NCBI GenBank assembly: GCA_003220435.1 | Contig: QHSL01000059.1 | Coordinates: 1 to 64,000, forward strand | Direction of reading: 5' to 3' | DNA from: Candidatus Rokuibacteriota bacterium | GTDB lineage: Bacteria > Methylomirabilota > Methylomirabilia > Rokubacteriales > CSP1-6 | Length of the DNA stretch: 64,000 nt | Part shown: piece after piece, positions 1 through 64,000 of the stretch | Layout: every line of letters begins with the position of its first letter | How positions within the stretch are numbered: the first letter of the stretch is position 1 | Position numbers and translations under genes: made by a program | The notes under the pieces: generated by a model | The model's input: only the letters and a program-made list of their open reading frames with translations | The model's database searches: none | What the model was told of the DNA's origin: nothing

Positions 1-498
1 CCGTTCCTGCTGCTGGCGACCGCGAGCGCCTCCGGCCGCTGCGACGTCTCGCCCAAGGGCGACGCGCCCGGCTTCGTCCACGTGCTCGACGAGCGCCGGC
101 TGGTGATTCCCGACCGGCCCGGCAACAAGCGGCTCGACGGCATGCGCAACATCCTCGAGAACCCTCACGTCGGGCTGATCTTCCTGATCCCTGGACGCGA
201 GGAGACCCTGCGCGTGAACGGACGCGCGTGGATCGTCCGCGACGAGGAGATCCTGGCCAAGCTGTCGGCGCGAGACAAGCTGCCGCAGCTCGCGATCGCC
301 GTCGAGACCGAGGAGGTCTTCTTCCACTGTCCCAAGGCCTTCCGGCGCTCCAAGCTCTGGGAGCCGGCGAGCTGGCCTGATCGCGACGCGCTTCCGACGA
401 TGGCGTGTGTCCTGTACGAGAAGCTCCAGCCGGTGGGTAAGACTCTCGAGGAGTACTTGCGCGAGAGCGAGGAAGGGCTCCAGAGGACGCTCTATTGA
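1..498 (+). CDS. PPOX-class FMN-binding flavoprotein (5' end outside window)
   Basis: The frame is open from the first base, so the start lies upstream; 165 residues are visible. The visible part carries the split-barrel core of the pyridoxamine 5'-phosphate oxidase-like family: FLLLATAS, then DVSPKGDAPGFV, then NKRLDGMRNILENP followed by a hydrophobic strand. This is the pattern of the family often called MSMEG_1061-like, soluble FMN proteins of about 200 residues whose substrates are mostly unknown. A later stretch, CPKAFRRSKLW, is also typical. It ends just before the hydantoinase gene and may be co-transcribed with it. The family is clear; a specific reaction is not. Confidence 0.8.
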   Translation, partial: PFLLLATASASGRCDVSPKGDAPGFVHVLDERRLVIPDRPGNKRLDGMRNILENPHVGLIFLIPGREETLRVNGRAWIVRDEEILAKLSARDKLPQLAIAVETEEVFFHCPKAFRRSKLWEPASWPDRDALPTMACVLYEKLQPVGKTLEEYLRESEEGLQRTLY

Positions 499-505
499 TG
501 GCGCG

Positions 506-2551
506 GTGAGCCGCCGCTACCGCATCGGGATCGACGTCGGCGGCACCTTCACCGATCTCGTCGCGGCGGACGAGCGCGGCACGGTCACGATCGCCAAATC
601 CGCCTCGACTCCGGCGGATCCCTCCGACGGCCTCGTCGACGGACTGGGCCTCCTCGCGGCCGAGCTGGGGACCGACCTCCGCGGGCTCCTCGCCCAGACC
701 GATTCGATCGTGCACGGCACGACCGTCGCGACCAACGCGCTGCTCGAGCGCAAGGGCGCGCGGGTCGGGCTCCTGACCACCGAAGGGCACCGCGACGTCA
801 TCGAGATGCGCGAGGGGCTGAAGGACGATCGCTACAACCTCCGCATGGCGCCGCCGGTGCCGCTCGTGCCGCGCGCCCGCCGCCTGGGCGTCCGCGAGCG
901 CATGCGCTTCGACGGCACCGTGGCCACGCCGCTCGGCGCCCGCTCGCTCGAGGCCGCCGTCACCGCGCTCGAGAGGGCGCGCGTGGACGCGGTGGCCGTC
1001 TGCTACCTGCACTCGTACCGGAACCCGCGGCACGAATCTTTGACGGGACGCGCCCTGGCCCGGCGCCTGCCCGGCGTCTACGTGTCGCTCTCGTCCGAGG
1101 TCCTGCCGCAGATCAAGGAATACGAGCGGGTGTGGACGACCGTGGTCAACGCGTACGTGGGGCCGACGCTGTCGCGGTATCTGGCGAGCCTGGCGGCGCG
1201 CCTCAAGGGCCACGGCTATCGCGGCGATGTGCTGATCATGCAGTCGCACGGCGGCGTGGCGCTCGTCCGCGAAGCCGCGCGGCTCGCCGCCGGCGCGGTG
1301 CTGTCGGGGCCGGCGGGCGGCGTCGCGGCCGGCCGCTACAGCGCGCGCCTCCTCGGCGAGGGCAACCTGATCACCTTCGACATGGGGGGGACGTCCACGG
1401 ACATCGCGCTCCTGCGATCGGGCGAGCCCCAGCTCACCGGCGAGAAGACCGTCGGGGCCGCGAAGGTCGCGCTGCCGGCGATCGACATCCACACGCTCGG
1501 CGCCGGCGGCGGCTCGGTCGCGTCGGTGGACGCGGGCGGGATCCTCCACGTCGGGCCCGAGAGCGCCGGGGCCGAGCCGGGTCCGGCGTGCTACGGCAAG
1601 GGCGGCTCGCGCGCGACCGTGACCGACGCCAATCTGGTGCTGGGCTTCCTGGATCCCGGGAACTTCCTGGGCGGCCGCATCGCGCTCGACGCCGCGGCGG
1701 CGGGCGCGGCCGTCGACGCGGTGGCCGCCCGGCTCGGCACGACGCCGCTGCGCGCGGCCGAAGGCATCTCGAAGGTCGTCAACACGAACATGGCCGAGGG
1801 GATCAAGATCGTCTCGGTCCGGCGCGGCGTGGACCCGCGCCGGTTCGCGCTGGTCGCCTTCGGCGGGGCCGCGGGGCTCCACGTCACCGAGGTCGCGCGC
1901 CTCCTCGAGATCCAGCGTGTGATCGTGCCCTCCGTCGCCGCAGTGCTGTCGGCCTGGGGCATGCTGGCGACGGACCTGCGCTACGAGATGGTGCGCTCGC
2001 ACGTCAGCGAGGTCGGGCGCATGACCGCCGCGGGATTGCGCAAGCTCTTCGCGGCGCTCGAACGCCAAGGCCGCAAGCACCTCGCGCGCTTCGAGGGCGA
2101 CGTCACCGTGCGGCGCGCGCTCGACATGCGTTACGGCGAGCAGATCTTCGAGATCTCGGTGGACCTCGAGGGCGTGGACCCCGCGGCGCCGGATCTGCTG
2201 GACCAGGCGGCCGCGCGCTTCCACCGTCGTCACGAGGAACTCTACGCGTACAACGCGCCGGGCCAGGAGGTCGTCATCGTCAACGCGCGTGTCGCGGTCA
2301 TCGGCGCGCTGCCGGTGTTGCCGGCCGGCGCCGGAACGGTGGAACGGCGCGCCGCCGCCCCGCCCGCGCGCCGGCGCGTCTGGCTGGGCGACTGGGTCGA
2401 GGTGCCAGTGCACCGGCTGGACGGGCTCGCCGCCGGGCTCGAGGCCAAGGGGCCGGCCATCTTCGAGTCGGCGACCACGACCGTGCTCCTCCGCGAGGGC
2501 GAGCGGGTCACCGTCACGCCCCACGGCTGGCTCGACATCCGGCTCGGCTGA
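506..2551 (+). CDS. Hydantoinase/oxoprolinase family protein, subunit A
   Basis: This 681-residue protein matches the HyuA family, which cleaves hydantoins, 5-oxoproline or related amides (or carboxylates ketones) in an ATP-dependent way, usually with a HyuB subunit. The N-terminus has the acetate-kinase-fold phosphate motif GIDVGGTFTD. The second ATP motif DMGGTSTDI lies near residue 292 and is followed by GAGGGS. The GTG at 506 is chosen because it precedes the first conserved motif directly; an in-frame extension further upstream would overlap the previous gene. No HyuB gene follows; the next gene, 4 bp on, is an MFS carrier. The exact substrate cannot be told. Confidence 0.88.
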   Translation: MSRRYRIGIDVGGTFTDLVAADERGTVTIAKSASTPADPSDGLVDGLGLLAAELGTDLRGLLAQTDSIVHGTTVATNALLERKGARVGLLTTEGHRDVIEMREGLKDDRYNLRMAPPVPLVPRARRLGVRERMRFDGTVATPLGARSLEAAVTALERARVDAVAVCYLHSYRNPRHESLTGRALARRLPGVYVSLSSEVLPQIKEYERVWTTVVNAYVGPTLSRYLASLAARLKGHGYRGDVLIMQSHGGVALVREAARLAAGAVLSGPAGGVAAGRYSARLLGEGNLITFDMGGTSTDIALLRSGEPQLTGEKTVGAAKVALPAIDIHTLGAGGGSVASVDAGGILHVGPESAGAEPGPACYGKGGSRATVTDANLVLGFLDPGNFLGGRIALDAAAAGAAVDAVAARLGTTPLRAAEGISKVVNTNMAEGIKIVSVRRGVDPRRFALVAFGGAAGLHVTEVARLLEIQRVIVPSVAAVLSAWGMLATDLRYEMVRSHVSEVGRMTAAGLRKLFAALERQGRKHLARFEGDVTVRRALDMRYGEQIFEISVDLEGVDPAAPDLLDQAAARFHRRHEELYAYNAPGQEVVIVNARVAVIGALPVLPAGAGTVERRAAAPPARRRVWLGDWVEVPVHRLDGLAAGLEAKGPAIFESATTTVLLREGERVTVTPHGWLDIRLG

Positions 2552-2555
2552 CCGC

Positions 2556-3830
2556 GTGACCGCGCATCTGCGCCACAACGTGGCGGCGCTCGGCGCCGAC
2601 TACGCGCTCTTCGTCGTGGGTCTGACGCTCGCCTCGCAATCCACGCTGCTGCCCGCGTTCGCGGCCTACCTGGGCGCGCCCAACGTCGTCATCGGCGCGA
2701 TTCCGGCCGTGATGACGCTGGGCTGGTTCATGCCCTCGCTGTTCGCGGCTGGCCACACCGAGGCGCTTCCGAGCAAGCTGCCGTTCATCCTTCGCTACAC
2801 GATTTGGGAGCGCGTGCCGTTCGCGATCCTGGCCCTGACTGCGTTCTTCGTCGCCGGACCCGCGCCGGTCGTGGCGCTGGTCCTGCTGCTGCTGATGCTG
2901 CTGGTGACCACGGGCGTCGGTGGTGTGCTCATGCCGGCGTGGATGGATCTGATCGGCCGGGTGATCCCTGTGACAGCGCGGGGGCGCTTCTTCGCGTTCG
3001 CGAACCTCGTGGCCAGCGCCGGCGGCTTCGCCGGCAGCTTCGCGATCGCGTCGATCCTGGCGGCGGTCGCGGCGCCGGCGAGCTACGGCGTGTGTTTCGC
3101 CTTCGCCACGGCCTGTATGGCCCTCTCGTACGTCGCACTGGCATTGGTGCGCGAGCCGGCGGCCATCGCGCCCGCCGAGCGCGTGACGCTGCGCGCCTAT
3201 CTGTCGCGAATCCCGGCGGTGCTGGGCCGCGATCGGAACCTGTCCTGGTATCTCGGCGCCCGGGCGTTCGCGGTCATCGGCTCGGTCGGCGGCGGCTTCT
3301 ACACCGTCTACGCGCTCGCCGCATGGGAGGCGCCACCGTCGCAAGTCGGGGTCTTCACCACGCTCATGACCCTCGGTCAGATGGGGGCGAACGTGGTCCT
3401 CGGCTGGCTCGCCGACCGGCACGGTCACCGCCTGGTGATCATCACGGGTCTCCTCGCGACGCTCGCCGGCAATGTCATCGCGCTCGCGGCTCCGACCATC
3501 GGCATCTTCGGCGCCGTCTTTGTCCTGATGGGCGTTCATCTCGCCGCGATGAACGTATCGACGCTGAACGTCCTCCTGGAATTCGCGCCGGTCCCGGCGG
3601 AGCAGCCGACCTACATCGGTCTGGGGACGACCTTGATGGCGCCCATCGCTTTCAGCGCGCCGCTGGCCGCCGGGCTCCTGGCCGACGCGCTCAGCTACAC
3701 GGCGGTGTTCGGGGTCGCCACCGTGGCCGGCGTGATCGCGCTCGGGGTCATCGTCGCGCGCGTGCGTGATCCGCGCTGGACGGTGGCGACGCCCGCTGCC
3801 GTCGGCGATAGGATGGAGACCCTCACGTGA
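2556..3830 (+). CDS. MFS transporter
   Basis: The product is a polytopic inner-membrane protein of 424 residues with about 12 hydrophobic segments, split into two halves by a polar loop near residue 205. The loop after segment 10 carries LADRHGHR, a typical major-facilitator signature. The GTG at 2556 is 4 bp after the hydantoinase stop, and its own stop overlaps the next start (GTGA), so the three genes are probably one transcript. Uptake of the hydantoinase or reductase substrate is a reasonable guess from position only. Confidence 0.85.
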   Translation: MTAHLRHNVAALGADYALFVVGLTLASQSTLLPAFAAYLGAPNVVIGAIPAVMTLGWFMPSLFAAGHTEALPSKLPFILRYTIWERVPFAILALTAFFVAGPAPVVALVLLLLMLLVTTGVGGVLMPAWMDLIGRVIPVTARGRFFAFANLVASAGGFAGSFAIASILAAVAAPASYGVCFAFATACMALSYVALALVREPAAIAPAERVTLRAYLSRIPAVLGRDRNLSWYLGARAFAVIGSVGGGFYTVYALAAWEAPPSQVGVFTTLMTLGQMGANVVLGWLADRHGHRLVIITGLLATLAGNVIALAAPTIGIFGAVFVLMGVHLAAMNVSTLNVLLEFAPVPAEQPTYIGLGTTLMAPIAFSAPLAAGLLADALSYTAVFGVATVAGVIALGVIVARVRDPRWTVATPAAVGDRMETLT

Positions 3831-4630
3831 TCAAGCGTCTCTTCGGAGCCACCGGCGTGCAGGTGCCCGTCATCGGCCAGGGTACCTGGCGCATGGGCGA
3901 GAGCCGCTCGAGCCAGAAGGGGGAGATCGCCTCGCTGCGCCTGGGCATCGAGCTCGGGCTGACCCACATCGACACCGCCGAGATGTACGCCGACGGCGGG
4001 GCCGAGCGCGTCGTGGCCCAGGCGATCAAGGGGGTCGCGCGCGACAGCCTCTTTCTCGTCACGAAGGTGCTGCCGTCGAACGCGTCGGCGACCGGCACCA
4101 TCAAGGCGTGCGAGCAGTCGCTCAAGCGGCTGGAAGTCGACCACGTGGACGTCTTTCTCATTCATTGGTGGTCGTCCCAGCATCCGGTCGCCGACACGAT
4201 GCGCGCCATGCAGACGCTGGTCACCCGCGGGCTCACGCGGTTCGTCGGGGTGTCGAACTTCGACGTCGCCCAGATGCGCGAGGCTCAGGCGGCGCTGGGC
4301 GGCACGCGCCTGGCCTGCAACCAGGTGCTCTACCATCTGCGCGACCGCGGGATCGAGAGCGAGCTGCTGCCCCACTGCGGGCGCGAGCGGGTCGCCGTCG
4401 TCGGCTACACGCCGCTCAACCGCGGCGGGTTCCTCCGCGACGCGGTGGCCGAGATCGCCAAGCGCCACGGGCGTACCACGCGGCAGGTGACGCTGAACTT
4501 TCTCACCCGACGGGCCCCGCTCTTCACGATTCCCAAGGCGAGCCAGCCCGAGCACGTTCGCGAGAACGCGGCCGCCCTCGACTTCAAGCTGACGCCGGAC
4601 GAGCTCCGGGCGATCGACGAAGCGTTTTGA
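3827..4630 (+). CDS. Aldo/keto reductase
   Basis: This 267-residue (beta/alpha)8 NADPH-dependent oxidoreductase is of normal family length. All four catalytic residues of the family are visible: Asp49 and Tyr54 in HIDTAEMY, Lys80 in LVTKV and His113 in FLIHWW. The C-terminal cofactor segment FTIPKASQPEHVRENAAAL is intact. It starts with GTG overlapping the stop of the MFS gene and is the last gene of that operon. It ends tail-to-tail against the minus-strand CMD gene with no spacer. The carbonyl substrate is unknown. Confidence 0.9.
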   Translation: MIKRLFGATGVQVPVIGQGTWRMGESRSSQKGEIASLRLGIELGLTHIDTAEMYADGGAERVVAQAIKGVARDSLFLVTKVLPSNASATGTIKACEQSLKRLEVDHVDVFLIHWWSSQHPVADTMRAMQTLVTRGLTRFVGVSNFDVAQMREAQAALGGTRLACNQVLYHLRDRGIESELLPHCGRERVAVVGYTPLNRGGFLRDAVAEIAKRHGRTTRQVTLNFLTRRAPLFTIPKASQPEHVRENAAALDFKLTPDELRAIDEAF

Positions 4631-5188
4631 TCAGGGCGGGGGGAGGGAGGCGGCGAAGCGCTCGGGTGCGAGCTTGAGGCCGTTGGCGAAGAACGAGACC
4701 GTGTGGTAGAAGCCCACGAGCGCGATCGCCTCGAAAATCTGCTCGAGGCTGAAGGCGCCGGACAGCTCCTTCCACAGCTCGTCGGTGATCGAGGACGAGT
4801 CGTGTAGTTGGTCGACGAGCCGGATCAGCAGCTGCTCCTCCGCGCTCCACGCGGGATCCGCGCCATCGCCGCGCGCGGTGGCGCGCACCTGCTCGGGGGT
4901 CAGCGCGACGCGCTGGGCGAAGAACGCCACGTGGACGCCCCACTCGTAGGCGCAGCCGCAGCGCGCGCAGGTGCGGTCGATCACGATCTCGCGGTGGCGC
5001 AGCGAAAGCGGGCCGCGGTCGAGCAGGCTGCCGGCGCGAAAGCGCTCGTAGACGCGCGGCACGCGCGCCAGCGTCGTGAACAATGAGAGCGGCGGCACCC
5101 CGGGCGGCATGATCTTGTCGAAGATGGCCTGCAGCTCCGGCGGATAGGGCGGCGCGACCGGCTCGACGCGGGGCGGCGGCGTGGTCAT
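4631..5188 (-). CDS. Carboxymuconolactone decarboxylase (CMD) family protein
   Basis: A 185-residue all-helical protein of the CMD/AhpD superfamily. The core motif TCARCGCAYEWGVH has the cysteine pair and the conserved Glu and His found in the redox or decarboxylase members. The long N-terminal helix and the Leu-rich C-terminus ending in NGLKLAPERF match the stand-alone type common in soil bacteria, whose reactions are mostly undefined. The ATG at 5188 overlaps the stop of the upstream gene (ATGA), so it is the third gene of a cupin / SnoaL-like / CMD operon. Confidence 0.85.
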   Translation of the reverse strand: MTTPPPRVEPVAPPYPPELQAIFDKIMPPGVPPLSLFTTLARVPRVYERFRAGSLLDRGPLSLRHREIVIDRTCARCGCAYEWGVHVAFFAQRVALTPEQVRATARGDGADPAWSAEEQLLIRLVDQLHDSSSITDELWKELSGAFSLEQIFEAIALVGFYHTVSFFANGLKLAPERFAASLPPP

Positions 5189-5538
5189 CTCTCTAAGCTC
5201 CTCGATGGCGGCTCGCGAATCTCCATGGCGCGGATCAGGCCGTCGCGAAGGTCGTAGACGTGGTGAACCACGCGGTCGGCCATCACGGTCCCGGAGCGAT
5301 CGCGGACCACTTGATGGACCTCGACCCTGATCCGCCCGGCCGCGTCGGTCTCGAAGCGCAGCGGCTCGACGTGCGGATCGATGAGGACCCACTGACGCGT
5401 CCAGTAGTCCCGGACGCCCTGGTGACCGTGGATCTGGCCGCCTTCCATGCCGTTCGGCCGGACGACGTCCGGGTGCATCGTCGCCAGGACGGACTCGACG
5501 TCGCGGGCGTTGAACGCGTCGCAGGCCGCGATCGGCAC
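5185..5538 (-). CDS. SnoaL-like / NTF2-fold protein
   Basis: A 117-residue protein with the cone-shaped NTF2 fold signature: an N-terminal helix with AFNARDVESVLATMHPDV, a loop with HGHQGVRDYW, then long beta strands ending in a polar tail. Members include small cyclases, isomerases and binding proteins; the motif alone does not give the reaction. The GTG at 5538 begins directly before the conserved helix. The frame stays open upstream, so a slightly longer protein is possible. It lies between the cupin and CMD genes and overlaps the latter by four bases. Confidence 0.75.
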   Translation of the reverse strand: MPIAACDAFNARDVESVLATMHPDVVRPNGMEGGQIHGHQGVRDYWTRQWVLIDPHVEPLRFETDAAGRIRVEVHQVVRDRSGTVMADRVVHHVYDLRDGLIRAMEIREPPSRSLER

Positions 5539-5560
5539 CTCACGGTCGGCGCGCGCGGGC

Positions 5561-5896
5561 TCAGACGAGCGGGACGTAGTCGTACTCGCCGAGACCCTGG
5601 AGCACTAGGAACACCGCCGAGGCGTCGCCGCCGTTCGTGACGAGATGCGGCCGGCGTGCCCGGACCGTGTAGGTCTCGCCGGGGCCGAGGCGTACTTCCG
5701 CCTTTGGGTCGCGGAGGAACAGGCGCAGGCGGCCTTCCAGGACGTAGAACGTGTCCTGGATGTTGTTGTGGTAGTGCCAGGGCACCTGCTGGCGGGGGCT
5801 GATCTGGAGCTCCTGGATCCTGAACCCCGGCCGCTCGGCGTGCCGTGCGCGGCGCTCGACTTCGTAGAGGTGGCTCGCGTCCTTCACGGCTTCCAT
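5561..5896 (-). CDS. Cupin-domain protein
   Basis: A 111-residue single cupin barrel. Cupin motif 1 appears as WHYHNNIQDTFYVLEG and motif 2 as LGPGETYTVRARRPH; the His residues would bind a metal ion. Similar small cupins act as dioxygenases, isomerases or sensors, so no reaction is assigned. The ATG at 5896 has a good Shine-Dalgarno (AAGGAGG) upstream. It is the first gene of a three-gene minus-strand operon, divergent from the enoyl-CoA hydratase gene across a perfect palindrome. Confidence 0.85.
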   Translation of the reverse strand: MEAVKDASHLYEVERRARHAERPGFRIQELQISPRQQVPWHYHNNIQDTFYVLEGRLRLFLRDPKAEVRLGPGETYTVRARRPHLVTNGGDASAVFLVLQGLGEYDYVPLV

Positions 5897-5914
5897 CGTC
5901 GGCGCCTCCTTCCC

Positions 5915-5936
5915 GTCGCGATGGTACCATCGCGAC
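5915..5936. promoter_or_regulatory. 22-bp perfect palindrome, probable shared promoter/operator
   Basis: Every base of the left half pairs with the right half around the centre GGTACC. Read in either direction it contains TACCAT, a plausible -10 box, about 6-7 bases from where transcription would start towards each gene. Both flanking genes also have Shine-Dalgarno sites, so the transcripts would have short leaders. It could equally be a repressor operator; the sequence cannot separate the two. Confidence 0.55.
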
Positions 5937-5959
5937 ACCGCCATCTCGGGAGGATCGCC

Positions 5960-6754
5960 ATGTCCCAGGACCTGCTGGAAGTCGTCAAGGATGGAGTCGC
6001 CGTGCTCACGCTCAACCGGCCCGACCGGCTGAACGCCATGTCGGGGCCGATGCTCGACGCGATGCTCGAGGCGCTGCCGCGTCTGGCCGACGACGGCGAC
6101 GTGGGCGTGGTGGTGCTCACCGGCGCCGGCCGCGGCTTCTGCGCCGGCGGCGACGTGAAGGCGATGGCCGAAGGGCGCGAGTTCGGTGGGACGACGCTCG
6201 AGGAGAAGGCGCAGGCGCTCCGCTCGAGCATGGAGGTCTCGCGCTGGCTGCACGAGATGCCCAAGGTGACGATCGCGATGGTCCGCGGCGCGGCCGCGGG
6301 CGCCGGGCTCTCGCTGGCGCTCGCGTGCGACCTGCGCGTCGCCAGCGACACGGCGCGGTTCGCCACGGCGTTCGCCCGCGTCGGCTACTCCGGGGACTTC
6401 GGCGGCAGCTGGTACCTCACCCAGCTCGTCGGCAGCGCCAAGGCCCGCGAGCTCTACTACACGGCCGACATCGTCGACGCGCCGCAGGCGCTGGCGCTCG
6501 GCATCGTCAATCGCGTGGTGCCCGACGCGCGGCTCGAGGATGAGACGCTGGCGCTGGCCGGGCGGCTGGCGCGTGGCCCGCGGGTCGCGTATCGATATAT
6601 GAAGCGAAATTTCAACGCGGCCGAGAGCGGAACGCTCAAGGACTCGCTCGACCTCGAGGCGTGGCATCACACGCGCTGCGGGATGACGGAGGACCACCGG
6701 GAAGCCGCGAAGGCCTTCGTCGAGAAGCGCGAGCCCGTCTTCAAGGGACGCTGA
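5960..6754 (+). CDS. Enoyl-CoA hydratase/isomerase family protein (PaaG-like)
   Basis: A 264-residue crotonase-fold acyl-CoA enzyme. The oxyanion-hole motifs FCAGGDVK and VRGAAAGAGLSLALACDL are intact. In the segment GYSGDFGGSWYL the position that is Glu in classic hydratases is Asp, as in the ring-epoxide isomerase PaaG and related isomerases, so isomerisation is more likely than plain hydration. The start has a strong Shine-Dalgarno (GGGAGG). The stop overlaps the start of the TenA gene (TGATG). Confidence 0.87.
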   Translation: MSQDLLEVVKDGVAVLTLNRPDRLNAMSGPMLDAMLEALPRLADDGDVGVVVLTGAGRGFCAGGDVKAMAEGREFGGTTLEEKAQALRSSMEVSRWLHEMPKVTIAMVRGAAAGAGLSLALACDLRVASDTARFATAFARVGYSGDFGGSWYLTQLVGSAKARELYYTADIVDAPQALALGIVNRVVPDARLEDETLALAGRLARGPRVAYRYMKRNFNAAESGTLKDSLDLEAWHHTRCGMTEDHREAAKAFVEKREPVFKGR

Positions 6755-7416
6755 TGGCGTTCACCGACGAGCTCTGGCGATCGATCGGACCGATCTACGC
6801 CGCGATCCTTCGCCACCCTTTTCTGAGAGGGCTCACCGACGGCTCGCTCCCGCGCGAGAGCTTCAAGTTCTACGCGGTGCAGGACGCCCTCTACCTGCGC
6901 GAGTTCGCCCGAGCGCTGTCGTTGGCCGCCGCGCGCGCGCCCGAGGACGACTGGATCATCATGTTCAACGAGCACGCCGCTGGCGCCCTGAAGGTCGAGC
7001 GCGCGCTGCACGAGTCCTTCTTCAAGGATTTCGGGCTGACCCCCGCGGAGGTCGCGGCGACGCCGCTGGCCCCGACCAATCTCGCCTACACGAGCTATCT
7101 CCTGGCGGTCGCCTACGGCTCGCCCTTCCACGAGGCGATGGCGGCGCTGCTGCCGTGCTACTGGATCTACTGGGAGGTCGGCAAGGAGCTCGAACGGATG
7201 GGATCAGGCGACCCCCTCTACAAGCGCTGGATCGGCACCTACGCCTCCGAGGACTTCGGCGGGGTCGTCAGGGCGGTGCTCGCGGCCACCGACCGGGTCG
7301 CGGCGCGGCTGACCCCGGCGGAGCGAGACGCGATGCGGGCCCACTTCGTCACGACCAGTCGCTACGAGTGGATGTTCTGGGACATGGGCCTGCGGCGCGA
7401 AGGCTGGCCAGTCTAG
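6754..7416 (+). CDS. tenA: TenA family protein (thiaminase II / aminopyrimidine aminohydrolase)
   Basis: A 220-residue helical haem-oxygenase-fold enzyme of normal TenA length. TenA salvages pyrimidine breakdown products of thiamine in the cytoplasm. Expected active-site residues are visible: Asp in QDALYLREFAR, the catalytic Cys with Tyr in LLPCYWIYWEVG, and the C-terminal Glu in SRYEWMFWDM. It overlaps the upstream acyl-CoA gene, which is an unusual partner; no other thiamine gene is in the window. Members with a Cys of this type usually act on amino-HMP. Confidence 0.88.
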   Translation: MAFTDELWRSIGPIYAAILRHPFLRGLTDGSLPRESFKFYAVQDALYLREFARALSLAAARAPEDDWIIMFNEHAAGALKVERALHESFFKDFGLTPAEVAATPLAPTNLAYTSYLLAVAYGSPFHEAMAALLPCYWIYWEVGKELERMGSGDPLYKRWIGTYASEDFGGVVRAVLAATDRVAARLTPAERDAMRAHFVTTSRYEWMFWDMGLRREGWPV

Positions 7417-7419
7417 GTG

Positions 7420-7902
7420 ATGGACCCCGAGCAGTTCCGGCGGGCGACCGAGATCTGGCAGGAGGCCTACCGCCACCAGATGCAAGGGGAGCTCGAGCGC
7501 GCGATCGAGCTCTACCGGAAATCGATCGAGGTATGCCCGACGGCGGAGGCGCACACGTTCCTCGGGTGGACCTATAGCTTTCAGGGCCGCCTCGACGAGG
7601 CGACGCAGGAGTGCCTCCGGGCGATACAGGTCGATCCCGACTTCGGGAATCCCTATAACGACATCGGCTGTTATCTGATGCAGCAGGACCGGATGGACGA
7701 GGCGATCCCCTGGCTGGAGAAGGCCAAGAACGCCAAGCGGTACGAACCCAAGCAATTCCCATACATGAACCTTGGCCGGATCTACGTGAAGCAGGGCCGG
7801 TGGTTCGACGCTCTCCGGGAATTCGAGGTGGCGGTACGCCTGGCGCCGTCCGACGCCGAGCTCAGGCGCACGCTCCACTCCCTGCGCGGGCGGCTGAACT
7901 GA
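7420..7902 (+). CDS. Tetratricopeptide-repeat protein
   Basis: A soluble protein of 160 residues with at least three consecutive TPR units (around residues 10-45, 45-80 and 95-130). Each has the small/large residue pattern, for example FLGWTYSFQGRLDEATQECL and GRIYVKQGRWFDALREFEVA. No enzymatic domain or signal peptide is seen, so a scaffold role is likely. The ATG at 7420 follows the TenA stop by three bases; GTG at 7417 is an alternative. It looks like the last gene of the hydratase-tenA operon. Confidence 0.8.
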   Translation: MDPEQFRRATEIWQEAYRHQMQGELERAIELYRKSIEVCPTAEAHTFLGWTYSFQGRLDEATQECLRAIQVDPDFGNPYNDIGCYLMQQDRMDEAIPWLEKAKNAKRYEPKQFPYMNLGRIYVKQGRWFDALREFEVAVRLAPSDAELRRTLHSLRGRLN

Positions 7903-8066
7903 CGGTCCCGTCAGCCGGCTGACTCCTCCTGTCCCGAAGCTGAACACCGGCCAGCCCGCCTGACGGCGCGTTTTGTCAGAAAAATCGCACCACTTCACGT
8001 CTGGCGACTCGGTTGCATCCGGCGACGCCGAGCCCGGCGCTAAGCGGGCATTGAGAGGAGGCCGCT

Positions 8067-8720
8067 ATGCATTCTGCGTTGAGGGTGGGACTGGTGCTGC
8101 CGGCGGTGGCGATGATGGTTGGTGGGTGCGTCGCCACGAGGGGCTGGGTCACAGAGCACGTGAGCAAGAAGGAAGTCGAGATCGACCAGAAGATCACTGG
8201 AGTCGACTCCCGGGTGACCCAGCGTGTCGACGGCGTGGATACGCGCCTGAAGACCGCGGAGGGCGGGTTGGCCGAGACCGGCCAGGTAGCGCGCGGCGCG
8301 CGCGAGCGGGCTGACGGCGCCTTCACCAAGGCCGACGAGACCGACAGCCGGCTGACCCGGCTGTGGTCGAACCGCAACGTCCGGGATCTGGTCGAGACCC
8401 AGCAGATCCTGTTCGGCTTCGACAAGTGGGACCTCAACGACAACGCGCAGACCGCGCTCACGTCGTTGGTCAAGGAGATGAAGGAGAACGTGCGCCTCAC
8501 GGTCGACCTCGAGGGCTACGCCGACCCGGTCGGGACGTACGCCTACAACGTGGGGCTGAGCCAGCGGCGCGTCGAGGCGGTTCGTCGCTTCCTGGTCGAG
8601 AAGGGCGTCGAGCTGCCGCGGATCCACCTGATCGGCCTGGGCCCGATCACCGAGCAGGGGACGCCCAACGACCAGAAGCGTCGCGTGACCGTGAAGCTGA
8701 TGGTGGCCAAGGAGAGTTAG
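8067..8720 (+). CDS. OmpA-family lipoprotein
   Basis: A 217-residue protein with a signal peptide and lipobox MVGGC near residue 21, so probably a lipid-anchored envelope protein. A coiled-coil-like region (residues 25-105) with repeated heptad-type V-x-x-R segments leads to an OmpA-like peptidoglycan-binding domain (residues 110-215), with ILFGFDKWDLN, GYADPVG, NVGLSQRRVEAVRRFL and NDQKRRVTV. The role is to tie the outer membrane to peptidoglycan. The start is supported by a Shine-Dalgarno AGAGGAGG. It ends five bases from the convergent hydrolase gene. Confidence 0.88.
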   Translation: MHSALRVGLVLPAVAMMVGGCVATRGWVTEHVSKKEVEIDQKITGVDSRVTQRVDGVDTRLKTAEGGLAETGQVARGARERADGAFTKADETDSRLTRLWSNRNVRDLVETQQILFGFDKWDLNDNAQTALTSLVKEMKENVRLTVDLEGYADPVGTYAYNVGLSQRRVEAVRRFLVEKGVELPRIHLIGLGPITEQGTPNDQKRRVTVKLMVAKES

Positions 8721-8724
8721 CGGC

Positions 8725-9603
8725 TCACGGAAGGCGCCCGACGAACGAAGCGATCGCGCGGCCGATCTCGTCGGGCGAATCTTCCTGGATGAAGTGGTTG
8801 CCCCTGACCGTGACCTCCTGCTGATTGGGCCAGGCACGGCAGAAGTCGCGCTGAGCTCCGGTGAGGATCGACCCGGGATCGGCGTTGATGAAGAGCTTCG
8901 GGAGTGGGCTGGCGGCGAGCCAGTCGGCGTAGGCCTGGACCAGCCGGGCGACGTCGGCGGGCTCGCCGTGCAGCGGGATCTCGCGAGGCCAGGTGAGGGT
9001 CGGTCGCCGAGACTCGCCCGGCTCCCGGTAGCGCGCCCGATACCGCTCCATCTCTTCCGGCGTGAGCCCGCGTATGACGCTCGCCGGAAGGATCCGCTCG
9101 ACGAAGACGTTTTTCTGCAACACCATTTCCTCGCCCGCCGGCGAGCGCATCGCCTGGAAGATCTTGCGCGCCGCCTCCGGCCACTCCTGCCAGGTGACCG
9201 GCCTCACGATCGCCTCCATGTAGACCAGCCCCCTCACGTGACCCGGGTATCGCCGCGCCCGGTGGAAGCCGAGCGCCGAGCCCCAGTCGTGGACGACGAG
9301 GACGAGGTCCCGGTGGAGCCCGAGCGCGTCGAACCAGGCGTCGAGATATTTGACGTGGTCGGCGAGCCGGTAGCCAGCGCTCGAGGCGCCCGAGTCGCCC
9401 ATGCCGACGAGATCGGGCGCCAGACAGCGTCCGTGCCCGGCGACGTGGGGGATGACGTTGCGCCAGAGGTAGGAGGACGTCGGGTTCCCGTGGAGGAACA
9501 CGATCGGGTCGCCAGCGCCGGTGTCAACGTAGGCGATCTCGGAGTCGAGGACCTTGACGCGCTTTCGCGGGTGCGGATCGACGGCGGACGACGTGGAGGT
9601 CAT
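8725..9603 (-). CDS. Haloalkane dehalogenase-like alpha/beta hydrolase
   Basis: A 292-residue alpha/beta hydrolase whose residues match DhaA-type dehalogenases almost position by position: Asn40 in HGNPTSS, nucleophile Asp106 with halide-binding Trp107 in [10 protein letters not shown], catalytic acid Glu130 in VYMEAIVRP, and the base His in [11 protein letters not shown]. With Asp (not Ser) as nucleophile and both halide ligands present, release of halide from haloalkanes is the expected reaction. The ATG at 9603 matches the family N-terminus and a TACAAT -10 box lies 7 bases upstream (rev), which suggests a leaderless mRNA. Confidence 0.9.
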
Positions 9604-9610
9604 GGCGTCG

Positions 9611-9616
9611 ATTGTA
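9611..9616 (-). promoter_or_regulatory. -10 box of the dehalogenase gene
   Basis: On the minus strand the hexamer reads TACAAT (5 of 6 to TATAAT) and ends 7 bases before the ATG at 9603. This leaves no room for an mRNA leader. Confidence 0.5.
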
Positions 9617-9654
9617 GTCTCCCGGCGAACATACGCCACCGGGCATGCCTACGA

Positions 9655-9660
9655 GATAAT
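9655..9660 (+). promoter_or_regulatory. -10 box of the MFS gene
   Basis: GATAAT (5 of 6 to TATAAT) ends 6 bases before the ATG at 9667, again consistent with leaderless transcription. No convincing -35 box is visible. Confidence 0.5.
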
Positions 9661-9666
9661 GTCGGA

Positions 9667-10869
9667 ATGATCGGATCCCGATTTTCCCCAGAGGTTCGCC
9701 GGGCGCTCAAGATCGACATCTCCGCGACCCTGCTGTTCACGGTCTTCGCCGGACTCACGGCCCCGTTCATCGGCCTGATCCTGCGGCGCGAGCTTGGCGC
9801 CACGCCGCTGCAGCTGGCGATCATGTCCTCCGCGGGTGGCGCCTGCCTGCTGCTCTCGCTCCTCTGGGCCCGGGCGTTCCGCGGCCGCCCGCCGCTTCCG
9901 TACCTCGTGTGGCCGGGCGTGGTGGCGCGCGGCGTGTTCCTGCTGGTCCCGTTCGTGAGCTCAGCGTGGACGTTCGTCGGCCTCGTCATCGCGCGCGATT
10001 TCTTCGGCGCCGCCGCCGCGCCGGCGCAGGCGACCGTCGTCGAGCGCGTGTATCCGCGGGACTCGCGCGGGCGCGCCCTGGGTCTCGTGCGCATGATCGG
10101 CGCCGTCCTGGGCATCGGGCTGGCCCTCGCGGCCGGCCAGCTGTTCGAGCACGTGGATTACCGCTGGATCTTCGCGGTCGCCGCGGTGCTCGGGATCGCC
10201 GCGAGCCTGCGCCAGCGCCGGCTCGACGTGCCCGAGCCGGACTCCGACGGCGCGGCGCCGCCGGCCGGACTGCTCGACGCGTGGCGCGCCGTGTGCGATG
10301 ACCACGCGTTCCGTCGGCTGCTGATCGCCTCCTTTCTCTTCGGCTTCGGCTGCTGGATCCAGACCCCGGCGAATCCCCTCTTGCTCGTCGACGTGCTGCA
10401 CGTCGGCGCGGCGCAGGTGGGCGTGCTCGCCGCGGTGGCCGCGGTGGCGACGCTCGCCGGCAGCGTCTACTGGGGATGGCTCGTCGATCGCCGTTCGAGC
10501 CTCGAGGCGCTGCGCATCATGTACCTCATCGGCTCCGCCACGCCGCTCATCTACTACATCGCGTGGAATCCCTGGGTCCTGGTGGCGAGCTCGGTCACCG
10601 ATTCGCTCCTCGCGGTGGGCCTCGAGCTCGTGTGGATGATGGCGGTCATCGATGTCGCCGGACCCCAGCGCACCGCGCACTACGTCGCGATCGGCTCGAC
10701 GCTCGCCGGCGTCCGCGGCATCGTGGGGCCGCTGGTGGGCGGGCTGGTGATCCAGACCTATGGCGTCCACGCGGTATACCTGATCGCGGCGATCCTGATG
10801 CTCTCGGGCACCTGGCTCGTCAATCGGGACCCGCGCGTGCAGATGTCGGCGCCGGTGCTGACGCGGTGA
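9667..10869 (+). CDS. MFS transporter
   Basis: A 400-residue membrane protein with about 12 hydrophobic segments. The loop between segments 2 and 3 is short (WARAFRGRPPLP), and a RDSRGRALGL motif follows segment 4, as in several drug or sugar exporter families. The second half has YWGWLVDRRSS. The ATG at 9667 is fixed by the adjacent -10 box and the MIGSRFSPEVRR start. It is divergent from the dehalogenase and followed 71 bases on by mlaC. The substrate is unknown. Confidence 0.83.
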   Translation: MIGSRFSPEVRRALKIDISATLLFTVFAGLTAPFIGLILRRELGATPLQLAIMSSAGGACLLLSLLWARAFRGRPPLPYLVWPGVVARGVFLLVPFVSSAWTFVGLVIARDFFGAAAAPAQATVVERVYPRDSRGRALGLVRMIGAVLGIGLALAAGQLFEHVDYRWIFAVAAVLGIAASLRQRRLDVPEPDSDGAAPPAGLLDAWRAVCDDHAFRRLLIASFLFGFGCWIQTPANPLLLVDVLHVGAAQVGVLAAVAAVATLAGSVYWGWLVDRRSSLEALRIMYLIGSATPLIYYIAWNPWVLVASSVTDSLLAVGLELVWMMAVIDVAGPQRTAHYVAIGSTLAGVRGIVGPLVGGLVIQTYGVHAVYLIAAILMLSGTWLVNRDPRVQMSAPVLTR

Positions 10870-10926
10870 CCGCCCCCCGTCGTCGCCGCCCGCACACCGA
10901 ACTTCGGCGAGACTGGAAGGACGTCG

Positions 10927-10932
10927 TATACT
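10927..10932 (+). promoter_or_regulatory. -10 box of the mlaC-like gene
   Basis: TATACT (5 of 6 to consensus) ends 8 bases before the ATG at 10941. A weak TTCGGC lies 18 bases upstream in the -35 position. No Shine-Dalgarno is present between the box and the start. Confidence 0.55.
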
Positions 10933-10940
10933 TGGCTCGT

Positions 10941-11516
10941 ATGCGTGAGCCATCGAAGGCGATCGTTGCCGGCCTCCTCCTGCTGATCGCGGCGCCGGCA
11001 TGGGCCGGCCCGACCGATCAACTCCGGGAATACACCGACAAGGTGATCAAGGTCCTCGACGATCCGGCGCTGGCGTCGACGGACCGCCGCGCCGCGGTCC
11101 GGAAGGTCGCGCTCGAGGCGTTCGACTCCACCGAGACCGCCAAGCGCGTGCTCGCCCGTCACTGGCAAGCCCGCACGCCCGCGGAACGCGACGAGTTCAT
11201 CCAGCTCTTCGCCGACCTGCTGGAGCGCACCTACATCACCCGGATCAACGACTACGGCGGCGAGAAGGTCAAATACGTCGGCGAGTCGGTGGACGGCGAC
11301 CTGGCGATCGTCCGGGCGCGCATCCTGACCAAGAACGGAACCGAGGTCCCCGTCGAATCGCGGATGGTCCTGCGGGGTGACCGCTGGTTGATCTACGATA
11401 TCGTCATCGAGAACGTGAGCCTCATCGCGAACTACCGCTCCCAGTTCGACCGGATCGTTCGGACGAGCTCGTACGAGGAGCTGGTCCGCCGGCTCAAGAC
11501 CAAGCCGGTACCCTGA
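10941..11516 (+). CDS. mlaC: MlaC/Ttg2D-family periplasmic phospholipid-binding protein
   Basis: A 191-residue protein with a signal peptide ending in APAWA (about residue 22) and the MlaC (Tol_Tol_Ttg2) fold: TDKVIKVLDD, AFDSTETAKRVLARHW, EFIQLFADLLERTYITRIN, then RWLIYDIVIENVSL. Members carry phospholipids between the MlaA outer-membrane complex and the MlaFEDB transporter in the inner membrane. It stands alone: no mlaFEDB neighbour, and the window's mlaA-like gene is about 10 kb away. A leaderless promoter lies directly upstream. Confidence 0.88.
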   Translation: MREPSKAIVAGLLLLIAAPAWAGPTDQLREYTDKVIKVLDDPALASTDRRAAVRKVALEAFDSTETAKRVLARHWQARTPAERDEFIQLFADLLERTYITRINDYGGEKVKYVGESVDGDLAIVRARILTKNGTEVPVESRMVLRGDRWLIYDIVIENVSLIANYRSQFDRIVRTSSYEELVRRLKTKPVP

Positions 11517-11581
11517 GGCCCCCAAGTAAACCGAAGGCCTGAGCCTCCTGCCGTAGTCTGCGGACTACAGGGCCCAGACTT

Positions 11582-11649
11582 GCGGACCGGAGCCGGCTTG
11601 CACCCCTCTCTGGCCACCCTCGGTACAAGCCGGCCTCACGGACCCCGCT
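11582..11649 (-). repeat. Dispersed repeat, degenerate copy
   Basis: This stretch, read on the minus strand, is related to the central part of the element inside the UGSC gene (60798-60864). A 38-base core (11612-11649 against 60798-60835, opposite orientation) differs at only two bases. One inverted end is partly recognisable and the other is missing. It occupies most of the 153-base gap between mlaC and the ArsR gene. Confidence 0.65.
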
Positions 11650-11669
11650 CCAGTGATAGATTTACAAAT

Positions 11670-11969
11670 GTGAAGACGCTTCCTCTCGCCCGGCTCCAGG
11701 CTCGCGACGATCACGTCGAGGCGTTCAAGGCGCTCGCCCACCTCACGCGCCTCGAGATCTTCTTCCTGCTGGTCCGCCGCGGGCGCGAGGTGCCGGCCGG
11801 CGAGATCCAGGCCGAGCTCGAGATCCCCGGGCCCACGCTCTCACACCACCTCGACCTGCTCCGGCGTGCCGGGCTGGTCCAGAGCCGCAAGGAGGAGCGG
11901 TTCGTGTACTACTCGGCGCGCTCCGACATGGCGTCGGAGCTCGTCCGTCTGCTGACGGCCTGCTGCTGA
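11670..11969 (+). CDS. ArsR/SmtB-family transcriptional regulator
   Basis: A 99-residue winged-helix repressor: FKALAHLTRLEIFFLLVRRG (helix 1-2), then the recognition region ELEIPGPTLSHHLDLLRRAGLV and the wing RKEERFVYYSAR. The classic metal-binding CVC in the recognition region is absent, but the C-terminus ends in two Cys residues that could sense thiols or metals. The GTG at 11670 is chosen because an ATG two bases earlier is out of frame. An A/T-rich TTTACAAATG lies just upstream. It is followed 11 bases on by the ubiquitin-like gene, probably one operon. Confidence 0.85.
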   Translation: MKTLPLARLQARDDHVEAFKALAHLTRLEIFFLLVRRGREVPAGEIQAELEIPGPTLSHHLDLLRRAGLVQSRKEERFVYYSARSDMASELVRLLTACC

Positions 11970-11980
11970 CGGGGTCCGAC

Positions 11981-12301
11981 ATGAGCCCCGCTCCCCCCAC
12001 GGTCGCGACGATTCCGGTGGAGGTCGCCTCCTGGGTCACGAAGTTCGTCGGCGGCGACGGGACCGGCCGACGCATTCTCGAGGAGCCGCTCACGCCGGGC
12101 GCGACGGTTCGCAGCATTCTCGCCGGCGCCTCGGCGAAGTTCCCGGACCTGCACGGGGCTCTGTGGCACGGCAACGAGCTCGGCGAGCACATCGAGGTGC
12201 TCGTGAACGATGCCGTGCTCGGCATCGACCACAGCCTCGACTCGCCGCTGCGTCCGGGGGACCGCATCACGCTGCTCGCCCAGTTCATGGGCGGCACCTG
12301 A
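11981..12301 (+). CDS. MoaD/ThiS-type ubiquitin-like protein
   Basis: A 106-residue beta-grasp protein. The last 40 residues (HIEVLVNDAVLG...LRPGDRITLLAQFMGG) match sulfur-carrier proteins of the MoaD/ThiS family. The C-terminus is Gly-Gly-Thr rather than the usual terminal Gly-Gly, so adenylation would need removal of the last residue, or the protein is a non-carrier relative. It has an N-terminal extension of about 35 residues. It sits between the ArsR gene and a virulence-factor-family gene (2-base gap), so the three are probably co-expressed. Confidence 0.75.
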   Translation: MSPAPPTVATIPVEVASWVTKFVGGDGTGRRILEEPLTPGATVRSILAGASAKFPDLHGALWHGNELGEHIEVLVNDAVLGIDHSLDSPLRPGDRITLLAQFMGGT

Positions 12302-12303
12302 GC

Positions 12304-12588
12304 GTGGCCACCTACCAGGTCATCGCCTGGAAGGACGTCCCGGCGATGGTCGAGGCGCGCGACGAGACGGAGACCGTGACGCGCCAGCTGAGCGATCGAT
12401 TCCAGCAGCTCATCGACTCGGTCGCGATGCAGCTCGGCATCCAGGACCAGGACGCGTACCTCGAGCTGTGGGACCGCGGCCAGCGGCAGGAGCGGTCCGG
12501 AAGCGCCGCGGAAGTCGCCGACTCGGTCGTCGCCGAGCTCGAGGCCCGCTTCCCGGAGTTCATCGGGCGCGCGTTCCGCCGTCCGTGA
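12304..12588 (+). CDS. Virulence factor-family small protein
   Basis: A 94-residue cytosolic protein beginning VATYQVIAWKDVPAMVEARD, the hallmark of a small conserved family named 'virulence factor' in domain databases, whose biochemical function is not known. The rest is helical and acidic, with SVAMQLGIQDQDAYLELWDRG. The GTG start is two bases after the upstream stop. No signal peptide is present. Its position beside a ubiquitin-like protein and an ArsR regulator hints at stress or sulfur metabolism, but that is inference. Confidence 0.7.
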   Translation: MATYQVIAWKDVPAMVEARDETETVTRQLSDRFQQLIDSVAMQLGIQDQDAYLELWDRGQRQERSGSAAEVADSVVAELEARFPEFIGRAFRRP

Positions 12589-12708
12589 AGTAGCCGCACC
12601 TCCCGGGGGCACGTCCCGTCTCAAGATTTGACACGGTTGTGACGACTGGCGGGGCGGCCGATCTCAGAATGCATCCAGAAGCGCCAAAGATTCCCCGAGG
12701 AGGTCGGC

Positions 12709-12825
12709 ATGCCGAAGCTCGCTGCGCGCGCGGTCGTGATCGCGGTGGCGGGAGTGTCCTTCAGGCTCGCCGGGATCGCCGGCGAAGCGCTCGCCCAGGG
12801 AAGGGCGATGGAGAGGAGGCCCTAG
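12709..12825 (+). CDS. Small exported-peptide ORF (38 aa)
   Basis: A 38-codon frame with a strong Shine-Dalgarno (GAGGAGG, 5-6 bases before the ATG). The peptide has two basic residues, a hydrophobic core (VVIAVAGVSF) and a possible signal-peptidase site ALAQ, leaving only about nine residues after cleavage. The Shine-Dalgarno of the next gene (GAGAGGAGG) lies inside its last codons and the spacing is two bases, so the two genes are probably translationally coupled. It may be a leader peptide or a small envelope peptide; nothing similar is recognised. Confidence 0.5.
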   Translation: MPKLAARAVVIAVAGVSFRLAGIAGEALAQGRAMERRP

Positions 12826-12827
12826 CC

Positions 12828-13355
12828 ATGCGCGGTCGCGCGCGACTCGTGGTCGTGGCGCTGCTGATGGCGACCGGCCTCGCGGCCGGTGCCGCCGGTG
12901 CCCAGAGCCTGCGAATCGGCGCTCCGGCGCCGGAGGTGACGGGCGAGCGCTGGATCAACAGCGGACCGCTCTCCACGCCGGGGCTACGCGGCCGCGTCGT
13001 GCTGGTCGAGTTCTGGACCTACGGCTGAATCAACTGCCAGAACGTGATCCCGCAGTTGCGGGGTTGGTACGATCGCTACGAGAACGACGGGTTCACCATC
13101 GTCGGCGTGCACAGCCCGGAGTTCTTCTGGGAGAAGTCTTACGATAGGGTCGTGGAGGCCGCGAAGCGGCTCGGCGTGCGCTACCCGGTCGTCCAGGACA
13201 ACGACATGACAATCTGGAAGCGCTGGGGCATCCGGGCGTGGCCGACGACGCTCCTGGTGGACAAGAAGGGGGTCGTCCGCTACCGGCACATCGGCGAGGG
13301 CGACTACGAGGAGACCGAAGCGATGATCCGGCGGCTGCTCGCCGAGCGGGAATAG
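12828..13355 (+). CDS. Selenocysteine-containing exported thioredoxin (DipZ/TlpA-like), UGA at 13026
   Basis: One gene of 176 codons with an in-frame TGA at 13026-13028 read as Sec67. Residues 1-26 form a signal peptide (cleavage near AGA-QS), so the enzyme acts outside the cytoplasm. Residues 30-175 are a thioredoxin fold like the C-terminal domain of DipZ: VVLVEFWTYG-U-INCQN gives a U-x-x-C redox motif where relatives have C-x-x-C. Downstream it keeps IVGVHSPEFFWEKS, YPVVQDNDMTIW, the cis-Pro loop RAWPTTLLVD and the GEGDYEETE end. The frame is continuous on both sides and a hairpin of bacterial SECIS type follows. The start has a Shine-Dalgarno within the preceding small ORF. A plain stop or sequencing error is possible but fits less well. 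Confidence 0.85.
13047..13064 (+). promoter_or_regulatory. Putative bacterial SECIS hairpin (selenothioredoxin)
   Basis: Bases 13047-13053 pair with 13058-13064 (five G-C pairs, one U-G, one A-U; two more wobble pairs possible outwards). The four-base loop is AGUU, with a G in the second position. The loop begins 25 bases after the UGA. Bacterial SECIS elements recognised by SelB are short stems with a G near the start of a small loop, about 16-37 bases after UGA, so the geometry fits. A competing 7-bp stem (13031-13037 with 13052-13058) starts too close to the UGA. Confidence 0.7.
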
Positions 13356-13390
13356 CGATCGGCGCCAGCTCTCCCTCCGCACGGCTCTCG

Positions 13391-14887
13391 GTGCTGGCGC
13401 TCGTCGCCATCGTGATGCCCGTCACGATCATCGTGGTGCTCGGCTACGTATCGTTGCGTCAGTGGGAGGCGTCGTCAGACCTGCTCTTCCGCGAGCAGGC
13501 GCGCGATATGGCCTCGATGGCGGCCGAGAAAGTCGAGATGATGCTGCGGCACACCGAGGACGCCTTCCTCGACCGGCTCCAGCAGATTTTGTCGGCCCAG
13601 GAGCGCCCGGAGCGCGCGCTGGACGCGCTGTTGTCGGAGTCGCCGCTGGTCGGCCGCCTCTACCTCTTCGATCGACGCGGCGAGCGCGTCTATCCGCGCG
13701 CGTGGCGGGATGGCGACGCGGGGACGTTCGGGCCGCTGGCCGCCGAGGCCGGCAAGGGCGGAGCCGACCGGGGCGGGAAGTACCAGATCGTCGCCGGCGG
13801 CCAGATCTGTCTGGCCAGGCTCGTCACGGCGCGCGGCGAGATACGGCTCGCCGCGTTCTCGCGCGACATCGAGACGCTGCGGCGCGACATCCTCGACCCT
13901 GCGCTGAGAGCCCTCGAGTCGCCGACGATCGTCGCGGTGCTCGACCCGGCCGGGCGGCCGGTGTACAGTCGCGCGCCTCTGGGGGACGCCGAGCACATGC
14001 TGGCGGTCGGCTTCCGAGACGCCCTGCCCGAGTGGCGCCTGGCCGTGTACCAGCCGCCCGGCGCGGCGCCCCGCCAGGCGGTCCGCCGCCAGGTCATGCT
14101 CTTCACGGTCGCCTTCGGCGTCCTGCTCGTGCTCATCGTGGCCGGGATCGTCGCGAGCTGGCGACTCACGCGCCGGCAGACCGAAATGGCGCGGCTCAAA
14201 TCGGACTTCGTCGCCAACGTCTCTCACGATCTGAAGACTCCGCTCTCCGTGATCCGGATGTTCGGGGAGACGCTCGAGATGGGGCGCGTGACCGACGAGA
14301 GGCAGCGCCGCCAGTACTACGGCGTGATCACGCGCGAGAGCGAGCGGCTCTCGCGGCTGATCGACAACGTGCTCGACTTCTCGCGGATCGAGGGTGGTCG
14401 TCGCACGTACGAGATGGCGCCGACCGCGATCGAGCCGCTGGTCCGCGACACGCTCGACGCGTTCGCGCACCCCCTCGCGCAGCAGGGGTTCAAGGTCGAC
14501 GTGTCCGTCGCGCCGAACCTGGGGGAACTCCCGCTGGACGCCGGGGCGATCGGTCAGGCGCTGGCGAACCTCGTCGACAACGCGATCAAGTACTCGGGGT
14601 CGGAGCGCGTGCTCTCCGTCGACGCGCGGGCCGTCGGCGGACGCCTGGCCCTGACCGTGTCCGACCGCGGCCTCGGAATTCCGAAGGCGGAGCACGCGAA
14701 GATCTTCGAGAAGTTCTATCGCGTGGGCCGGAGCGACACGCAGGGGCGCCGGGGCAGCGGAGTGGGGTTGGCACTGGTCCGGCACGTCGCCGAGGCCCAC
14801 GGCGGCGACGTCACCCTGGAGAGCGCGCCGGGCGAGGGCAGCCGCTTCACGCTCTGGCTGCCGCTCGGGCGGAAACCCGATGCCTAG
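13391..14887 (+). CDS. Sensor histidine kinase
   Basis: A membrane kinase of at least 498 residues. The first transmembrane helix is VLALVAIVMPVTIIVVLGYV, followed by a periplasmic sensing region (residues 25-225), a second helix near residues 235-258, the phosphoacceptor box NVSHDLKTPLS (His279), and an ATPase domain with NLVDNAIKYSG, DRGLGIP and GSGVGLAL. The start is uncertain: codons upstream (SPSARLS) look protein-like but offer no standard start before 13391. It overlaps the response-regulator gene by eight bases. With the following genes it resembles the HprS sensor next to msrPQ in E. coli. Confidence 0.88.
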   Translation: MLALVAIVMPVTIIVVLGYVSLRQWEASSDLLFREQARDMASMAAEKVEMMLRHTEDAFLDRLQQILSAQERPERALDALLSESPLVGRLYLFDRRGERVYPRAWRDGDAGTFGPLAAEAGKGGADRGGKYQIVAGGQICLARLVTARGEIRLAAFSRDIETLRRDILDPALRALESPTIVAVLDPAGRPVYSRAPLGDAEHMLAVGFRDALPEWRLAVYQPPGAAPRQAVRRQVMLFTVAFGVLLVLIVAGIVASWRLTRRQTEMARLKSDFVANVSHDLKTPLSVIRMFGETLEMGRVTDERQRRQYYGVITRESERLSRLIDNVLDFSRIEGGRRTYEMAPTAIEPLVRDTLDAFAHPLAQQGFKVDVSVAPNLGELPLDAGAIGQALANLVDNAIKYSGSERVLSVDARAVGGRLALTVSDRGLGIPKAEHAKIFEKFYRVGRSDTQGRRGSGVGLALVRHVAEAHGGDVTLESAPGEGSRFTLWLPLGRKPDA

Positions 14888-15560
14888 GATTCTGATCGTC
14901 GACGACGAGCCCGAGATCGTCCGCGGCCTGGCGGACAACCTGCGCTTCGAGGGCTACCAGACGACGGCGGCGACCAACGGTGAGGACGCCGTCGCCCGCG
15001 CCCTCTCCGACGGGCCCGATCTCATCCTGCTCGACGTGATGATGCCGGTCATGAGCGGGTGGGACGTGTGCCGGACGCTGCGGGCCAAGGGCATCGACGT
15101 GCCGATCGTGATGCTCACGGCGCGCGGCGAAGAGGTCGACCGGGTGCGTGGCCTCGAGCTCGGCGCCGACGACTACGTGACGAAGCCGTTCTCGCTCCGG
15201 GAGCTGCTGGCGCGGGTGCGAGCGATCTTGAGACGTCCGGGCCCCCGGCGGAAGTTCGAGGAGTTCTCATTCGGCGACGTCCGGATCCGGCTCCGCGGCC
15301 GGCAGGTGTTCAAGGCGGGCGTCGAAGTTCGCCTCACGCGTAAGGAATTCGACCTGCTCGTCTTCCTGGTCGAGCACCGGGGCGAGGTGATCACGCGGGA
15401 GCGGCTGCTGGACGAGGTCTGGGGGTTCGAGCGATTTCCCACGACGCGAACGGTCGACACCCACATCCTGCGGCTCCGGCACAAGTTCGAAGCGGACCTC
15501 GATCACCCCGTGCACATCCTCACCGTCCACGGTCAGGGTTACAAGTTCACGGGGGTGTGA
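14880..15560 (+). CDS. OmpR/PhoB-family response regulator
   Basis: A 226-residue regulator with an N-terminal receiver (DDEPEIV acidic pair, phosphoacceptor Asp in LILLDVMMP, switch Thr in MLTARG, Lys in DYVTKPFS) and a C-terminal winged helix ([20 protein letters not shown], then [16 protein letters not shown]). It is the partner of the kinase whose gene it overlaps. The likely targets are its own operon and the msrPQ genes 37 bases downstream, by analogy with HprR; no binding-site repeats were identified. Confidence 0.93.
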
Positions 15561-15597
15561 GATTCTCGATGACGAGCCTCTAGGTGAAGGAGACGGC

Positions 15598-16548
15598 ATG
15601 CTGATCCGACGAGCCCCGCGATTCACCGCGAGGGAGATCACCGATCCGGAGCTCTACCTGAGCCGGCGCGAGCTGATGGCGGGCGCCGCCGCGCTCGCGC
15701 TGATGCCCGGCGCTGGCGAGGCCGCCGCGCCCAAAAGCGAGCCGCTCGCCGCGAAGCACAATCCCGCCTTCAGCCTGAGCGAGCCGGCCACCAAGATCGA
15801 TCACGCGACGACCTACAACAACTTCTACGAGTTCGGCGTCAACAAGGACGATCCCTCGCGCCTGGCGCACACGCTGAAGCCTCGCCCGTGGTCGGTGCAG
15901 GTCGACGGCCACGTGCACAAGCCGAAGACCTTCGACGTCGACGAGTTGATCAAGCTGTTCCCGCTCGAGGAGCGCGTGTACTCGCTCCGGTGTGTCGAAG
16001 CGTGGTCGATGGTGATCCCGTGGATCGGCTTCCCCCTGGCGTCGCTGCTCAAGCGCGTCGAGCCGACCCGTCAGGCGAAGTTCGTCGAGTTCACGGCGCT
16101 CCTCGACCCCAATCAGTTCCCGGCCCAGAAGCCCGGGTTCTTCGGCTTCTCGTCGCTCGACTGGCCGTACGTCGAGGGGCTTCGCCTGGACGAGGCTCTG
16201 CATCCGCTGACGCTGCTCGCGGTGGGCATGTACGGCCAGGTGCTGCCGAACCAGAACGGCGCGCCGGTGCGCGTCGTGATTCCATGGAAGTACGGGTTCA
16301 AGAGCGCCAAGTCCATCGTGCGCATCCGGCTGGTCGCCGAGCAGCCGAAGACCGCCTGGGAGAAGGCCGCGCCCCAGGAGTACGGCTTCTACTCCAACGT
16401 CAACCCGGCGGTCAGCCACCCGCGCTGGAGCCAGGCCGACGAACGGCGCATCGGCGAGTTCCGCCGCCGCCCGACCCTGCCGTTCAATGGCTACGCCGAC
16501 CAGGTCGCATCGCTCTACTCCGGGATGGACCTGAAGAAGTTCTACTAG
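15598..16548 (+). CDS. msrP: Protein-methionine-sulfoxide reductase catalytic subunit MsrP
   Basis: A 316-residue periplasmic molybdoenzyme (YedY family) that reduces oxidised methionine in envelope proteins. A twin-arginine signal ([14 protein letters not shown], residues 21-34) exports the folded protein. The molybdopterin-ligating Cys lies in [15 protein letters not shown], and the remainder ([28 protein letters not shown]) is standard for the family. The ATG has a Shine-Dalgarno GAAGGAG. The membrane partner gene msrQ starts seven bases after the stop. Confidence 0.95.
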
Positions 16549-16555
16549 GCCGTCG

Positions 16556-17221
16556 GTGACGCGCCGGACACGGATCACGCTCAAGGTGGTGGTGTGGGCG
16601 GGGTGTCTGGCTCCGCTGCTGCTCCTCGGCTACCGCGCGTGGACCGACGACCTCGGCGCCAACCCGATCAGCTTCGTCACCAACACGCTCGGCGACTGGA
16701 CGCTGCGGATCTTGCTGGCATCGCTCGCGATGACGCCGCTCCGCATCGTGTTCGGGCTCTCGTGGCCGATCACGCTCCGGCGGCTGCTCGGACTCTTCGC
16801 CTTCGCGTACGTGTGCCTGCACTTCTCGGTGTGGATCGTGCTGGACTTCTTCTTCGACTGGCCGCGGATGTGGGCTGACATCGTCAAGCGCCCCTACATC
16901 ACCCTGGGGATGCTGGCGCTCCTCTCGCTGACCCCGCTCGCGGCGACCTCCACCACCGGGATGATCCGGCGCCTCGGCGCGCGGACGTGGACGCGCCTGC
17001 ACCGTCTCGTGTACATCGCCGGCGCCTGCGCCGTGCTCCACTATCTCTGGCTGGCGAAGGTCGGCGTGACGGATCCCTACTGGTACGCGGGTGCGCTCCT
17101 CGTGCTGCTCGGAATTCGGGCGGGGGACTGGAGCCGGCGCGCAATCCGCCGTCGCACCGCCGCCGTCGCGGCGAGCGCGACCTCCGCTCGGCTCATAGAC
17201 CGAAAACGCTTTTCCCCGTGA
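16556..17221 (+). CDS. msrQ: Haem-binding membrane subunit MsrQ
   Basis: A 221-residue inner-membrane b-type cytochrome (YedZ family) that passes electrons from the quinone pool or a flavin reductase to MsrP. About six hydrophobic segments are seen, with haem-ligand histidines in CLHFSVWI, RLHRLVYIA and AVLHYLWLAK. The GTG at 16556 is seven bases after the msrP stop, so translation is coupled. Family length is normal. It is the last gene of the kinase/regulator/MsrPQ run; the next gene has its own -10 box. Confidence 0.94.
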   Translation: MTRRTRITLKVVVWAGCLAPLLLLGYRAWTDDLGANPISFVTNTLGDWTLRILLASLAMTPLRIVFGLSWPITLRRLLGLFAFAYVCLHFSVWIVLDFFFDWPRMWADIVKRPYITLGMLALLSLTPLAATSTTGMIRRLGARTWTRLHRLVYIAGACAVLHYLWLAKVGVTDPYWYAGALLVLLGIRAGDWSRRAIRRRTAAVAASATSARLIDRKRFSP

Positions 17222-17232
17222 ACGCCGCGCCG

Positions 17233-17238
17233 TAGTAT
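17233..17238 (+). promoter_or_regulatory. -10 box of the phosphonoacetate hydrolase gene
   Basis: TAGTAT lies just before the two candidate ATGs (17241 and 17250). The second would be at or near the expected first transcribed base. Confidence 0.4.
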
Positions 17239-17240
17239 CG

Positions 17241-18494
17241 ATGAGTCGCATGGGATCCGCCGCCGCGGTCTCCGTCAACGGTCGCGTCTACCGCGCGCCC
17301 GACCGTCCCGTCGTCGTCGTCTGCATCGACGGGTGCGAGCCGGAGTACTTCGAGCGTGGCATCGCCGCGGGCGCGACGCCCGCCGTGGCGCGCTTCCGGC
17401 GGGAGGGCGTCTACCGGCTCGCGCGGTCCGTCGTGCCGAGCTTCACGAACCCCAACAACCTCTCCATCGTCACCGGCGTGCCGCCGGCGATTCACGGGAT
17501 CTCGGGCAACTACTTCTACGACCACGCCACCGGCCAAGAAGTGATGATGAACGATCCGAAGTTCCTGCGCTGCCAGACCCTGCTGGCGGCGCTGTCGCGG
17601 GCCGGTGCGCGGCCGGCGGTGGTCACCGCGAAGGACAAGCTCCGCCGCCTGCTCGGCCATGAGATGGAGGGCATCTGCTTCTCCTCCGAGAAGGCGGACC
17701 AGACGACCAAGGCCGAGCACGGCATTGCGCGCGCCACCGACCTCGTGCCGATGGCGGTGCCGTCCGTCTACAGCGCGGAGCTCTCCGAGTACGTGCTGGC
17801 CGCGGGGCTCGAGCTGCTCCGTCGCGAACGGCCCGACGCGCTCTACCTGTCGCTGACCGACTACGTGCAGCACAAGCACGCGCCCGGTACCCCGGCCGCG
17901 ATCGACTTCTACGCGATGCTCGATCGCTACTTCGACGCGTTCGACCGCGCCGGCGCCGTGCTTGGCATCACGGCCGACCACGGCATGAACGCCAAATCCA
18001 ATCCGGACGGCACGCCGAAGGTCGTCTACCTGCGTCCCATCGTCGACGGGCTCGTGGGGCCCGGACGCGCCCGCGTGATTCTGCCGATCACCGATCCCTA
18101 CGTCGTCCACCACGGCGCGCTCGGCTCGTTCGCCACGGTGTATCTCGACGACCCGGCGCGGGGGTCCGCCGTCGCGGCGCGACTCGCCTCGACCCCGGGC
18201 GTCGCGGAGGTCTACGACAACGCGACCGGCTGCGCGCGGTTCGAGCTGCCGCGCGATCGGGTCGGCGACCTGATCGTCATCGGCGACGTCCACACCGTCC
18301 TCGGCAAGTCGCCCGAGGAGCACGATCTGTCGCTGCTCGAGGAGCCGCTCCGATCGCACGGCGGCGTCTCGGAGGAGACGGTGCCGTTCGTCATCAACCG
18401 CCCGCTCGATGACGCCCACGCGCGGCGGCTCGCCCGCGCCGACGACCTGAGAAACTTCGACATCTTCGACTATGCGCTGAACGGTGTCCCCTAG
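17241..18494 (+). CDS. phnA: Phosphonoacetate hydrolase
   Basis: A 417-residue alkaline-phosphatase-superfamily enzyme that splits the C-P bond of phosphonoacetate to acetate and phosphate. The binuclear zinc ligands and nucleophile are all recognisable: Asp in VVCIDGCE, Thr in FTNPNNLSIVTG, Asp and His in LTDYVQHKHAPGT, Asp-His in ITADHGMN and His in RSHGGVSEE. The segment GQEVMMNDPKFLRCQT is typical of this subfamily. It stands without phosphonate transport or aminotransferase genes. Two in-frame ATGs (17241, 17250) are possible starts. Confidence 0.9.
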   Translation: MSRMGSAAAVSVNGRVYRAPDRPVVVVCIDGCEPEYFERGIAAGATPAVARFRREGVYRLARSVVPSFTNPNNLSIVTGVPPAIHGISGNYFYDHATGQEVMMNDPKFLRCQTLLAALSRAGARPAVVTAKDKLRRLLGHEMEGICFSSEKADQTTKAEHGIARATDLVPMAVPSVYSAELSEYVLAAGLELLRRERPDALYLSLTDYVQHKHAPGTPAAIDFYAMLDRYFDAFDRAGAVLGITADHGMNAKSNPDGTPKVVYLRPIVDGLVGPGRARVILPITDPYVVHHGALGSFATVYLDDPARGSAVAARLASTPGVAEVYDNATGCARFELPRDRVGDLIVIGDVHTVLGKSPEEHDLSLLEEPLRSHGGVSEETVPFVINRPLDDAHARRLARADDLRNFDIFDYALNGVP

Positions 18495-19830
18495 GGTGAG
18501 GGCGGTGGCACGCGCCCGGCTCGGGCTCGGTGTCGTCCTGCTGCTCGCCGGCTGCGCGACGGCCGGCGCGATGGCACCTTCGCCCGCGGCGACGCCGACG
18601 CGCGAGGTGCTCCCGAACGGCGTCGTGCTGATCGTGCAGGAGCAGCGGGCCAGCGAGGTCGTCGCGCTCCAGCTGTGGATGCGCATGGGCGGTCGCGACG
18701 AGGCGACCGACGAGCTCGGCCTCGCCCACTACATCGAGCACATGCTCTTCAAGGGCACACCGACCCGACCTCCCGGGTCGATCGACACGCTGATCGAGGG
18801 CTTCGGGGGCACCAGCAACGCGTTCACCTCCTACGACACCACCCACTACGACTTCGTCGTCCCCACCGCGCACCTGCGCGCGGGCGTCGAGCTGCTGGCC
18901 GATCTGGCGGTCAATGCGAGCTTCCCGCCCGAGGAGATCGAGAGCGAGAAGAAGGTGGTCTTCGAGGAGATGAACCTCATCGAGGATGACCCCGAGAAGT
19001 TCCTGCTCCGGCGGCTCTACGAAGTGGCGTACTCGCCGCACCCGTACGGGCGTCCACTCCTCGGCCGGCGGGAGTTCATCGAGAAGCTCGACCGCGATCA
19101 GCTCCGGCGGTTCTACCGAAAGCACTTCGTGCCGAAGAGCATGGTGCTGGTCGTCGTCGGCGCGGCCGAGCCGACGCTGGTGCGGCGGCTCGTGGAGGCG
19201 ACCTTCGGCCGCGTCGAGCCGGCGGCGCCGTCCCGCGGCGCGACGCCGCCCGTTCCCACCTTCGGCCCCTCCCGACGTGTCGACGTGCGCCGGGCCGAGA
19301 AGCAGGCGTACCTGGGCCTCGCGTGGCAGACCGCGCCGCTGGCCAACGAGGACGTCTACGCCGTGGACCTCCTCACGTCCATCCTTGGCGACTCGCCGAG
19401 CTCCCGGCTGAACCAGACGGTCCGGGAGCGGCTGCGGCTGGTCGCGACGATCGAGGCCGGCTACGGCGCCTTCGAGAAGGCCGGGGTCGTCACCGTGACG
19501 GCGCGCCTGGAGCCGGCCGACCTCGACCGGGCGGAAGCCGCGATCCTCGACGTGATCCGGAAAGTGCGGGCGGAGGGCGTGACGGAGGCCGAGCGCCAGC
19601 GCGCGCTGATCACCGCGGAGTCCAGCTACGCTTTCGACATCGAGACCGCCGAGGGACTGGCGAAGACGTATGGGCAAGCGGAGACGACGTGGACCCTGGA
19701 CAACGAGCTGGCCTATCTCTCGCGGCTCCGCGGGATCACCGCCGCCCAGATCCAGGCGGTGGCGCGGAAGTACTTCGGCGACGACAACTACGCGCGGGTG
19801 CGGTTCGTCCCGGGCACGTCGTCGCGATGA
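18484..19830 (+). CDS. M16 family zinc metallopeptidase, active subunit (lipoprotein)
   Basis: A 448-residue pitrilysin-type protease. The inverted zinc motif HYIEH (in LAHYIEHMLFKGT) and the third ligand Glu about 75 residues downstream (SEKKVVFEEMN) are present, so it should be catalytic. A signal peptide with lipobox LLLAGC suggests a lipid-anchored envelope enzyme. The GTG at 18484 overlaps the phnA stop; GTG 18496 or 18505 are alternatives. The next gene encodes the inactive-type partner and overlaps its stop (ATGA). Confidence 0.9.
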   Translation: MSPRVRAVARARLGLGVVLLLAGCATAGAMAPSPAATPTREVLPNGVVLIVQEQRASEVVALQLWMRMGGRDEATDELGLAHYIEHMLFKGTPTRPPGSIDTLIEGFGGTSNAFTSYDTTHYDFVVPTAHLRAGVELLADLAVNASFPPEEIESEKKVVFEEMNLIEDDPEKFLLRRLYEVAYSPHPYGRPLLGRREFIEKLDRDQLRRFYRKHFVPKSMVLVVVGAAEPTLVRRLVEATFGRVEPAAPSRGATPPVPTFGPSRRVDVRRAEKQAYLGLAWQTAPLANEDVYAVDLLTSILGDSPSSRLNQTVRERLRLVATIEAGYGAFEKAGVVTVTARLEPADLDRAEAAILDVIRKVRAEGVTEAERQRALITAESSYAFDIETAEGLAKTYGQAETTWTLDNELAYLSRLRGITAAQIQAVARKYFGDDNYARVRFVPGTSSR

Positions 19831-21107
19831 CCCGGCTCGTCTTCGCCGTGCTGGCCGCCGGTCTGCTGGCGGCGCCGGCCGTGGCGCAGGAGAGCCGCGA
19901 GCGCCTCGACAACGGATTCACGGTCCTCGTGCGCGAGAACCCGGTGGCGCCGGTCGTCGCGGTGTCGCTGCTCGTCAAGATGGGCACGCGGTGGGAGGAG
20001 CCGGCCAACGCCGGGATCTCGAACTTCGTGCACGCGGTGATGGTCCGCGGCACCGCCAAGCGCACCGGCGCCGAGTTGGCAGAGTCGATCGCGGCCCTCG
20101 GCGGCAAGCTCAACGCGAAGGGCGAGGTGGACTACTCCGAGATCAGCGCGACGGCGCTGTCGCGCTTCTGGCGCGAGGTGCTCGGCTTCACCGCCGAGCT
20201 GGCGCTCGAGCCGAAGCTCGCCGCCGGAGAGGTCGACGGCGAGCGCGATTGGCTCCTGGGCCGGATCCAGAAGCGCCGCGACAACGCGCCGGCGCGCGCC
20301 TTCGACGAGTTCTTTGCGGCGCTCTACGGGCCGCACCCGTACGCAATCCCGGCGTTGGGCACGCCGGCGTCGCTCGCACGCATCGATCACCCGGCACTCG
20401 TCGCGTGGTATCGGCGGTTCTACCAGCCTGAGCGGATGACGCTCGCGGTGAGCGGGCAGATCTCGCCGGGCGAGGTCCTCGCCGAAGCCCGACGACTGTT
20501 CGGCGGCCTTCCGCGCGGCGCGGTCGTCGGCGAGCCGTCGCGGCCGGCGCCGGCGAACCGCGGCGAGCGGCGGACGTTCGAGCAACCCGCGCAGCAGGCG
20601 CAGATCCTGGCCGGCGGCCTGGCGCCGTCGCTCGACCATCCCGACCACGCTGCGGTCAAGGTCCTATCGACCGTGCTCGGCGGCGGGATGGCCGGCCGGC
20701 TCTTCGTCGAGCTCCGGGACAAGCGCGGCCTCGCCTACACCGCGGCCGCCTACTACGATCCGGTGGTCGATCCGGGAGCGCTCGTGCTCTACCTCGGCAC
20801 CGCGCCCGAGAACGCCACGAAGGCGGAGGAGGCACTCCTCCGGGAGGTCGAGCGGGTCCGGCGGGATCCCGTCGGCGTCGACGAGCTCAACCGGGCCAAG
20901 GGCTACCTGCTCGGCCGCTACGCGATGGATCGGCGGACGAACGAGCGACAGGCGTGGTACCTGGCCTTCTACGAGCTCGAGGGCGTCGGGCCAGACTATC
21001 CCGAGCGCTATCGACGGGCCGTCGAGGCGGTGACCCCGTCCGATGTGCTCCGGGTCGCCCGGCAGTATCTGGCGACTCTGACGACGGTGGTGTTGCGACC
21101 GCGCTAA
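19827..21107 (+). CDS. M16 family peptidase-like protein, inactive-type subunit
   Basis: A 426-residue M16 homologue with a signal peptide ending APAVAQ. The zinc motif is lost: the equivalent segment reads NFVHAVMVRGT, without the HxxEH pattern, while the C-terminal R/Y-containing region (LFVELRDKRGLAYTAAAYY) that shapes the substrate cavity is kept. This is the usual arrangement of an active/inactive heterodimer, as in bacterial PqqFG-type or mitochondrial processing peptidase pairs. It overlaps the active subunit gene by four bases. Confidence 0.88.
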   Translation: MTRLVFAVLAAGLLAAPAVAQESRERLDNGFTVLVRENPVAPVVAVSLLVKMGTRWEEPANAGISNFVHAVMVRGTAKRTGAELAESIAALGGKLNAKGEVDYSEISATALSRFWREVLGFTAELALEPKLAAGEVDGERDWLLGRIQKRRDNAPARAFDEFFAALYGPHPYAIPALGTPASLARIDHPALVAWYRRFYQPERMTLAVSGQISPGEVLAEARRLFGGLPRGAVVGEPSRPAPANRGERRTFEQPAQQAQILAGGLAPSLDHPDHAAVKVLSTVLGGGMAGRLFVELRDKRGLAYTAAAYYDPVVDPGALVLYLGTAPENATKAEEALLREVERVRRDPVGVDELNRAKGYLLGRYAMDRRTNERQAWYLAFYELEGVGPDYPERYRRAVEAVTPSDVLRVARQYLATLTTVVLRPR

Positions 21108-21110
21108 GCC

Positions 21111-21341
21111 CTACTCGGCTCTCTGGGCGCGCGCTTCCTCGGCCGCCTTGATCTCGTCGGCGAACAGAGCCGTCGTCAGCGGGCAGGGCGGCTTGTTCTC
21201 GTCGACGTACTGGCAATCGGTCTGGTTGCACTGCACGAAATAGCCTTGGGGGCGTCCGAAGCCGCCCGGGCGGCGAAGGCGGATCTGCACGGACTCGGAT
21301 ACCACACCACAGAAGAACTCGCGGGGTCGGCTGCGGCTCAC
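21111..21341 (-). CDS. Small cysteine-containing protein of unknown function
   Basis: A 76-residue protein with no signal peptide. Cysteines lie in FFCGVV, FVQCNQTDCQY and PPCPL (four in all), which could form a small metal site, and the C-terminus is an Ala/Glu-rich helix. I do not recognise a named family. The GTG at 21341 is chosen because the overlapping ATG two bases upstream runs straight into a stop. It ends three bases from the convergent M16 gene. Codon use looks normal for the window, which supports it as a real gene. Confidence 0.6.
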   Translation of the reverse strand: MSRSRPREFFCGVVSESVQIRLRRPGGFGRPQGYFVQCNQTDCQYVDENKPPCPLTTALFADEIKAAEEARAQRAE

Positions 21342-21474
21342 ATCGTCTCCTCAGTGGGAATGATCGTCAGCGCACTCGGTGATCACGCCAGACCACCATA
21401 CGCCAGGAGCGGCGTCCGACACAATACGGACGGCGAAATTCGCGACTGGCTCGCCCCCGGGCAAATTCTGTCGA

Positions 21475-21502
21475 TTGCGTTGCCCGAATCTCGCTATATA
21501 GT
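21475..21502 (+). promoter_or_regulatory. Promoter of the mlaA-like operon
   Basis: TTGCGT (-35) and TATAGT (-10) are separated by 16 bases, in a locally A/T-rich stretch. Transcription would start near 21509, leaving a leader of about 57 bases before the GTG at 21566, which has its own Shine-Dalgarno. Confidence 0.55.
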
Positions 21503-21565
21503 GTGGTGACTCGCGAGCGCATCCGCGACGTCGAGACACCAGCTGATCGGAAGGAGAGGCTCTTC

Positions 21566-22498
21566 GTGCGTCGGTTCCTCATGGTCGGGGTCGCGGCGGT
21601 CGTGTTCGGCGGGTGCGGTACCCTTTCAGCAGCCTTTCGGACCGAGTCCACGCTTCTCACCGTGTCCCAGCCGGTCACTCCGCCCGAGGCGGCCGAGCCG
21701 GAGCCCCAGCCGGCCGCGCAGGTCGTCGCGGCGATCGAAGCGAAGGCATCCGAGGACGCTCCCGAGCTCGACTCCAGCATACTGCTGCTGTCCGTCGGCT
21801 CGGACACGGGCGAGGGCGGCGACCAGCTCATCATCGCGCAGACTCAGCGCTCGGCCCAAGAGAAGGTCGAGAGCATCGGCGCGAACGACTCGGAGGAGGA
21901 GTACGACCCGTGGGAGCGGTTCAACGAGACGATGTTCGAGTTCAACCGGAAGCTGGACCGGTACGCGCTGAAGCCGGCCGCGCAGGTGTACAACGTCATC
22001 ATGCCCGAGCCGTTCCAGGTCCTGATCGCGAACGGCTTCGACAACATCAGCTTCGTGCCACGCGCGGTCAACAGCCTGCTCCAGTGGAAGTGGCGCGCCG
22101 CCGGCCGCGAGGTCTCGCGCTTCCTGATCAACAGCACCGCCGGCATCGGCGGGCTGTTCGACGCGGCGAAGTACTGGGGGATCGAGAAGAGCCGCGAGGA
22201 CTTCGGACAAACCCTCGGCGTCTGGGGCGTGGGTCCCGGCCCCTATCTCATCCTGCCGTTCATGGAGCCGCTGACCGTGCGCGATGGGATCGGCAAGGCC
22301 GTCGACGGCGTCATGGATCCGCTCTCCTACGTGCTGCCGTTCCTCTGGGTCCGTCTCAGCCTGAAGATCGGTGAGACGGTCAACGACCGGGCGTTGAACC
22401 TCGAGCTGTACCAGGGATTCGAGGAGAGCGTCATCGACATGTACAGCGCGGTCCGTCACGGCTATCTCCGGCGCCGGGAGCAGCTGATCAAGGAATAA
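21566..22498 (+). CDS. mlaA: MlaA/VacJ-family outer-membrane lipoprotein
   Basis: A 310-residue lipoprotein (lipobox FGGC near residue 17). After an acidic, low-complexity linker of about 100 residues it has the MlaA domain: DPWERFNETMFEFNRKLDRY, then NSLLQWKWRAAGREVSRFLINSTAG, EDFGQTLGVWGVGPGPYLILP and the DPLSYV region. MlaA removes misplaced phospholipids from the outer leaflet with porins and MlaC. GTG 21566 is preferred to upstream codons because a Shine-Dalgarno AAGGAGAGG precedes it. The linker is longer than in E. coli. Confidence 0.9.
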   Translation: MRRFLMVGVAAVVFGGCGTLSAAFRTESTLLTVSQPVTPPEAAEPEPQPAAQVVAAIEAKASEDAPELDSSILLLSVGSDTGEGGDQLIIAQTQRSAQEKVESIGANDSEEEYDPWERFNETMFEFNRKLDRYALKPAAQVYNVIMPEPFQVLIANGFDNISFVPRAVNSLLQWKWRAAGREVSRFLINSTAGIGGLFDAAKYWGIEKSREDFGQTLGVWGVGPGPYLILPFMEPLTVRDGIGKAVDGVMDPLSYVLPFLWVRLSLKIGETVNDRALNLELYQGFEESVIDMYSAVRHGYLRRREQLIKE

Positions 22499-22499
22499 C

Positions 22500-23438
22500 G
22501 TGAGAGGGCGCCGTACCCTCCACGCGCTCGCGGTCGCGCTGATCCTCTCGGGCTGTGTCGTCTGGACCTCCCTCGCTCCGCGCTTCCAGCCGGCTCCGCC
22601 GGCGGCGGCCGGCGTTCACGATCTCGAAGCCGGCCGCGCGCTCTACGTCCGGTACTGCGCCGTGTGCCACGGGCAGACCGGGCGCGGCGACGGGACGTCG
22701 GCCGCCGGGTTCGCGACCAAGCCGGCGGATCTGACCGACGGTCGGCTCATGAACGCACTTCCCGACGAGTTCCTGGTCGGGATCGTGCTGCGGGGAGGGG
22801 CCGCCGAAGGGCTCTCGCCCGCGATGCCGCCGTTCTCGGGATTTCTCGGCGCCGCGCAAGCTCGCCAGGTGATCCTGCACGTGCGCGCGATCGCGTCACC
22901 ACCGTTCCGCCCCGAGATGGCGCCGCCGCTCGTCACGGCGCCGCGCGCGCCGCGCCAGCCCATTTTCTTCAGCCACGTGATCCACGCCGGGTCGTTCCAG
23001 CTCGCGTGTCAGTACTGTCACGCCGACGCGCGCCGCTCGGAGTACGCCGGGCTTCCCTCGGTCGAGCGGTGTATGGGCTGCCACAAGATCATCGGCGCCC
23101 AAGACAATCCTGAGATCGCCAAGCTCCACGACTTCGCGCGCCGCGGCCGGCCGATCCCGTGGGTCCGTGTCTTCAAGGTGCCGGAGTTCACGTTCTTCCC
23201 GCACGCGCCGCACGTGCGGTTCCCCGTCGCCTGCCAGACGTGTCACGGCCCCATCGAGCGTATGCGGGTCGTCGCGGCGGACACGGGTCCGGCGCTGCTC
23301 CACGATCTGAAGATCCTGGCCGGTTTCAGGCCGCCGCCGCGGGTCCTCACGATGGGCTGGTGCATCGCGTGCCACCGCGAGCAGAACGCAACGCGCGCGG
23401 CCCGCGCGCCGCTCGACTGTGTGACCTGCCACCACTGA
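22500..23438 (+). CDS. Six-haem c-type cytochrome (class I plus class III-like fusion)
   Basis: A 312-residue exported cytochrome with a lipobox-like LILSGC signal. Residues 40-130 form a single-haem class I domain (YCAVCHGQTGRGDG, Met ligand in PAMPPFSG). Residues 150-312 hold five further CxxCH sites (CQYCH, CMGCH, CQTCH, CIACH, CVTCH) with free His ligands such as FSHVIHAG and FPHAPHVRF, like cytochrome c7/ActA-type modules. It begins one base after the mlaA stop. A role in periplasmic electron transfer is certain in kind; partners are unknown. Confidence 0.87.
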   Translation: MRGRRTLHALAVALILSGCVVWTSLAPRFQPAPPAAAGVHDLEAGRALYVRYCAVCHGQTGRGDGTSAAGFATKPADLTDGRLMNALPDEFLVGIVLRGGAAEGLSPAMPPFSGFLGAAQARQVILHVRAIASPPFRPEMAPPLVTAPRAPRQPIFFSHVIHAGSFQLACQYCHADARRSEYAGLPSVERCMGCHKIIGAQDNPEIAKLHDFARRGRPIPWVRVFKVPEFTFFPHAPHVRFPVACQTCHGPIERMRVVAADTGPALLHDLKILAGFRPPPRVLTMGWCIACHREQNATRAARAPLDCVTCHH

Positions 23439-23583
23439 CTCACTGGTCACGAAGTATCCGGAATCGACCTGATCGCCGCCCTCAGCGACGGGTCCCTTCC
23501 GTTGGGGTGATCCTGCGCCAACACACGACGGACAGGGGCGGTTCCGGTGGTAAGAAATTGGACGAACAACCCGGTGGATCAGC

Positions 23584-23589
23584 TATTTT
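23584..23589 (+). promoter_or_regulatory. -10 box of the NtrC-type regulator gene
   Basis: TATTTT ends 7 bases before the ATG at 23597, in an A/T-rich pocket; TTGGAC lies 20 bases upstream, a little too far for a standard -35. Leaderless expression is likely. Confidence 0.4.
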
Positions 23590-23596
23590 AGCCAGT

Positions 23597-24946
23597 ATGG
23601 ATAATATCCTGGTCGTGGACGACGAACGGAACATCCGTACGCTCTGTTCGCGCGTGCTAGCAGGCGACCAGATCGAGGTCCACGGCGTCGGCACCGGGAA
23701 GGATGGGCTCCAGACGGCCGACGAGGTGAGCCCCGACCTGGTTCTCCTCGACCTGAGGCTTCCGGATATGGACGGCATCGAGGTGCTCCGAACCATTAAG
23801 GGGAAGCACCCGGACACCGCGGTCATCATCATCACCGGGTTCGGCCAGATCCAGAGCGCGGTGGAAGCGATGAAGGCCGGCGCCACCGACTACCTGGAGA
23901 AGCCCTTCGAGCACCTCGACAAGCTCAAGCTCGCGGTGGCGCGCGCGCTCGAGGAGGTTCGGGCCCGCCGTGAGATCCAGCGGCTGCATCGGCTTCAAGA
24001 GAAGGAATACCGGGTCGACCAGCTCATCGGCGACTCCGACAGTACGCGCCGCCTGCGCGACCTCATCGGCAAGCTCGCGCGCAGCGAGGCGGCGACGATC
24101 CTGATCCACGGCGAGAGTGGCACCGGCAAGGAGCTCGTCGCGCGCGGGCTGCACTACGAGAGCGCGCGACGCGATTCCCCGTTCATGGAGGTCAACTGCG
24201 CCGCGATCACCGAGACGCTGTTCGAGAGCGAGCTGTTCGGCCACGAGAGGGGCGCGTTCACCGACGCCAAAGCCGCGAAGAAGGGGCTGATGGAGCTGGC
24301 CGACCGCGGCACGCTGTTCCTCGACGAGGTCAGCGAGATGTCGCTCAACAGCCAGGCGAAGTTCCTCCGGGTCCTGCAGGAGCGCGTGCTCAGGCGCGTG
24401 GGCGGAACGCGTGACATCAAGGTGGATCTCAGGATCATCGCCGCGACCAATCGCCCACTCGAGACGCGCGTGAAGGAAGGCCAGTTCCGCGAGGACCTGT
24501 TCTACCGGCTCAACGTGATCCCGATCCACATCCCGCCGCTGCGCGAGCGACGGGACGACGTGCTCCCGCTGTCGCGGGCCTTCGTCCTCGACGCGAACAC
24601 ACGCTTTCACAAGTCGATCAAGGGCTTCACGCCGGACGCCGAGCGGCTCATGGCCGGCTACCACTGGCCCGGCAACGTGCGGGAGCTCCGGAATCTGATC
24701 GAGCGCCTGGTCATTCTCGGCAGCACAGAGCTCATCGAGCCGCAACACCTGCCGGCGCAGTTTGCCACCCAAGTTCGACAGCAGGTTGTCACGGAGTCGT
24801 CCGGCGAGGAGCCGCGGACCCTTGCGGACGTCGAGCGAGCCTACATCGCCCAGATCATGCAGCGGGTGGAGTCGAACAAGAGTAAAGCCGCGAAAATCCT
24901 TGGGATATCCCGCCAGACTCTTCGCAAGAAGCTGATGGAAGAGTGA
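23597..24946 (+). CDS. NtrC-family sigma-54-dependent response regulator
   Basis: A 449-residue activator: receiver (residues 1-120; Asp in LVLLDLRLPDMDG, Lys in YLEKPFE), AAA+ ATPase (residues 145-375; Walker A GESGTGKE, Walker B GTLFLDEVSEM), and a C-terminal Fis-type helix-turn-helix (KSKAAKILGISRQTLRKKL). The sigma-54 contact loop reads GAFTDA rather than the usual GAFTGA, a variant that occurs in some active members. No partner kinase is adjacent; the large kinases at 31643 and 33781 are candidates. The A/T-rich gap upstream may hold its promoter. Confidence 0.92.
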   Translation: MDNILVVDDERNIRTLCSRVLAGDQIEVHGVGTGKDGLQTADEVSPDLVLLDLRLPDMDGIEVLRTIKGKHPDTAVIIITGFGQIQSAVEAMKAGATDYLEKPFEHLDKLKLAVARALEEVRARREIQRLHRLQEKEYRVDQLIGDSDSTRRLRDLIGKLARSEAATILIHGESGTGKELVARGLHYESARRDSPFMEVNCAAITETLFESELFGHERGAFTDAKAAKKGLMELADRGTLFLDEVSEMSLNSQAKFLRVLQERVLRRVGGTRDIKVDLRIIAATNRPLETRVKEGQFREDLFYRLNVIPIHIPPLRERRDDVLPLSRAFVLDANTRFHKSIKGFTPDAERLMAGYHWPGNVRELRNLIERLVILGSTELIEPQHLPAQFATQVRQQVVTESSGEEPRTLADVERAYIAQIMQRVESNKSKAAKILGISRQTLRKKLMEE

Positions 24947-25215
24947 CCCGCCCGACCAATCCATCGCCAGTGGTGAGTTCTTCGCCACGCTCGATCCTGG
25001 TTTCCGGTAATCCTCAAGTCTCTGAAATTCAAGCCTTTCCGGAAAGCGTTTCGCCAGATCGAAGAAATCCTGGCTACTAATCAGCCAATCGAGCCCCGAG
25101 CCGGAAATCGGGAATCTCCATATTTCCCCGCCACTTATTCTGGTGGATACCCTTGGTCTCCCGTTTGCTTTATCCCCAAGCGAGGCTCGCATCCGAGAAG
25201 CCACGGGAGATGACG
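24947..25215. other. A/T-richer intergenic region with TTTCCGG motifs
   Basis: No gene is seen in these 269 bases. The base composition is clearly less G+C-rich than the flanks. It holds TTTCCGG at 25001, the palindrome TTTCCGGAAA at 25036-25045, TAATCAGCCA at 25078-25087 and CCGGAAAT at 25101-25108. The last three recur in the same order in the other long gap (36578-36633), which suggests a shared regulatory region. Confidence 0.5.
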
Positions 25216-26664
25216 ATGAGACCCACGTTCCGGAAGCTTGAGGTCAAGGACATCGGCAACTTGGAGAAGCTGGTTGCCGAGAATGTCGAGGGCATCGAGC
25301 CGGGCCTGAAGATCGTGGATTCGCGGCTGCTGCTCGGGCATGCTGCGATCGACCTCGTCGGGCTCGACACCAAGGGCTCTCTGGTGCTGATCGCGCTCGA
25401 CTTCTCTGCTGACGAGGGACTCCTCCTCCGGGTGATGGATGCCTACTCCTGGTGTCTCGAGTACCCCGACACCATTCGACGTCTCTATCCGATGGCGCAG
25501 GTTTCCGCCAGCAGACCGCCGCGGATCCTGTTCGTCGTCGGACGGGTCACCGATGCGTTCCTGCGAAGGGTCAAGCAGCTCAGCGTCGGCGCGGTCGACT
25601 GCATCGAGTTCCGTCATTTCGAGGTGAATGGCGCGTCCGCCGTCTACTTCGATGTCGTCGAGCGGCTCCGCAAGTCGGCGTCGGGGCTCCTGGCCGCTGA
25701 AGCCGTCGCACCGTCTCATCCTGCGCCCGTCGCGACGGTGACGCCGGCCTCCCCTGCTGTCGCCGCTGCCGAGCCGGTGGCTTGGTCGCCCGCTCCGCTG
25801 ATCATGGCGGCTGCGCGCGTGGAGCCGGCGGTCGCCCCGATGCCCGCTCCGGTGCTCATCCCTCAAGTTCACGCGGCGCCGCCAGAGATCACCGCGCCGC
25901 CAGAGATCCCGGCGCCGGCGGTAGCATCGGTGGCGCGCGAGGCGCTGGTCCTCCAGTTCACGCCTGCAGCTCCCGAGGCCGAGCCCGCGCCGAAGGTGGA
26001 GCCGCCGGCCGCACCGGCGCTGGTGCTCGAGACTCCGCTCAACGGTGCCGCCCACACCTCGATCGAGGCGGCGATCCTGGAGATCGCGCCGCCCGCCCTC
26101 TTCATCGGGAACGAGGTCACAACGGTCAGCGCCCAGGAAGCGGTCGAGCAGGACCCGACGCCGGCGCCCGTGAGCGAGCCGGTTGTGGGGACTATGCCGT
26201 TCGAGCCTATGCCCGAGGACGTGTGTCCCGAGCCGGCCGTCCGGGTCGAAGGGCCCGTCGACGCGGAGCCAGTCGCTCCGGCGCTGGCTTCTGCTCAGCC
26301 TGTGTGGGCCAAACCCCAGGGGCAGGGCGGCAACAGCCGTCCCTACTTCTTCGCGAACGCCTCGAAAGTCACCACGCCGGGAGAGGCCCCGGCCGCACCC
26401 GCGGCCGTGGCGCCGGCGATCGAGCAGCCCGCCGCTCCGGTTGCGCTCGCGGTGCCGGCTCCGGCCGCGACACCGGTGTCGGTTGCAGCACCGGTTGCGC
26501 CCGCGGCACTGGTTGCGCCCGCTGCGGTGCCGGCGCCCGCTGCGCCGTCTGCGGCCAAGCCCAAGGTCGAGGTCGACCCCGCGCTCGAGTCGCTCAGCTT
26601 CCCGAAGGACGGGCTGTCTCGTCAGTGGCTGGAGTTCCTCAGCCAGCTTGGCGCGAACAAGTAG
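25216..26664 (+). CDS. NucS-like nuclease-fold domain protein with long Ala/Pro-rich linker
   Basis: A 482-residue protein. Residues 1-150 look like a restriction-endonuclease-fold domain related to NucS/DUF91 (IDLVGLDTKGSLVLIALDF, then a helix with DAYSWCLEYPDTIRRLYP), but the usual catalytic E-x-K is replaced by A-L-D, so cleavage is doubtful. Residues 160-450 are Ala/Pro/Val-rich and probably unstructured. The last 30 residues (LESLSFPKDGLSRQWLEFLSQLG) form a short helix that looks conserved. The ATG at 25216 has a GGGAGA site. It precedes the HD-GYP regulator by eight bases. Function unknown; a scaffold in the signalling cluster is possible. Confidence 0.7.
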   Translation: MRPTFRKLEVKDIGNLEKLVAENVEGIEPGLKIVDSRLLLGHAAIDLVGLDTKGSLVLIALDFSADEGLLLRVMDAYSWCLEYPDTIRRLYPMAQVSASRPPRILFVVGRVTDAFLRRVKQLSVGAVDCIEFRHFEVNGASAVYFDVVERLRKSASGLLAAEAVAPSHPAPVATVTPASPAVAAAEPVAWSPAPLIMAAARVEPAVAPMPAPVLIPQVHAAPPEITAPPEIPAPAVASVAREALVLQFTPAAPEAEPAPKVEPPAAPALVLETPLNGAAHTSIEAAILEIAPPALFIGNEVTTVSAQEAVEQDPTPAPVSEPVVGTMPFEPMPEDVCPEPAVRVEGPVDAEPVAPALASAQPVWAKPQGQGGNSRPYFFANASKVTTPGEAPAAPAAVAPAIEQPAAPVALAVPAPAATPVSVAAPVAPAALVAPAAVPAPAAPSAAKPKVEVDPALESLSFPKDGLSRQWLEFLSQLGANK

Positions 26665-26672
26665 AGGGGCCT

Positions 26673-28232
26673 GTGACGACCACGACTGATTCGCACACGG
26701 AGGCCAAGGGCGGCGTCGAGAGCCTGCGTGTCCTCCTGGTCGACGACAACGCCTCGGTCCTCCGGTTCCTGGCCTCGGCGTTCTCCTCCAACCAGTGCCG
26801 GGTCACGACCGCGGCGACCGCTGAGCAGGCGCTCGAGCAGCTCGGCGACGACCCGTTCGACCTCGTCGTGTCCGACATCAAGATGCCAGGCCTGAGCGGC
26901 CTCGATCTGCTCCGCGCCGTCAAGGGCAAGCAGCCGGGGACGCCGGTCGTGCTGATCACCGGGGTGCCGTCCGTCAACTCGGCGGTCTTCGGGCTGCGCC
27001 ACGGCGCGTACGACTATCTGCCCAAGCCGTTCTCGGTCACCGAGGTGCGCGATCTCATCCGGCGACTGCGCCGGGACCGCGCCGACGGCAACGGGAACGT
27101 CAATTACCCCGCGGGGCTGACCGAGGAGCTGGCCAGGCGCCAGACCGGCGTCGAAGTGATCTCGCGGATCGGCGAGATCGCGCTGCAAGGGCTCGAGCCG
27201 AGCGTTTTCGTGGAAAAGGTCCTCGAGCAGACGATGCAGAGCCTCCGGTGCGACGGCGCGGTCATGCTGCTGCGCGACCAGGCCGGCCAGTTCAACGCCA
27301 GCCGCAAGGGCGAGCCGACCCTGGTCAACCAGATCCTGACGCTGCTGCAGGGGTCGTTCGGCGACGTCGTCAAGACCGGCGGTCAGGAGACGGTCACGCT
27401 GACGAAGCGCGAGCACAACTTCGAAGCTCTCGCCGCGCTGGTCCCCGGAGTCGGGGACGCGATGGGGATCCTCTGCATGGGCCGGGGCGGCGAGAACGGC
27501 GCCTTCCTGCCCGACGAGAAGGCGCTCCTGCTCGGCTACGCGCAGACCATGGCGGTCGCGCTCCAGAAGATCCTCCTGCGAGAGAACCTCGAAAAGAACC
27601 TGATCGACACGATCTCGTCGTTCGTCATCGCGCTGGAGTCGAAGGATCCGTACCTCAAGGGCCACTCGGCGCGCGTGTCCCTCTACTCCGGCGAGCTCGC
27701 CACGGTCATGGGCGTGCCGCCGGCCGAGGTGGTCCTGATGAGCCGGGCCGGCATGCTGCACGACCTCGGCAAACTCGCCATCATGGACAACATCCTCCGC
27801 AAGCCGCGGCAGCTGACGGAGGAGGAGTTCGAGCTGATCCGCACCCACCCGGTGGTCGGCGACAAGATTCTCAAGCCTTTGAGGTTTCTGTCGTGCGAGG
27901 CTAAAGCGGTGCGTCATCATCACGAGCGCTACGACGGCAAAGGCTATCCGGACGGCCTCAAGGGCGATGACATTCCGCTCATCGCCCGGGTCGTGACGGT
28001 GGCCGACGCGTTCGACGCGATGACATCCGACCGCCCGTATCGGAGCAAGCGGCCGCTGCCGACCGCGATGGAAGAGATCCTGCGCGGTGCCGGGACGCAG
28101 TTCGACCCGACCGCCGCCGACGCCTTCAGCACGATCCCGCTGGCGCGCCTGGAGCAGATCAGCCACCACTTCGATCTGCGATCCGTGCCGGCGGCCGGCG
28201 CGGCCATTCACCCGTCGGTGGAGGGCCGGTGA
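26673..28232 (+). CDS. Response regulator with HD-GYP domain (cyclic-di-GMP phosphodiesterase)
   Basis: A 519-residue cytoplasmic protein: receiver (residues 15-140; Asp in LVVSDIKMPG, Lys in LPKPFS), a GAF-like middle domain (residues 160-310), and an HD-GYP domain (residues 320-500) with HSARVS, MLHDLGKL, HHHERYDGKGYPDGL and DAFDAMTSDRPYR. All metal-ligand motifs and the GYP signature are present, so hydrolysis of cyclic-di-GMP is expected. The GTG start follows AGAGGGG. Its stop overlaps the next receiver gene (GTGA). Confidence 0.93.
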   Translation: MTTTTDSHTEAKGGVESLRVLLVDDNASVLRFLASAFSSNQCRVTTAATAEQALEQLGDDPFDLVVSDIKMPGLSGLDLLRAVKGKQPGTPVVLITGVPSVNSAVFGLRHGAYDYLPKPFSVTEVRDLIRRLRRDRADGNGNVNYPAGLTEELARRQTGVEVISRIGEIALQGLEPSVFVEKVLEQTMQSLRCDGAVMLLRDQAGQFNASRKGEPTLVNQILTLLQGSFGDVVKTGGQETVTLTKREHNFEALAALVPGVGDAMGILCMGRGGENGAFLPDEKALLLGYAQTMAVALQKILLRENLEKNLIDTISSFVIALESKDPYLKGHSARVSLYSGELATVMGVPPAEVVLMSRAGMLHDLGKLAIMDNILRKPRQLTEEEFELIRTHPVVGDKILKPLRFLSCEAKAVRHHHERYDGKGYPDGLKGDDIPLIARVVTVADAFDAMTSDRPYRSKRPLPTAMEEILRGAGTQFDPTAADAFSTIPLARLEQISHHFDLRSVPAAGAAIHPSVEGR

Positions 28233-28609
28233 CCGAATCGGTGAAGCCGAAGATCCTGGTCGTCGACGACGCCGGCCCGGTCGTCATCCTCTGCGTGAAC
28301 GTGCTCCAGGCTCTCGGCTACTCGATCAAGGCGGCGAACCGGGGCGAGACGGCCGTCGAGCTGGTTCGCCAGGAGCCGTTCGATCTGCTGGTGGTTGACT
28401 ACAAGATGCCCGGGATGAACGGGTTCGAAGTGCTCGAACAAGCACGCCAGGCTCGCCCCCGCATGGCGTGCATGCTCATGACGGCGCACGGCACGCCCGA
28501 CATCATCAACGAGGCGACTCGCCTCGGATTCGACTACATCCTGCTGAAGCCGTTCACGCCGTCGGAGCTTCGCGGGGCGGTCGACAAGGTCCTCGCGAGC
28601 AAAGCCTAG
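28229..28609 (+). CDS. Single-domain response regulator (CheY-like)
   Basis: A 126-residue stand-alone receiver domain with acidic pocket VVDDAG, phosphoacceptor Asp in LLVVDYKMPGMNG, Thr in LMTAHG and Lys in LLKPFTPSE. There is no output domain, so it probably acts in a phosphorelay or by protein contact, for example with the HD-GYP protein whose gene it overlaps. Confidence 0.92.
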   Translation: MTESVKPKILVVDDAGPVVILCVNVLQALGYSIKAANRGETAVELVRQEPFDLLVVDYKMPGMNGFEVLEQARQARPRMACMLMTAHGTPDIINEATRLGFDYILLKPFTPSELRGAVDKVLASKA

Positions 28610-28671
28610 GGGCGCGCATCGTGTCGTCGATGGCGCCCGCGGCGCTCACGCGGGGAACGGTGAGGGTTATC

Positions 28672-29415
28672 ATGGGCTCGGCGGTCGGCGCGATCCGTTG
28701 GGGACTGGACCGGATGCTCTCGGTCGCCTACGGCGTCGTCTACGACTACGTCTACGAGCGCTTCACGCCCTACCAGCGGTTGCAGGCCGAGGTGCGGCAG
28801 CTCGTCGAGGCCGGGGCACCGGCGAGCGCCGACCGTCGCGACGTCCGGGTGCTGGAGGTCGCGTGCGGGCCCGGCAACTTCACGTGCGCGCTCGCCGAGG
28901 CCGGGTTCACCGTCACCGGGCTCGACTCCTACGGCGCGCTGGTCGAGGTGGCGAAAGAGAAGCGCCGGGCGAGGCACCTGTCGAACCTCGCGTTCCGACA
29001 CGGCGACCTGACCCGCGGCAACACGTTCCGCGACGGCGCGTTCGACCAGGTCGTGAACATCCACTCCCTGTACGTGCACCCGGCGCCCGAGCAGCTGCTC
29101 CAGGAGGCCTACCGAGTGCTCAAGCCCGGCGGGCACGCGGTGTTCGTGAACCATACGCGACAGGTCGGACACTGGTCCACGCTGCGGGAAATCGCCCGGC
29201 GCGACGGGTGGCGGGCCGCGCTGCACTGCTTGCTGTGGGTGCTGCCCAACTCGATCTTCGAGGCGGCCCGGATTCGGATCGGGCCACACTACTGGAACGA
29301 GGACGCGTTCTCGGCGCACGTCCAACGGGCGGGGTTCACGGTGCTGGAGATGCGGCGGACGTTTCTCACCGGCGCCAGCCTCCTGGTGTGGGCGAGAAAG
29401 GGCACCGAGCCATAG
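28672..29415 (+). CDS. Class I SAM-dependent methyltransferase, first of a tandem pair
   Basis: A 247-residue protein with a Rossmann-type methyltransferase core: motif I VLEVACGPGNFTCALAEAG, acidic LDSYGALVEVAKEK and the post-motif strand FDQVVNIHSLYVHPAPEQLL, then LKPGGHAVFVNHTR. The N-terminus (LDRMLSVAYGVVYDYVYERF) is shared with the next gene product, so the two are paralogues. The ATG at 28672 gives an N-terminus that lines up with the paralogue; GTG 28621 is an alternative. The substrate is unknown; the family includes quinone and lipid methylases. Confidence 0.82.
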   Translation: MGSAVGAIRWGLDRMLSVAYGVVYDYVYERFTPYQRLQAEVRQLVEAGAPASADRRDVRVLEVACGPGNFTCALAEAGFTVTGLDSYGALVEVAKEKRRARHLSNLAFRHGDLTRGNTFRDGAFDQVVNIHSLYVHPAPEQLLQEAYRVLKPGGHAVFVNHTRQVGHWSTLREIARRDGWRAALHCLLWVLPNSIFEAARIRIGPHYWNEDAFSAHVQRAGFTVLEMRRTFLTGASLLVWARKGTEP

Positions 29416-29501
29416 TGGGCCCAGACGAAGTCGCACCGTGCTCATCCGAGCCTCTCGCCGGCGTCGCCCCGGGCGCCCCGGCGGAGAAGGCGGGGGGTCG
29501 A

Positions 29502-30215
29502 ATGCGGGTTCGGGAAGCGCTGGAGCACATGATCGCCGTCACCTACGGCGTCACCTACGACGCCGTCGTGATGCGCTTCCCTGCCTACGAGGCGATAGTC
29601 GAGGAGGTCGTGGGGTTCGTCGGCCGCTCGGTCCCCGGCGAGGCCACGCCGCGGGCCACTCGCGTGCTCGACGTCGCGTGCGGGATTGGCAACGTCAGCA
29701 TCCGGCTCGCTCGCGAGGGCTACTCCGTCGTCGGGATCGACGGCGTGCGGCACCTGGTCGAGATCGCGCGCGAGAAAACCGCGCAGCGCAGGGCGAACCT
29801 GACCTTCCAGCACTTCGATATCGCGCGCGACCCCATGCCGGGCGCGGGGAGCTTCGACGTGCTGGTGAGCATGCACACCCTCTACTGGCACCCCACTCCC
29901 GCCGCGCTGCTGGAGGGCTGCCGTCGCGCGCTGCGGCCGGGCGGACACGCCGTGTTCCTGACCTACGGGCGGCCGGCCAGCGTGATCCGGACGTTCCGCG
30001 AGCTGTGGGACGCCGAGGGGCTCGGCGCTGCCGTGCGCGCCTTGCGCTGGCTGCTGCCGACAGCGCTCTTCGAGCTCTTCCGGGACTGCGAGCACCGATA
30101 TCTCAGCACGGCCGACTTCCACGACGCGCTCGGCCGCGCCGGGTTCGAGGTCCTCGAGGCTCGCGACACCTTCTTGGCGGACCTGAGTCATCTCGCGTGG
30201 TGCCGAGCGCGATGA
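29502..30215 (+). CDS. Class I SAM-dependent methyltransferase, second of a tandem pair
   Basis: A 237-residue paralogue of the upstream gene product. Shared features are the N-terminal helix (LEHMIAVTYGVTYDAVVMRF), motif I VLDVACGIGNVSIRLAREG, acidic IDGVRHLVEIAREK and MHTLYWHPTPAALLEG with LRPGGHAVFLTYG. The pair probably arose by tandem duplication and may methylate related positions of one small molecule. The ATG at 29502 lies directly before the shared helix. A G+C-rich hairpin follows the gene. Confidence 0.82.
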   Translation: MRVREALEHMIAVTYGVTYDAVVMRFPAYEAIVEEVVGFVGRSVPGEATPRATRVLDVACGIGNVSIRLAREGYSVVGIDGVRHLVEIAREKTAQRRANLTFQHFDIARDPMPGAGSFDVLVSMHTLYWHPTPAALLEGCRRALRPGGHAVFLTYGRPASVIRTFRELWDAEGLGAAVRALRWLLPTALFELFRDCEHRYLSTADFHDALGRAGFEVLEARDTFLADLSHLAWCRAR

Positions 30216-30242
30216 GCGCGCGACACGCGCGCGTGGGAAGCG

Positions 30243-30259
30243 CCGGGGCTCCGCCCCGG
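30243..30259 (+). terminator. G+C-rich hairpin, possible terminator or attenuator
   Basis: CCGGGGC pairs perfectly with GCCCCGG around a three-base loop. No T-run follows, so it would not be a classic intrinsic terminator. It lies between the methyltransferase stop and the Shine-Dalgarno of the secreted-protein gene. Confidence 0.35.
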
Positions 30260-30286
30260 ATCCATACGCCGAAGGAGTGGGAGGCC

Positions 30287-30964
30287 ATGACGAGACGTGC
30301 CGGTTCGCTCCTCGTGCTGCTCGCGGCGCTCGTCTCGACGTTCGGGACCAGCGAGGCCGGTAATCCCGGCGGCGCCCCGAAGGACGCGGTCCTCTACGAG
30401 TTGATGGAGCAAGCGACGTTCACCGAGGAGGGCATCCGCAAGGCGACGTCCGCCCTCGAGGGAAAGGTTCGGCTTCAAACGCCGCTCTGCCCCGCCGGCC
30501 TCCAGGCGTACGCGAAGCTCGCGTTCGCGACCTTCGACATCCACGTGCAGGTGGCTCCCCGCTGCACGGTCGTGGCGATCGGGAACAGCGAGATCAACGT
30601 GGCCGACGGCAGCGGGCACATCGACGGCAAGTTCTGGGTCGTCGTCAACAGCGACGCGACCAACCTGGTCGATGCGCAGGAGCTCGTGGTCATGTACGGG
30701 ACGTTCGCCGGGAATGTCCAGGTGCGGAAGGATACGGACGCCCTGATCATCGATATCCTGCCGGGGGCCGAGTTCACGCCCATCATGACGCTTCCGGGGT
30801 TTCCGCTCCCGCTGCCCGCGGCGTTCCGCGGCACGTTCCGCCTGCCGTTCGCCTTCCACCACATCGCCGCCTACTTGAGCGACGACGGCACGCCGATACC
30901 GGTGCGTCCCGACGAGCGCGCGCTCGGCGACGCGACGGTGCGGGTCGAGATCACCTTCGACTGA
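30287..30964 (+). CDS. Secreted protein of unknown function, paralogue of the 36756 product
   Basis: A 225-residue protein with a signal peptide ending near SEAG (residue 25). The mature part is beta-rich with two Cys residues (PLCPAG and PRCTVV). It shares with the product at 36756-37484 the segments NLVDAQELVVMYGTFAGN, GTFRLPF and a C-terminal DERALGDATVRVEITF. I do not recognise a named domain. It has a strong Shine-Dalgarno. The Cys spacing suggests a disulfide, hence a stable envelope or extracellular protein. Confidence 0.7.
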   Translation: MTRRAGSLLVLLAALVSTFGTSEAGNPGGAPKDAVLYELMEQATFTEEGIRKATSALEGKVRLQTPLCPAGLQAYAKLAFATFDIHVQVAPRCTVVAIGNSEINVADGSGHIDGKFWVVVNSDATNLVDAQELVVMYGTFAGNVQVRKDTDALIIDILPGAEFTPIMTLPGFPLPLPAAFRGTFRLPFAFHHIAAYLSDDGTPIPVRPDERALGDATVRVEITFD

Positions 30965-30981
30965 CGCGGGACGCCGGGGGA

Positions 30982-31656
30982 ATGATCGCCGTGAACGAGC
31001 CGCCAGTGTCGTCGAGCCCGGCCGACGGGGGGCCGCGCCGCGCCGGTGTGGTCTCGCAGGGGACCCGAGTCTACCTCCGCACGATGCGGCCCGACGACCT
31101 CGAGTATCTCTCGGAGTGGGCGGAAGACCCGTTCACCGAGCGCATGGTCGGCAGTCAGTTCCTCAACACCTACAAGCACGTGTACGACAAGGACCCGTCG
31201 TTCTACGAGGCGTGTCTCGTCGATCCGACCCAGGTCGTGCTGATCATCGAGGCCAACCGCGGGTGGGACCGGCCGATCGGCGTGACGAGGCTGTTCGACA
31301 TCCACCTGCTGGAGGGCTACGCCTTCCTCGAGGTCATGCTGACCGATCGGCGGGCGATTCGCCGCGGATTCGGCGTCGAGGCGGGCAAGCTCATCTCGTA
31401 CTACGGGGTCGACGTGCTGGGGCTTCGCCGTATCGAAGCCAAGGTGTACGAGTACAACCGTTTGAGCGCCAACTCGCTCCGGCGCAACGGCTTCCGGCAG
31501 GAGGGTGTTCTCCGGAAGGCTGGATTTCAGGACGGCCAGTGCTGGGATATGTTCGTCTTCGGCATCCTGAAGGACGAGATCGCGGAGCAGCGTCGGAAGG
31601 ACCGGATCCATCTCCCTCTCGAGGGTACCGAGGGAGACACGCTTGACCCTTCATAA
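30982..31656 (+). CDS. GNAT-family N-acetyltransferase
   Basis: A 224-residue protein with the RimJ/RimL-like GNAT fold: VYLRTMRPDDLEYLSEW at the start, IGVTRLFDIHLLEGYAFLEVML, the acetyl-CoA loop region RRAIRRGFGVEAGKLISYYG and the C-terminal LRRIEAKVYEYNRLSANSLRRNGF. Members acetylate protein N-termini or small amines. A 25-residue polar N-terminal extension is unusual. The stop overlaps the start of the histidine-kinase gene by 14 bases, so the two are translationally linked. Confidence 0.85.
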   Translation: MIAVNEPPVSSSPADGGPRRAGVVSQGTRVYLRTMRPDDLEYLSEWAEDPFTERMVGSQFLNTYKHVYDKDPSFYEACLVDPTQVVLIIEANRGWDRPIGVTRLFDIHLLEGYAFLEVMLTDRRAIRRGFGVEAGKLISYYGVDVLGLRRIEAKVYEYNRLSANSLRRNGFRQEGVLRKAGFQDGQCWDMFVFGILKDEIAEQRRKDRIHLPLEGTEGDTLDPS

Positions 31657-33766
31657 CCTCCTCCCGCTCTTCGCGCTGCTCCTGAACGTCTCCCTCGCCG
31701 GGATCACGCTGGTCCGCAACCCGGAGAGCCGCCTGAATCGCCTGTTCGCCTACTTCGTGGGCGGCATGGCGGTGTGGAACTTCGGCGTCTTCATGCTGCG
31801 GCGCTCGCCGGACGAGGCGACCGCGATCTTCTGGGAAATCGTCATCCACAGCGGGGTCGTCGTCCTCCCGGCCTTCTTCTATCACTTCGTCCTGATCTTC
31901 CTGGAGAGCACGACCCGCCATCGCACCTCGCTGGCCGTCGCGTACGCGCTGGCGATCGCCTTCAGCATCATCAACCTGTCCGGCACGTCGATCTTCATGA
32001 GCGGGGTGAAGACGACGTACTGGGGCTGGACGCCGTCCACCGGCATCCTGTACTACCCGTTCTTCGTCTACTTCAACTTCTTCCTCATCTACGCGCTCTC
32101 GCGCCTCGTCCGCGTGTACAAGGACGTCGAGTCGAGCTTCCGACGTAACCGCGCGACCCTCATCCTGCTCGGCACCCTCGTGAGCCTGGTCGGCGGCCTC
32201 ATCGACATCGCCCGGTTCATCATGGTGCGCTTCGTGCCGGCCGCGGACCTCGTGTACCCGATGGGCATTCCGGCCAACATGATCTTCGCGCTCATGCTCG
32301 GCACGTCGATCGTGCGCTACCGCCTCTTCGACGTGAACGTGGCGGTGAAGAAGGGCGCGATCTACTTGTTGCTGTGGGGCGTGCTCACCTCGACCCTGGT
32401 GATGGCCGAGCAGTACGCCGACTGGGATCAGGTGAACCCGCTCTGGATCATCCTGCCACTGGGCTTCGTGATGACGATACTGGTGAGCCCGCTCGGGCAA
32501 CGGCTCGAGGAGCGCATCGAGCGGCTCATGTTCAGCCGGCGGCGCGGCTGCTACGAGACGCTGCTGGACCTCAGCAAGCGGATGGGCGCGATCCTCGACT
32601 TCGGGCGGCTGATGGAAACGCTGGTCCACGGGCTCGTCCGCGGCGTGCCGCTCACGCATTGCGTCCTGATGATCTACGATCCGCAGCGCAGCGCGTTCGT
32701 CGTCTACCGGGAGGACTCCACCGTGGGCGAGGGCACCGGGGCCAACGCGATCCCGGTCGACAGCCCAATCGTCCTGTGGCTGAACCAGACCGGGCGCGTG
32801 CTGGTCAAGGAAGAGGTCAAGCTGAATCCCGAGATCTCCACCTACTTCGAGGCGGCCGAGAGCGAGCTCGACGAGATCAAGGCGGCGTTGATCGTGCCGC
32901 TGAAGATCGAGGGCAAGCTCACCGGCATCCTGCTGGTCGGCGAGAAGCTCTCCGGCGATATCTTCGACGACCAGGAGCTCGAGGTGCTCGCGGTCCTGGC
33001 CAACCAGGTGGCGATCTCGCTGGAGAACGCGCGGCTCTACGAGGAGCTCTCGGCCTCCAACGCCCAGCTGATGCAGGCGAGCCGGCTCAAATCCCAGTTC
33101 CTGGCCAGCATGTCGCACGAGCTGCGAACGCCGCTCAACTCGATCATCGGCTTCTCGAAGGTGCTGCTGAATCGGCTCGACGGCGAGCTGACCGAGCGGC
33201 AGGAGACGTACATCCGCTCGGTGCACAACAGCGGCAGCCACTTGCTCCAACTCATCAACGGGATCCTCGACTTCTCGCGCATCGAGGCGGGCAAGCTCGA
33301 GATGATCTCCGAGGAGATCGATCTGCACGAGCTGATCGACGAGTGCATCGAGTCGTCGATGCCGCTCGCCCGTGGCAAGCAGCTGAAGGTCGAGAAGAAC
33401 GTGCCCCTCGAGCTGCCGCCGCTCTCGGCTGACCGCACGAAGGTCAAGCAGATCCTCCTCAACCTCCTGTCCAACGCGGTGAAGTTCACCACGCAGGGAC
33501 GGGTGCTGGTCAGCGTGGTGACCGAGCCGGAGACGGTGCGGGTGAGCGTCGCCGACACGGGAATCGGCATCCGCGAGGACGACCTGGCTCGTCTGTTCGA
33601 GCCGTTCCAGCAGCTCGACAATCCGGTCGCTCGGGGCGCCGGGGGCACCGGGCTCGGGCTCGCCATCAGCAAGAAGTTCGTGGAGCTGCACGGCGGCCGC
33701 GTCTGGGCCGAAAGTCGCGAGAACCAGGGGTCGACGTTCCATTTCACGCTACCCTTGATCATCTAG
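31643..33766 (+). CDS. Membrane histidine kinase (7TM-GAF-HisKA-HATPase)
   Basis: A 707-residue kinase. Residues 5-230 hold about seven hydrophobic helices of the type found at the N-terminus of membrane histidine kinases, then a GAF domain (residues 290-465), the phosphoacceptor box MSHELRTPLNSIIG and a complete ATPase domain (LLNLLSNAVKF, DTGIGI, GGTGLGLAI). The start is a TTG at 31643, supported by a GAGGGAG site and by overlap with the GNAT gene. The following gene encodes a second multi-domain kinase. Confidence 0.9.
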   Translation: MTLHNLLPLFALLLNVSLAGITLVRNPESRLNRLFAYFVGGMAVWNFGVFMLRRSPDEATAIFWEIVIHSGVVVLPAFFYHFVLIFLESTTRHRTSLAVAYALAIAFSIINLSGTSIFMSGVKTTYWGWTPSTGILYYPFFVYFNFFLIYALSRLVRVYKDVESSFRRNRATLILLGTLVSLVGGLIDIARFIMVRFVPAADLVYPMGIPANMIFALMLGTSIVRYRLFDVNVAVKKGAIYLLLWGVLTSTLVMAEQYADWDQVNPLWIILPLGFVMTILVSPLGQRLEERIERLMFSRRRGCYETLLDLSKRMGAILDFGRLMETLVHGLVRGVPLTHCVLMIYDPQRSAFVVYREDSTVGEGTGANAIPVDSPIVLWLNQTGRVLVKEEVKLNPEISTYFEAAESELDEIKAALIVPLKIEGKLTGILLVGEKLSGDIFDDQELEVLAVLANQVAISLENARLYEELSASNAQLMQASRLKSQFLASMSHELRTPLNSIIGFSKVLLNRLDGELTERQETYIRSVHNSGSHLLQLINGILDFSRIEAGKLEMISEEIDLHELIDECIESSMPLARGKQLKVEKNVPLELPPLSADRTKVKQILLNLLSNAVKFTTQGRVLVSVVTEPETVRVSVADTGIGIREDDLARLFEPFQQLDNPVARGAGGTGLGLAISKKFVELHGGRVWAESRENQGSTFHFTLPLII

Positions 33767-33780
33767 GAGAGAGGCGCCGC

Positions 33781-36465
33781 ATGGCGGGACGGCCAGTCGA
33801 CCACAAGGTGAAGATCCTCTACATCGAGGACAACCGCGAGAACCGGATGCTCGTGCGGGCGGTCCTGGAGGCGGCCGGCTACGTGATCGTCGACGCCGAG
33901 GACGGGCTGACCGGGATCGAGGCGGCGATTCGTGAGGAGCCGGCGCTCATCCTGCTGGACATCAACCTGCCAGGAGTGGACGGCTACGAGATCGTCGCGA
34001 TCCTGAAATCGTTTCCGAACATCGCCTCGACGCCGGTCATCGCGGTGACGGCGTACGCGATGCAGGGCGACCGTCAACGGACCCTCGTGGCCGGCTGCGA
34101 CGGCTACATCCAGAAGCCCATTGACGTCGACGCCTTCCCGCGCCAGGTGGCCGAGTTCCTGGGCGGCAAGCGCGAGCGGGTCGAGGGTCGCGACGAGGGC
34201 GTCTATCTCCGGGAGCTCAACCAGCGCCTCGTCTACCGGCTGCTCAACCAGGTTGAAGAGCTCAAGCGGCTGAACCAGCACTTCGTGCGCCGGGCCTCGC
34301 AGCTCGAGGACCTGCACCGCTCGCTGCAAGACATCACCTCCGAGATGGGGGTGGCGGCCATGCTCGAGAAGCTGCTGGGCGGTCTCGCGGAGGCGATCGG
34401 GACGACCAGCCTTCGGGTCGAGTTGAGCGAGCCGCCGGGGGTCGACGTCACCGTTCGCAGCCAGGCGGGCGCGCAGCCGCGCAGCGTTCTGGCCGGCACC
34501 GGGGCCGAGGCGGCCGACGACTGGACCGAGGTCGAGTGGACGCTGCCCCTCAACGTCCGCGGCCGCCAGCTCGGTGTGATGGTCGCACGCCACGTGCTGC
34601 CGCCCGGCGCGAAGGCCGACGAGGAGCAGCTGCTCAAGATCGTGGCCGACCAGGTGGCGATCGCCGTCGAGAACGCGCGGCTCTACGAAGGCGTGATGCG
34701 CCGCGCCGCCGAGCAGGAGAGCCTCGTCGAGTCCGGCCGCCTGCTCACCGGCACGCTCCAGGTCTCCGAGGTCCTCCACCGGCTCAGCGAGCTCGTGCGG
34801 AGCCGGTTCGGCGCCGACGTGGCCCGCATCCTCATCCGGGACGACGCGCCCGGCATCTTCCGCCTCCACGCCCAGGCCGGCACGACCCGGACGTCCCTGG
34901 AAACGGTGGCGTACGGCTCGGAGCCCGACGACGTATACCTCGGGTGGATCGTCAAGAACCAGAAGGCCGTGGCGTACCGCGACATCGCGTCGCAGCCGCG
35001 CGTCAAGTACACGGCGTGGCTCGAGAGCGAAGGGTTCGTCTCCTACCTCGGGCTCCCGCTCTTCCTCGAGAGCGAGCTCGTCGGCGTCCTCACGATCCTC
35101 TACCGGCAGCCTCACGAGTTCACCTCCGAGGAGCAGGCGCTCGGCGAGGCGCTCGCGACGTCGGCGTCGGCGGCCATCCGCAATGCGCGCCTGTACGAGC
35201 AGACGCAGGAGCGGCTGCGCCATACCGAGACGCTGTTGGCCGTCAGCCACGACGCCAGCTCGACGCTCGAGCTGACCGAGATCTTGCGGCGCACGACTCG
35301 CGCGATGGTGCGGGCGCTCGGCGCCGAGACCGGCGGGGCATGGCTTCAGGGCGAGGACGGTCGCTTCCTCCCGATCGTCGGCTACCACGTTCCCAAGGAC
35401 GTGCTGCAGGCGCTCGACGGCGAGAGCTTGATTGCGCTGAACCCGCTGGCCAGTGAGTGGCGGCGGGTGGCGCAGCCGATCTGGTCCACCGACAGCCAGG
35501 CCGATCCCCGATTCGACCGTCCGCTGGGGCGGCTGGTCCCGCACAAGTCGCTGCTCATCCAGCCGATGCGGTGGAAGAGTGAGAGCATCGGCGGCTTCGT
35601 GATCGTGTGGCTGAAGGAGCAGCACCGGCTCACGTCGGACGAGCTCCGGCTCGCCGAGGGCATCGCGCTCCAGGCGGCAGTGGCGAGCGAGAACTCGCGT
35701 CTCTACGAGGGCGTGAAGCAGCAGTACGCCGAGCTCCAGCGGACGCAGGCCCAGCTGATCCAATCCACCAAGCTGGCGGCCATCGGGGAGCTCGCGGCCA
35801 ACATCGCCCATGAGATCAACAACCCGCTGACGAGCGTGCTCGGCTTCGCGTCGTACCTCGCCGAGCAGGTGCCGCACGGCCAGCCGATGCGCGAGGAGCT
35901 CGACCTGATCCAGGAAGAGGCCGGGCGCGCGCGCGACATCGTGCGGGACCTCTTGCACTTCAGCCGCCAGCGGGAGTTCATCCCCCAGGTCACCGATCTC
36001 AACCAGGTCCTCGAGCAGACGCTCGCGATGGTGCGCCGCCAGGGCGCCTTCGACTCGATCACGCTGCACGAGGTGTACGCCGCGGAGCTGCCGCCGGTCG
36101 AAGTCGACGTGCCGCGGATCAAGCAGGTGTTCCTCAACCTCATCAACAACGCCGTCTATGTCATGCAGGAGCGCGGCGGCTCCCTCACGCTGCGATCGTC
36201 GTGCAGCGGCGACATGGTGCAGGTCGAGGTGACGGACACCGGCACCGGCATCGCGCCCGAGCATCTCGGCCGCATCTTCGAGCCGTTCTTCACGACCAAG
36301 CCCGAGGTCAGCGGGACCGGCCTCGGACTGTCCGTGAGCCTGGGCATCGTAGAGAGCCACGGCGGGACGATCGGGGTCCAGAGCGAGCTCGGTGTCGGCT
36401 CCACCTTCACGGTGAAGCTCCCGGCCAAGCCCGGCGCCATGGTCGAGGACGATCCGGAATCCTGA
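33781..36465 (+). CDS. Hybrid sensor: receiver, GAF domains and histidine kinase
   Basis: An 894-residue cytoplasmic protein. Order: receiver (residues 10-130; Asp in ALILLDINLPG, Lys in YIQKPIDV), coiled coil (residues 145-190), two or three GAF-type domains (about residues 195-640), a second coiled coil, the phosphoacceptor box NIAHEINNPLTSVLGF and an ATPase domain (LNLINNAVYV, DTGTGI, GTGLGLSV). A receiver at the N-terminus followed by its own kinase means it can be controlled by another kinase, most simply the one encoded just upstream. The start has a Shine-Dalgarno AGGAGAG. Confidence 0.9.
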   Translation: MAGRPVDHKVKILYIEDNRENRMLVRAVLEAAGYVIVDAEDGLTGIEAAIREEPALILLDINLPGVDGYEIVAILKSFPNIASTPVIAVTAYAMQGDRQRTLVAGCDGYIQKPIDVDAFPRQVAEFLGGKRERVEGRDEGVYLRELNQRLVYRLLNQVEELKRLNQHFVRRASQLEDLHRSLQDITSEMGVAAMLEKLLGGLAEAIGTTSLRVELSEPPGVDVTVRSQAGAQPRSVLAGTGAEAADDWTEVEWTLPLNVRGRQLGVMVARHVLPPGAKADEEQLLKIVADQVAIAVENARLYEGVMRRAAEQESLVESGRLLTGTLQVSEVLHRLSELVRSRFGADVARILIRDDAPGIFRLHAQAGTTRTSLETVAYGSEPDDVYLGWIVKNQKAVAYRDIASQPRVKYTAWLESEGFVSYLGLPLFLESELVGVLTILYRQPHEFTSEEQALGEALATSASAAIRNARLYEQTQERLRHTETLLAVSHDASSTLELTEILRRTTRAMVRALGAETGGAWLQGEDGRFLPIVGYHVPKDVLQALDGESLIALNPLASEWRRVAQPIWSTDSQADPRFDRPLGRLVPHKSLLIQPMRWKSESIGGFVIVWLKEQHRLTSDELRLAEGIALQAAVASENSRLYEGVKQQYAELQRTQAQLIQSTKLAAIGELAANIAHEINNPLTSVLGFASYLAEQVPHGQPMREELDLIQEEAGRARDIVRDLLHFSRQREFIPQVTDLNQVLEQTLAMVRRQGAFDSITLHEVYAAELPPVEVDVPRIKQVFLNLINNAVYVMQERGGSLTLRSSCSGDMVQVEVTDTGTGIAPEHLGRIFEPFFTTKPEVSGTGLGLSVSLGIVESHGGTIGVQSELGVGSTFTVKLPAKPGAMVEDDPES

Positions 36466-36755
36466 TCTCCAGGCCGGCACGACCTTGCCGCCGGCCGCGC
36501 AGCAGGTAAGTTTCTAGCCCAATCGACCGCTCATCCTCTCGCTTCATAGGTGCCTGGCCCTGACGCGTTTCGGACCCATTTCCGGAGATTTCGTAAAATA
36601 ATCAGCCACTTAGATCGTCTCCCCTCCGGAAATACAGCTATTTACTTCAATCTAATTAGGCACTTAGGAGCCCACGGGCTTGGTCCCTTGCTTGCACTTA
36701 CTGGCGTCCAGATGGAGTTGAAGACCTATCGGAACGAGGCACGAGGAGAGAGATC
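36466..36755. other. A/T-rich intergenic region with inverted TTTCCGGAG repeats
   Basis: These 290 bases are less G+C-rich than anything else in the window and contain no convincing gene. ATTTCCGGAG (36578-36587) is repeated inverted as CTCCGGAAAT (36624-36633). Between them TAATCAGCCA (36599-36608) recurs from the gap at 24947-25215. TAAAAT at 36594 could be a -10 box. The region probably holds the promoter of the secreted-protein gene at 36756. Confidence 0.5.
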
Positions 36756-37484
36756 ATGACAACGACTATGTGTTGGAGAAGCGCTGTGACGTGGGGCCTG
36801 CTGGGGTTGATGTTCCTGCTGTTCGCCCTGGTGGTCGGGCCGGCGCCGGCCCTGGCGTGGGATGTGTCGCAATTTTGGGTCGATACGAATACGCTCCCGG
36901 CGGATGTGATTCTCTACGAGGTTACCGAGGATATGTACCTCAGAGACGCCGCTGGCAACTTCGTGTCGAGTCCTACCGCAGGTGGCCGCCGGTCCGCGGT
37001 CGCTGAGCTTTCCGGCTGGGCGAAGCTGGGAAGCCCACTCTGCCCGTCGTGGGTGCTGCTGGTCGTTCCGACGACCAAGAAGTGCGCGGTGAACGCCAGG
37101 GGCGCCGACGACCTGAGCCTCGCCACCGGCAAGGGTACGCTCAGCGGGGCGTTCTCGGTGGTGGTCCAGGACATCAACCAGGTGGACGCGGCTGAGTTCG
37201 TCATCATGACCGGGACCTTCTTCGGCGACGCCGACCTCTCGCCGGCCTTCGCGGGCGTGGCGCCGCTGGGGTACATCAAGAACGGCGTCCTTACGATCGA
37301 CGGCAGCGACCTCAAGGCCAGCTTCAGCGGGACGTTCCGGCTGCCCGTGAAGATCAAGGGCTACGTCTCGGACCTCTTTCAGATGGACGCCTATTACATC
37401 AGCAGCACGGGCCTGCCGATCTGGGTGAAGGCCAATGAGCGGTCGCTCGGCGTCCCGACGGTACGGATCGAGATCAAGTTCTAG
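36756..37484 (+). CDS. Secreted protein of unknown function, paralogue of the 30287 product
   Basis: A 242-residue protein with a long signal peptide ending APALAW (about residue 35). It shares INQVDAAEFVIMTGTFFGD, GTFRLPV and the C-terminal NERSLGVPTVRIEIKF with the product at 30287-30964, and keeps the same two-Cys layout (PLCPSW and KKCAVN). No domain is recognised. It has a strong Shine-Dalgarno (GAGGAGAG), its own long upstream region and a strong terminator, which suggests independent, possibly high, expression. Confidence 0.72.
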   Translation: MTTTMCWRSAVTWGLLGLMFLLFALVVGPAPALAWDVSQFWVDTNTLPADVILYEVTEDMYLRDAAGNFVSSPTAGGRRSAVAELSGWAKLGSPLCPSWVLLVVPTTKKCAVNARGADDLSLATGKGTLSGAFSVVVQDINQVDAAEFVIMTGTFFGDADLSPAFAGVAPLGYIKNGVLTIDGSDLKASFSGTFRLPVKIKGYVSDLFQMDAYYISSTGLPIWVKANERSLGVPTVRIEIKF

Positions 37485-37513
37485 TCCGCGACGACTCCTC
37501 GTGCCTCGCTCCC

Positions 37514-37543
37514 GGGCCCGAGCCGGATCACCGGCTCGGGCCC
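37514..37543. terminator. Bidirectional hairpin terminator
   Basis: A perfect 13-bp G+C-rich stem (starting GGGCCCGAGCCGG) with the four-base loop ATCA lies between the convergent secreted-protein and metH genes. The T-tract is short, as in many G+C-rich genomes. Confidence 0.75.
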
Positions 37544-37567
37544 GTTGCGTCTCGAATGTCCCTCGTG

Positions 37568-40969
<3,402 letters not shown>

Positions 40970-40987
40970 AGAGTTATAGTAGCGCAC
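40970..40987. promoter_or_regulatory. Bidirectional leaderless promoter (metH / CoA transferase)
   Basis: The full gap is 18 bp. On the plus strand TATAGT (40975-40980) ends 7 bases before the ATG at 40988. On the minus strand TACTAT (40981-40976) ends 6 bases before the ATG at 40969. The two boxes overlap almost completely, so one symmetric A/T element can serve both genes. Any -35 contacts would fall inside the coding sequences. Confidence 0.6.
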
Positions 40988-42184
40988 ATGACGACCTCGG
41001 CCCTCTCGCTCGATGGCGTTCGCATCCTCGATCTCTCACGCGTTCTCGCCGGGCCCTTCTGCGGCATGCTGCTCGCGGACCTGGGCGCGGACGTCATCAA
41101 GGTGGAGGACACCGGCCCGGGCGACGAGTCACGCACGTGGCCCCCGCACAAGGATGGCGAGTCGGCGGCCTACCTCGTCATCAACCGCAACAAGCGGGAT
41201 CTCACGCTCGATCTCAAGTCTCCGGACGGGGCCGCGGTGCTGAAGAAGCTCGCGGCGGGCGCGGACGTGCTCATCGAGAACTTCCGCACCGGCACCATGG
41301 AGAGCTTCGGCCTGGGCTACGACACGCTCTCCCAAATCAACCCGGGGTTGATCTACTGCTCGGTCTCGGCGTTCGGGCGCACGGGGCCGCGAAAGGACGG
41401 CGCGGGCTACGAGGCGCTCATGCAGGCGTTCAGCGGGATCATGTCCATCACCGGCGAGCCCGACGGGCCGCCGGTCCGCGCCGGCGTCTCGTTCCTCGAC
41501 CTCACGACCGGAATCTTCTCGGCGTTCGGGATCGTCAATGCGCTCCTCTATCGCGCGAAGACCGGGCTCGGCCAGCGCGTCGACGGCTCGCTGCTGGAGA
41601 CGGCCGTGACGCTGCTGAACTATCACGCCGAAGGCTACTTGCTGACGGGGAGCGTGCCGAAGGCTCTCGGCTCAGCCCATCCGTCGCTCTCGCCCTACCG
41701 CAACTTCCGCTGCCGCGACGGTCAGTGGGTGTTCATTGCCGGCGCCAACGACCGATTCTGGCAGAAGCTCGTGGGGGCGCTCGACCTCGCCGCGCTGCGC
41801 GACGAGCGGTTCGCGACCAACCTGGGGCGCGTCCGGCATCGCGCCGAGCTGGAGGCGGCGGTCGCCAAGGCGATCGGGGCCTTCGAGCGCGAGCCTCTGC
41901 TGAAGCTCCTGGAAGACGCCGGAGTGCCGGCGACGCCGGTGAATACCGTGGACCAGGTCATGGACGACCCGCAGACCGTGGCGCGCCACATGATCGAGCG
42001 CGTCCTGCACCCGCGGCTCGGCGAGATTCCGGTCATCGGCACGCCGGTGAAGTTCTCGCGGATGCGCCCGGGCGCCCGTACAGCGGCGCCGCTCCAGGGC
42101 GAGCACACCGACGAGGTCCTGGCTGAGTTCGGTTACTCGGCCGACGAGATCAGCGCGCTGCGGGCCAAGAAGGTCGTCCGGTAG
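40988..42184 (+). CDS. CaiB/BaiF family acyl-CoA transferase
   Basis: A 398-residue class III CoA transferase. The N-terminal motif RILDLSRVLAGPFCGMLLADLGADVIKVE is of the family type, the catalytic Asp lies in AGVSFLDLTTGIFSAFG and the C-terminal part has VPATPVNTVDQV. Such enzymes move CoA between carboxylic acids through an aspartyl-CoA anhydride. The acid substrate is unknown. The start is fixed by the very short divergent promoter; the gene is followed by a hairpin at 42205. Confidence 0.9.
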   Translation: MTTSALSLDGVRILDLSRVLAGPFCGMLLADLGADVIKVEDTGPGDESRTWPPHKDGESAAYLVINRNKRDLTLDLKSPDGAAVLKKLAAGADVLIENFRTGTMESFGLGYDTLSQINPGLIYCSVSAFGRTGPRKDGAGYEALMQAFSGIMSITGEPDGPPVRAGVSFLDLTTGIFSAFGIVNALLYRAKTGLGQRVDGSLLETAVTLLNYHAEGYLLTGSVPKALGSAHPSLSPYRNFRCRDGQWVFIAGANDRFWQKLVGALDLAALRDERFATNLGRVRHRAELEAAVAKAIGAFEREPLLKLLEDAGVPATPVNTVDQVMDDPQTVARHMIERVLHPRLGEIPVIGTPVKFSRMRPGARTAAPLQGEHTDEVLAEFGYSADEISALRAKKVVR

Positions 42185-42204
42185 GGCGGCTTCGGATCGG
42201 GCCT

Positions 42205-42224
42205 CCCCATCGGGTACGATGGGG
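42205..42224 (+). promoter_or_regulatory. Hairpin overlapping the aspartic-protease promoter
   Basis: CCCCATCG and CGATGGGG form a perfect 8-bp inverted repeat around GGTA. TACGAT (42215-42220), a plausible -10 box, lies inside it and ends 5 bases before ATG 42226. It could be an operator or the terminator of the CoA transferase gene. Confidence 0.4.
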
Positions 42225-42225
42225 T

Positions 42226-42834
42226 ATGGGCATGCTTCACGTGCGATTCTGGCTGATCGTCCTGGCCGGGTGTCTCGTGGCGGGTCCGGCCTCCGGGCAG
42301 CTCTACCGATGGACCGACGCGCAGGGGACTGAGCACTACACAGGGGACCTCAGCGCGATCCCGCCGAACTTCCGCGACAGCGCGACGCCGCTGAGCGCTC
42401 CGCAGCCGCGGTCGGAGCCGACGCCGGACGCGAGCGCGTCGACGTCGCTCCAGATGGCACCGGGAGCGCCGATCACGATCGAGGCCCGCCTCAACGGAGC
42501 GCCCCTCACGCTGATCGTGGACACCGGCGCCGACCGTACTCTGATCTCGCCCGAGGCGCTGGCACGCGCCGGGATGAGCAGCCAGCCAACTTCGCCAGTT
42601 GAGGTCGTCGGCGTCACCGGCGCGGCCAACGCGACGCTGGTCACGCTCCCGCTGCTCGACGTCGCCGGCACACGCATCGGTCCGCTGCCGGTGATCGTCC
42701 ACGCGCTGCCCGCCAGGTCTCGGAGCGGCTCCGGATCCGAAACCATCGACGGCCTCCTCGGCCGGGACGTGCTGAACGGCGTAACGCTGTGCGTGGACAC
42801 CGCCTCCGGCCGCGCCACGCTGACAGGGCGCTAG
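42226..42834 (+). CDS. Exported retropepsin-like aspartic protease with DUF4124 domain
   Basis: A 202-residue protein with a signal peptide ending PASGQ. A DUF4124 segment follows (LYRWTDAQGTEHYTGDLSAIP), then a Pro/Ser-rich linker, and residues 80-200 form a single-lobe aspartic protease with the catalytic LIVDTGADRTLIS and the later hydrophobic-Gly motif DGLLGRDVLNG. One lobe means it must dimerise to be active. The target is probably an envelope protein. ATG 42226 and 42232 are both possible; the -10 box favours either with almost no leader. Confidence 0.82.
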   Translation: MGMLHVRFWLIVLAGCLVAGPASGQLYRWTDAQGTEHYTGDLSAIPPNFRDSATPLSAPQPRSEPTPDASASTSLQMAPGAPITIEARLNGAPLTLIVDTGADRTLISPEALARAGMSSQPTSPVEVVGVTGAANATLVTLPLLDVAGTRIGPLPVIVHALPARSRSGSGSETIDGLLGRDVLNGVTLCVDTASGRATLTGR

Positions 42835-42868
42835 ACCCGCAGCCTCCGCAGCGTCTGACGAGCCTCGG

Positions 42869-43768
42869 TCAGCGCGGCTTCTTCACGCTGGGCCGCAGGC
42901 CGCTCATGCGCGCGATCACGTCGAAGACGACCGCGAAATCGTAGTCGGCGAGATCCAGACCGCGCGCAGCGTTGAGCAGCGCGTCGACCAGCGCCACGCT
43001 CGGCAGCGGAACCCCGAGCGCGCGGCCGGTCGCGAGCGCCAGCCCAAGGTCCTTCTGGCACATGTCGACGTCGAACAGCGCCTCTGCCGGCATCCCGAGC
43101 ACGAACGGGCCGCGATATTTGATCATCGGCGACGCGATGACGGACTTCAGCAGCACCTCGACGGCGCGCTCGCGCGTGATCCCGGCTTTCTCGGCGAGGA
43201 CCACCGCCTCGCTGAACGCGAGCATCTGGACGGCGAGCCCCAGGTTCGTCGCGATCTTCATCGTCACTGCGAGCCCCAACGCGCCCACATGAGTGATTGT
43301 CGGCCCGATCGCCAGGAGACAGGGGCGGACCTTCTCGAGCGCCGCCGGATCGCCGCCGACCATGAACGAGAGCTGGCCGGCCTCGAGCGTGATAGGGCTG
43401 CCGGACACGGGCGCGTCGATCAGGGTGGCGCCGCGCGCGGCGACCGCCGTGCCCAGCTGGCGAGTGACCTCGGGGCTCACCGTGCTCATCTCGGCCCACA
43501 CCGCGCCGGGGCGAAGCCCGGCGATCACGCCGTCGGGGCCGAGGGCGATCGCGCGGAGCGCGTCGTTGTCGGTGACCATGCTGAAGACCGCGTCGACGCT
43601 CTCGGCCACCGCGCGCGGCGACTTCTCCAGCGTGAGCCCGGCCGCCACCAAGGCACGCGCCTTCTCGGGCGTCCGGTTGTAGCCGACGACGGGGTGGCCG
43701 GCGTCGAGCAGCCGCCTGGCCATGCGGCCGCCCATGGTGCCGAGCCCGACGAAGCCGACCGGCGCCAT
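42869..43768 (-). CDS. 3-hydroxyisobutyrate dehydrogenase-family oxidoreductase
   Basis: A 299-residue NAD(P)-dependent beta-hydroxyacid dehydrogenase: N-terminal dinucleotide motif VGFVGLGTMGGRMARRL, substrate motif IDAPVSGSPITLEAGQLSFMVGG, and the catalytic Lys in AVTMKIATNLGLA. The usual Gly-x-Gly before that Lys is altered (ALGLAVTMK), but the Lys and Asn remain. It overlaps the RidA gene by one base (TGATG). Gene 62958 encodes a second member of this family that is not its close paralogue. Confidence 0.87.
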   Translation of the reverse strand: MAPVGFVGLGTMGGRMARRLLDAGHPVVGYNRTPEKARALVAAGLTLEKSPRAVAESVDAVFSMVTDNDALRAIALGPDGVIAGLRPGAVWAEMSTVSPEVTRQLGTAVAARGATLIDAPVSGSPITLEAGQLSFMVGGDPAALEKVRPCLLAIGPTITHVGALGLAVTMKIATNLGLAVQMLAFSEAVVLAEKAGITRERAVEVLLKSVIASPMIKYRGPFVLGMPAEALFDVDMCQKDLGLALATGRALGVPLPSVALVDALLNAARGLDLADYDFAVVFDVIARMSGLRPSVKKPR

Positions 43769-44205
43769 CAGGCACCGCCTTCGTCGGCGACCGCGATTGC
43801 GCTGATCTCGATCTTGCACCGGGGATGGGTCGCGAGACGCGACACCTCCACCGTGGTCGTCGTCGGCAGGTGGCCGCCGAGGTATGCGGCCCACACCCGG
43901 TTGAGGTCGTCCTGCTCGCCGATGTCGGTCAGGAACCGCGTCGCCGACACCAGATCGGCCAAGGTGCAGCCCGCAGCCTCGAGGGTCTTCTTGAGGTTCT
44001 CCATCGCCAGCGCCGCCTGCTCGCGCATGGTCGAGGGCAGGTCGAACTCCTCCTCCCGATGCGGGTGGCTGTGATAGACGGCGGCGGCGGTGACTCCGGA
44101 CAAGAAGACGAGCTTCCCGCGGCGCACCACGATCCCGGGCGCGTACGGCATCATCACGTCCGTGCGCCGGTCGGAGTGGTGGACGATCGAGATCTCTTTC
44201 ACCAT
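43768..44205 (-). CDS. RidA/YjgF-family protein
   Basis: A 145-residue trimer-forming protein of the Rid family, which hydrolyses reactive enamines/imines. The segments VFLSGVTAAA, EQAALAMENLKKTLEAAGCTLADLV and VEVSRLATHPRCKIEISAIAV match; the Arg usually involved in substrate binding is present near the C-terminus (HPRCKIEI). The ATG has a Shine-Dalgarno GGAGG. It is translated just upstream of the dehydrogenase, so both probably act on one metabolite. Confidence 0.88.
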   Translation of the reverse strand: MVKEISIVHHSDRRTDVMMPYAPGIVVRRGKLVFLSGVTAAAVYHSHPHREEEFDLPSTMREQAALAMENLKKTLEAAGCTLADLVSATRFLTDIGEQDDLNRVWAAYLGGHLPTTTTVEVSRLATHPRCKIEISAIAVADEGGA

Positions 44206-44270
44206 TCGATCCTCCGCGAATCTCGCTCGGGCATCCTACCACGGGGTGTGAAGGCCGTTTGCCCACGCGA

Positions 44271-44276
44271 TACACT
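44271..44276 (+). promoter_or_regulatory. -10 box of the receiver-like gene
   Basis: TACACT ends 8 bases before the ATG at 44285, with no Shine-Dalgarno in between; probable leaderless start. The minus-strand RidA gene has its own TAGGAT further left (44233-44238). Confidence 0.45.
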
Positions 44277-44284
44277 CGAGCGCA

Positions 44285-44647
44285 ATGCCGGTGATCGTGG
44301 TGCTGGACGACGACGCGACGACGCGAGGGGACCTCGCCGAGCAGCTCGGTCGCCTCTTTCCGCGGGCACGAGTGATCGCCGCGACCACCGACACGGCCTC
44401 TGGAGTCATCCAGGACGAGAGCATCGTTCTGACCGGCCTGGCCACTGCCGAGCGAATCGCCCTTCAGCGGCCCCGGCTCGCGCTTCGCGTGGTCGCGTTG
44501 ACCCCCGAGATGGGCCCGGATACCCTCATGAAGGCCGAAGCCGCCGGCGTCTACGCGACGCTGCGCGCTCCGGCCAGCGCCGAAGGGCTGCGCGCCGTGC
44601 TCGGGCCCCTGGTCGGCGATGCCACGCCGTCGGGAGTGGAGGGCTGA
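44285..44647 (+). CDS. Receiver-like protein lacking the phosphoacceptor
   Basis: A 120-residue protein with the fold pattern of a response-regulator receiver: acidic start VIVVLDDDATTRGDL, central strands and a final helix. The position of the phosphorylated Asp is occupied by hydrophobic residues (DESIVLTGLAT) and the conserved Lys is absent (TLRAPAS), so it cannot be phosphorylated in the normal way. Its stop overlaps the RNase D start (TGATG), so it probably acts with that enzyme. Family assignment is by pattern only. Confidence 0.6.
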   Translation: MPVIVVLDDDATTRGDLAEQLGRLFPRARVIAATTDTASGVIQDESIVLTGLATAERIALQRPRLALRVVALTPEMGPDTLMKAEAAGVYATLRAPASAEGLRAVLGPLVGDATPSGVEG

Positions 44648-45810
44648 TGCGTCAGACCGGACCTCCGCCCATCGCCACGATCCCGTCACGCTGGGTCGAG
44701 ACCACCACCGATCTCGCCGCGGTCGCGCTTCGACTCCGCGCGCCCGGCCAGGTTGCCCTCGACACAGAAGGCGACAGCCTCCATCACTACCCGGAGCGCC
44801 TCTCGCTCATCCAGCTGGCCGTCCCGTCCGGCGAGGCCTGGCTCGTGGATCCGCTCGCCGTCGCCGACCTCTCGCCCCTCGCCTCCGTGGTCGCCGCGCC
44901 CGCCGTCGTGACCGTGGTCCACGCCGGCGACAACGACCTCGTCCAGCTCAAGCGACGCGGCTTCGCCTTCGCCTCGCTCTTCGACACATCCATCGCCGCC
45001 CGCTTTCTCGGGGCCCGGGCCCTCGGCCTCGACGTGCTGCTGCAGACCTACCTGGGTGTCGAGCTGCCGCCCTCGAAGCAGCGGGACGACTGGTCGCGGC
45101 GTCCACTCTCGGAAGCTCAGCTCCGCTACGCCGAGGCCGACGTGCTGCATCTGTTCGCGCTCAAGAGCCGGCTCACCGAGGAGCTGGCGCGGGCCGGACG
45201 CCTGGAGTGGGTCGAGGAGGAATGCGCCGCGCTCGCGGCGCAGCCGGCCAGCGAGCGGGTCTCCGACCCGAATGCCTTCGCCGGCCTCAAGGGCGCCCGC
45301 GAGCTCCGGCCACGTAATCTCGCGATCCTGCGCGAGCTATACGACCTCCGCGAGCAGCTGGCGCGCGCGGCGGACCGCCCGCCCTTCAAGATCCTGAGCG
45401 CCGAGACGCTCATGGCTCTGGCGCAGGCGCCGCCGGCCGACGGCGCCGCGATGGCGCAGATCGTGGGCTGCACACCGAGGGTGATCTCGCGGTGGGGCGA
45501 CGCGATCCTGGCCGCGGTGGCGCGCGCCCACGCGCTGGCGGACGACGCGTTGCCGGTGCTCGAGCGTCGGCCGCGGCCCCGGATTCCCGGGGCGGTCGCC
45601 CGCCGGATCGAAGCCCTCCGACAGTGGCGAAGCGACGCCGCGCCCCGATTCGGGCTCGAGCCCGGATTGCTCTTGCCCAACCGGCTCATCGGCGCGGTCG
45701 CAGCGGCCCGGCCGGGCGACCCCGGCGCGTTGGCGTCGGTGGACGGGGTTCGTCGCTGGCGCGCCGAGACGTTCGGGACGGAGATCGTTGCCGTGCTCGC
45801 CTCCGCGTGA
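44647..45810 (+). CDS. rnd: Ribonuclease D
   Basis: A 387-residue 3'-to-5' exonuclease that trims tRNA precursors. The DEDDy residues are visible: Asp39 and Glu41 in VALDTEGDSLHHY, Asp in VVHAGDNDLVQL, and Tyr...Asp in LRYAEADVLHLF. A first HRDC domain (residues 215-290; RNLAILRELYDLREQLARA) and a second C-terminal one follow. It overlaps the receiver-like gene upstream and precedes the CoA-binding protein gene by 16 bases. Confidence 0.9.
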   Translation: MRQTGPPPIATIPSRWVETTTDLAAVALRLRAPGQVALDTEGDSLHHYPERLSLIQLAVPSGEAWLVDPLAVADLSPLASVVAAPAVVTVVHAGDNDLVQLKRRGFAFASLFDTSIAARFLGARALGLDVLLQTYLGVELPPSKQRDDWSRRPLSEAQLRYAEADVLHLFALKSRLTEELARAGRLEWVEEECAALAAQPASERVSDPNAFAGLKGARELRPRNLAILRELYDLREQLARAADRPPFKILSAETLMALAQAPPADGAAMAQIVGCTPRVISRWGDAILAAVARAHALADDALPVLERRPRPRIPGAVARRIEALRQWRSDAAPRFGLEPGLLLPNRLIGAVAAARPGDPGALASVDGVRRWRAETFGTEIVAVLASA

Positions 45811-45826
45811 GAAGGTGAGTCTCACG

Positions 45827-46270
45827 ATGAGCGACTGGCGCGGATATCTCGTCGGCGACGATGCGGGCTTGACGGCGATCTTGCGCGAAGCGAGGACCGT
45901 GGCGGTGGTGGGCGCCAAGGACGATCCCGGCGAGCCGGCCCACTACGTTCCGGCGTACCTCCACGCGCACGGCTACCGGATCTTGCCGGTAAATCCGAAG
46001 CTGGCGGGGCGTCGGCTCCACGCCGCGCCGACGGTCGCGCGTCTGGCCGATCTCCCGGAGCCGGTCGACGTGATCGAGGTCTTCCGGCGTCCCGAGTTTC
46101 TCCCGGGCCACGCCGCCGAGATCTTGGCGCTGCCGTGGCGGCCGCGCGCGGTCTGGTTCCAGCTCGGTATCCGGAACGACTCCGCCGCCGAGACCCTGGC
46201 CCGAGAAGGGATCCGCGTCGTCCAGGACCGCTGCATGATGCCCGAACACCGCCGTCTGCTGCGCGCGTAA
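45827..46270 (+). CDS. CoA-binding protein (YccU type)
   Basis: A 147-residue single Rossmann-fold domain like the CoA-binding part of succinyl-CoA synthetase: [58 protein letters not shown] and the final [17 protein letters not shown] with the conserved Cys. The role is not known in detail; a link with acyl-CoA metabolism is expected. ATG 45827 has a GAAGGTGAG site upstream. The ettA gene starts two bases after its stop. Confidence 0.87.
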
Positions 46271-46272
46271 CC

Positions 46273-47952
46273 ATGGCTGGGGAATACGCGTTCGTCATGA
46301 AGGACCTTCGGAAGGTCGTCCCGCCCAAGCGGGAGATTCTCCGCGGTATCTACCTGTCGTTCTTCCACGGCGCCAAGATCGGCGTGCTCGGCGCCAACGG
46401 GGCCGGCAAGTCCACGCTGCTCCGGATCATGGCGGGCGTCGACAAGGACATCCTCGGCGAGGCCTTTCCCGCGGCGGGCCTCCGCGTCGGCTATCTGCCG
46501 CAGGAGCCTCAGCTCGACGCCGCCAAGGACGTGCGTGCCAACGTCGAGGACGGTGTGAGCGAGACGCGCGCGCTGCTGACGCGCTTCGAGGAGGTCAGCG
46601 CCCGGCTCGGTGAGCCGCTCCAGGCGGACGAGATGGAGAAGCTGCTCGACGAGCAGGCGCGTCTGCAAGACAAGATCGACGCGGTCAACGCCTGGGATCT
46701 CGACCGCACCGTCGAGATCGCAATGGACGCCCTCCGCGTGCCGCCCGGCGACATGGACGTCGGCAGAATCTCGGGAGGCGAGCGGCGGCGCGTCGCGCTC
46801 TGCCGGCTCTTGCTCTCGCGCCCCGACATGCTCCTGCTCGACGAGCCGACGAACCACCTCGACGCGGAGTCGGTGGCGTGGCTCGAGCGCTATCTCAAGG
46901 AGTACACGGGGACGGTCGTCGCGATCACCCACGACCGCTACTTCCTCGACAACGCCGCCGGCTGGATCCTCGAGCTCGACCGCGGCTACGGCATCCCCTG
47001 GGAGGGCAACTACTCCTCCTGGCTGGACCAGAAGCAGCAGCGCCTCGCGCAGGAGGAGAAGGCGGATCAGGCGCGGCAGCGCACGCTCGCGCGCGAGCTC
47101 GAGTGGGTCCAGATGGCGCCGCGCGCCCGCCAGGCGAAATCCAAGGCGCGGCTGCAGGCGTACGACTCGCTGTTGAGCGAGTCGTTCGAGACGCGCGCCG
47201 CCGCGCTCGAGATCGCGATCCCGCCCGGGCCCCGGCTCGGCGACGTGGTGGTCGAGGCCGACCACGTGACGAAGGGATACGGCGATCGCGTGCTGATCGA
47301 CGACCTGTCGTTCAAGCTTCCCCGCGGCGGGATCGTCGGGGTGATCGGCCCCAACGGCGCCGGCAAGACGACGCTCTTCCGGATGATCGCCGGCCAGGAG
47401 AAGGCGGACGCCGGCACACTGCGGGTCGGCGAGACGGTCCGGCTCGCCTACGTCGACCAGAGCCGCGACGCGCTCGACGGCAAGCGGACGGTGTGGGAGG
47501 AGATCTCGGAGGGTGCCGAGACCCTCACGCTGGGGACGCGGACGATGCAGTCGCGCGCCTACGTCGCGTCGTTCAACTTCCGGGGCAGCGACCAGCAAAA
47601 GCGCGTCGCCGAGCTCTCGGGCGGCGAGCGCAACCGCCTGCATCTCGCCAAGATCCTCAAGAGCGGCGCGAATCTCCTGCTGCTCGACGAGCCCACGAAC
47701 GACCTCGACGTGGACACGCTGCGGGCGCTCGAGGACGGGCTGCTCGCGTTCGCGGGCTGCGCGGTGATCATCAGCCACGACCGCTGGTTCCTCGACCGGA
47801 TCGCGACCCACGTGCTCGCCTTCGAGGATGAAGGCCGCGCCGTCTGGTTCGAGGGCAACTACGCCGACTACGAGGCCGATCGCCGCCGGCGGCTCGGCGC
47901 CGAGGCGGACCGCCCGCACCGTCTACGGTTCAAGCGCATCGGACGCGCCTGA
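46273..47952 (+). CDS. ettA: Energy-dependent translational throttle protein EttA (ABC-F)
   Basis: A 559-residue ABC-F protein with two ATP-binding cassettes and no membrane domain. Walker A motifs GANGAGKST (residues 40-48) and GPNGAGKTT, signature motifs [12 protein letters not shown] and [12 protein letters not shown], and Walker [12 protein letters not shown] and [11 protein letters not shown] are intact; the linker between cassettes has the basic [11 protein letters not shown] helix. The EttA subfamily binds the ribosomal E site and controls the first elongation step by ADP/ATP ratio. Length matches E. coli EttA. Its 3' end overlaps the convergent methyltransferase gene by 30 bases. Confidence 0.94.
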
Positions 47953-48597
47953 GGCGGTGCGCGCCCCAGCCCGTCGCGGGGCCGAGGCCCCGCCGTCCGA
48001 GGCGCGGCTCACCATGGGCCCGGCGCAGCAGATCAGCGTGTTCTCGCCGGTGCGGCGCACGCGGTGCAGCCAGACCCGGCGGAAGTAGAAGCGCAGCGCG
48101 CGGGCGAGCACGCGCGGGTCGCCGCGGCGATGGCGGTTCGCCACGAGCGATCCGCGGGGCGTGACCAGCGGCGCCAGCGCCAGGAGCTTCGGCAGCGCGA
48201 TCAGCGGCTCGTCGGCGTAGGTGACGTCGTCCATGACGAAGTCGAACCGGCGCCCGGCCTGCGCGAGCCCCCGGATCGCGGTCTCGGCGTTTGCGCAGAG
48301 GATTTGCAGCCGGCCGACCTGATCCAGGCCGAACCACTCCCGGGCCACGCGCACGATGATTGGATCGTGCTCGATGACCGTGATGAGGCGCGGAGCCGCG
48401 AACCGGTGGAGCAGATGGATCTGCGTGCCGCCGCCGAGGCCGACCAGCAGCGCGGTGGGGCGCCGCGGAAGCTCGATCGCCGCGAGGGCCTTCCACCAGT
48501 ACTCGCGGCGCAGCGGCGCCCAGTTCCCGTCGAGGCGATGAATCGAGAGCGTGTCGCCGCGGACGATGAGGCGACGCTCCGGACCCTTGTCGATCAC
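47923..48597 (-). CDS. Spermidine synthase-like SAM-binding protein
   Basis: A 224-residue protein with the spermine/spermidine-synthase methyltransferase-like fold: glycine-rich motif [15 protein letters not shown], acidic [18 protein letters not shown], and DDVTYADEP after strand 4 ([10 protein letters not shown]). The N-terminal beta domain is short, so it is smaller than true spermidine synthase, and the reaction is uncertain. The last 30 bases overlap the end of ettA on the other strand. GTG 48597 is the first usable start; the frame is open slightly further upstream. Confidence 0.75.
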
Positions 48598-48650
48598 ACG
48601 AATCCGGCCGGACGCGCCGGACCAGCCGCGGAAGACGGTGCGAGGATGCG

Positions 48651-49418
48651 CTAGCGCGGCTGCATCCGGATCGCGCCGTCGAGTCGGATCGTCGCCCCGT
48701 TGAGCATCGCGTTCTCGATGATGTGGAGCGCCAGCGCGGCGAATTCCGCGGGGCGCCCGGGACGCGGCGGAAAGGGCACCTGCTTGCCGAGCGAGGCGCG
48801 CACGGGCTCGGAAAGGGTGGCGAGCAGCGGCGTGTCGAAGATGCCGGGCGCGATCGTCATGACGCGGATCCCCAACTCGGCGAGGTCGCGCGCGACCGGG
48901 AGCGTCATGCCCACGATGCCGCCCTTCGAGGCGGAGTAGGCGGCCTGGCCGATCTGGCCGTCGAAGGCCGCGACAGAGGCGGTGTTGATGACCACCCCGC
49001 GCTCGCCGTCGGCGCTCGGGGTGTTCTGCGCCATGAGCGCGGCCGCGAGGCGGATGCAGTTGAAGGTGCCGATGAGGTTCACCTGGATGACGCGGGTGAA
49101 CTCCTCGAGCTTCGCCGGCCCGGATCTCCCAACGGTTTTCATCGCCGGACCGATGCCGGCGCAGTTCACGAGGACGTTGAAGCCATCGAGGCGATCCCAG
49201 GCGGCCTGGAGCGCGGTGCCCACCTCGTCCCCGCTCGTGACGTCGGCCGGAGTGAAGATCGCGGCCTGACCCAGCGTTTTTGCGACGTCTGCTCCGGCTG
49301 AGGCCCGGCGGTCGAGCAGAGCGACCGTGGAGCCCGCGGCGACGAGTTGCTCGGCGGTGGAGCGTCCCAGCCCCGAGGCGCCGCCGGTCACGACCGCTTT
49401 TACGGCGCGAAGTTCCAT
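48651..49418 (-). CDS. Short-chain dehydrogenase (3-hydroxyacyl-CoA dehydrogenase type II-like)
   Basis: A 255-residue SDR with cofactor motif VTGGASGLG, structural NCAGIG, and catalytic Ser, Tyr and Lys in [23 protein letters not shown] read across. The long insertion after the active-site strand ([12 protein letters not shown]) and the [12 protein letters not shown] region are typical of the HSD17B10 group, which oxidises 3-hydroxyacyl-CoA. The ATG has a Shine-Dalgarno GGAGG and a TAGAAT -10 box (49442-49437, minus strand) lies about 18 bases before the start. Confidence 0.88.
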
Positions 49419-49514
49419 TGAGTCCTCCAGCCTCGCATTCTAGCCGATCCCCCGTTGGCCCCTGAACCCCACCATCTAGTGGAGGCTCGTCACGGAACCC
49501 CCATATCTTCAGTC

Positions 49515-49543
49515 TTGCCTGATACTCATCACGTGATTAGTTT
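49515..49543 (+). promoter_or_regulatory. imuA promoter with palindromic operator
   Basis: TTGCCT (49515-49520) and TAGTTT (49538-49543) are separated by exactly 17 bases, and the ATG at 49551 follows 7 bases after the -10 box. In the spacer lies ACTCATCACGTGATTAGT (49524-49541), an 18-bp inverted repeat with 16 matching bases that overlaps the -10. Its position suits a repressor, most likely the SOS repressor of this lineage. Confidence 0.65.
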
Positions 49544-49550
49544 TCGAGGG

Positions 49551-50108
49551 ATGGAGCGTGTGACTGCGGCCCGCGGCGAGATCACCGAGATCGTCGGCCG
49601 TCCGTCGTCCGGGCGCACGAGCCTTCTCGTCGCGTGTCTTTTCGACGTCGTGCGGAGCGGCGAAACAGCCGCCCTCGTCGACACCGAGGAGGCGTTCGAT
49701 CCAACCTCGGCCGCGCAGGCCGGGGTGGATCTGCGCCGGCTCCTGTGGGTTCGCTGCGGCGCCCGACGTGATGTCGCGCTTCGTGCCGTCGACATGCTCA
49801 TTCGCTGCCCTGGGTTCGCCCTGGTCGCGCTGGATCTCGGTGAGCGGGTGGTGCGTCTTCCGGCAACGCTCGCGTTCCGGCTGAAGTTCGCTGTCCGGCG
49901 GACGGACGTGGCGCTGCTGATCGTCGGGCGTCGCCGGCTCACCGGATCGAGCGCGACGCTGGCGATCGAGACCCGGCGCCAGGCGATCGAGTGGGCCGGG
50001 CCCGGGCCCGCGCCCACGCGACTCGCGCGCGTGCGCACGACGACGCAGGTGCTCCGCGCTCGCCAGCCCCAGCCCGCGCAGTGGCCGTCGCGCTGGTGGC
50101 GGGCGTGA
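49551..50108 (+). CDS. imuA: ImuA-type RecA-like ATPase (mutasome accessory)
   Basis: A 185-residue RecA-fold protein, first gene of the imuA-imuB-dnaE2 translesion cassette. The P-loop reads GRPSSGRTSL, with Arg in place of the usual Lys, so ATP hydrolysis may be weak; the Walker B-like strand FALVALDLGE and the C-terminal RLKFAVRRTDVALLIVGRR are present. It recruits or stimulates the ImuB-DnaE2 complex. ATG 49551 is placed seven bases after a good -10 box. Its stop overlaps the imuB start (GTGA). Confidence 0.85.
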   Translation: MERVTAARGEITEIVGRPSSGRTSLLVACLFDVVRSGETAALVDTEEAFDPTSAAQAGVDLRRLLWVRCGARRDVALRAVDMLIRCPGFALVALDLGERVVRLPATLAFRLKFAVRRTDVALLIVGRRRLTGSSATLAIETRRQAIEWAGPGPAPTRLARVRTTTQVLRARQPQPAQWPSRWWRA

Positions 50109-51634
50109 GCCGGTTCGCCTGCGTGCTGGTGGCGCACTTCGCGGCGGCCGCCGTCGAGCGATGCGAGCCCGCGCTCCGCGAGCAGCCGCTGGCGGTCCTG
50201 AGCGCACGGGTCGACTCCCCGAACGTCGGGCGCGAAGGCGCCCCGACGGCAAACAAGAAAATCGCCCCCACTATCAAGAAGATCGTCGACGCCAACGCCG
50301 CGGCCCGTGAGCGACACGTGCGCCCGGGCATGACGGAGACCGAAGCAGCGGCCCGCTGCCCAACCCTGGTGACCCGGCCCCTGATCGACGAGCACGCCGC
50401 CGCCGCCCGGCACGCCCTGCTCGAGGCGGTCCTGGCCGTCTCGCCGCGGATCGAGGATGGCGGAGCGGGAATCGTCTACGTCGACACGGCGGGGCTCGAG
50501 CGGCTCATCGGCGAACCCGCGGCCATCGGTCGTCGCCTCGTGCACCAGGCGCGAACCGTCGGGCTCGTCGCGCGCGTCGGGCTCGCGGGGAGCCGCACGG
50601 CGGCGCGTGTCGCGGCGGCGAGCGCATCGGTTCCGGTGACGGTCATCCCTCCGGGGCGTGAGCGCGCGACGCTCGCCGGGGTGCCTCTCGGAGTGCTCGA
50701 TCTCGATCCTGAGCTCACCGCGACCCTCGCGCGATGGGGCGTGCGGACTCTCGGAGAGCTGGCGGCGCTGCCTCGAGAAGGCGTCACCATGAGGCTCGGG
50801 CCGGCCGGGCTCCGCGCGCACGATCAGGCGCTGGGCCGCGACCACGAGCCGTTCCGTCCGTGGACGCTGCCGCCCTTCTGGGAAGAAGCGCAGGGGCTCG
50901 AGTGGGAGATCGACTCGCTCGAGGTGCTCACCGTCGTGCTCGAGACCGTGCTGACGCGTCTCGGCGGGCGGCTCGGGGCGGCCGCGCTCGCCGCCGACGT
51001 CCTCGATATCCGGCTCGGCCTCGCTTCGGGCGGGCACCACGCGCGGGTGGTCTCGCTCGCGTACCCGATGAGCGAGGTCAAGCCGATGCTCGCCCTGGTG
51101 GCGCTCGACCTCGAGGGGCATCCGCCGCCGGCCCCGGTGACGCGGGTCGCGGTCAGCGCGCATCCGATCCGGGCGCAGATGGGGCAGGGCGGGCTCTGGC
51201 AACCGCCGGTGCCGGCCATTCGCGACCTCGTGTCCGTGCTCGCGCGCCTCGCCGCGCTCGTCGGCGTCGACAGCCTGGGCTCGCCCGCGCTCCTCGACTC
51301 GCACCGCCCCGATGCTTTCGCGATGCTCGCGTTCTCTCCGCCGATCGAGTCCGACGCGCCCGCGCGCGGGGACGCGACGGAGCCTCGACTGGCGCTGCGG
51401 CGGATGCGGCCGGCGCGTCGCGTGGACGTCGCGATGGCGGGTGAGCGGCCGACGCGGGTAGATGCACAGCACGTCGTCGCGTGCGCAGGCCCGTGGCGCG
51501 CATCGGGCGAGTGGTGGGATACCGAAGCGTGGGCGCGCGACGAGTGGGATGTGGCGCTCGGAGACGGCGCGCTCTGTCGGCTCGCTCGCGATTGCCTCAC
51601 CGGTCACTGGTATCTCGACGGCCTCTACGACTGA
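50105..51634 (+). CDS. imuB: ImuB (inactive Y-family polymerase, mutasome hub)
   Basis: A 509-residue DinB-like protein. The first catalytic motif of Y-family polymerases is altered (CVLVAHFAAAAVE has no metal-binding Asp) and the second reads VYVDTAGLERLIG, as in ImuB proteins, which lack polymerase activity and instead bind the sliding clamp and DnaE2. The helix-hairpin-helix region (LARWGVRTLGELAALP) and little-finger domain are present. GTG 50105 overlaps the imuA stop. The dnaE2 gene follows after two bases. Confidence 0.9.
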   Translation: MSRFACVLVAHFAAAAVERCEPALREQPLAVLSARVDSPNVGREGAPTANKKIAPTIKKIVDANAAARERHVRPGMTETEAAARCPTLVTRPLIDEHAAAARHALLEAVLAVSPRIEDGGAGIVYVDTAGLERLIGEPAAIGRRLVHQARTVGLVARVGLAGSRTAARVAAASASVPVTVIPPGRERATLAGVPLGVLDLDPELTATLARWGVRTLGELAALPREGVTMRLGPAGLRAHDQALGRDHEPFRPWTLPPFWEEAQGLEWEIDSLEVLTVVLETVLTRLGGRLGAAALAADVLDIRLGLASGGHHARVVSLAYPMSEVKPMLALVALDLEGHPPPAPVTRVAVSAHPIRAQMGQGGLWQPPVPAIRDLVSVLARLAALVGVDSLGSPALLDSHRPDAFAMLAFSPPIESDAPARGDATEPRLALRRMRPARRVDVAMAGERPTRVDAQHVVACAGPWRASGEWWDTEAWARDEWDVALGDGALCRLARDCLTGHWYLDGLYD

Positions 51635-51636
51635 CC

Positions 51637-54600
51637 ATGTTCATCGAGCTCCACGCGCAGTCGGCGTTCTCGTTCCTCGAGGGCGCCGAGCATCCCGAGG
51701 CGTTCGCCGCCGAAGCGGCCCGGCTCGACATGCCGGCGGTCGCGCTGGTCGATCGCGACGGCGTGTATGGAGCGGCCCGGCTAGCCCGCGCCGCCCTGAA
51801 CGCGGGCGTGAAGCCGATCGTCGGCAGCGAGATCACGCTCGCCGACGGCTCACGGCTGCCGCTGCTCGTGGAGGACCGCGAGGGCTATCAGAATCTCTGC
51901 CGGCTGATCACGCGGATGAAGCTCGGCGCTCCCAAGGGAGCCGCCGCGATCACGCTCGATGACCTCGAGCCGTACGCCGCCGGGCTCGTGTGTTTCACCG
52001 GGGGAGCTCATGGCCCGCTTGCGCGGCGGCTCGCCGCCAGCGACGCCGCCGGCGCCCGGGCGTGCCTGGCCCGACTCATGGCGATCTTCGGGCGCTCGAG
52101 CTGCTTCGTCGAGGTCCAGCGACACTTCCTCCGCGAGCAGGAAGCGATCCTCCAGGCGCTGGTGGCGCTCGCGCAGGTGGCCGGCGTGCCGCTCGTCGCC
52201 TCCAACCAGCCGCTCTTCGCACGCCCGGAGGGGCGTCCGCTCGCCGACGTCTTCACGTGCATCCGCGAGAAGACCGACCTCGATCGCGCCGGCCGCCGGC
52301 TCCTGGCCAACGGCGAGCGCGGCTTGAAGGGCGGACTCGAGATGACGCAGCTCTTCCGGGATCTTCCCGACGCGCTCGCCAACACCGGGGAGCTGGCGCT
52401 GCGGCTGGGTTTCACGCTGAAGGATCTCGGCTACCGGTTCCCGGAGTTTCCGCTGCCACCGGGCCAGACGCCGCTCGACCACCTGCGCGAGCTGACCCGG
52501 CGCGGGGTGAGCACGCGCTACGGCACGGGCCCGCTGGCCGAGCGCGCGCGCCGGCAGGTCGCGCACGAGCTCGAGCTCATCGGCCGGCTCGACCTCGCGG
52601 GCTACTTCCTGATCGTGTGGGACATCGTCGAGCACTGCCGGACCCACGACATCCTCGTCCAGGGCCGCGGCTCGGCGGCCAACAGCGCGGTCTGCTACGC
52701 GCTCGGAATCACCGCGGTGGATCCGGTCGGCATGGAGCTGCTGTTCGAACGGTTCTTGAGCGAGGCGCGCGGCGAATGGCCGGACATCGACCTGGATCTT
52801 CCGAGCGGCGAGCGCAGAGAAGCGGTGATCCAGCACGTCTACCGGCGATACGGACGACACGGGGCGGGGATGACCGCCAACGTGATTTCGTATCGAGGCC
52901 GGAGCGCCGCCCGCGAGGTCGGCCAGGCGCTCGGGCTTCCGCGCGACATGCGGGACCGGCTCGCCCAGCTCGTCGCGAACTGGGGCTATCAGGATCCGAA
53001 CGAGCTTCTGACCAAGCACTTGCCGGAGGCCGGCTGCGACCCGAGCTCGCCGCGCATCCGGCGCTTCGCCGCGCTCTGGACGCGGATCCAGGACCTGCCA
53101 CGCCATCTCGGCCAGCACTCGGGGGGGATGGTCATCGCCGCGGGCCGGCTCGACGACGTGGTGCCGCTCGAGCCCGCGACGATGCCGGGGCGCGTCGTCG
53201 TGCAGTGGGACAAGGACGATTGCGCCGCGCTCGGTATCGTCAAGGTGGATCTGCTGGGGCTCGGGATGATGTCGGTGCTCCAGGACTCGCTGACGCTCGT
53301 CCGCGAATCCGGCGGTGAGGTGGATCTGGCGCGGCTCCCCCCGGACGATCCGGCCGTCTACCGAAGCCTCCAGGAGGCTGACACGATCGGCGTGTTCCAG
53401 GTCGAGAGCCGCGCCCAGATGGCGACGCTCCCGCGCGTCCGGCCCGAGCGGTTCTACGACCTCGTCGTGCAGGTCGCGATCATCCGCCCCGGGCCGATCG
53501 TGGGCGATATGGTCCACCCCTACATCAACCGCCGGCGCGGGCGCGAGCCGGTGACGTATCCGCACCCGAGCCTGGAGCCGATCCTGCGCCGTACGCTCGG
53601 CGTCCCGCTGTTCCAGGAGCAATTACTGCGCATGGCGATGGTGACGGCCGGCTTCACGGCGACCGAGGCCGAGGAGCTCCGGCGGGCATTCGGCTTCAAG
53701 CGCAGCGAGCGGCTCATGGCCGAGGTGGAGACGAAGCTGCGCGCGGGCATGGCGCGCCAGGGAATCCACGGCGACGCCGCCGAACAGATCGTGCGCTCCA
53801 TCACCGCGTTCGCGCTGTACGGCTTTCCGGAGAGTCACGCCTCCAGCTTCGCGCTGCTCGCCTACGCGAGCGCGTACCTGCGCGTCCACCATCCGGCGGC
53901 GTTCTACGCGGCGCTCCTCAACAACCAGCCGATGGGGTTCTATCACTCGGCGACCATCGTGAAGGACGCGCAGCGCCACGGGCTGCGGATCCTGCCGATC
54001 GACGTCACGCGCTCGCAATGGTTGTGCGTGATCGAGCGCGTCGACGGCGCCCTGGTCGTGCGGCTGGGATTGCGATACGTGAAGGGCCTGCGCGAGCGGG
54101 CGGCGCGCACGCTGGTACGGGCGCGCGAGGCGCAGCCGTTCGCGTCCGTCCACGACCTCGCGCGCCGGGCCGAGCTCGGGCGCGACGAGCTGGAGACGCT
54201 CGCGGCCATCGGCGCGCTCGCTCCGCTCGGCGGGAGCCGTCGGGCGAATCTCTGGGCGGCGGCGGTGCCGCATCCGGGACCACTGTTCGCGGATCCGCCG
54301 CGCGATCCGAGCCCGTTGACCGAGATGACGGACATCGAGCGCCTCGCCGCCGATTACGCCGGCACCGGCGTGACGCTCGGCCGCCATCCGATGGCGCTAC
54401 GCCGCGCGGCGCTCCGGCGGCTGGGCGTGCTGAGCGCGCGCGAGCTCGCCGGCGCGGAGGACGGCGCCCGGGTCCAGGTGGCGGGCAGCGTCATCGTGCG
54501 CCAACGGCCGGGCACCGCGAAGGGCTTCGTCTTCCTCTCGCTTGAGGACGAGACGGGGATCGCCAACGTGATCGTGACGCCGCCGATCTTCGCGCGCCAT

Positions 54601-54741
54601 CGCGTCGCGCTGGTGGCCGAGCCCTATCTCCTGGTGACGGGGATCGCACAGCGGCAGGACGGCGTCATCTCGGTCCGCGCGAACACGGTGTTGGGCCTGC
54701 CGGCCCTCGGCCATCACGTCCCCTCGCACGACTTCGGGTAA
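51637..54741 (+). CDS. dnaE2: Error-prone DNA polymerase DnaE2
   Basis: A 1034-residue C-family polymerase that performs mutagenic lesion bypass with ImuA and ImuB. An N-terminal PHP domain (LHAQSAFSFLEGA, residues 4-16) is followed by palm motifs GRGSAANS and WPDIDLDLPSGER (catalytic Asp pair), fingers with IRPGPIVG and ALYGFPESHASSFALLAYASAYL, and a C-terminal OB domain (GFVFLSLEDETG). Length is typical for DnaE2 and shorter than DnaE1. Gene order imuA-imuB-dnaE2 is the classic SOS cassette. Confidence 0.95.
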   Translation: MFIELHAQSAFSFLEGAEHPEAFAAEAARLDMPAVALVDRDGVYGAARLARAALNAGVKPIVGSEITLADGSRLPLLVEDREGYQNLCRLITRMKLGAPKGAAAITLDDLEPYAAGLVCFTGGAHGPLARRLAASDAAGARACLARLMAIFGRSSCFVEVQRHFLREQEAILQALVALAQVAGVPLVASNQPLFARPEGRPLADVFTCIREKTDLDRAGRRLLANGERGLKGGLEMTQLFRDLPDALANTGELALRLGFTLKDLGYRFPEFPLPPGQTPLDHLRELTRRGVSTRYGTGPLAERARRQVAHELELIGRLDLAGYFLIVWDIVEHCRTHDILVQGRGSAANSAVCYALGITAVDPVGMELLFERFLSEARGEWPDIDLDLPSGERREAVIQHVYRRYGRHGAGMTANVISYRGRSAAREVGQALGLPRDMRDRLAQLVANWGYQDPNELLTKHLPEAGCDPSSPRIRRFAALWTRIQDLPRHLGQHSGGMVIAAGRLDDVVPLEPATMPGRVVVQWDKDDCAALGIVKVDLLGLGMMSVLQDSLTLVRESGGEVDLARLPPDDPAVYRSLQEADTIGVFQVESRAQMATLPRVRPERFYDLVVQVAIIRPGPIVGDMVHPYINRRRGREPVTYPHPSLEPILRRTLGVPLFQEQLLRMAMVTAGFTATEAEELRRAFGFKRSERLMAEVETKLRAGMARQGIHGDAAEQIVRSITAFALYGFPESHASSFALLAYASAYLRVHHPAAFYAALLNNQPMGFYHSATIVKDAQRHGLRILPIDVTRSQWLCVIERVDGALVVRLGLRYVKGLRERAARTLVRAREAQPFASVHDLARRAELGRDELETLAAIGALAPLGGSRRANLWAAAVPHPGPLFADPPRDPSPLTEMTDIERLAADYAGTGVTLGRHPMALRRAALRRLGVLSARELAGAEDGARVQVAGSVIVRQRPGTAKGFVFLSLEDETGIANVIVTPPIFARHRVALVAEPYLLVTGIAQRQDGVISVRANTVLGLPALGHHVPSHDFG

Positions 54742-54759
54742 GATGCGCTCGGAGGGCCC

Positions 54760-55518
54760 ATGTTCGACCTCAAGGGCAAAGTCGCCGTCGTCACCGGCGG
54801 AAACGGGGGCATCGGGCTCGGCATGGCCCAGGGCCTCGCGGCCGCCGGCGCCCGCGTCGTGGTGGCCGCGCGCAACCAGTCGAAGTCGGCTGCTGCCGTT
54901 CGCCAGCTCGAGCAGCTCGGCGCTCAGGCGCTCGCGGTCGCGGTCGACGTGGCCGACGAGGCGTCGGTCAACGCCCTGGTCCGGTCCACGCTCGATCAAT
55001 GCGGCCGCCTCGACATCCTCGTGAACAACGCCGGAACGAACATCCGCAAGGTCCCGCAGGAGTACACGCTCGCCGATTGGCACCACGTGCTCGACACGAA
55101 CCTCACTTCGATCTTCCTGGCCTGTCGGGCGGCGTACGCGCCGATGAAGGCGGCGGGCGGCGGCAAGATCATCAACATCGGCTCGATGATGTCGATCTTC
55201 GGGGTGCCGTTCTCGCCCGCGTATGGCCCGAGCAAGGGTGGCGTCGTCCAGCTCACCAAATCCCTCGCCACCGCGTGGGCCCGCGACAACATCCAGGTCA
55301 ACGCGGTCCTACCGGGCTGGATCGACACCGAGCTCACGCGCGGCGCGCGCCGCCAGGTCGAGGGCCTCCACGACAACGTGCTCCGACGCACACCCGCCGG
55401 GCGCTGGGGAACGATCGAAGACATGGCCGGCGTCGCCGTTTTCCTGGCGAGCGCGGCCTCCGACTTCGTCACCGGCACCGCCATTCCGGTGGACGGCGGG
55501 TACTCCGTCCTGGGCTGA
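54760..55518 (+). CDS. Short-chain dehydrogenase (gluconate 5-dehydrogenase-like)
   Basis: A 252-residue classical SDR with VTGGNGGIG, VNNAGTN, catalytic Ser in NIGSMMS, and Tyr/Lys in AYGPSKGG. The NAVLPGWIDTELT segment and the C-terminal TAIPVDGGYS match gluconate 5-dehydrogenase and related sugar or acyl reductases. A GGAGG site is present. TAAGAT at 54739-54744, inside the 3' end of dnaE2, could be a separate -10 box. The substrate cannot be assigned. Confidence 0.88.
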   Translation: MFDLKGKVAVVTGGNGGIGLGMAQGLAAAGARVVVAARNQSKSAAAVRQLEQLGAQALAVAVDVADEASVNALVRSTLDQCGRLDILVNNAGTNIRKVPQEYTLADWHHVLDTNLTSIFLACRAAYAPMKAAGGGKIINIGSMMSIFGVPFSPAYGPSKGGVVQLTKSLATAWARDNIQVNAVLPGWIDTELTRGARRQVEGLHDNVLRRTPAGRWGTIEDMAGVAVFLASAASDFVTGTAIPVDGGYSVLG

Positions 55519-55658
55519 GCGTGCGGGTGCGCGTCGTCGAGGCGATCGCGCCGACGAGGATCTCACGACCGGCCAGGTGGCCGATGTTGGCCGGGCCGTC
55601 GAGGCCGATTTCGCAAGATTGATAAGACGGCTGTAGCCGAGCGGCGCACCCAAATTTC

Positions 55659-55688
55659 TTGGAGAGCCCGTAGGCGCCCTGCTACGCT
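55659..55688 (+). promoter_or_regulatory. Promoter of the small lipoprotein gene
   Basis: TTGGAG (55659-55664), an 18-base spacer and TACGCT (55683-55688), which ends 6 bases before the ATG at 55695; another likely leaderless start. Confidence 0.5.
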
Positions 55689-55694
55689 CCAGCC

Positions 55695-56105
55695 ATGAGC
55701 ATTCAACGCATACTCCTTCCGCTCCTCGTCGTGGTGTTCGTGGCCGGGTGCGCCTCGACTCCCAGCAGGCCGGTGCGGAGCGAATTCGAGGACATTCCGG
55801 TGCCGAAGGGGCTGACCTACCAGCCCGACAAATCGACCATCATCGAGTCGCAGACCGTCAAGGCCGCGCGCCTTGTGTACCGGGGGCGCCTCGAGGCCGA
55901 GAGCCTGGCTCTGGCGCTGCGGACGACATTCGAGGCGAACGGCTGGCGCCACGTGAGCAGCACGGCGGTCGCGAGCCACGGCACGACGCAGGTCTACGAG
56001 AAGTCGGGAAGCTCGCTCGAGGTGCGTTTGCTGGACGGGTGGTGGTTCACGTACGTCGAGCTGACGGCCAGCCGCGCTCAGCAGCAAGCTACGACGACGC
56101 GCTAG
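55695..56105 (+). CDS. Lipoprotein of unknown function
   Basis: A 136-residue lipoprotein with lipobox VAGC (residues 17-20). The mature part is one compact alpha/beta domain: GLTYQPDKSTIIESQTVKAA, then LAYRG-type strand, a helix LEAESLALALRTTFEANGW, and a C-terminal strand WWFTYVELTA. This looks like a conserved envelope family but I cannot name it. Location is probably the outer membrane's inner face. It ends beside the 142-bp inverted-repeat element. Confidence 0.7.
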   Translation: MSIQRILLPLLVVVFVAGCASTPSRPVRSEFEDIPVPKGLTYQPDKSTIIESQTVKAARLVYRGRLEAESLALALRTTFEANGWRHVSSTAVASHGTTQVYEKSGSSLEVRLLDGWWFTYVELTASRAQQQATTTR

Positions 56106-56120
56106 CTCGCGTCTGCGCCC

Positions 56121-56262
56121 GCGGTCCGGGGCGGGTAGGCGGTAGGCCCCCGGCGGCCTGGTCGCCAACGCCCGCTGCGGTTCCATCTCTGTGGGTTCGT
56201 CGTCGGGACAATCCTGACTACATAGGCCGCCGGGAGCCTACCGCCTACCCGCCCCGGACCGC
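56121..56262. repeat. 142-bp element with 40-bp inverted ends
   Basis: Bases 56121-56160 and 56223-56262 are reverse complements except for two positions (one internal, one at the inner edge). The 62-base centre has no gene. It lies in the gap between the convergent lipoprotein and zwf genes. The structure fits a non-autonomous mobile element or a repetitive extragenic hairpin; as RNA it would form a very stable stem that could also terminate both genes. It is unlike the element inside the UGSC gene. Confidence 0.7.
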
Positions 56263-56295
56263 TCCACGTCGCGAGCGTAGGGCGTGGGAATCGGG

Positions 56296-57786
56296 TCAGG
56301 GTTTGCGCCAGGTGCCGCCGTCGTGGGCGATGAACGCGTCGGCTTCGGTGGGGCCCCAGGAGCCGGCTTCGTAGAGGTAGGGTTGCGCCGCCGAATCCTG
56401 GGCCCACGCGTCGAGCACCGGACCCAGCAGCCACCATGCGTGCTCGACCCAGTCGGCGCGCGCGTACAGCGTCGAGTCGCCGTGGACTGCGTCCAGCAAG
56501 AGCCGCTCGTAGGCTTCGGGCGGCTCGGCGCCGAACACTTCCCCGTAGCGGAAGTCCAGTCCGACCGTCCCGAGCTTGAGCTCGGGACCCGGCGTCTTCG
56601 CCGCGACCGTCAGCGCCATGCCCTCGTCGGGCTGGATCCGAATCACGAGCTCGTTCGGCTCGACGCCGGACGGATCCCGATGGAAGATCATGTGCGGGGT
56701 GCCGTGGAACCGAATGGCGATCTCGCTCACGCGCTTGGCCATGCGCTTGCCCGTCCGCAGATAGAAGGGCACGCCGGCCCAGCGCCAGTTGTCCACGAGC
56801 AGCCGGAGCGCCGCGTACGTGTCGGTCTTCGAATCGGGTGCGACGCCCTTCTCGTGCCGGTAGCCGACGACCGGCTTGCCGTCGACGAACCCAGGGCCGT
56901 ACTGGCCGCGGAGGGCGACCTCGTCGACCTTGCGCGGGTCGATGGGCCGGATCGCGTGCATCACCTTGTTCTTCTCGTCGTGCACCGGGCCGGCGTCGAA
57001 CGTCACCGGCGGCTCCATCGCGAGGAGGCACAGGAGCTGGAGCAGATGGTTCTGCATCATGTCGCGTAGCGCGCCGGCCTCTTCGTAGTACGCGCCACGC
57101 GTTTCGACCCCGAGGGACTCGGCGACGGTAATCTGCACCTCGGCCACGTGGTTGCGGTTCCACAACGGCTCGAAGATCCCGTTGGCGAACCGGAGCACGA
57201 GCAGGTTCTGGACGGTCTCCTTCCCGAGGTAGTGGTCGATGCGGTAGATCTGCTCCTCGCGGAAGACCGCGCCGAGCTGGCTGTTGACCGCTCGCGCGCT
57301 CTCGTGATCGCGCCCGAACGGCTTCTCGACGATGATGCGGGTCCAGCCGCCCTGGGGGCGCGCCAGCCCCGAGGCCCCCAGGTTACGGATGATCGTGTCG
57401 TAGAGGCTCGGCGGCGTCGCACAGTAGAAGAGACGATTCGCGGGGCCCGGGCGGGCGCCCTCGATGTCCCGCAGGGCGCGCTCGAGCTTCGCGTAGAGCG
57501 CGGGATCGGCCGGATCGCCCGGCACGTAAGAGAGCGCCGACGCGAACCGGTCCCAGACGTTCTCGGACGGCGGCTTCACGCGCGCGAACTCGCGGACGGC
57601 CGCGCGCATACGCCGGCGAAACTCGTCGGCGCTCCCCTCGCTGCGGGCGCTCCCGACGATCGCGAAGGGCTCGGGCAGCGTGCGCCCGGCGTAGAGGCTC
57701 CAGAGCGCGGGCACGAGCTTGCGGCGAGTGAGGTCTCCCGACGCTCCGAGGATCACGAGCGCGAACGGCTCGTCCGTCCTGGACAT
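56296..57786 (-). CDS. zwf: Glucose-6-phosphate 1-dehydrogenase
   Basis: A 496-residue enzyme that oxidises glucose-6-phosphate to the lactone, producing NADPH. The nucleotide motif VILGASGDLTRRKLVPAL (residues 10-27), the phosphate site IVEKPFGRD and the catalytic motif RIDHYLGKETVQN (active-site His) are intact. It is the last gene of the kinase-pgl-zwf operon, three bases after pgl. The next enzyme of the oxidative pentose-phosphate path (gnd) is not in the window. Confidence 0.95.
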   Translation of the reverse strand: MSRTDEPFALVILGASGDLTRRKLVPALWSLYAGRTLPEPFAIVGSARSEGSADEFRRRMRAAVREFARVKPPSENVWDRFASALSYVPGDPADPALYAKLERALRDIEGARPGPANRLFYCATPPSLYDTIIRNLGASGLARPQGGWTRIIVEKPFGRDHESARAVNSQLGAVFREEQIYRIDHYLGKETVQNLLVLRFANGIFEPLWNRNHVAEVQITVAESLGVETRGAYYEEAGALRDMMQNHLLQLLCLLAMEPPVTFDAGPVHDEKNKVMHAIRPIDPRKVDEVALRGQYGPGFVDGKPVVGYRHEKGVAPDSKTDTYAALRLLVDNWRWAGVPFYLRTGKRMAKRVSEIAIRFHGTPHMIFHRDPSGVEPNELVIRIQPDEGMALTVAAKTPGPELKLGTVGLDFRYGEVFGAEPPEAYERLLLDAVHGDSTLYARADWVEHAWWLLGPVLDAWAQDSAAQPYLYEAGSWGPTEADAFIAHDGGTWRKP

Positions 57787-57789
57787 ACG

Positions 57790-58545
57790 CTAGCAGGCCT
57801 GGCCGACTTGCAGGAGCGCCGCGGCCGCGCGATCCACGAGCCAGATGAGCTCGCCGTCCGTCGGTCGCACCATCGTGGCGGGCAGCGTCGCCCGCTCGTC
57901 CAGCGCCTTCCTGAGAATCTTGGCCTTCTCGGCACCGGTGACCAGGAACAGGACCCGGGCCGCCGCGTTCAGCACGGGGAACGTGAGCGTCAGCCGCTCC
58001 GGGATCTGCGCTGCCGCCACGTGCGCCGCCGCGACCGAGCGGAAGCGCTCAAGGAGCACCGGTGAGTTCGGGAACAGGGAGGCCGTGTGGCCGTCGACGC
58101 CGAGGCCGAGGAGCACGAGATCGAAGCGCGGAAGCTCGCCGCGCCGGGTTCCGAAGGCGTCGGCCAGCGCCACCGCGTAAGCGGCGGCGGCCGCCTCGGC
58201 GTCGGCATCCTCGCCCCGCATCCGGACGACCTGGGCCGGCGCCACCGGCACGCGCGACAGAAGCGCTTCGTGCGCCATCCGATAGTTCGAGTCGGCGTCA
58301 TCCGGCGGCACGGCGCGCTCGTCACCGAAGAAGATCCACGTCCGGTCCCACGGGATGCGCGCGCTGTACGGCGAACACGCGAGCCGCGCGTACGACGCGC
58401 GCGGCGTCTCGCCCCCGGCCAGACAAAGCATGAAGCGCCCGCGCGCCTCGACCGCTTCGTTCGCGGCCTCGACGACGAGCTGGGCCGTGCTCTCGGCGAG
58501 TCCGTTCGCATCCGCGCAGATTGTGACGCTGGCGTCCGATCCCAT
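57790..58545 (-). CDS. pgl: 6-phosphogluconolactonase (DevB type)
   Basis: A 251-residue lactonase that hydrolyses 6-phosphogluconolactone, the product of Zwf encoded just downstream. Typical segments: CLAGGETPRASYARLA, WIFFGDERAVPPDDADSNYRM read across, FDLVLLGLGVDGHTASLFP and the VTGAEKAKIL C-terminal motif. ATG 58545 is chosen; an in-frame ATG at 58566 would overlap the upstream kinase gene. The sugar kinase gene ends seven bases upstream. Confidence 0.93.
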   Translation of the reverse strand: MGSDASVTICADANGLAESTAQLVVEAANEAVEARGRFMLCLAGGETPRASYARLACSPYSARIPWDRTWIFFGDERAVPPDDADSNYRMAHEALLSRVPVAPAQVVRMRGEDADAEAAAAAYAVALADAFGTRRGELPRFDLVLLGLGVDGHTASLFPNSPVLLERFRSVAAAHVAAAQIPERLTLTFPVLNAAARVLFLVTGAEKAKILRKALDERATLPATMVRPTDGELIWLVDRAAAALLQVGQAC

Positions 58546-58552
58546 ACTTTGA

Positions 58553-59995
58553 TCATACCCTCTCATCGAAGCGCCGCTGGCGATCTAGCGCCTCACGGTA
58601 GCGCGCATGACGCGCCCGGTCGGGTGTGAACGCCTCGCCCAGCGGCTGGCGGGCGACGTCGAGGTCCGGCAAGGCCCCCAGTGCCTCCAGGGTGAGCAGC
58701 GCGACACCGCGGCTAGTGGCTTCGGGCTCCGACGACCACGTGATGGGGCGCCCGAGGGCGTCGGCCACGATCTGCGTCCAGGCGCGGGAGCGGCCGAGCG
58801 CCCCCCCGGAGGCCACGATCGTGTGATCGCCCGACGCGCAGGGCGCGAGCAATTCGTAGACCATCGCGAGTCGCAGGGCCACGGCCTCGAGGGCGGCCCG
58901 CAAGATCTCGACACCTGTCGTGTCCAGGCGGAGGCCGCGGATCGCCCCCCGCCGCTCACCGCGCCAGCCCGGCGATCGCTCCCCGGCCAGGTGCGGGAGC
59001 ACGGTCAGTCCGTGGCCGTCGGGCTCCAGCGCGGCGAGGGCCGCCTCGAGTTCCTCATCGGGCGCGAGTTTCAGAACTTGGCGACACCAGGCGTAGACGT
59101 TTCCGCCTTCTGAAGTCGCGCCGCCGACCACGGCGCGCCGCTCGTCCACGCGGTAGCGCCAGAGCCCACGCGGCGGCGCCACTGGAGCCCGTGTCACGAC
59201 CCGCATGGCGGCGGAGGTGCCGACGTTGAGCGCAATGCGCGTCGGGTCCACGCAGTCGGAGCCCACATTGCTCGCGGCGCCGTCACCGACGGCCGGGAAC
59301 CAGCTCGCGACTCGCAGCGCGGGCCACCGCGCCGCCCACGGCGCGCGCAGGTCGCGGCGCCGCTCGGCCCGTCCGCTGAGGGGAAAGAGACGCTGCTCAT
59401 CGATCTCGGCCGCGGCCAGCGCTTCGGCGTCCCATCGTCCGGCCGCCTGATCGAAGAGCCCGGTGGCCGACGCCATCGAGAGGCTCGTCGTCGCCTCGCC
59501 GAAGAGCGAGAGCTCGAGAAACTCACCGAAGGAGCCCCACCGCACCGCGCGCCGGGATTCGGCCGGGCGCTCGCGCGAGAGCCACCGGAGCTTGGCGGGC
59601 CAGTACGACGAATGCAGGTGACAACCCGTGCGTCCGTGAAGAGCGTCGTCGTCGAGCGCCGAGCGGAGCAGCTGCGCGTCGCGAGCGCTTCGAGTGTCGG
59701 CCCACATGTAGACGGGCGTGATCGGCCGACCGCTCGCATCGAATCCCAGGAGCCCATGCCAGAAGGTCGTCACGCCGACCGCGCGCGTCTCGCCTGGGGG
59801 TCGATTCGGGTGCACGCCGTCGAGGCACGAGGCGACCGCGTCCAGCAGTCGGGCCGCGTCGTGCTCGACGCCGCCGTCCGGCGTCACCGTGGGTGAGTAG
59901 TGCACCTGGTGCGATCGCCCATGGATCGGACGCCCGCCTTCGTCGTAGAGCGCGGCGCGGGCCGACGAGGTCCCGACGTCGAGCGCGATCACCAC
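58553..59995 (-). CDS. FGGY-family carbohydrate kinase (gluconokinase-like)
   Basis: A 480-residue sugar kinase of the FGGY fold. It has the phosphate-1 motif IALDVGTSSARAALYD at the start, the substrate-binding TFWHGLLGFDASGRPITP, and the adenosine motif IVASGGALGRSRAW. With pgl and zwf downstream, gluconate is the most likely substrate (giving 6-phosphogluconate), but xylulose- or glycerol-like sugars cannot be excluded. The GTG at 59995 begins the protein directly at its first strand; the divergent partner gene starts 18 bp away. Confidence 0.86.
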   Translation of the reverse strand: MVIALDVGTSSARAALYDEGGRPIHGRSHQVHYSPTVTPDGGVEHDAARLLDAVASCLDGVHPNRPPGETRAVGVTTFWHGLLGFDASGRPITPVYMWADTRSARDAQLLRSALDDDALHGRTGCHLHSSYWPAKLRWLSRERPAESRRAVRWGSFGEFLELSLFGEATTSLSMASATGLFDQAAGRWDAEALAAAEIDEQRLFPLSGRAERRRDLRAPWAARWPALRVASWFPAVGDGAASNVGSDCVDPTRIALNVGTSAAMRVVTRAPVAPPRGLWRYRVDERRAVVGGATSEGGNVYAWCRQVLKLAPDEELEAALAALEPDGHGLTVLPHLAGERSPGWRGERRGAIRGLRLDTTGVEILRAALEAVALRLAMVYELLAPCASGDHTIVASGGALGRSRAWTQIVADALGRPITWSSEPEATSRGVALLTLEALGALPDLDVARQPLGEAFTPDRARHARYREALDRQRRFDERV

Positions 59996-60013
59996 TGGAG
60001 TAAGATAGCGCCC
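59996..60013. promoter_or_regulatory. Bidirectional leaderless promoter (sugar kinase / 60014 gene)
   Basis: Again an 18-bp gap. Plus strand: TAAGAT (60001-60006) ends 7 bases before ATG 60014. Minus strand: TATCTT (60007-60002) ends 6 bases before GTG 59995. The overlap and distances are identical to those at 40970-40987. Confidence 0.6.
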
Positions 60014-60232
60014 ATGGCGGACAGCTGGGAAATTCTGACGCTGAGAGGGCTGGCGTCGACCGACGAGCGCGCCGAGCGATTCACGGGCACGCTCGTCATC
60101 CATCGCGAGAGCAGCACGGAGCCGGTGGAGTCCGTCTCGGTGTCGATCAAGCGGACGGTGCTCGCCGAGCTCCACGAGAACCTCGGGCGCCTGCTCGCCC
60201 GATCCACCGGGATCAAACGGAGATCCTCATGA
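60014..60232 (+). CDS. Small protein of unknown function preceding the UGSC gene
   Basis: A 72-residue cytosolic protein beginning MADSWEILTLRG, mainly beta with a C-terminal helix and a basic tail (TGIKRRSS). No family is recognised. It is transcribed from the 18-bp bidirectional promoter and its stop overlaps the ATG of the UGSC selenoprotein gene (ATGA), so the two are translated together and probably work together. Confidence 0.65.
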   Translation: MADSWEILTLRGLASTDERAERFTGTLVIHRESSTEPVESVSVSIKRTVLAELHENLGRLLARSTGIKRRSS

Positions 60233-61887
60233 ACAGGATTCGCGTCCTCAGCCCGATCGGAGTCACGAAGGGTGAGACCCTGAGCGTGCCGCCGCTGCCC
60301 GGATCGCTCGCGGGCCGCACGGTCGGCTTCCTCGACAACACGAAAGCGAATTTCGACCAGCTCGCCGATGAGATCGGTGCGTTCCTACGCGCCGAGCACG
60401 GCGTCAAGGCCGTCATTCGGCGTCGCAAAGCCAATGCCTCGACGCCGGCCGCGCCGGAGATCCTGGCCGGTCTGGCGAAGGATTGCGACGTCGTCTTTGC
60501 CGGGTCGGCTGACTGAGGATCGTGCACGTCGTGGAGTCTCCACGACGCCATCGAGCTGGCGAAGGCGGGCACGCCTGCCGGCGTGATCGGGACGACCGCG
60601 TTCCGGGGGCTCGCGGTGAGCGAGCTCGGCGCCCTCGGCATCACCGGCTTGCCCATGGTCGTCGTCGAGCACCCGCTCGGCGGCGAGCGGAGCGAAGGGA
60701 TATCACGCCGCGCCCGCCAGGCCACCGACCAGCTCACCGCACTGCTGAGCTGCGCGGCGCGTGAGATCGGGCGAACGGAGCCGGCAAGCGCTGTTGTAGC
60801 GGGGTCCGTGAGGCCGGCTTCGACCGAGGGTGGCCTGAGAGAGAGTCTTGCCGGCTCCGTTCGCCCGATCTCACCCGAGACGCTCGAGACATTAGATACC
60901 CCCGACGCGGTGCTCGCCGCCTTCTGCGAGCGCGAATGGTGCGACGGGCTGCCAATCGTGCCGCCGACCGAGGAGCGCGTGCGTGCGATGCTGGGCGGCG
61001 CCCCGGCGGAGCGGCCGCTCGGCGCGATGCCTCCGCTCTGGCGCCAGGCGACGCTCGAGAAGCTCGCCGTCAACGCCGTGATGGCCGGCTGCGAGCCTTC
61101 GTATTTTCCCGTGATCGTGGCCGCGGTGCAGGCGATGCTCGATCCCTCGTTCAACCTCTACGGCGTCCAGGCCACGACGCATCCGGTCGCCCCGCTCCTG
61201 ATCGTGCATGGGCCGGCCGCGCTCGAGCTCGGCGTGCACGCCGGCAGCGGTTGCTTCGGCCCGGGCTTTCGCGCGAACGCGACGATCGGCCGGGCGATCC
61301 GCTTGATCATGCTGAACGTCGGCGGCGCCTGGCCCGGCCGCTACGACATGGCCACCCAGGGGAGCCCCGCGAAGTTTTCGTATTGCATCGCGGAACGCGC
61401 GGACGCGCCGTGGGGACCGCTCTACGCCGACAACGTGGTGACCGTGTTCGGCGGCGAGCCGCCGCACAACGTGAACGACCACGTGTCGACGACCGCCGCC
61501 GGGATCCTCGCGACCGTCGCCGACACCGCCGTGTCGCTTGGCTCGAACGTGGGCTGGTATTTCTCCCTGAGCCAGCTGCTCATCGTGCTCGGCCCCGAAC
61601 ACGCGCGGACCATCGCGGGCGACGGCTTCAGCCGGGCCGACGTCCAGCGGTTCGTCTTCGAGCACGCGCGATTGCCGCTGCGGACGCTGAAGCTCGGCGG
61701 GATGTGGGGCATCCAGGACTGGCCGCGCTGGATGCACGCCGTCACCGACGACGACGCGCTCATGCCGCAAGTGCCGTCGCCGGAGGACGTGCTGATCATC
61801 GTCGCGGGAGGTCCCGGCAAGCACTCGGCGGTGGTGCCGAACTGCACCTTCAGCCGGGCCGTGTCGCGCGCGATCCGGCCGCTGTGA
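60229..61887 (+). CDS. UGSC-family selenoprotein with large C-terminal domain, UGA at 60514
   Basis: One 553-codon gene with an in-frame TGA at 60514-60516 read as Sec96. The codons around it spell FAGSAD-U-GSCTSWSLHDAIELA, exactly the U-G-S-C motif that names this family, followed by TPAGVIGTTAFRGLA and LPMVVVEHPLGG. Residues 1-170 are the UGSC domain. About 38 residues (178-216) are encoded by a repeat element. Residues 217-552 are a second domain (DGLPIVPPTEERVRAML, GSGCFGPGFRANATIGRAIRL, GGPGKHS) that I cannot name. A SECIS-type hairpin follows the UGA. The reaction is unknown; the U-x-x-C geometry suggests redox chemistry. Confidence 0.87.
60527..60547 (+). promoter_or_regulatory. Putative bacterial SECIS hairpin (UGSC gene)
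   Basis: CGTCGTGG (60527-60534) pairs perfectly with CCACGACG (60540-60547). The five-base loop is AGUCU (or GUC if A-U closes), with G near its start, and begins 18 bases after the UGA. The loop closely resembles GGUCU of the E. coli fdhF element. Confidence 0.8.
60761..60874 (+). repeat. 114-bp inverted-repeat element inserted in frame in the UGSC gene
   Basis: The first 28 and last 28 bases are perfect reverse complements. The length is a multiple of three and contains no stop in the gene's frame, so it adds 38 residues between the two protein domains. The central part recurs at 11582-11649. No direct target repeat is obvious at the flanks. This is probably a small non-autonomous mobile element of the host lineage. 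Confidence 0.8.
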
Positions 61888-61988
61888 GGGTCAGGCGCAG
61901 GGCTTGAGGCCCCGCACGTTGAACGTCCGCCAGCGATCCCACCTCGTGACGTCGGGCCGGTGATGGTCGCGAGTCCGCTGAGCTTGGC

Positions 61989-62885
61989 TCAGCTTCTATC
62001 GACGATCAACAGGCCCAGCGCCGAGACGAGCAACAGGGCGCCCACGCCTCCCCCGGCTCCGAGCCGCTCGCCGAAGAGCGCCGCGCCCAGAATCGTCGCG
62101 GTCAGGGGCTCGAGCAGGGTCGTGACGCCGGCGACCGTTGCCGGCACCCGACGGAGCCCGACCGCGTAGATTGCGTAGGCGCCGGCGGTCGCGACGCCGC
62201 CGAGGTACAGGAGCCACGGCCAGCCGAGCGCCAGCTGACGCAGGGGCGCCTCGGTCCACAGCAGCACCGGCGTCAGGAGCACGGCGCCGGCGGCAAAGGC
62301 GAGCGCGGTCAGCGAGAGCGGAGCCGAGCGCGCCAGACTCGCCTTGGCCGTGAGAACGAAGAGCGCATACGCGAGCCCCGCGGCGAGCGCCAGGAGCGCA
62401 CCGACGAGGAAGTGGGGCGACACGTCTGGCCCATCGTGCGGCACGACGACCAGCAGGCCGGTGCCGACCACGCCGAGGCCGAGGGCGGCACGCACGCGCG
62501 GCGTGAGGCGCTCGCCGAGCCACCACGGGGCGAGCGCGGCGATCACGAGCGGAGCCGAGCAGATCGCGATGAGCGCGGCGATCACGATCCCGCCGAGCGT
62601 CACGGCGCTGAAATACGCCGCCTGGTAGCCCGCCATGCACGCGCCCATCGTGACGCAGCGCCAGCGATCCGCCGGCGCGACCGTCAACCTTCCCCGCGTC
62701 GCCGCCGCCCCGAGGAGCAGCGCGGCGGCGACCCAGAGCCGCGCGGCGCCCACGAGCAGCGGGCTCGCCGCGGCGCGCTGCTCGAGCGCCAGCATCACCG
62801 ATCCGCTCGTGCCCCAGGACACCGCCGCGAGGGCGATGAGCACGAGACCGACACCACTCGACGGGACTTGACGGGCTCGGCGCAC
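61989..62885 (-). CDS. EamA-family exporter (DMT superfamily)
   Basis: A 298-residue inner-membrane protein with ten hydrophobic helices in two EamA repeats (helices 1-5 from VGLVLIALAAVSWGTSG, helices 6-10 from FLVGALLALAAGLAYALFVL). The ends of both repeats carry the usual Pro/Glu pattern (WWLGERLTP; TLLEPLTATILGAALFGERLG). Members export amino acids or nucleosides. The GTG at 62885 is chosen because a TATGAT -10 box ends 6 bases upstream, which suggests a leaderless mRNA; the frame is open further upstream. Confidence 0.87.
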   Translation of the reverse strand: MRRARQVPSSGVGLVLIALAAVSWGTSGSVMLALEQRAAASPLLVGAARLWVAAALLLGAAATRGRLTVAPADRWRCVTMGACMAGYQAAYFSAVTLGGIVIAALIAICSAPLVIAALAPWWLGERLTPRVRAALGLGVVGTGLLVVVPHDGPDVSPHFLVGALLALAAGLAYALFVLTAKASLARSAPLSLTALAFAAGAVLLTPVLLWTEAPLRQLALGWPWLLYLGGVATAGAYAIYAVGLRRVPATVAGVTTLLEPLTATILGAALFGERLGAGGGVGALLLVSALGLLIVDRS

Positions 62886-62891
62886 ACCGCG

Positions 62892-62897
62892 ATCATA
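62892..62897 (-). promoter_or_regulatory. -10 box of the EamA gene
   Basis: On the minus strand TATGAT (5 of 6) ends 6 bases before GTG 62885. Confidence 0.5.
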
Positions 62898-62957
62898 GCC
62901 CGCGCGCTCGGCGAGATCGAGCGCGACGACCGCCGAGACCGAACGGGAGGGTGTCGT

Positions 62958-63860
62958 ATGAAGATCGGATTCGTCGGGACGGGCGCCATGGGTCGACCGA
63001 TGCTGGCGAACCTCGTCAAGCGAGGGCACAGCGTCGTCGCCTACGACATCGTCGACGACGCACTGGCCGCCGCGGCGCGGCTCGGCGCCGGCCGGGCGGC
63101 TTCAGCGGCCGCCGCCGCGGGCGGCGCCGACCTGGTCATCACGATGCTTCCGTCGTCGTCCCACGTCGAGGCCGCGTATCTCGGGGTCGGCGGTGTTCTG
63201 GAGGGCATCGGGCCGGGCCGCCTCTGCGTCGACATGTCGACCATCGATCCGAGCGTTTCGCGGCGGGTCGCCGGCGCCGCAACCAGGCGCGGCGCGCGGT
63301 TCATCGACGCGCCGGTGTCGGGCGGGGTGCCGCGCGCGGAGGACGGAACGCTCGCGATCATGGTCGGCGGCGACCCGCGCGACGTCGAAGAAGCGCGGCC
63401 GGTGCTCGCGGTGATGGGTGCCAACATCATCCACGTCGGGCCCGTAGGCTCGGGCGAGGTCGCGAAGCTGTGTAACAATCTGGTCGCCGGGGTCGCCGCG
63501 GTCGCGGTCAGCGAGGCGTTCCGGATCGCCGAGGGGTTCGGCGTGGACCCGAGGATCCTGACCGACGTGATCTCGAAGTCGTCCGGGAACACATGGGTGA
63601 TGGAGCACATGCATCCGGTGGGCGGCCTGGTCGCGAAGGCGCCCTCGAGCCACGACTACACGCCGGGCTTCACCACCGACCTGATGGCCAAGGATCTCGG
63701 CCTCGCCGTGAGCGCGGCGCGCGATCTGCGCGTGCCCGTCGTGGTGGCGCCGGCGGCGCAGCAGGTGCTGAGGCTCGCGTCGTCCCACGGCCTGGGCCGC
63801 AAGGACTTCTCGTCAGTCTACGTGTTCCTCAAGCCATCCAGCGGTCAGGCCCCGGTCTGA
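62958..63860 (+). CDS. 3-hydroxyisobutyrate dehydrogenase
   Basis: A 300-residue NAD-dependent beta-hydroxyacid dehydrogenase: MKIGFVGTGAMGRPMLANL, substrate motif FIDAPVSGGVPRAEDGTLAIMVGG, and the full catalytic motif VGPVGSGEVAKLCNNL with the active Lys. The C-terminal FTTDLMAKDLGLA is typical of MmsB-type enzymes of valine breakdown. The ATG has a GGGAGGG site. It is the more canonical of the two family members in the window (the other is at 42869). Confidence 0.9.
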   Translation: MKIGFVGTGAMGRPMLANLVKRGHSVVAYDIVDDALAAAARLGAGRAASAAAAAGGADLVITMLPSSSHVEAAYLGVGGVLEGIGPGRLCVDMSTIDPSVSRRVAGAATRRGARFIDAPVSGGVPRAEDGTLAIMVGGDPRDVEEARPVLAVMGANIIHVGPVGSGEVAKLCNNLVAGVAAVAVSEAFRIAEGFGVDPRILTDVISKSSGNTWVMEHMHPVGGLVAKAPSSHDYTPGFTTDLMAKDLGLAVSAARDLRVPVVVAPAAQQVLRLASSHGLGRKDFSSVYVFLKPSSGQAPV

Positions 63861-63869
63861 TGCCCGCGC

Positions 63870-63898
63870 TTCAAATCGAAAATGGCGGCTGCTATACT
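63870..63898 (+). promoter_or_regulatory. Promoter of the GYD-protein gene
   Basis: TTCAAA (63870-63875) and TATACT (63893-63898) with a 17-base spacer. Transcription would begin near 63905, leaving a leader of about 35 bases that includes a Shine-Dalgarno (GAGAGGAG). Confidence 0.55.
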
Positions 63899-63939
63899 CC
63901 CACCGCGACGCCGAGCGGGGCGCGCCGAGAGGAGCCGCG

Positions 63940-64000
63940 GTGGCGACGTACGTCATGCTGAGCACGCTGTCGGAATCGGGGCGCAAGGTCCTCCGCGGTC
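63940..64000 (+). CDS. GYD-domain protein (3' end outside window)
   Basis: Only the first 20 codons are visible: VATYVMLSTLSESGRKVLRG, which is the typical beginning of the small GYD-domain family, ferredoxin-like-fold proteins of about 100 residues with unknown function. The GTG follows a Shine-Dalgarno by about six bases and a good promoter lies upstream. Confidence 0.7.
   Translation, partial: MATYVMLSTLSESGRKVLRG

Follow-up and report, generated by a model that had tools for sequence, protein, structure and literature searches.

The stretch of DNA analysed here (the window, 64,000 nucleotides long) comes from the 5.4-Mb, 147-contig assembly of a Candidatus Rokuibacteriota bacterium of the phylum Methylomirabilota, and very likely carries a genuine selenoprotein gene, selTrx, whose product is predicted to be the selenol thioredoxin of an envelope oxidant-defence operon with the methionine sulfoxide reductase system MsrPQ. 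The original prediction had described an exported thioredoxin encoded in one frame with a lone TGA, and its coordinates, frame and residue number proved correct: the sole internal TGA of the frame is codon 67, in the context WTYG-U-INC, and the frame ends with TAG. As had also been anticipated for ordinary gene callers, under the standard code the gene breaks up into a stub that stops at 13028 and an open reading frame lacking the N-terminal part (13044–13355, start codon GTG at 13044), and such gene calling readily overlooks the protein throughout the phylum.

12828–13355, + strand: selTrx, predicted exported DipZ-type thioredoxin, 175 aa, active site U67-I-N-C70 (in-frame TGA, Pfam, profile, AlphaFold2 and Foldseek)
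12828–12902, + strand: signal peptide MRGRARLVVVALLMATGLAAGAAGA, presumed cleavage AGA-Q (hydrophobic stretch, by eye; low-pLDDT N-terminus in the model)
13026–13028, + strand: predicted selenocysteine (Sec) UGA codon at the attacking-Cys position (TGA in 53 of 55 genomes, TGC in two; invariant column 67)
13046–13065, + strand: putative bacterial SECIS hairpin, 8-bp stem GAUCCCGC/GCGGGGUU, loop AGUU at 13054–13057 (fold, synonymous fixation, pairing and covariation)

Domain architecture and fold of selTrx

The protein matches the Pfam domains PF00578 (AhpC-TSA), PF13905 (Thioredoxin_8) and PF08534 (Redoxin). The best match of its family profile is Mycobacterium tuberculosis DipZ (2hyx, E = 2.4e-50), followed by SOQ1 and NHLRC2 and then by ResA-type proteins. 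AlphaFold2 models a confident thioredoxin fold (mean pLDDT 89.9), for which Foldseek returns the C-terminal domain of M. tuberculosis DipZ (5cyy/2hyx) first, as the nearest solved relative. The DipZ-type signature is present as well: C/U-x-x-C after the first strand in the context WTY-x-C/U-INC, a cis-proline, and an invariant W138-P139 pair. These results bear out the DipZ-like fold of the original prediction, and the signal peptide that it placed ahead of the TGA is clear by eye. SelTrx is a single domain to which the CcdA-like membrane domain of full-length DipZ is not fused. Among NCBIfam models, the best is ResA (E = 1.2e-17, below the cut-off), and NF041054, the model for WAxxUGC ResA-like selenoproteins, scores 24.1 bits against a cut-off of 300.

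Conservation of the in-frame TGA

We compared 95 genomes of the phylum, 55 of which encode selTrx with the site covered. Codon 67 is TGA in all of these except two sister genomes, G046 and G047, which have TGC, so that the close homologues carry TGA or Cys at this column. Among distinct close orthologs, TGA occupies the exact codon in 42/42, and the protein is conserved on both sides of it. In the selTrx tree the two Cys forms group together (support 100/100) and are nested among the Sec forms; therefore Sec is, most simply, the predicted ancestral state of selTrx in these genomes, with a single swap to Cys. The Sec-to-Cys switch in genus g6 is accompanied by decay of the hairpin, and the operon there is intact.

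Two side observations concern individual loci. In G008 and G013 (loci L089 and L092) the resolving Cys has been lost (UINS) and the Sec codon retained. Loci L004 and L005 are identical at selTrx but come from metagenome-assembled genomes (MAGs) labelled Chloroflexi and Methylomirabilota, respectively, which is probably a binning or naming error.

A putative SECIS hairpin downstream of the TGA

The hairpin has the core CCCGC-AGTT-GCGGG, with its loop 25 nt after the UGA. Its minimum free energy (MFE), -15.5 kcal/mol, is not exceptional in comparison with shuffled sequences (z about -1.4), and the case for a SECIS element therefore rests on conservation. Among selTrx orthologs, synonymous choice is fixed at Pro+8 (CCG in 42/42), Leu+10 (TTG in 39/39) and Arg+11 (CGG in 42/42), counts that come from sequences related by descent and are not independent events, whereas flanking codons vary freely. 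TTG is a rare codon for Leu, accounting for 15% of Leu codons in the compared stretches (61/399), and 39 of these 61 are at Leu+10. All five core pairs of the stem are present in 47/47 sequences, related by descent likewise, and the fifth varies from C-G to U-A and U-G; sliding one arm of the stem as a control cuts pairing to 36–58%. Every compared sequence has AGUU, AGGU or GGUU as its loop, and genus g33 has, at nearly the same place, a stem of unrelated sequence with a GGU loop. Of the Cys forms, G047 has a broken stem and G046 a loop without the G.

According to the published bacterial SECIS model (PMC13188914), the loop has 3–9 nt with a G in its first two positions, the stem 4–16 bp, the spacing is 16–37 nt and the MFE is at most -7.5. 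The selTrx hairpin falls within every one of these ranges, with its AGUU loop, 8-bp stem, spacing of 25 and energy of -15.5 kcal/mol. An Rfam search of the window gave no match; an element of this small size and variability may have no model able to detect it.

Selenocysteine machinery and predicted decoding of the UGA

The host encodes the components for Sec synthesis and insertion for which the original prediction had suggested a search: tRNA-Sec (69.8 bits, cut-off 47), selB (351 bits), selA (569 bits) and selD (341 bits) all score above curated cut-offs, and the first three are clustered on contig C138 (tRNA-Sec, selB, selA). SelB was not found, at the threshold used, in eight genomes with the TGA form, probably owing to MAG fragmentation. 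Together, TGA conservation, the hairpin and the Sec machinery support the selenothioredoxin that had been proposed, with Sec incorporation itself predicted from sequence.

Two other readings of the TGA were considered. Recoding of UGA as Trp or Cys, or generic readthrough, would dispense with selenium. Nothing specific points to it beyond the Cys at the homologous residue, but UGA terminates many ordinary genes, among them many selTrx orthologs (TGA at +109), the SECIS-like hairpin occurs together with tRNA-Sec and SelB, and the hairpin has decayed in the Cys forms; we consider such recoding highly improbable, and reassignment of the code was rejected on the conservation evidence. The second reading takes the gene for an ordinary Cys thioredoxin or a pseudogene whose TGA arose by an error in sequencing or assembly or by genuine nonsense mutation, as the 147-contig assembly and the TGC of two sister genomes might suggest. 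It is refuted by the identical codon in independent genomes (53 in all), with an intact conserved protein downstream, SECIS-like synonymous constraint and full Sec machinery, and is scarcely credible.

In-frame TGA occurs in 11 of the 25 PF00578 domains of the host, which is therefore selenoprotein-rich, and several of these codons lie at the redox site (WATWUPTC, ESTUPYC, GYWUPFC, GRWUPYC, ASWUGC, TPGU); examples are found at C112:25698, C57:91880, C69:105050, C17:97895, C11:35161, C29:68912, C16:8944 and C75:15513. A single in-frame TGA in host selD (G000:C100:66727-67671) makes SelD itself a probable selenoprotein as well. In relatives, NHL-repeat-like (NHLRC2/SOQ1-related) thioredoxins, assigned as such from their CCINC signature and the tree, have TGA in place of the first Cys codon of the active site (CUINC) in L096, L097, L098, L099, L101, L103, L104 and L105. 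Several of these CUINC genes share a CCGC-AGTT-GCGG hairpin, which the Cys forms L100 and L102 lack.

Genomic neighbourhood: MsrPQ and a two-component system

Beyond what the original prediction had covered, selTrx belongs to an operon with a two-component system, MsrP and MsrQ and, in relatives, a Met-rich peptide. Four genes follow it in the window:

13370–14887, + strand: sensor histidine kinase with HisKA and HATPase_c domains, true start uncertain but close to 13350 (domains; follows selTrx in most relatives)
14880–15560, + strand: OmpR/PhoB-type response regulator (domain; conserved order in relatives)
15598–16548, + strand: msrP, periplasmic protein-methionine-sulfoxide reductase (molybdenum), twin-arginine signal SRRELM (NF003767, E = 1.6e-142; linkage)
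16556–17221, + strand: msrQ, heme-b membrane partner of MsrP (NF003831; linkage)

Both MsrP (NF003767, 474 bits, cut-off 207) and MsrQ (NF003831, 169.8 bits, cut-off 130) score above curated cut-offs, and MsrPQ identity is further indicated by the Tat signal and the adjacency of the genes. No more than 5 kb separates msrP from selTrx in 33/55 genomes; the two genes then share a strand in every case and usually stand in the order selTrx, histidine kinase, response regulator, msrP, msrQ. The selTrx-msrP gap is 3–207 bp in 13 of these 33 genomes and in most others is filled by the kinase and regulator genes. The order from kinase to msrQ is conserved, and msrP and msrQ remain adjacent where the two-component system is missing. 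Both Cys-form genomes retain selTrx beside msrPQ. MsrP lies on a different contig in 14/55 genomes and was not found in eight of the 55. In class-level relatives no linkage of MsrP to selTrx was seen; the partnership is thus a lineage-level one. A search of the histidine kinase for a conserved sensing Cys found none, and MsrP has one conserved Cys, presumed to be the Mo ligand.

Other genes also travel with this cluster. Those for an ArsR regulator, a MoaD/ThiS-like protein and a small PF13769 protein (11580–12588 in the window) lie upstream of selTrx in many relatives too, and the phosphonoacetate hydrolase gene phnA (17241–18494; TIGR02335, 594 bits) lies downstream of msrQ within the genus and in some relatives. 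A candidate for a second selenoprotein of the cluster is encoded upstream of selTrx (L118:6107-6667, L119, L121, L122, L049, L051) by an AhpD/CMD-like gene whose frame contains a TGA (TPYU/AAYU-MD).

Met-rich peptides and ccdA

A Met-rich secreted or lipoprotein peptide, often with MxKDx-like repeats, is encoded upstream of selTrx in ten genomes, directly adjoining it in eight (G042, G049, G050, G053, G067, G068, G073 and G074) and 1.3–1.7 kb away in G064 and G065. Of the peptides compared with TIGR02953 (pentapeptide MXKDX repeat), four matched, with scores below the cut-off. G008 encodes a Met-rich secreted peptide just downstream of selTrx, and genus g33 a Met-containing secreted protein upstream. 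A scan of the 64-kb window for Met-rich peptides found none; at the corresponding position lies a short gene:

12709–12825, + strand: 38-aa open reading frame, putative vestige of a Met-rich MXKDX-type secreted peptide, with only signal peptide and GRAMERRP and no repeats (position; likeness of signal peptide and tail to the reading frames of G049, G050 and G053)

This reading frame has no family match, and its repeats were deleted or, possibly, collapsed in the assembly. The gene for the membrane protein CcdA lies directly upstream of selTrx only in the class-level relatives G008, G009 and G014; in the host one ccdA copy was found, on contig C100 beside a separate thioredoxin.

Proposed function

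We propose a scheme in which Sec incorporation, envelope location, substrate and electron donor are all predicted. UGA 13026–13028 would be decoded as selenocysteine by SelB and tRNA-Sec under the direction of the hairpin at 13046–13065, and the exported product would fold as a single-domain DipZ/TlpA-type thioredoxin. In the envelope it would act as a fast selenol reductase beside the sensor pair, MsrP and MsrQ; many relatives would add a sacrificial peptide rich in Met. The U67 selenolate would attack a thiol oxidised to a disulfide or sulfenic acid, or would react directly with the oxidant (HOCl, chloramine or peroxide), C70 would resolve the intermediate as an Se-S bond, and a membrane carrier of the CcdA/DsbD type, probably CcdA, would re-reduce the protein. 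In parallel, MsrPQ would repair methionine sulfoxide with electrons from the respiratory chain, and selTrx would add a thiol/selenol branch to the defence provided by the Met-rich peptide and MsrPQ. SelTrx thus probably belongs to a chlorine/peroxide defence kit.

Within this scheme, selTrx might be mainly a direct reductase of HOCl, chloramine or peroxide and not a thiol-repair enzyme, given that its neighbours are reactive-oxidant response genes, that AhpD/CMD-like Sec proteins are encoded nearby in four relatives, and that G008 and G013 keep Sec with Ser in place of the resolving Cys. However, the fold is that of the disulfide reductases DipZ, ResA and TlpA, not that of peroxiredoxins, and most members keep UxxC, which leaves direct reduction an unlikely, if serious, candidate for the main activity.

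Donation of electrons to MsrP or to an oxidised Met-rich peptide, instead of or alongside MsrQ, would fit the position of selTrx right next to msrP where the two-component genes are absent, and selTrx is recognisably related to the thioredoxin domain of PilB (MsrA/MsrB), which is known to recycle Met sulfoxide. Nevertheless, we regard this role as improbable because MsrP, with its one conserved Cys, has no disulfide to reduce and the Escherichia coli enzyme relies on MsrQ (PMC8076862); msrQ, moreover, accompanies msrP wherever the contig extends far enough. A disulfide relay from selTrx to MsrP was discarded as unlikely on the same count of cysteines.

Still less probable is a role in cytochrome c maturation as an apo-cytochrome reductase of the ResA/CcmG type. 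ResA is the best, albeit sub-threshold, NCBIfam model, and ccdA is adjacent in three class-level relatives, but no cytochrome maturation genes were seen beside selTrx in the window, the conserved linkage is to MsrPQ, and the host has a separate thioredoxin next to ccdA on C100.

A selenol thioredoxin working beside MsrPQ is thus the reading that we prefer. As a more specific proposal, which we advance tentatively and with the balance tipped slightly against it, the Sec DipZ-type thioredoxin would be a dedicated partner of MsrPQ and the Met-rich sacrificial peptide in a previously undescribed envelope module, ancestrally in its Sec form in Methylomirabilota, whose two branches (Sec/thiol and Mo/methionine) would neutralise reactive chlorine species or peroxide outside the cytoplasm.

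Relation to known systems

Selenoproteins with a thioredoxin fold and a UxxC site have been reviewed in Prx-like/TlpA-like (PF00578), 'Thiol-disulfide isomerase-like' (cd02966) and 'Redoxin family' (PF08534) groups (PMC13188914). SelTrx resembles them in fold, in Sec at the attacking position, in its predicted redox role and in its Pfam domains, but differs as an exported, MsrPQ-tied member of a DipZ/NHLRC2-like WTxGUINC subfamily; it may still be close to the 'Redoxin family' reference sequence, and the papers found name neither this subfamily nor its operon. Like NF041054 proteins, it combines a ResA-like thioredoxin fold with Sec, although their motif is UGC and that of selTrx is UxxC. Its best relatives in sequence and fold are the thioredoxin domains of DipZ (C-terminal; 2hyx, 5cyy), SOQ1 and NHLRC2, which have a C-I-N-C site, and the likeness to DipZ extends to CcdA as a separate neighbour gene in G008, G009 and G014. 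In contrast to these proteins, selTrx has Sec for Cys and is free-standing, with neither a CcdA fusion nor an extra C-terminal domain nor NHL repeats.

A Met-rich peptide together with MsrPQ is a known HOCl-scavenging arrangement, represented by MrpX-YedYZ of Azospira suillum and BcrXQP of Brucella (PMC8315932). The selTrx operon likewise has MsrP and MsrQ; in relatives they are accompanied by a gene for a secreted Met-rich, MXKDX-like peptide, with scores below the TIGR02953 cut-off, and the peptide in the window appears vestigial. A two-component system takes the place of the ECF sigma/anti-sigma pair, and a selenothioredoxin is added.

One Methylomirabilota MAG is reported to have 63 predicted selenoproteins (Deng et al. 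2026, as cited in PMC13188914). In the part of the literature covered by our search (Rokubacteria/Methylomirabilota selenoproteins, and links of MsrP to selenocysteine and of MXKDX to thioredoxin; most subscription journals outside its scope), neither selTrx nor its operon was described. Thus, UxxC thioredoxin-fold selenoproteins and selenoprotein-rich Methylomirabilota are known, but in the literature searched there appears to be no description of a DipZ-type Sec protein linked to MsrPQ.

Within the predicted scheme, selenium is retained across a whole lineage of uncultured soil bacteria in a thioredoxin that is exported and tied to a molybdenum methionine-repair system, and two trace-metal redox chemistries would be linked within one envelope-stress operon. 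The Sec-to-Cys switch of genus g6 and the UINS variant provide natural comparisons for the contribution of selenium.

Follow-up and report, generated by a model that had tools for sequence, protein, structure and literature searches.

The 18-bp interval at positions 59996–60013 of the window, by which we mean the whole 64,000-nucleotide stretch of DNA analysed here, probably serves as a minimal bidirectional promoter that gives rise to two leaderless transcripts. The interval, tggagtaagatagcgccc, separates the GTG start codon of a sugar kinase gene (59995, minus strand) from an ATG at 60014 (plus strand). The initial annotation had described an 18-bp gap in which the hexamers TAAGAT and TATCTT overlap and stand 7 and 6 nt from the two start codons; direct reading confirmed this layout exactly and placed both hexamers in a palindrome, TANNNTA, at 60001–60007 (gap positions 6–12). 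A repeat of the arrangement at 40970 had also been claimed, and the same 7/6 layout was indeed found there, in a gap bounded by the ATG of metH (40969, minus strand) and the ATG of a CoA-transferase gene (40988). The features concerned are as follows.

59996..60013, no strand: putative leaderless bidirectional promoter gap, read from the sequence and kept in relatives
60001..60006, plus strand: −10 element TAAGAT, 7 nt 5′ of ATG 60014
60002..60007, minus strand: −10 element TATCTT, 6 nt 5′ of the kinase GTG, with a 5-bp overlap with TAAGAT
58553..59995, minus strand: FGGY-family sugar kinase (Pfam PF00370, PF02782)
57790–58545, minus strand: 6-phosphogluconolactonase, after the kinase on the same strand (Pfam PF01182, PF02781 and PF00479 across this enzyme and the next)
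56296–57786, minus strand: glucose-6-phosphate dehydrogenase, same strand as the kinase
60014..60232, plus strand: 72-aa conserved protein with no assigned family, first gene of the plus-strand unit
60229..61887, plus strand: UGSC-family selenoprotein gene (PF24696 match divided between two ORFs that share a frame)
40970..40987, no strand: the other 18-bp gap, with TATAGTA at 40975–40981
37568..40969, minus strand: metH, B12-dependent methionine synthase (PF02574, PF00809, PF02607, PF02310, PF02965)
40988..42184, plus strand: CoA-transferase family III (PF02515)

At all four starts bordering the two gaps, the first T of TANNNT was located 12–13 bp upstream, and no Shine–Dalgarno (SD) sequence was found between the −10 and the start of any of the four genes; a GGAG close to the 60014 gene sits upstream of its −10. 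Reciprocal −7T/−11A pairs were present on both strands at 60001–60007 and at 40975–40981. Forward −18 is occupied by the T of CAT at the metH site and, in this genome, by C at the kinase site; reverse −18 is G in both cases. A consensus promoter scan of the 59996–60013 region returned no −35/−10 promoter. The start calls of all four genes look right, because the FGGY_N Pfam match begins at kinase residue 1 and each of the four proteins, compared by eye, has its first residue in the same place in the close relatives examined. A second in-frame GTG lies 3 bp inside the kinase gene, and its use would give a gap of 21.

In the mechanism that we propose, the TANNNTA core would serve as a sigma-70-type −10 element for either strand, the critical −11A of each pairing with the equally critical −7T of its opposite. 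Counted from this −10, the canonical start sites would be the initial G of the kinase GTG and the base immediately 5′ of ATG 60014, 18 bp apart, and ribosomes would initiate on an AUG or GUG at or beside the mRNA 5′ end. Any −35 contacts would lie within the first codons of the opposite gene, and the neighbouring genes on each side presumably form operons. According to PMC12825309, opposing polymerases are unable to occupy one such promoter together. From this we infer that RNA polymerase would bind 59996–60013 in one orientation at a time and that two units would compete for one element, the kinase/6-phosphogluconolactonase/glucose-6-phosphate dehydrogenase side against the selenoprotein side. 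Start sites, leaderless translation and competition at this locus are all predictions read from the letters.

Putative leaderless-type promoters are a feature of the genome of this soil bacterium (147 contigs totalling 5,436,074 bases; G and C each make up 34% of the sampled stretches). Genes were called with a home-made codon-usage caller, the start calls of which are imprecise. The unselected set comprised 98 stretches covering 1.63 of the 5.44 Mb, with 1507 genes having upstream sequence, and left out L083, L084, the window and later stretches picked for motif-bearing sites or contigs. Among these 1507 genes TANNNT lay 6 nt from the start codon 35 times, 7 nt 33 times and 8 nt 16 times, while positions further upstream had a background of 5.8 each (Poisson P 1e-30 for the 6–8 nt peak). 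Among genes outside operon-like positions in all stretches, none of the other XY...Z patterns, 64 in all, was as enriched at 6–7 nt as TANNNT (80 vs 12.8). At divergent genes, 68 TANNNT boxes showed the extended −10 G in 62% and a weak T/G excess at the would-be −35.

An SD-like 4-mer was present in 594 of the 1507 genes. SD motifs accompanied 5 of the 84 genes with a start-adjacent TANNNT −10, compared with 589 of the 1423 others. The missing SD was dropped as proof of leaderlessness, since the lack is shared by further G-free hexamers in that position; TA...T ranks 12th of 27 among them.

A leaderless-type −10 was also seen before the start of a phosphoribosyltransferase gene, which we take to be adenine phosphoribosyltransferase, at five loci in which no credible divergent gene faces it (L104, L106, L109, L112 and L117; PF00156 shown for L104). 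The element is TAAGATA there, except for TAGGATA in L112. These loci represent a candidate one-way example of the same promoter type.

Symmetric elements between divergent genes were sought in the whole genome. The pattern CAY-N4-7-TANNNTA-N4-7-RTG matched 17 sites, compared with 30 for the backwards control. Both sides were coding at five of the 17, as judged by eye from ORF length and codon score, with gaps of 18, 18, 18, 18 and 21 bp. Two of the five are the window sites 59996–60013 and 40970–40987. With CAT/ATG ends and flanks of 3–8, the genome held 12 sites vs 2 for the control. The remaining three coding pairs, and a sixth contributed by the CAT/ATG search, were:

C52, gap 18: molybdopterin-binding dehydrogenase / phosphoesterase family (Pfam)
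C120, gap 18: MoeA / RDD family (Pfam)
C144, gap 21: molybdopterin oxidoreductase / 101-aa protein without a Pfam match
C82, gap 20, the sixth pair: 165-aa ORF / 55-aa cysteine-rich ORF, both found in a genus relative

C32 (gap 17) was scored as one-sided, its 217-aa ORF facing one of 58 aa with a codon score of about 0. C49 and C124 lie outside the 17 sites and appear only among the CAT/ATG matches; C49 is not coding. The whole-genome chance expectation was about 0.6 pairs, a rough figure scaled from sampled gene calls unlike those that yielded the six, and gave a Poisson P of 4e-5 for six pairs and 0.003 for four beyond the two in the window.

Across 85 start-codon combinations with gaps of 13–23 bp, TANNNTA was found 6 times vs 0.23 expected, the highest observed/expected ratio among the 16 palindromes of its form; of those 6 cases, three came from the window (one pair twice) and two from motif-selected stretches. 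In the 98 unselected stretches the excess was weak (1 vs 0.18 expected). That small excess, like the looser pattern falling below its backwards control, would suit an origin by chance, with AT-rich bases in a short gap happening to form a palindrome. Such an accident is nevertheless extremely improbable, given that several unrelated gene pairs keep their elements from genus to genus and that orthologue groups with coding sequence on both sides were found as described below. Raw pattern counts were abandoned as proof after the controls; the evidence for a class is stronger from the coding-checked genome list and from conservation.

Conservation was followed at the kinase site by means of orthologues of the 60014 gene, which were identified from their protein sequence, independently of the motif (30 loci, including that of the window). 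In 24 of the 30 a TANNNT precedes the ATG by 6–7 nt, and 22 of the 30 have TAAGAT. The kinase start was 17–20 bp away in 12 loci, 25–39 bp in seven and at least 43 bp in two, and was not found or not credible in the other nine. Such a pattern could be produced by a one-way leaderless promoter, in which TAAGAT drives the unit of the 60014 and UGSC genes only and the kinase is served by another promoter or by weak leakage: the spacing from the element to ATG 60014 is preserved, the kinase lies anywhere from 17 to 39 bp away or is not found, and the genus member L258 keeps the element while an adjacent kinase was not found. TANNNTA, moreover, needs just one base beyond the TANNNT of a single direction.

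We nonetheless regard the one-way explanation as unlikely. The A that completes the reverse −10 (60007) was kept in 12 of 12 loci at gap 17–20 vs 4 of 7 at gap 25–39 (P = 0.036, without kinship correction). In three other genera (L267, L270 and L274) the gap is 25–26 bp and contains ATTGTAAGAT, in which two −10 boxes stand back to back with TA in common (TACAAT + TAAGAT), so that the kinase has a TACAAT of its own, 8–9 nt from its start. The metH site also speaks for use in both directions. Of 26 family genomes in which metH has a close match, 17 retain its motif, TATAGTA, at the start of the gene and nine lack it; the gap in those 17 is 18 bp in 14 and 16, 19 and 21 bp once each.

The element was absent in six of the 30 loci, which are among the more diverged, and five of these six have SD-like letters; the start position is inexact in L280–L282. 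On this comparison, the promoter of the 60014 gene would be the older function, with its shared use probably added in part of the family.

Over 35 family genomes, TANNNTA gave 198 raw matches; the backwards pattern reached 106, TTNNNAA 164 and ATNNNAT 429. Being lower than the ATNNNAT total, the TANNNTA count proves nothing by itself. Coding sequence was required on both sides instead, and was present at 44 of 122 distinct CAT/ATG sites from the genome itself, the genus and family loci, which fell into 27 orthologue-pair groups, at least one of which (L236, gap 15) resembles a false gene. A first tally had given 36 of 98, on a different site set and before the threshold was tightened. The motif searches in the 26 family genomes outside the genus listed 122 sites (62 + 60), a set other than the 122 distinct sites above, and 94 of these loci were read, yielding 98 matches with some places doubled. 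Of the 28 unread sites, 11 were taken as metH, kinase or moeA orthologues by their matched letters, and 17 were left out; the latter include many gaps of 20–23, so the gap tally may lean low. Flank lengths of 5–7 were found in 46 of 54 group cases vs 106 of 156 at other sites (P = 0.014).

Intervals between divergent genes are a usual location of operators, and the core is an inverted repeat in such an interval, as would be expected of a palindromic operator for a shared regulator. The comparison of sites makes this very improbable. The cores of the symmetric sites read TATAGTA, TAAGATA, TATTCTA and TATAATA, with only TA and TA in common; the three middle bases and the flanks vary among gene pairs, and what is kept is the distance to both start codons.

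The initial annotation had taken the shared spacing as the sign of a promoter class and had proposed, as a check, an excess of divergent gaps of 18 bp. The class has held up: comparison of these sequences gives good evidence that, in this lineage, shared symmetric −10 elements form a class of promoters for divergent genes. The exact spacing has not. In the unselected 1.63 Mb, gap 18 showed no peak, with 7 start-codon combinations where each gap length from 13 to 23 had 6.2 on average; the most frequent gap was 22, with 11 combinations. A peak at 18 was likewise absent in 1.0–2.1 Mb, whether best-call starts or all start combinations were counted. The test has low power, as there are about six true pairs per genome and part of the genome was covered; with so few pairs, the missing peak counts against 18 bp as a mark and not against the class.

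The 27 orthologue groups have gaps mostly of 17–21 bp with a mode of 19, and the gaps predicted by convolving two single-gene −10-to-start spacers have the same mode, with no difference between the two over 17–21 (chi-square P = 0.28). Gap 18 was found in three to four of the 27 groups, two groups having tied modes. Since about 22% of shared −10 pairs are expected at gap 18, it is unremarkable that both window sites have it. The class therefore looks real, but 18 bp is not its mark; the spacing is an ordinary outcome of leaderless geometry and not a special signal. It is the leaderless implication, absent from the initial annotation, that accounts for the spacing.

Both components of the proposed arrangement are already known. 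In symmetric promoters, the −7T of either strand coincides with the −11A of the other when the start sites are separated by 18 bp (PMC10268837), and according to PMC12825309 the commonest start-site distance in bidirectional promoters is 18 bp, with 10 and 23 bp also common. Divergent start sites 7–25 bp apart characterise this type of promoter; the distance predicted here from the −10 positions is 18 bp. The bidirectional promoters of Warman, Grainger and colleagues (PMC12825309, PMC10268837) resemble the present sites in having one −10 on both strands with −7T and −11A paired reciprocally, in the 18-bp commonest distance and in a poorly conserved −35. The present sites differ in that the start codons stand at the predicted start sites, so that the gap would be the promoter core alone, and in that the published preference for T at −18 of each start site is seen only in part. 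The ATTGTAAGAT layout at gap 25–26 resembles another published spacing, that of 23 bp (PMC12825309).

Leaderless genes with an adjacent TANNNT (PMC3160421, PMC12340547) share with the present genes a first T about 12 bp upstream, a high-GC genome and the presence of SD-led genes alongside. Neither "bidirectional" nor "divergent" appears in the main text of these two papers, and PMC3160421 mentions neither "NC10" nor "Methylomirabilis". In the literature searched, as judged from titles and with the founding paper of 2021 outside the set, a shared −10 with both start codons at start sites was not found. Leaderless genes in connection with Rokubacteria were not found in it either, and in connection with "Methylomirabil" only by way of one reference list.

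In its widest form, which we put forward tentatively and with slightly less than even confidence, the proposal is that Rokubacteria have recurrent and conserved doubly leaderless bidirectional promoters that couple unrelated genes, with the orientation of the polymerase acting as a see-saw, for example between metH and the CoA-transferase gene. The start codons would at once be the two +1 sites and, in part, the −18 element of the opposite direction, and the control region would be reduced to about 16–21 bp. If this is true, promoters and transcription start sites could be read directly from the genomes of a little-cultured lineage, as start codons about 16–21 bp apart around TANNNTA would fix both start sites to within about one base. 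It would also link two phenomena described separately, symmetric promoters and leaderless genes, and the conserved gene pairs would be material for studying polymerase competition.

On the plus-strand side of the kinase gap, the 72-aa protein (60014–60232) had no match in Pfam or NCBIfam. Matches to it were found in 32 of the 59 related genomes searched, its own included, and the seven named loci with the protein all belong to Candidatus Rokuibacteriota MAGs. Its gene lies directly upstream of that for the UGSC selenoprotein, and the protein is possibly a partner of the latter.

In the UGSC gene, an in-frame TGA at 60514–60516 is followed by GGA TCG TGC (U-G-S-C) and then by a hairpin, and this TGA is probably decoded as selenocysteine. 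The genome contains a tRNA-Sec match of 69.8 bits (cut-off 47), and the read-through protein scored 123.3 bits against NF041046, slightly below the cut-off of 125. The hairpin is not unusual (z −0.98), and there was no Rfam SECIS match at the gene. A gene finder stopping at the TGA would split the gene (60229–61887). Further inside the same ORF, at 60761–60874, Rfam microRNA models gave sub-threshold matches on both strands; being under the family cut-offs, these hardly indicate a bacterial microRNA, and they may reflect a long inverted repeat within the coding sequence.

Follow-up and report, generated by a model that had tools for sequence, protein, structure and literature searches.

Near the end of the window, by which we mean the whole 64,000-nucleotide stretch of DNA that was analysed, a single forward-strand frame (60,229-61,887) encodes 552 residues when the TGA at codon 96 (60,514-60,516, context ADUGSCTSWS) is translated as selenocysteine (U). 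This is the sole internal TGA of the frame, and translation confirmed what an earlier note on this DNA had read from the letters, namely a TGA within the motif U-G-S-C followed by the same frame for 552 residues in all; the true stop codon, also TGA, lies at 61,885-61,887. Plain gene calling does split the gene, as that note had expected, into a 95-residue ORF (60,229-60,516) and a separate downstream ORF of 434 residues with a GTG start at 60,583. Residues 1-174 (60,229-60,750) form the UGSC domain, which matches Pfam PF24696, has a predicted alpha/beta (flavodoxin-like) fold and carries Cys99 three residues beyond Sec96. Residues 175-222 are a fast-evolving linker made mostly of a repeat element, a palindromic genome repeat at 60,758-60,877 (no strand assigned) whose 31-nt arms are 97% complementary. 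The second domain, dom2, is conserved as the note had thought, but its extent had to be corrected to about residues 223-552 (60,895-61,884, forward strand).

Directly upstream lies a conserved small ORF of 72 residues (60,014-60,232, forward strand), whose stop codon and the UGSC start codon share the letters ATGA, an arrangement that suggests translational coupling. A 62-residue stretch 61% identical to it also precedes the UGSC gene, there without overlap, at 1153-1338 of L042, a Candidatus Rokuibacteriota MAG that is the closest named relative among the matches listed; no Pfam match was found in 59,900-60,229. The gene stands alone, with an opposite-strand FGGY kinase, a 6-phosphogluconolactonase-type protein and G6PD on one side and an EamA transporter on the other.

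Selenocysteine at codon 96

Residues 6-173 score 159.1 bits against PF24696 (gathering cut-off 25), a match that spans the TGA and places the protein in this family; against NCBIfam NF041046 the score is 123.3 bits, narrowly under the cut-off of 125. The whole first domain, the Sec position and the motif are shared with the UGSC proteins of these two models, which cover the UGSC part only, whereas the window protein has dom2 besides. Codon 96 is TGA in all nine genus sequences that span the site (the window and eight others). Relative to three fused genus orthologues, dN/dS was 0.09-0.13 before the TGA, 0.13-0.25 in the UGSC part beyond it, 0.33-0.61 in the linker and 0.08-0.11 in dom2, values that indicate purifying selection on both sides of the TGA.

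Bacterial selenoprotein genes combine an in-frame TGA with a following SECIS hairpin that has a G in its apical loop. A SECIS-like stem-loop with a 7-bp stem and a GTC loop starting with G is predicted at 60,529-60,545 on the forward strand. On its own, the window copy folds with an energy that does not stand out (z -0.69), and the SECIS claim therefore rests on a codon test across the family. In a fixed register, at least six pairs of the 7-bp stem are formed in 74 of 77 Sec homologues versus two of five Cys homologues, and the loop serine codon is AGT in all 68 homologues with serine there, against a background of 10.4% for serine codons elsewhere in these genes; the loop-codon test treats related sequences as independent, so that its p-value is only indicative. 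The codon test took 77 of 78 Sec and five of six Cys records, L116 (incomplete) and L068 being left out. The Sec machinery is encoded on a single contig of the genome, C138, with tRNA-Sec at 69.8 bits (above cut-off), SelA at 568 bits and SelB at 351 bits, and the in-frame TGA, the hairpin with a loop G and the machinery are thus found together. Homologues that stop at the UGA, which the note had named as a refuting result, were not seen. Altogether, the family match of 159 bits, the TGA in nine of nine sequences, the dN/dS values, the AGT loop codon and the Sec machinery bear out the earlier reading of a UGSC-family selenoprotein with true read-through, and on this comparative evidence the TGA at 60,514 is read as selenocysteine.

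The host genome (5.4 Mb, 95.5% complete) contains seven UGSC matches, each with one in-frame TGA; the match on C142 is a fragment close to the contig start. We assembled a set of 88 UGSC copies, each scoring above 100 bits, in which inspection by eye gave TGA at the Sec position in 82 (78 called, plus L068, L095, L106 and L121) and Cys in six (L057, L073, L074, L080, L109, L114). The resolving Cys is replaced by Ser in two of the 88 copies (L106, L121) and the motif of L114 is CGTS, so that this residue is not essential everywhere. A Blastococcus UGSC gene (L117:9477-9896) keeps AGT as its loop codon and has TAG at the Sec position, which agrees with the CUA anticodon of a tRNA-Sec that the available text of PMC5330540 mentions along with UGSC-motif selenoproteins.

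The fusion and its linker

The UGSC-dom2 fusion is real and is kept within the genus. The alternative, an artefact arising from two genes with a real stop at 60,514 or from an assembly error, draws on the observations that most UGSC-dom2 pairs elsewhere are separate genes, that the L042 pair is unfused and that the linker is a repeat, where assemblies may err. However, three full genus orthologues (G051, G048, G050) keep one frame open across the junction with differing linker lengths, and dN/dS stays at 0.08-0.25 beyond the TGA outside the linker. The nine of nine TGA codons, the selection on the loop codon and two paralogues in the same genome (C58 and C144) that are also UGSC-dom2 fusions weigh against it as well, and we consider an artefact highly improbable. 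The fusion that the earlier note had proposed is therefore genuine. At three other loci of the same genome (C100, C17, C59) the two are unfused, with the dom2 gene upstream of that for UGSC, and on C135 dom2 has no UGSC nearby. The two genes of L042 are also separate and overlap as ATGA (2216-2219), so that little separates the fusion from a translationally coupled pair. Separate neighbours of the kind that the note had suggested looking for thus do exist. As a novelty the fusion did not hold up, since a UGSC/Unknown_1 domain fusion was published in 2008 from the Global Ocean Sampling data (PMC2398784, Figure S1A). In the available text of that paper, it too joins UGSC to a conserved domain, such domains as a rule having a conserved Cys, and Unknown_1 is likely dom2.

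A 161-nt query around the linker palindrome gave 50 matches in the genome, two of which are its own copy on both strands, and the RNA hairpin of the repeat is predicted at -85 kcal/mol (z -9.9). Matches of the repeat to miRNA families of Rfam lie far under the gathering scores and were set aside as chance matches to a long hairpin. Another copy occurs in the window at 11,585-11,652, and at some sites, for example on C103 and C37, the repeat forms short tandem arrays. The repeat as the cause of the fusion is attractive, because the closest named relative, L042, is unfused and the linker is the repeat. The linkers of three orthologues (G048, G050, G051) contain related repeat pieces. Nevertheless, these three are fused with other linker lengths and C58 and C144 are fused with no repeat copy listed there, so that the repeat is at most a candidate cause.

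Dom2 as the partner of UGSC

Relatives of dom2 were collected in a scan of genome contigs for which six of its paralogues (alignment A1) served as the query; this gave at least 578 confirmed relatives, of which the loci of the best 80 were kept. UGSC is present in 75 of these best 80, and in 71 it is found on the same strand at a distance of at most 500 nt; as the loci were found via dom2, these figures give the chance of UGSC given dom2, a bias that a count by genome does not have. Across 95 genomes of the phylum, UGSC occurs in 72 and dom2 in 71, with both in 71, UGSC only in one, dom2 only in none and neither in 23. Copy numbers in these genomes (461 dom2 and 359 UGSC copies, with up to 12 UGSC per genome) correlate at r = 0.97 between UGSC and dom2 and at r = 0.38 between UGSC and GRDB. 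The five loci of the best 80 (of at least 578) that have no UGSC are L044, L065, L090, L103 and L120; in L065 dom2 begins at locus base 40, and L044 is on a 4.2-kb contig. When neighbours in the same 80 loci were grouped (U, UGSC; D, dom2), 102 units were obtained, namely 59 UD, 19 DU, 11 D, 6 U and 7 others, and 24 pairs, spread over 19 of the 80 loci, lie in a single frame with no stop between. Both gene orders and fusions occur, and UGSC and dom2 are an almost obligate pair in which fusion is one of several arrangements.

Tandem runs of dom2 were seen as well, four copies at L085:7867-12030 and three at L111:3126-6256, with a UGSC gene 2.7-3.9 kb off. Judged by record titles, dom2 is found in MAGs and isolates of many phyla, including groundwater and soil. 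Bacillus dakarensis (L084) and Natrialba asiatica (L057) also have UGSC-dom2 pairs, the latter a natural Cys form. Two MAG records (L083, L121) are titled Bordetella parapertussis; these are probably a mislabelled environmental betaproteobacterium.

Dom2 has about 330 residues, and the alignment of 63 copies (window residue number being alignment position plus 209) shows conserved D239-G240, a near-invariant C288, N350, R355 and E389, as well as a conserved C-terminal motif, VAGG-GKHS. The near-invariant Cys288 is Ala in L116. Profile searches of the second domain that allowed E values of up to 1 found neither a Pfam nor an NCBIfam match, so that the domain gives no direct functional label. 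The structure of dom2 alone is predicted with a pLDDT of 94. Its PDB profile matches are noise (best E 0.18; 0.6 in another search), and we consider neither the best Foldseek match (two-subunit fumarate hydratase, E 1.1e-3, probability 0.57), nor that to Toblerone-fold cyclic amide hydrolases (0.44), nor the best VIA match (chorismate mutase, Z 5.5, about 92 residues) meaningful; we do not claim a new fold. The earlier note had expected the fused domain to give the clue to function. The stronger clue came from the other half of the protein, as the UGSC domain aligns with the catalytic domain of GrdB.

Relation to GrdB and a proposed selenoenzyme

By profile comparison, UGSC is remotely related to the catalytic domain in selenoprotein B of glycine reductase (GrdB). 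An hhalign comparison of the UGSC profile (88 sequences) with GrdB-like selenoproteins of the same phylum gave a probability of 95.4 (E 2e-8); 94 columns were aligned, a downstream HPLG-like motif among them, and Sec was matched to Sec. As controls, column shuffling of the GrdB alignment reached at most 4.0 in 40 trials and its reversal gave 1.1; masking of the motif columns still gave 79.3. Plain HMM searches also matched in both directions (E about 1e-6 to 1e-5, small sets), and UGSC against PrdB alone gave 34.6. None of 20 UGSC members matched PF07355 (GRDB) at E up to 10, whereas the same 20 all matched UGSC, and TIGR01918 did not match the window protein at E up to 1. UGSC is thus a relative of GrdB and not a member of its family, as the Pfam GRDB model does not detect it. 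If a GrdB/PrdB catalytic-domain superfamily is taken as profile similarity over the Sec domain above that of shuffled alignments, UGSC falls within it.

The model of the fusion (pLDDT 91.7, pTM 0.92, UGSC part mostly above pLDDT 90) predicts for UGSC a five-stranded alpha/beta structure in which Sec starts a helix after a central strand. Over residues 26-181 the structural neighbours of this domain are of the Rossmann-like type; since many unrelated chains of that type reach similar scores, GrdB is not singled out by the fold search on its own. Sequence searches of the PDB copy gave nothing credible for UGSC and, with E values of up to 1 allowed, no relative of GrdB itself.

GrdB (PF07355, TIGR01918) and PrdB carry UxxC at the place equivalent to that of UGSC. 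In contrast to GrdB, UGSC is without the N-terminal part, and its partner is dom2 in place of GrdE/PrdA (PF09338), the pyruvoyl proprotein of glycine and D-proline reductases. At profile level, we rejected dom2 as a GrdE/PrdA relative (GrdE-like profile versus dom2, 0.1) and as the missing N-terminal part of GrdB (dom2 versus GrdB, 0.9), and with no such relation in dom2 a shared mechanism rests on one domain. The same genome also encodes a GrdB-like selenoprotein with an in-frame TGA and an adjacent GrdE-like gene (C17:15579-18078, L152), about 8-12 kb from a UGSC-dom2 pair. The best NCBIfam matches of this GrdE-like gene are sarcosine reductase and FarE, both below cut-offs, and the sole PF09338 match in the genome is C17:15579, beside GrdB. 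GrdA (PF04723) had no match here or in any control genome. Short PrdB-like selenoproteins (L142-L150), common in the phylum, match only the C-terminal part of PF07355.

In the available text of PMC13188914, GrdB/PrdB complexes carry out reductive deamination and ring cleavage. PMC10838667 describes, in the text available, a fluoroacetate operon of Cloacibacillus porcorum with GrdB-complex-like genes, an antiporter and a radical-SAM protein, proposes C-F bond cleavage and mentions no dom2; it offers a precedent for a possible action of GrdB-type proteins on substrates other than amino acids. From the homology to GrdB/PrdB, we propose that UGSC-dom2 is a two-domain selenoenzyme for the cleavage of C-X bonds, a reading to which we give even odds and whose joint site, chemistry, reductant and substrates are inferred. 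In this proposal, UGSC, as a relative of the C-terminal catalytic domain of GrdB and of the D-proline reductase PrdB, would present the Sec96 selenolate at the start of a helix, where Cys99 could close a selenenylsulfide. Dom2 most likely packs on UGSC and forms the substrate-binding half of the site, and would thereby play the role that GrdE/PrdA have in the known reductases, without detectable kinship to them. A small organic substrate would be bound by dom2, the selenolate would attack and reductively cleave its C-X bond, Cys99 would resolve the selenium and a thiol reductant would reset the pair. The two copies with Ser for the resolving Cys and the CGTS motif of L114 speak against a strict form of this cycle, and the Ala at position 288 in L116, the heterogeneous neighbour genes and the dom2 copies that have no UGSC close by (L090, L103, L120 and C135) also weigh against the proposal.

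UGSC might instead be a general, thioredoxin-like thiol/selenol oxidoreductase that reduces a catalytic thiol of dom2, with dom2 as the actual enzyme. The UxxC motif and the near-invariant Cys288 are compatible with this, as are the excess of dom2 over UGSC in the 95 genomes, the dom2 copies that occur alone or in tandem (L085, L111) and the available text of PMC2398784, which terms UGSC likely thioredoxin-like. However, the predicted five-stranded alpha/beta structure has Rossmann-like neighbours among the folds that the search lists, and the best profile relative tested is GrdB. Since, moreover, Cys288 is Ala in L116 and Ser takes the place of the resolving Cys in two copies, we regard this role as rather unlikely.

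Once neighbour clusters 0 and 1, which are shadow ORFs, had been left out, the recurrent neighbours across loci were TctC receptors, acyl-CoA dehydrogenases, short-chain dehydrogenases, CoA-transferase III and enoyl-CoA hydratase, together with luciferase-like oxidoreductases, AMP ligases and TPP enzymes. Immediate neighbours are heterogeneous and include ABC solute-binding proteins, a sodium:sulfate-type symporter and an NHL-repeat protein. These neighbours point to the catabolism of varied small molecules with no single substrate, and the many paralogues per genome with differing nearby transporters and CoA enzymes suggest different substrates. A detoxification or peroxidase-type redox enzyme would agree with the window gene standing alone beside opposite-strand pentose-phosphate genes (G6PD, 6PGL) and with the antioxidant role of many UxxC Sec proteins given in the available text of PMC13188914. 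Such a function is nonetheless improbable, as the catabolic genes recur (TctC receptors, CoA-transferase III, acyl-CoA dehydrogenase, enoyl-CoA hydratase, luciferase-like oxidoreductases) and up to 12 UGSC copies per genome fit many substrates better than a single role in defence.

UGSC accounts for 8.2% of selenoprotein genes and is among the most abundant in ocean metagenomes according to the available text of PMC9402790, and the review texts available (e.g., PMC13188914) assign it no function. We found no statement of a UGSC-GrdB kinship in the available text of PMC2398784, PMC13188914, PMC9312934, PMC9402790, PMC5330540 and PMC10838667, a search that covered open literature. What is new here is that profile comparison ties UGSC to the GrdB catalytic domain, whereas the literature label is thioredoxin-like.

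The window gene encodes a true selenoprotein fusion that belongs to a known family. Useful additions are the pairing and the relation to GrdB, and the chemistry is offered as a hypothesis. Standard gene calling cuts UGSC-dom2 enzymes at the TGA, a practical annotation error. Naming dom2 as the almost obligate partner tells what needs to be co-expressed for activity, and with the link to GrdB/PrdB the vague "Trx-like redox" label gives way to a specific and testable chemistry. Some of the host lineages are usually held to be aerobic. It is tempting to speculate, if with somewhat less confidence than for the enzyme itself, that the family evolved separately as a second branch of the glycine-reductase superfamily, in which the selenol domain of GrdB was re-paired with a new substrate-binding protein whose fold is unrecognised and, as up to a dozen paralogues per genome, may reductively cleave many small organic compounds in soil, groundwater and marine bacteria.

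Follow-up and report, generated by a model that had tools for sequence, protein, structure and literature searches.

A small repeat joined to start codons at Rokubacteria gene junctions and present in the linker of a fused UGSC selenoprotein gene

Introduction

The closest described counterparts of the repeat analyzed here are the RPEs of Rickettsia, the MITEs, and the REPs. RPEs are small non-autonomous repeats which lie in frame in unrelated protein genes, where the resulting spacers are tolerated, according to passages of two reports (PMC10969869, PMC2229807); a passage of the first gives their length as about 150 bp. Fusions of MITEs with ORFs are mentioned in a part of PMC2229807. For REPs, sections of PMC3733652 describe copies inside uvrA and other genes, place them towards the 3′ end of the gene that precedes them, and state that RAYT loci can be missing.

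In the openly licensed PMC literature we found no account of repetitive elements of Rokubacteria or of insertions targeted to ATGA, and an earlier description elsewhere is possible. The DNA studied here is a stretch of 64,000 nt (the window) from the genome of a Candidatus Rokuibacteriota bacterium (contig QHSL01000059.1). The original prediction for this stretch had proposed a mobile-element-like repeat in frame inside a selenoprotein gene, as a parallel to the RPEs in a different lineage. As far as the in-frame, dispersed nature of the repeat is concerned, this parallel, in another phylum, holds.

The Repeat Family and the Palindrome of the Window Copy

Positions 60761-60874 of the window form a segment of 114 nt which lies in frame in a 552-aa ORF, has exact inverted ends of 28 nt and encodes two copies of AGSVRP, just as had been predicted. 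When its own genome (5.44 Mb, 147 contigs, completeness 95.5) was searched with this segment, 55 matches were obtained, almost all of them limited to its inner part. Only a core of 74 nt is repeated in the genome, located at 60794..60867 on the minus strand, antisense to the UGSC ORF. A model of the core, R1 (74 positions, from an alignment of 27 copies), scores 91.7 bits at this place (E 1.6e-20, own genome). The second window copy, at 11580..11653 on the plus strand (locus L047), scores 81.7 bits, and its last base together with the following TGA makes GTGA.

R1 has at least 79 matches in the own genome at E ≤ 0.1, with 150 first-look candidates scored, and 80 R1 matches gave 59 places after neighbours had been merged. 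In the counts of this study, a cut-off partial match (L301:1-49) and two duplicates (L083, of L296, and the L316 match, of L082) had been dropped beforehand. The repeat is carried by 36 of 57 genomes of the same family and by none of 38 others of the phylum (95 genomes, at most 51 scored in each); all these genomes are MAGs, and their copies are related by descent. Far from being absent elsewhere as DNA, the repeat clearly has dispersed copies in its own genome and in the family, and the genome and phylum searches bear out the view of it as a repeat inserted in frame in a protein gene.

Some copies are arranged in tandem, with a period of roughly 65, 66 or 99 nt. Such arrays stand in front of genes at L062, L063, L074, L036, and L039, and several sites also have local repeats of the 12-14-mers of the right end (CCCCGCTACAACAAA).

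The inverted ends are another matter. The left arm (60761..60788, plus strand, 28 nt) is an exact inverted match to the right arm (60847..60874, plus strand), which overlaps the left end of the minus-strand core; taken slightly wider, 60758-60788 and 60847-60877 form arms of 31 nt with 97% complementarity, 28 nt of them exact. The palindrome folds far better than shuffled sequences, both as RNA (60755-60880, z = -9.1) and as DNA (60761-60874, z = -10.7, with none of 200 shuffles equally good). However, among 133 places (59 in the own genome, 24 in the closest relative G003, 50 in other relatives) the window copy is the only one with inverted ends of 28 nt. The runner-up has 16 nt, and all remaining places have less than 11 nt, so that exact inverted matches of at least 11 nt at the ends occur in only two of the 133. 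The cores of nine copies, including that of the window, fold no better than shuffles (DNA-fold z from -1.56 to +0.73), and the family core is not palindromic. The view of the 28-bp arms as the ends of the element, held by the original prediction, is rejected since no other copy examined has them.

The left arm has the same letters as a plus-oriented copy at its left end. This arm is missing from the closest UGSC orthologue, whose protein is 89-92% identical and which has the core in the same orientation and without the palindrome. The window palindrome would then be a later inverted duplication, in which the left 28 nt of the repeat were copied by fold-back or template switch; the identity of the left-arm letters makes a fold-back duplication in the window lineage the simplest reading. 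A structured RNA or known Rfam family was also considered and rejected: the window segment had no Rfam match at the gathering score, the sub-threshold matches of miRNA type reflect the palindrome only, and there was no covariation. Selection for open frames was rejected as well, because an open frame of 38 codons is unremarkable alone at about 70% GC, where by our own estimate from base composition such lengths are expected.

Attachment to Start Codons

Two of the 59 own places lie at contig ends and were left out here. In 44 of the other 57, the right flank codes on the strand of the element. A start codon in the coding frame begins at the final base of the repeat, or one base before it, in 27 of these 44 own places, in 15/20 places of G003 and in 17/41 of other relatives. 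Starts were called mechanically with a simple codon model, the relatives' copies were picked among the best-scoring, and G003 shares sites with G000. The remaining 17 of 44 own places have no start codon adjacent to the right end.

The base that follows the joined start is nearly always A (23/27 in the own genome, 15/15 in G003, 17/17 in the others). After ordinary RTG starts preceded by a ribosome-binding motif, A was found in 24% (n = 37) and 34% (n = 351) of cases. With G003 left out, the excess (40/44) has P = 1.3e-20 against the first background and 3.2e-15 against the second. For comparison, where co-directional genes lie tightly together and the repeat is absent, a 4-bp overlap occurs in 5/24 junctions in the window and in 56/168 in G003. 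The repeat usually directly precedes the start codons where co-directional genes meet, and these are nearly always ATGA or GTGA.

The left end is less regular. A TGA lies near it in 24 of 57 own places against 28 of 171 control windows, but no such enrichment was found in G003 (3/24 against 14/72) or in other relatives (11/50 against 27/150 control windows). RTGA flanks both sides in a minority of copies. A target-site duplication is not established, being unsupported outside the own genome. A translationally coupled mini-cistron, running from the left RTGA through a short ORF to the right RTGA, is by our own estimate not above chance and was rejected. At the 37 own junctions with both flanks on the element strand, the first gene ends on the right TGA in seven; a mini-ORF ends on it in three, four have an N-terminal extension, and four show neither, so that these reading-frame classes resemble a chance distribution.

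Several single loci deserve mention. L006 and L035 have ATA at the element end and no ATG, GTG or TTG (ATAAAGACC.., ATAATCGCC..), as if the start codon of the downstream gene had decayed or lay upstream. In L028 (gatB) and L048 (nuoE) the sole in-frame start is an ATG overlapping the upstream stop, and translation from it would add the repeat to the N-terminus of the protein. Another two copies abut tRNA genes with an exact join to the 3′ CCA, L058:1510-1582 at tRNA-Met and L066:1514-1586 at tRNA-Tyr; the L066 copy occupies the entire gap between the tRNA-Tyr and tRNA-Gly genes.

Occupied and Empty Sites in Relatives

Copies turn over and are absent at orthologous sites in close relatives. At the gatA/gatB junction the repeat is present in G000, G008, G011, and G012, and 13 readable junctions of the family are empty, all of them with ATGA or GTGA. 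In G003, the closest relative with 94% identity in the query protein, the gatA/gatB junction is empty, and so is the cox-like junction. Of eight genomes of the genus in which mutS/mutL could be read, seven have a copy there; G011 has one in the opposite orientation, and G004 has none. The in-frame copy of ubiD is present in G000 and G003; G011 and G013 have shorter or decayed insertions, and six relatives (G002, G005-G008, G012) have ubiD without insertion.

For G003, 19 of 20 pairs were usable, the pair with L072 (71-74% identity) being treated as a paralogue. Seventeen of the 19 own sites with an orthologous G003 stretch are occupied and two are empty, in a sample drawn round G003 copies which overstates sharing. 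At two of the 17 occupied sites, L042 and L053, the copy in G003 has the opposite orientation.

Fusion of the UGSC Gene and Other In-Frame Copies

The ORF at 60229..61887 (plus strand, 552 aa with TGA read as Sec) joins a UGSC selenoprotein to a formerly separate downstream gene. Its UGSC domain (PF24696) covers residues 6-173 with E 1.5e-46, and the 114-nt segment follows directly; NCBIfam NF041046 gave 123.3 bits, slightly below its cut-off of 125. The in-frame TGA at 60514..60516 (plus strand, residue 96) lies in the UGSC motif, is read as selenocysteine and is conserved in fused orthologues. The former second gene (60889..61887, plus strand) starts at about ETLDTPDAVLAAFCEREWCDGLP and had no Pfam match; no PDB sequence relative was found for the whole 552-aa protein. 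Its structure prediction is weak (mean pLDDT 48, 12 rows). All linker residues from 180 to 222 have a predicted pLDDT below 50, which may fit a flexible spacer and proves little.

When UGSC orthologues with and without the insertion are compared, as the original prediction had suggested, they separate into fused genes with the repeat and two genes without it. Among 29 readable junctions 16 are fused, and 13 have the second gene as a separate ORF, with an ATGA or GTGA stop/start overlap in nine of the 13 pairs. R1 has a match in the linker in 13 of the 16 fused cases and at none of the separate junctions. The idea that the repeat had been placed in a pre-existing linker between two domains does not survive this comparison, since relatives without the repeat have two genes there. 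In five of these linkers (the window, L121, L126, L127, and L147) the repeat runs antisense to the UGSC ORF; in the other eight (L122, L124, L125, L129, L141, L146, L150, and L151) it has the sense orientation.

How many events does this distribution require? In the tree of the second domain (25 rows, without L147, which has 159 aa, L145, which has a long branch, and L146, L148, L150, and L151) the fused genes do not form one clade. A single ancestral UGSC fusion is rejected (AU p 5.8e-57), with horizontal gene transfer a possibility. L131, interrupted inside its UGSC part, was counted in the tree only. Under vertical descent, and with gain and loss indistinguishable, the tree needs at least five changes between fused and separate states and at least three changes of orientation. 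Judged from these sequences, the repeat appears to have made two neighbouring genes into one here, and the fused state to have arisen or reverted at least five times.

The UGSC gene is not the only one with an open frame through the repeat. By script we found such through-ORFs in six cases in the own genome, to which uvrA is added, in four cases in the G003 stretches and in ten cases in others. Examples are ubiD, UGSC, a fused livM-livG, a D-glutamate cyclase-like protein, and an ABC exporter whose two domains are separated by the repeat. The core lies within proteins in several frames and both orientations, and Pfam domains remain detectable in the through-ORFs that carry it. A further stretch of G003, L302:4236-6764, is a possible read-through from an sdhB-like gene over a copy to sucC, with Fer2/Fer4 and ATP-grasp/CoA-ligase domains in one open frame.

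A Second Repeat with a Similar Layout

The genome G016 has only six R1 matches, and its gatA/gatB junction holds an unrelated repeat. With this repeat as query (L217:1358-1504) we obtained 55 matches in that genome (loci L356-L385). Most of its 25 distinct places open with GATGAG, and 18 have a downstream gene on the same strand. A start codon lies near the right end in 15 of these 18, ten of them ATGA, and in nine of 16 scorable junctions the left RTGA holds the stop of the first gene. The left GATGAG is placed at the stop of the first gene, and the right end comes a few bases before the ATGA of the next. With an unrelated repeat arranged in a similar way, the layout seems to be independent of any one sequence. 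Other GC-rich hairpin-like repeats occur at gatA/gatB or mutS/mutL in further genera of the family (L212, L269, L272, L273, L275).

Origin of the Junction Copies

The window copy is probably one of a non-autonomous, lineage-restricted repeat that inserts at tight co-directional junctions, with its right end, CTACA, joined to RTGA. Such an origin takes in the dispersed copies, their presence or absence at orthologous sites, the adjacency to start codons, the repeated UGSC fusion, and the two orientations in the linker. The RTGA at the right end would be the former overlapping stop/start codon. A trans-acting recombinase or an RNA-templated process favouring RTGA may insert the repeat, which would persist at the junction because it does least harm there and leaves the downstream start intact. 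Where the stop of the first gene is lost and the frame is open through the GC-rich repeat, one ORF with an unstructured linker would result.

It is unlikely that an ordinary repeat without target preference lands anywhere and survives only at operon junctions. Survival alone leaves unexplained the zero distance between right end and start in 27 of 44 own places, nor does it account for the RTGA excess and the exact joins to tRNA 3′ CCA, although dense genomes have most room at junctions and sister genera have other repeats at gatA/gatB and mutS/mutL.

The repeat might also be a cis-regulatory 5′ leader for the downstream gene, acting on initiation or re-initiation, and have spread by duplication because it is useful. 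The fixed spacing to the start codon, the strand bias of the right flank (44/57 own places) and the occupation of several mutS/mutL junctions in the genus speak for such a leader. Still, we consider it quite improbable: none of seven consensus pairs in the copy alignment has a compensatory double change, folds are no better than those of shuffles, and Rfam gave no match at the gathering score. Moreover, copies are gained and lost among close relatives, the genes downstream have unrelated functions, and copies of the core inside proteins use several frames and lie in either orientation.

A GTAG-type REP moved by a since lost RAYT (Y1 tyrosine transposase) is very unlikely and was rejected, because, although the reverse complement of the right end has GTAG or GGAG in 37/58 own, 18/24 G003, and 44/50 other places, and REPs too occur in uvrA and other genes (in a section of PMC3733652), the 74-nt core has no stem-loop, Y1_Tnp (PF01797) was found in none of the 20 genomes with at least ten copies by a search positive in five of 14 control genomes, and REPs, as described in that section, are found close to the upstream ORF's 3′ end with a gap of variable length before the next ORF, the reverse of what is seen here.

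Beyond insertion of this one repeat at RTGA junctions, a wider picture can be offered tentatively, and we hold it to be doubtful. Rokubacteria may have a class of small non-palindromic repeats which a lineage-encoded process steers to RTGA overlaps and tRNA 3′ CCA, and which act as an engine for fused and extended proteins. If so, the layout shared by two unrelated families in sister genera would mean that targeting belongs to a host process and not to the sequence of the repeat.

Small repeats usually lie away from start codons. The Rokubacteria repeat joins them to the base, preferring the tetranucleotide of operon gene overlap. The same gene pairs across species offer a natural series of empty, filled, and fused junctions, in which the early stages of fusion between operon genes are open to direct study, and the UGSC case indicates how a Sec-containing protein gained a second domain. 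The repeat also points to a putative insertion mechanism in a large uncultivated soil phylum.

Comparison with Known Systems

Like the RPEs, the Rokubacteria repeat is small and lies in frame inside protein-coding genes. It differs from them in that its core is about half as long and not palindromic, in the phylum in which it occurs, and in its position, which is mostly at stop/start junctions, where it abuts the start codon and joins neighbouring genes.

With REPs and BIMEs it shares a GTAG/GGAG-like tag at one end, the many copies, the tandem arrays, and the uvrA case. In contrast to the REP stem-loop of 20-40 bp tagged by GTAG, the core has 74 nt and is without a stem-loop. Its carriers are without the Y1 transposase of the REP/RAYT system, and it sits 5′ of the downstream gene.

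MITEs such as ERIC, Correia, RUP, and YAPL resemble it in being small, dispersed, and non-autonomous and in forming ORF fusions. Unlike these, the Rokubacteria repeat has no terminal inverted repeats as a family, has no clear target-site duplication, and prefers RTGA junctions.
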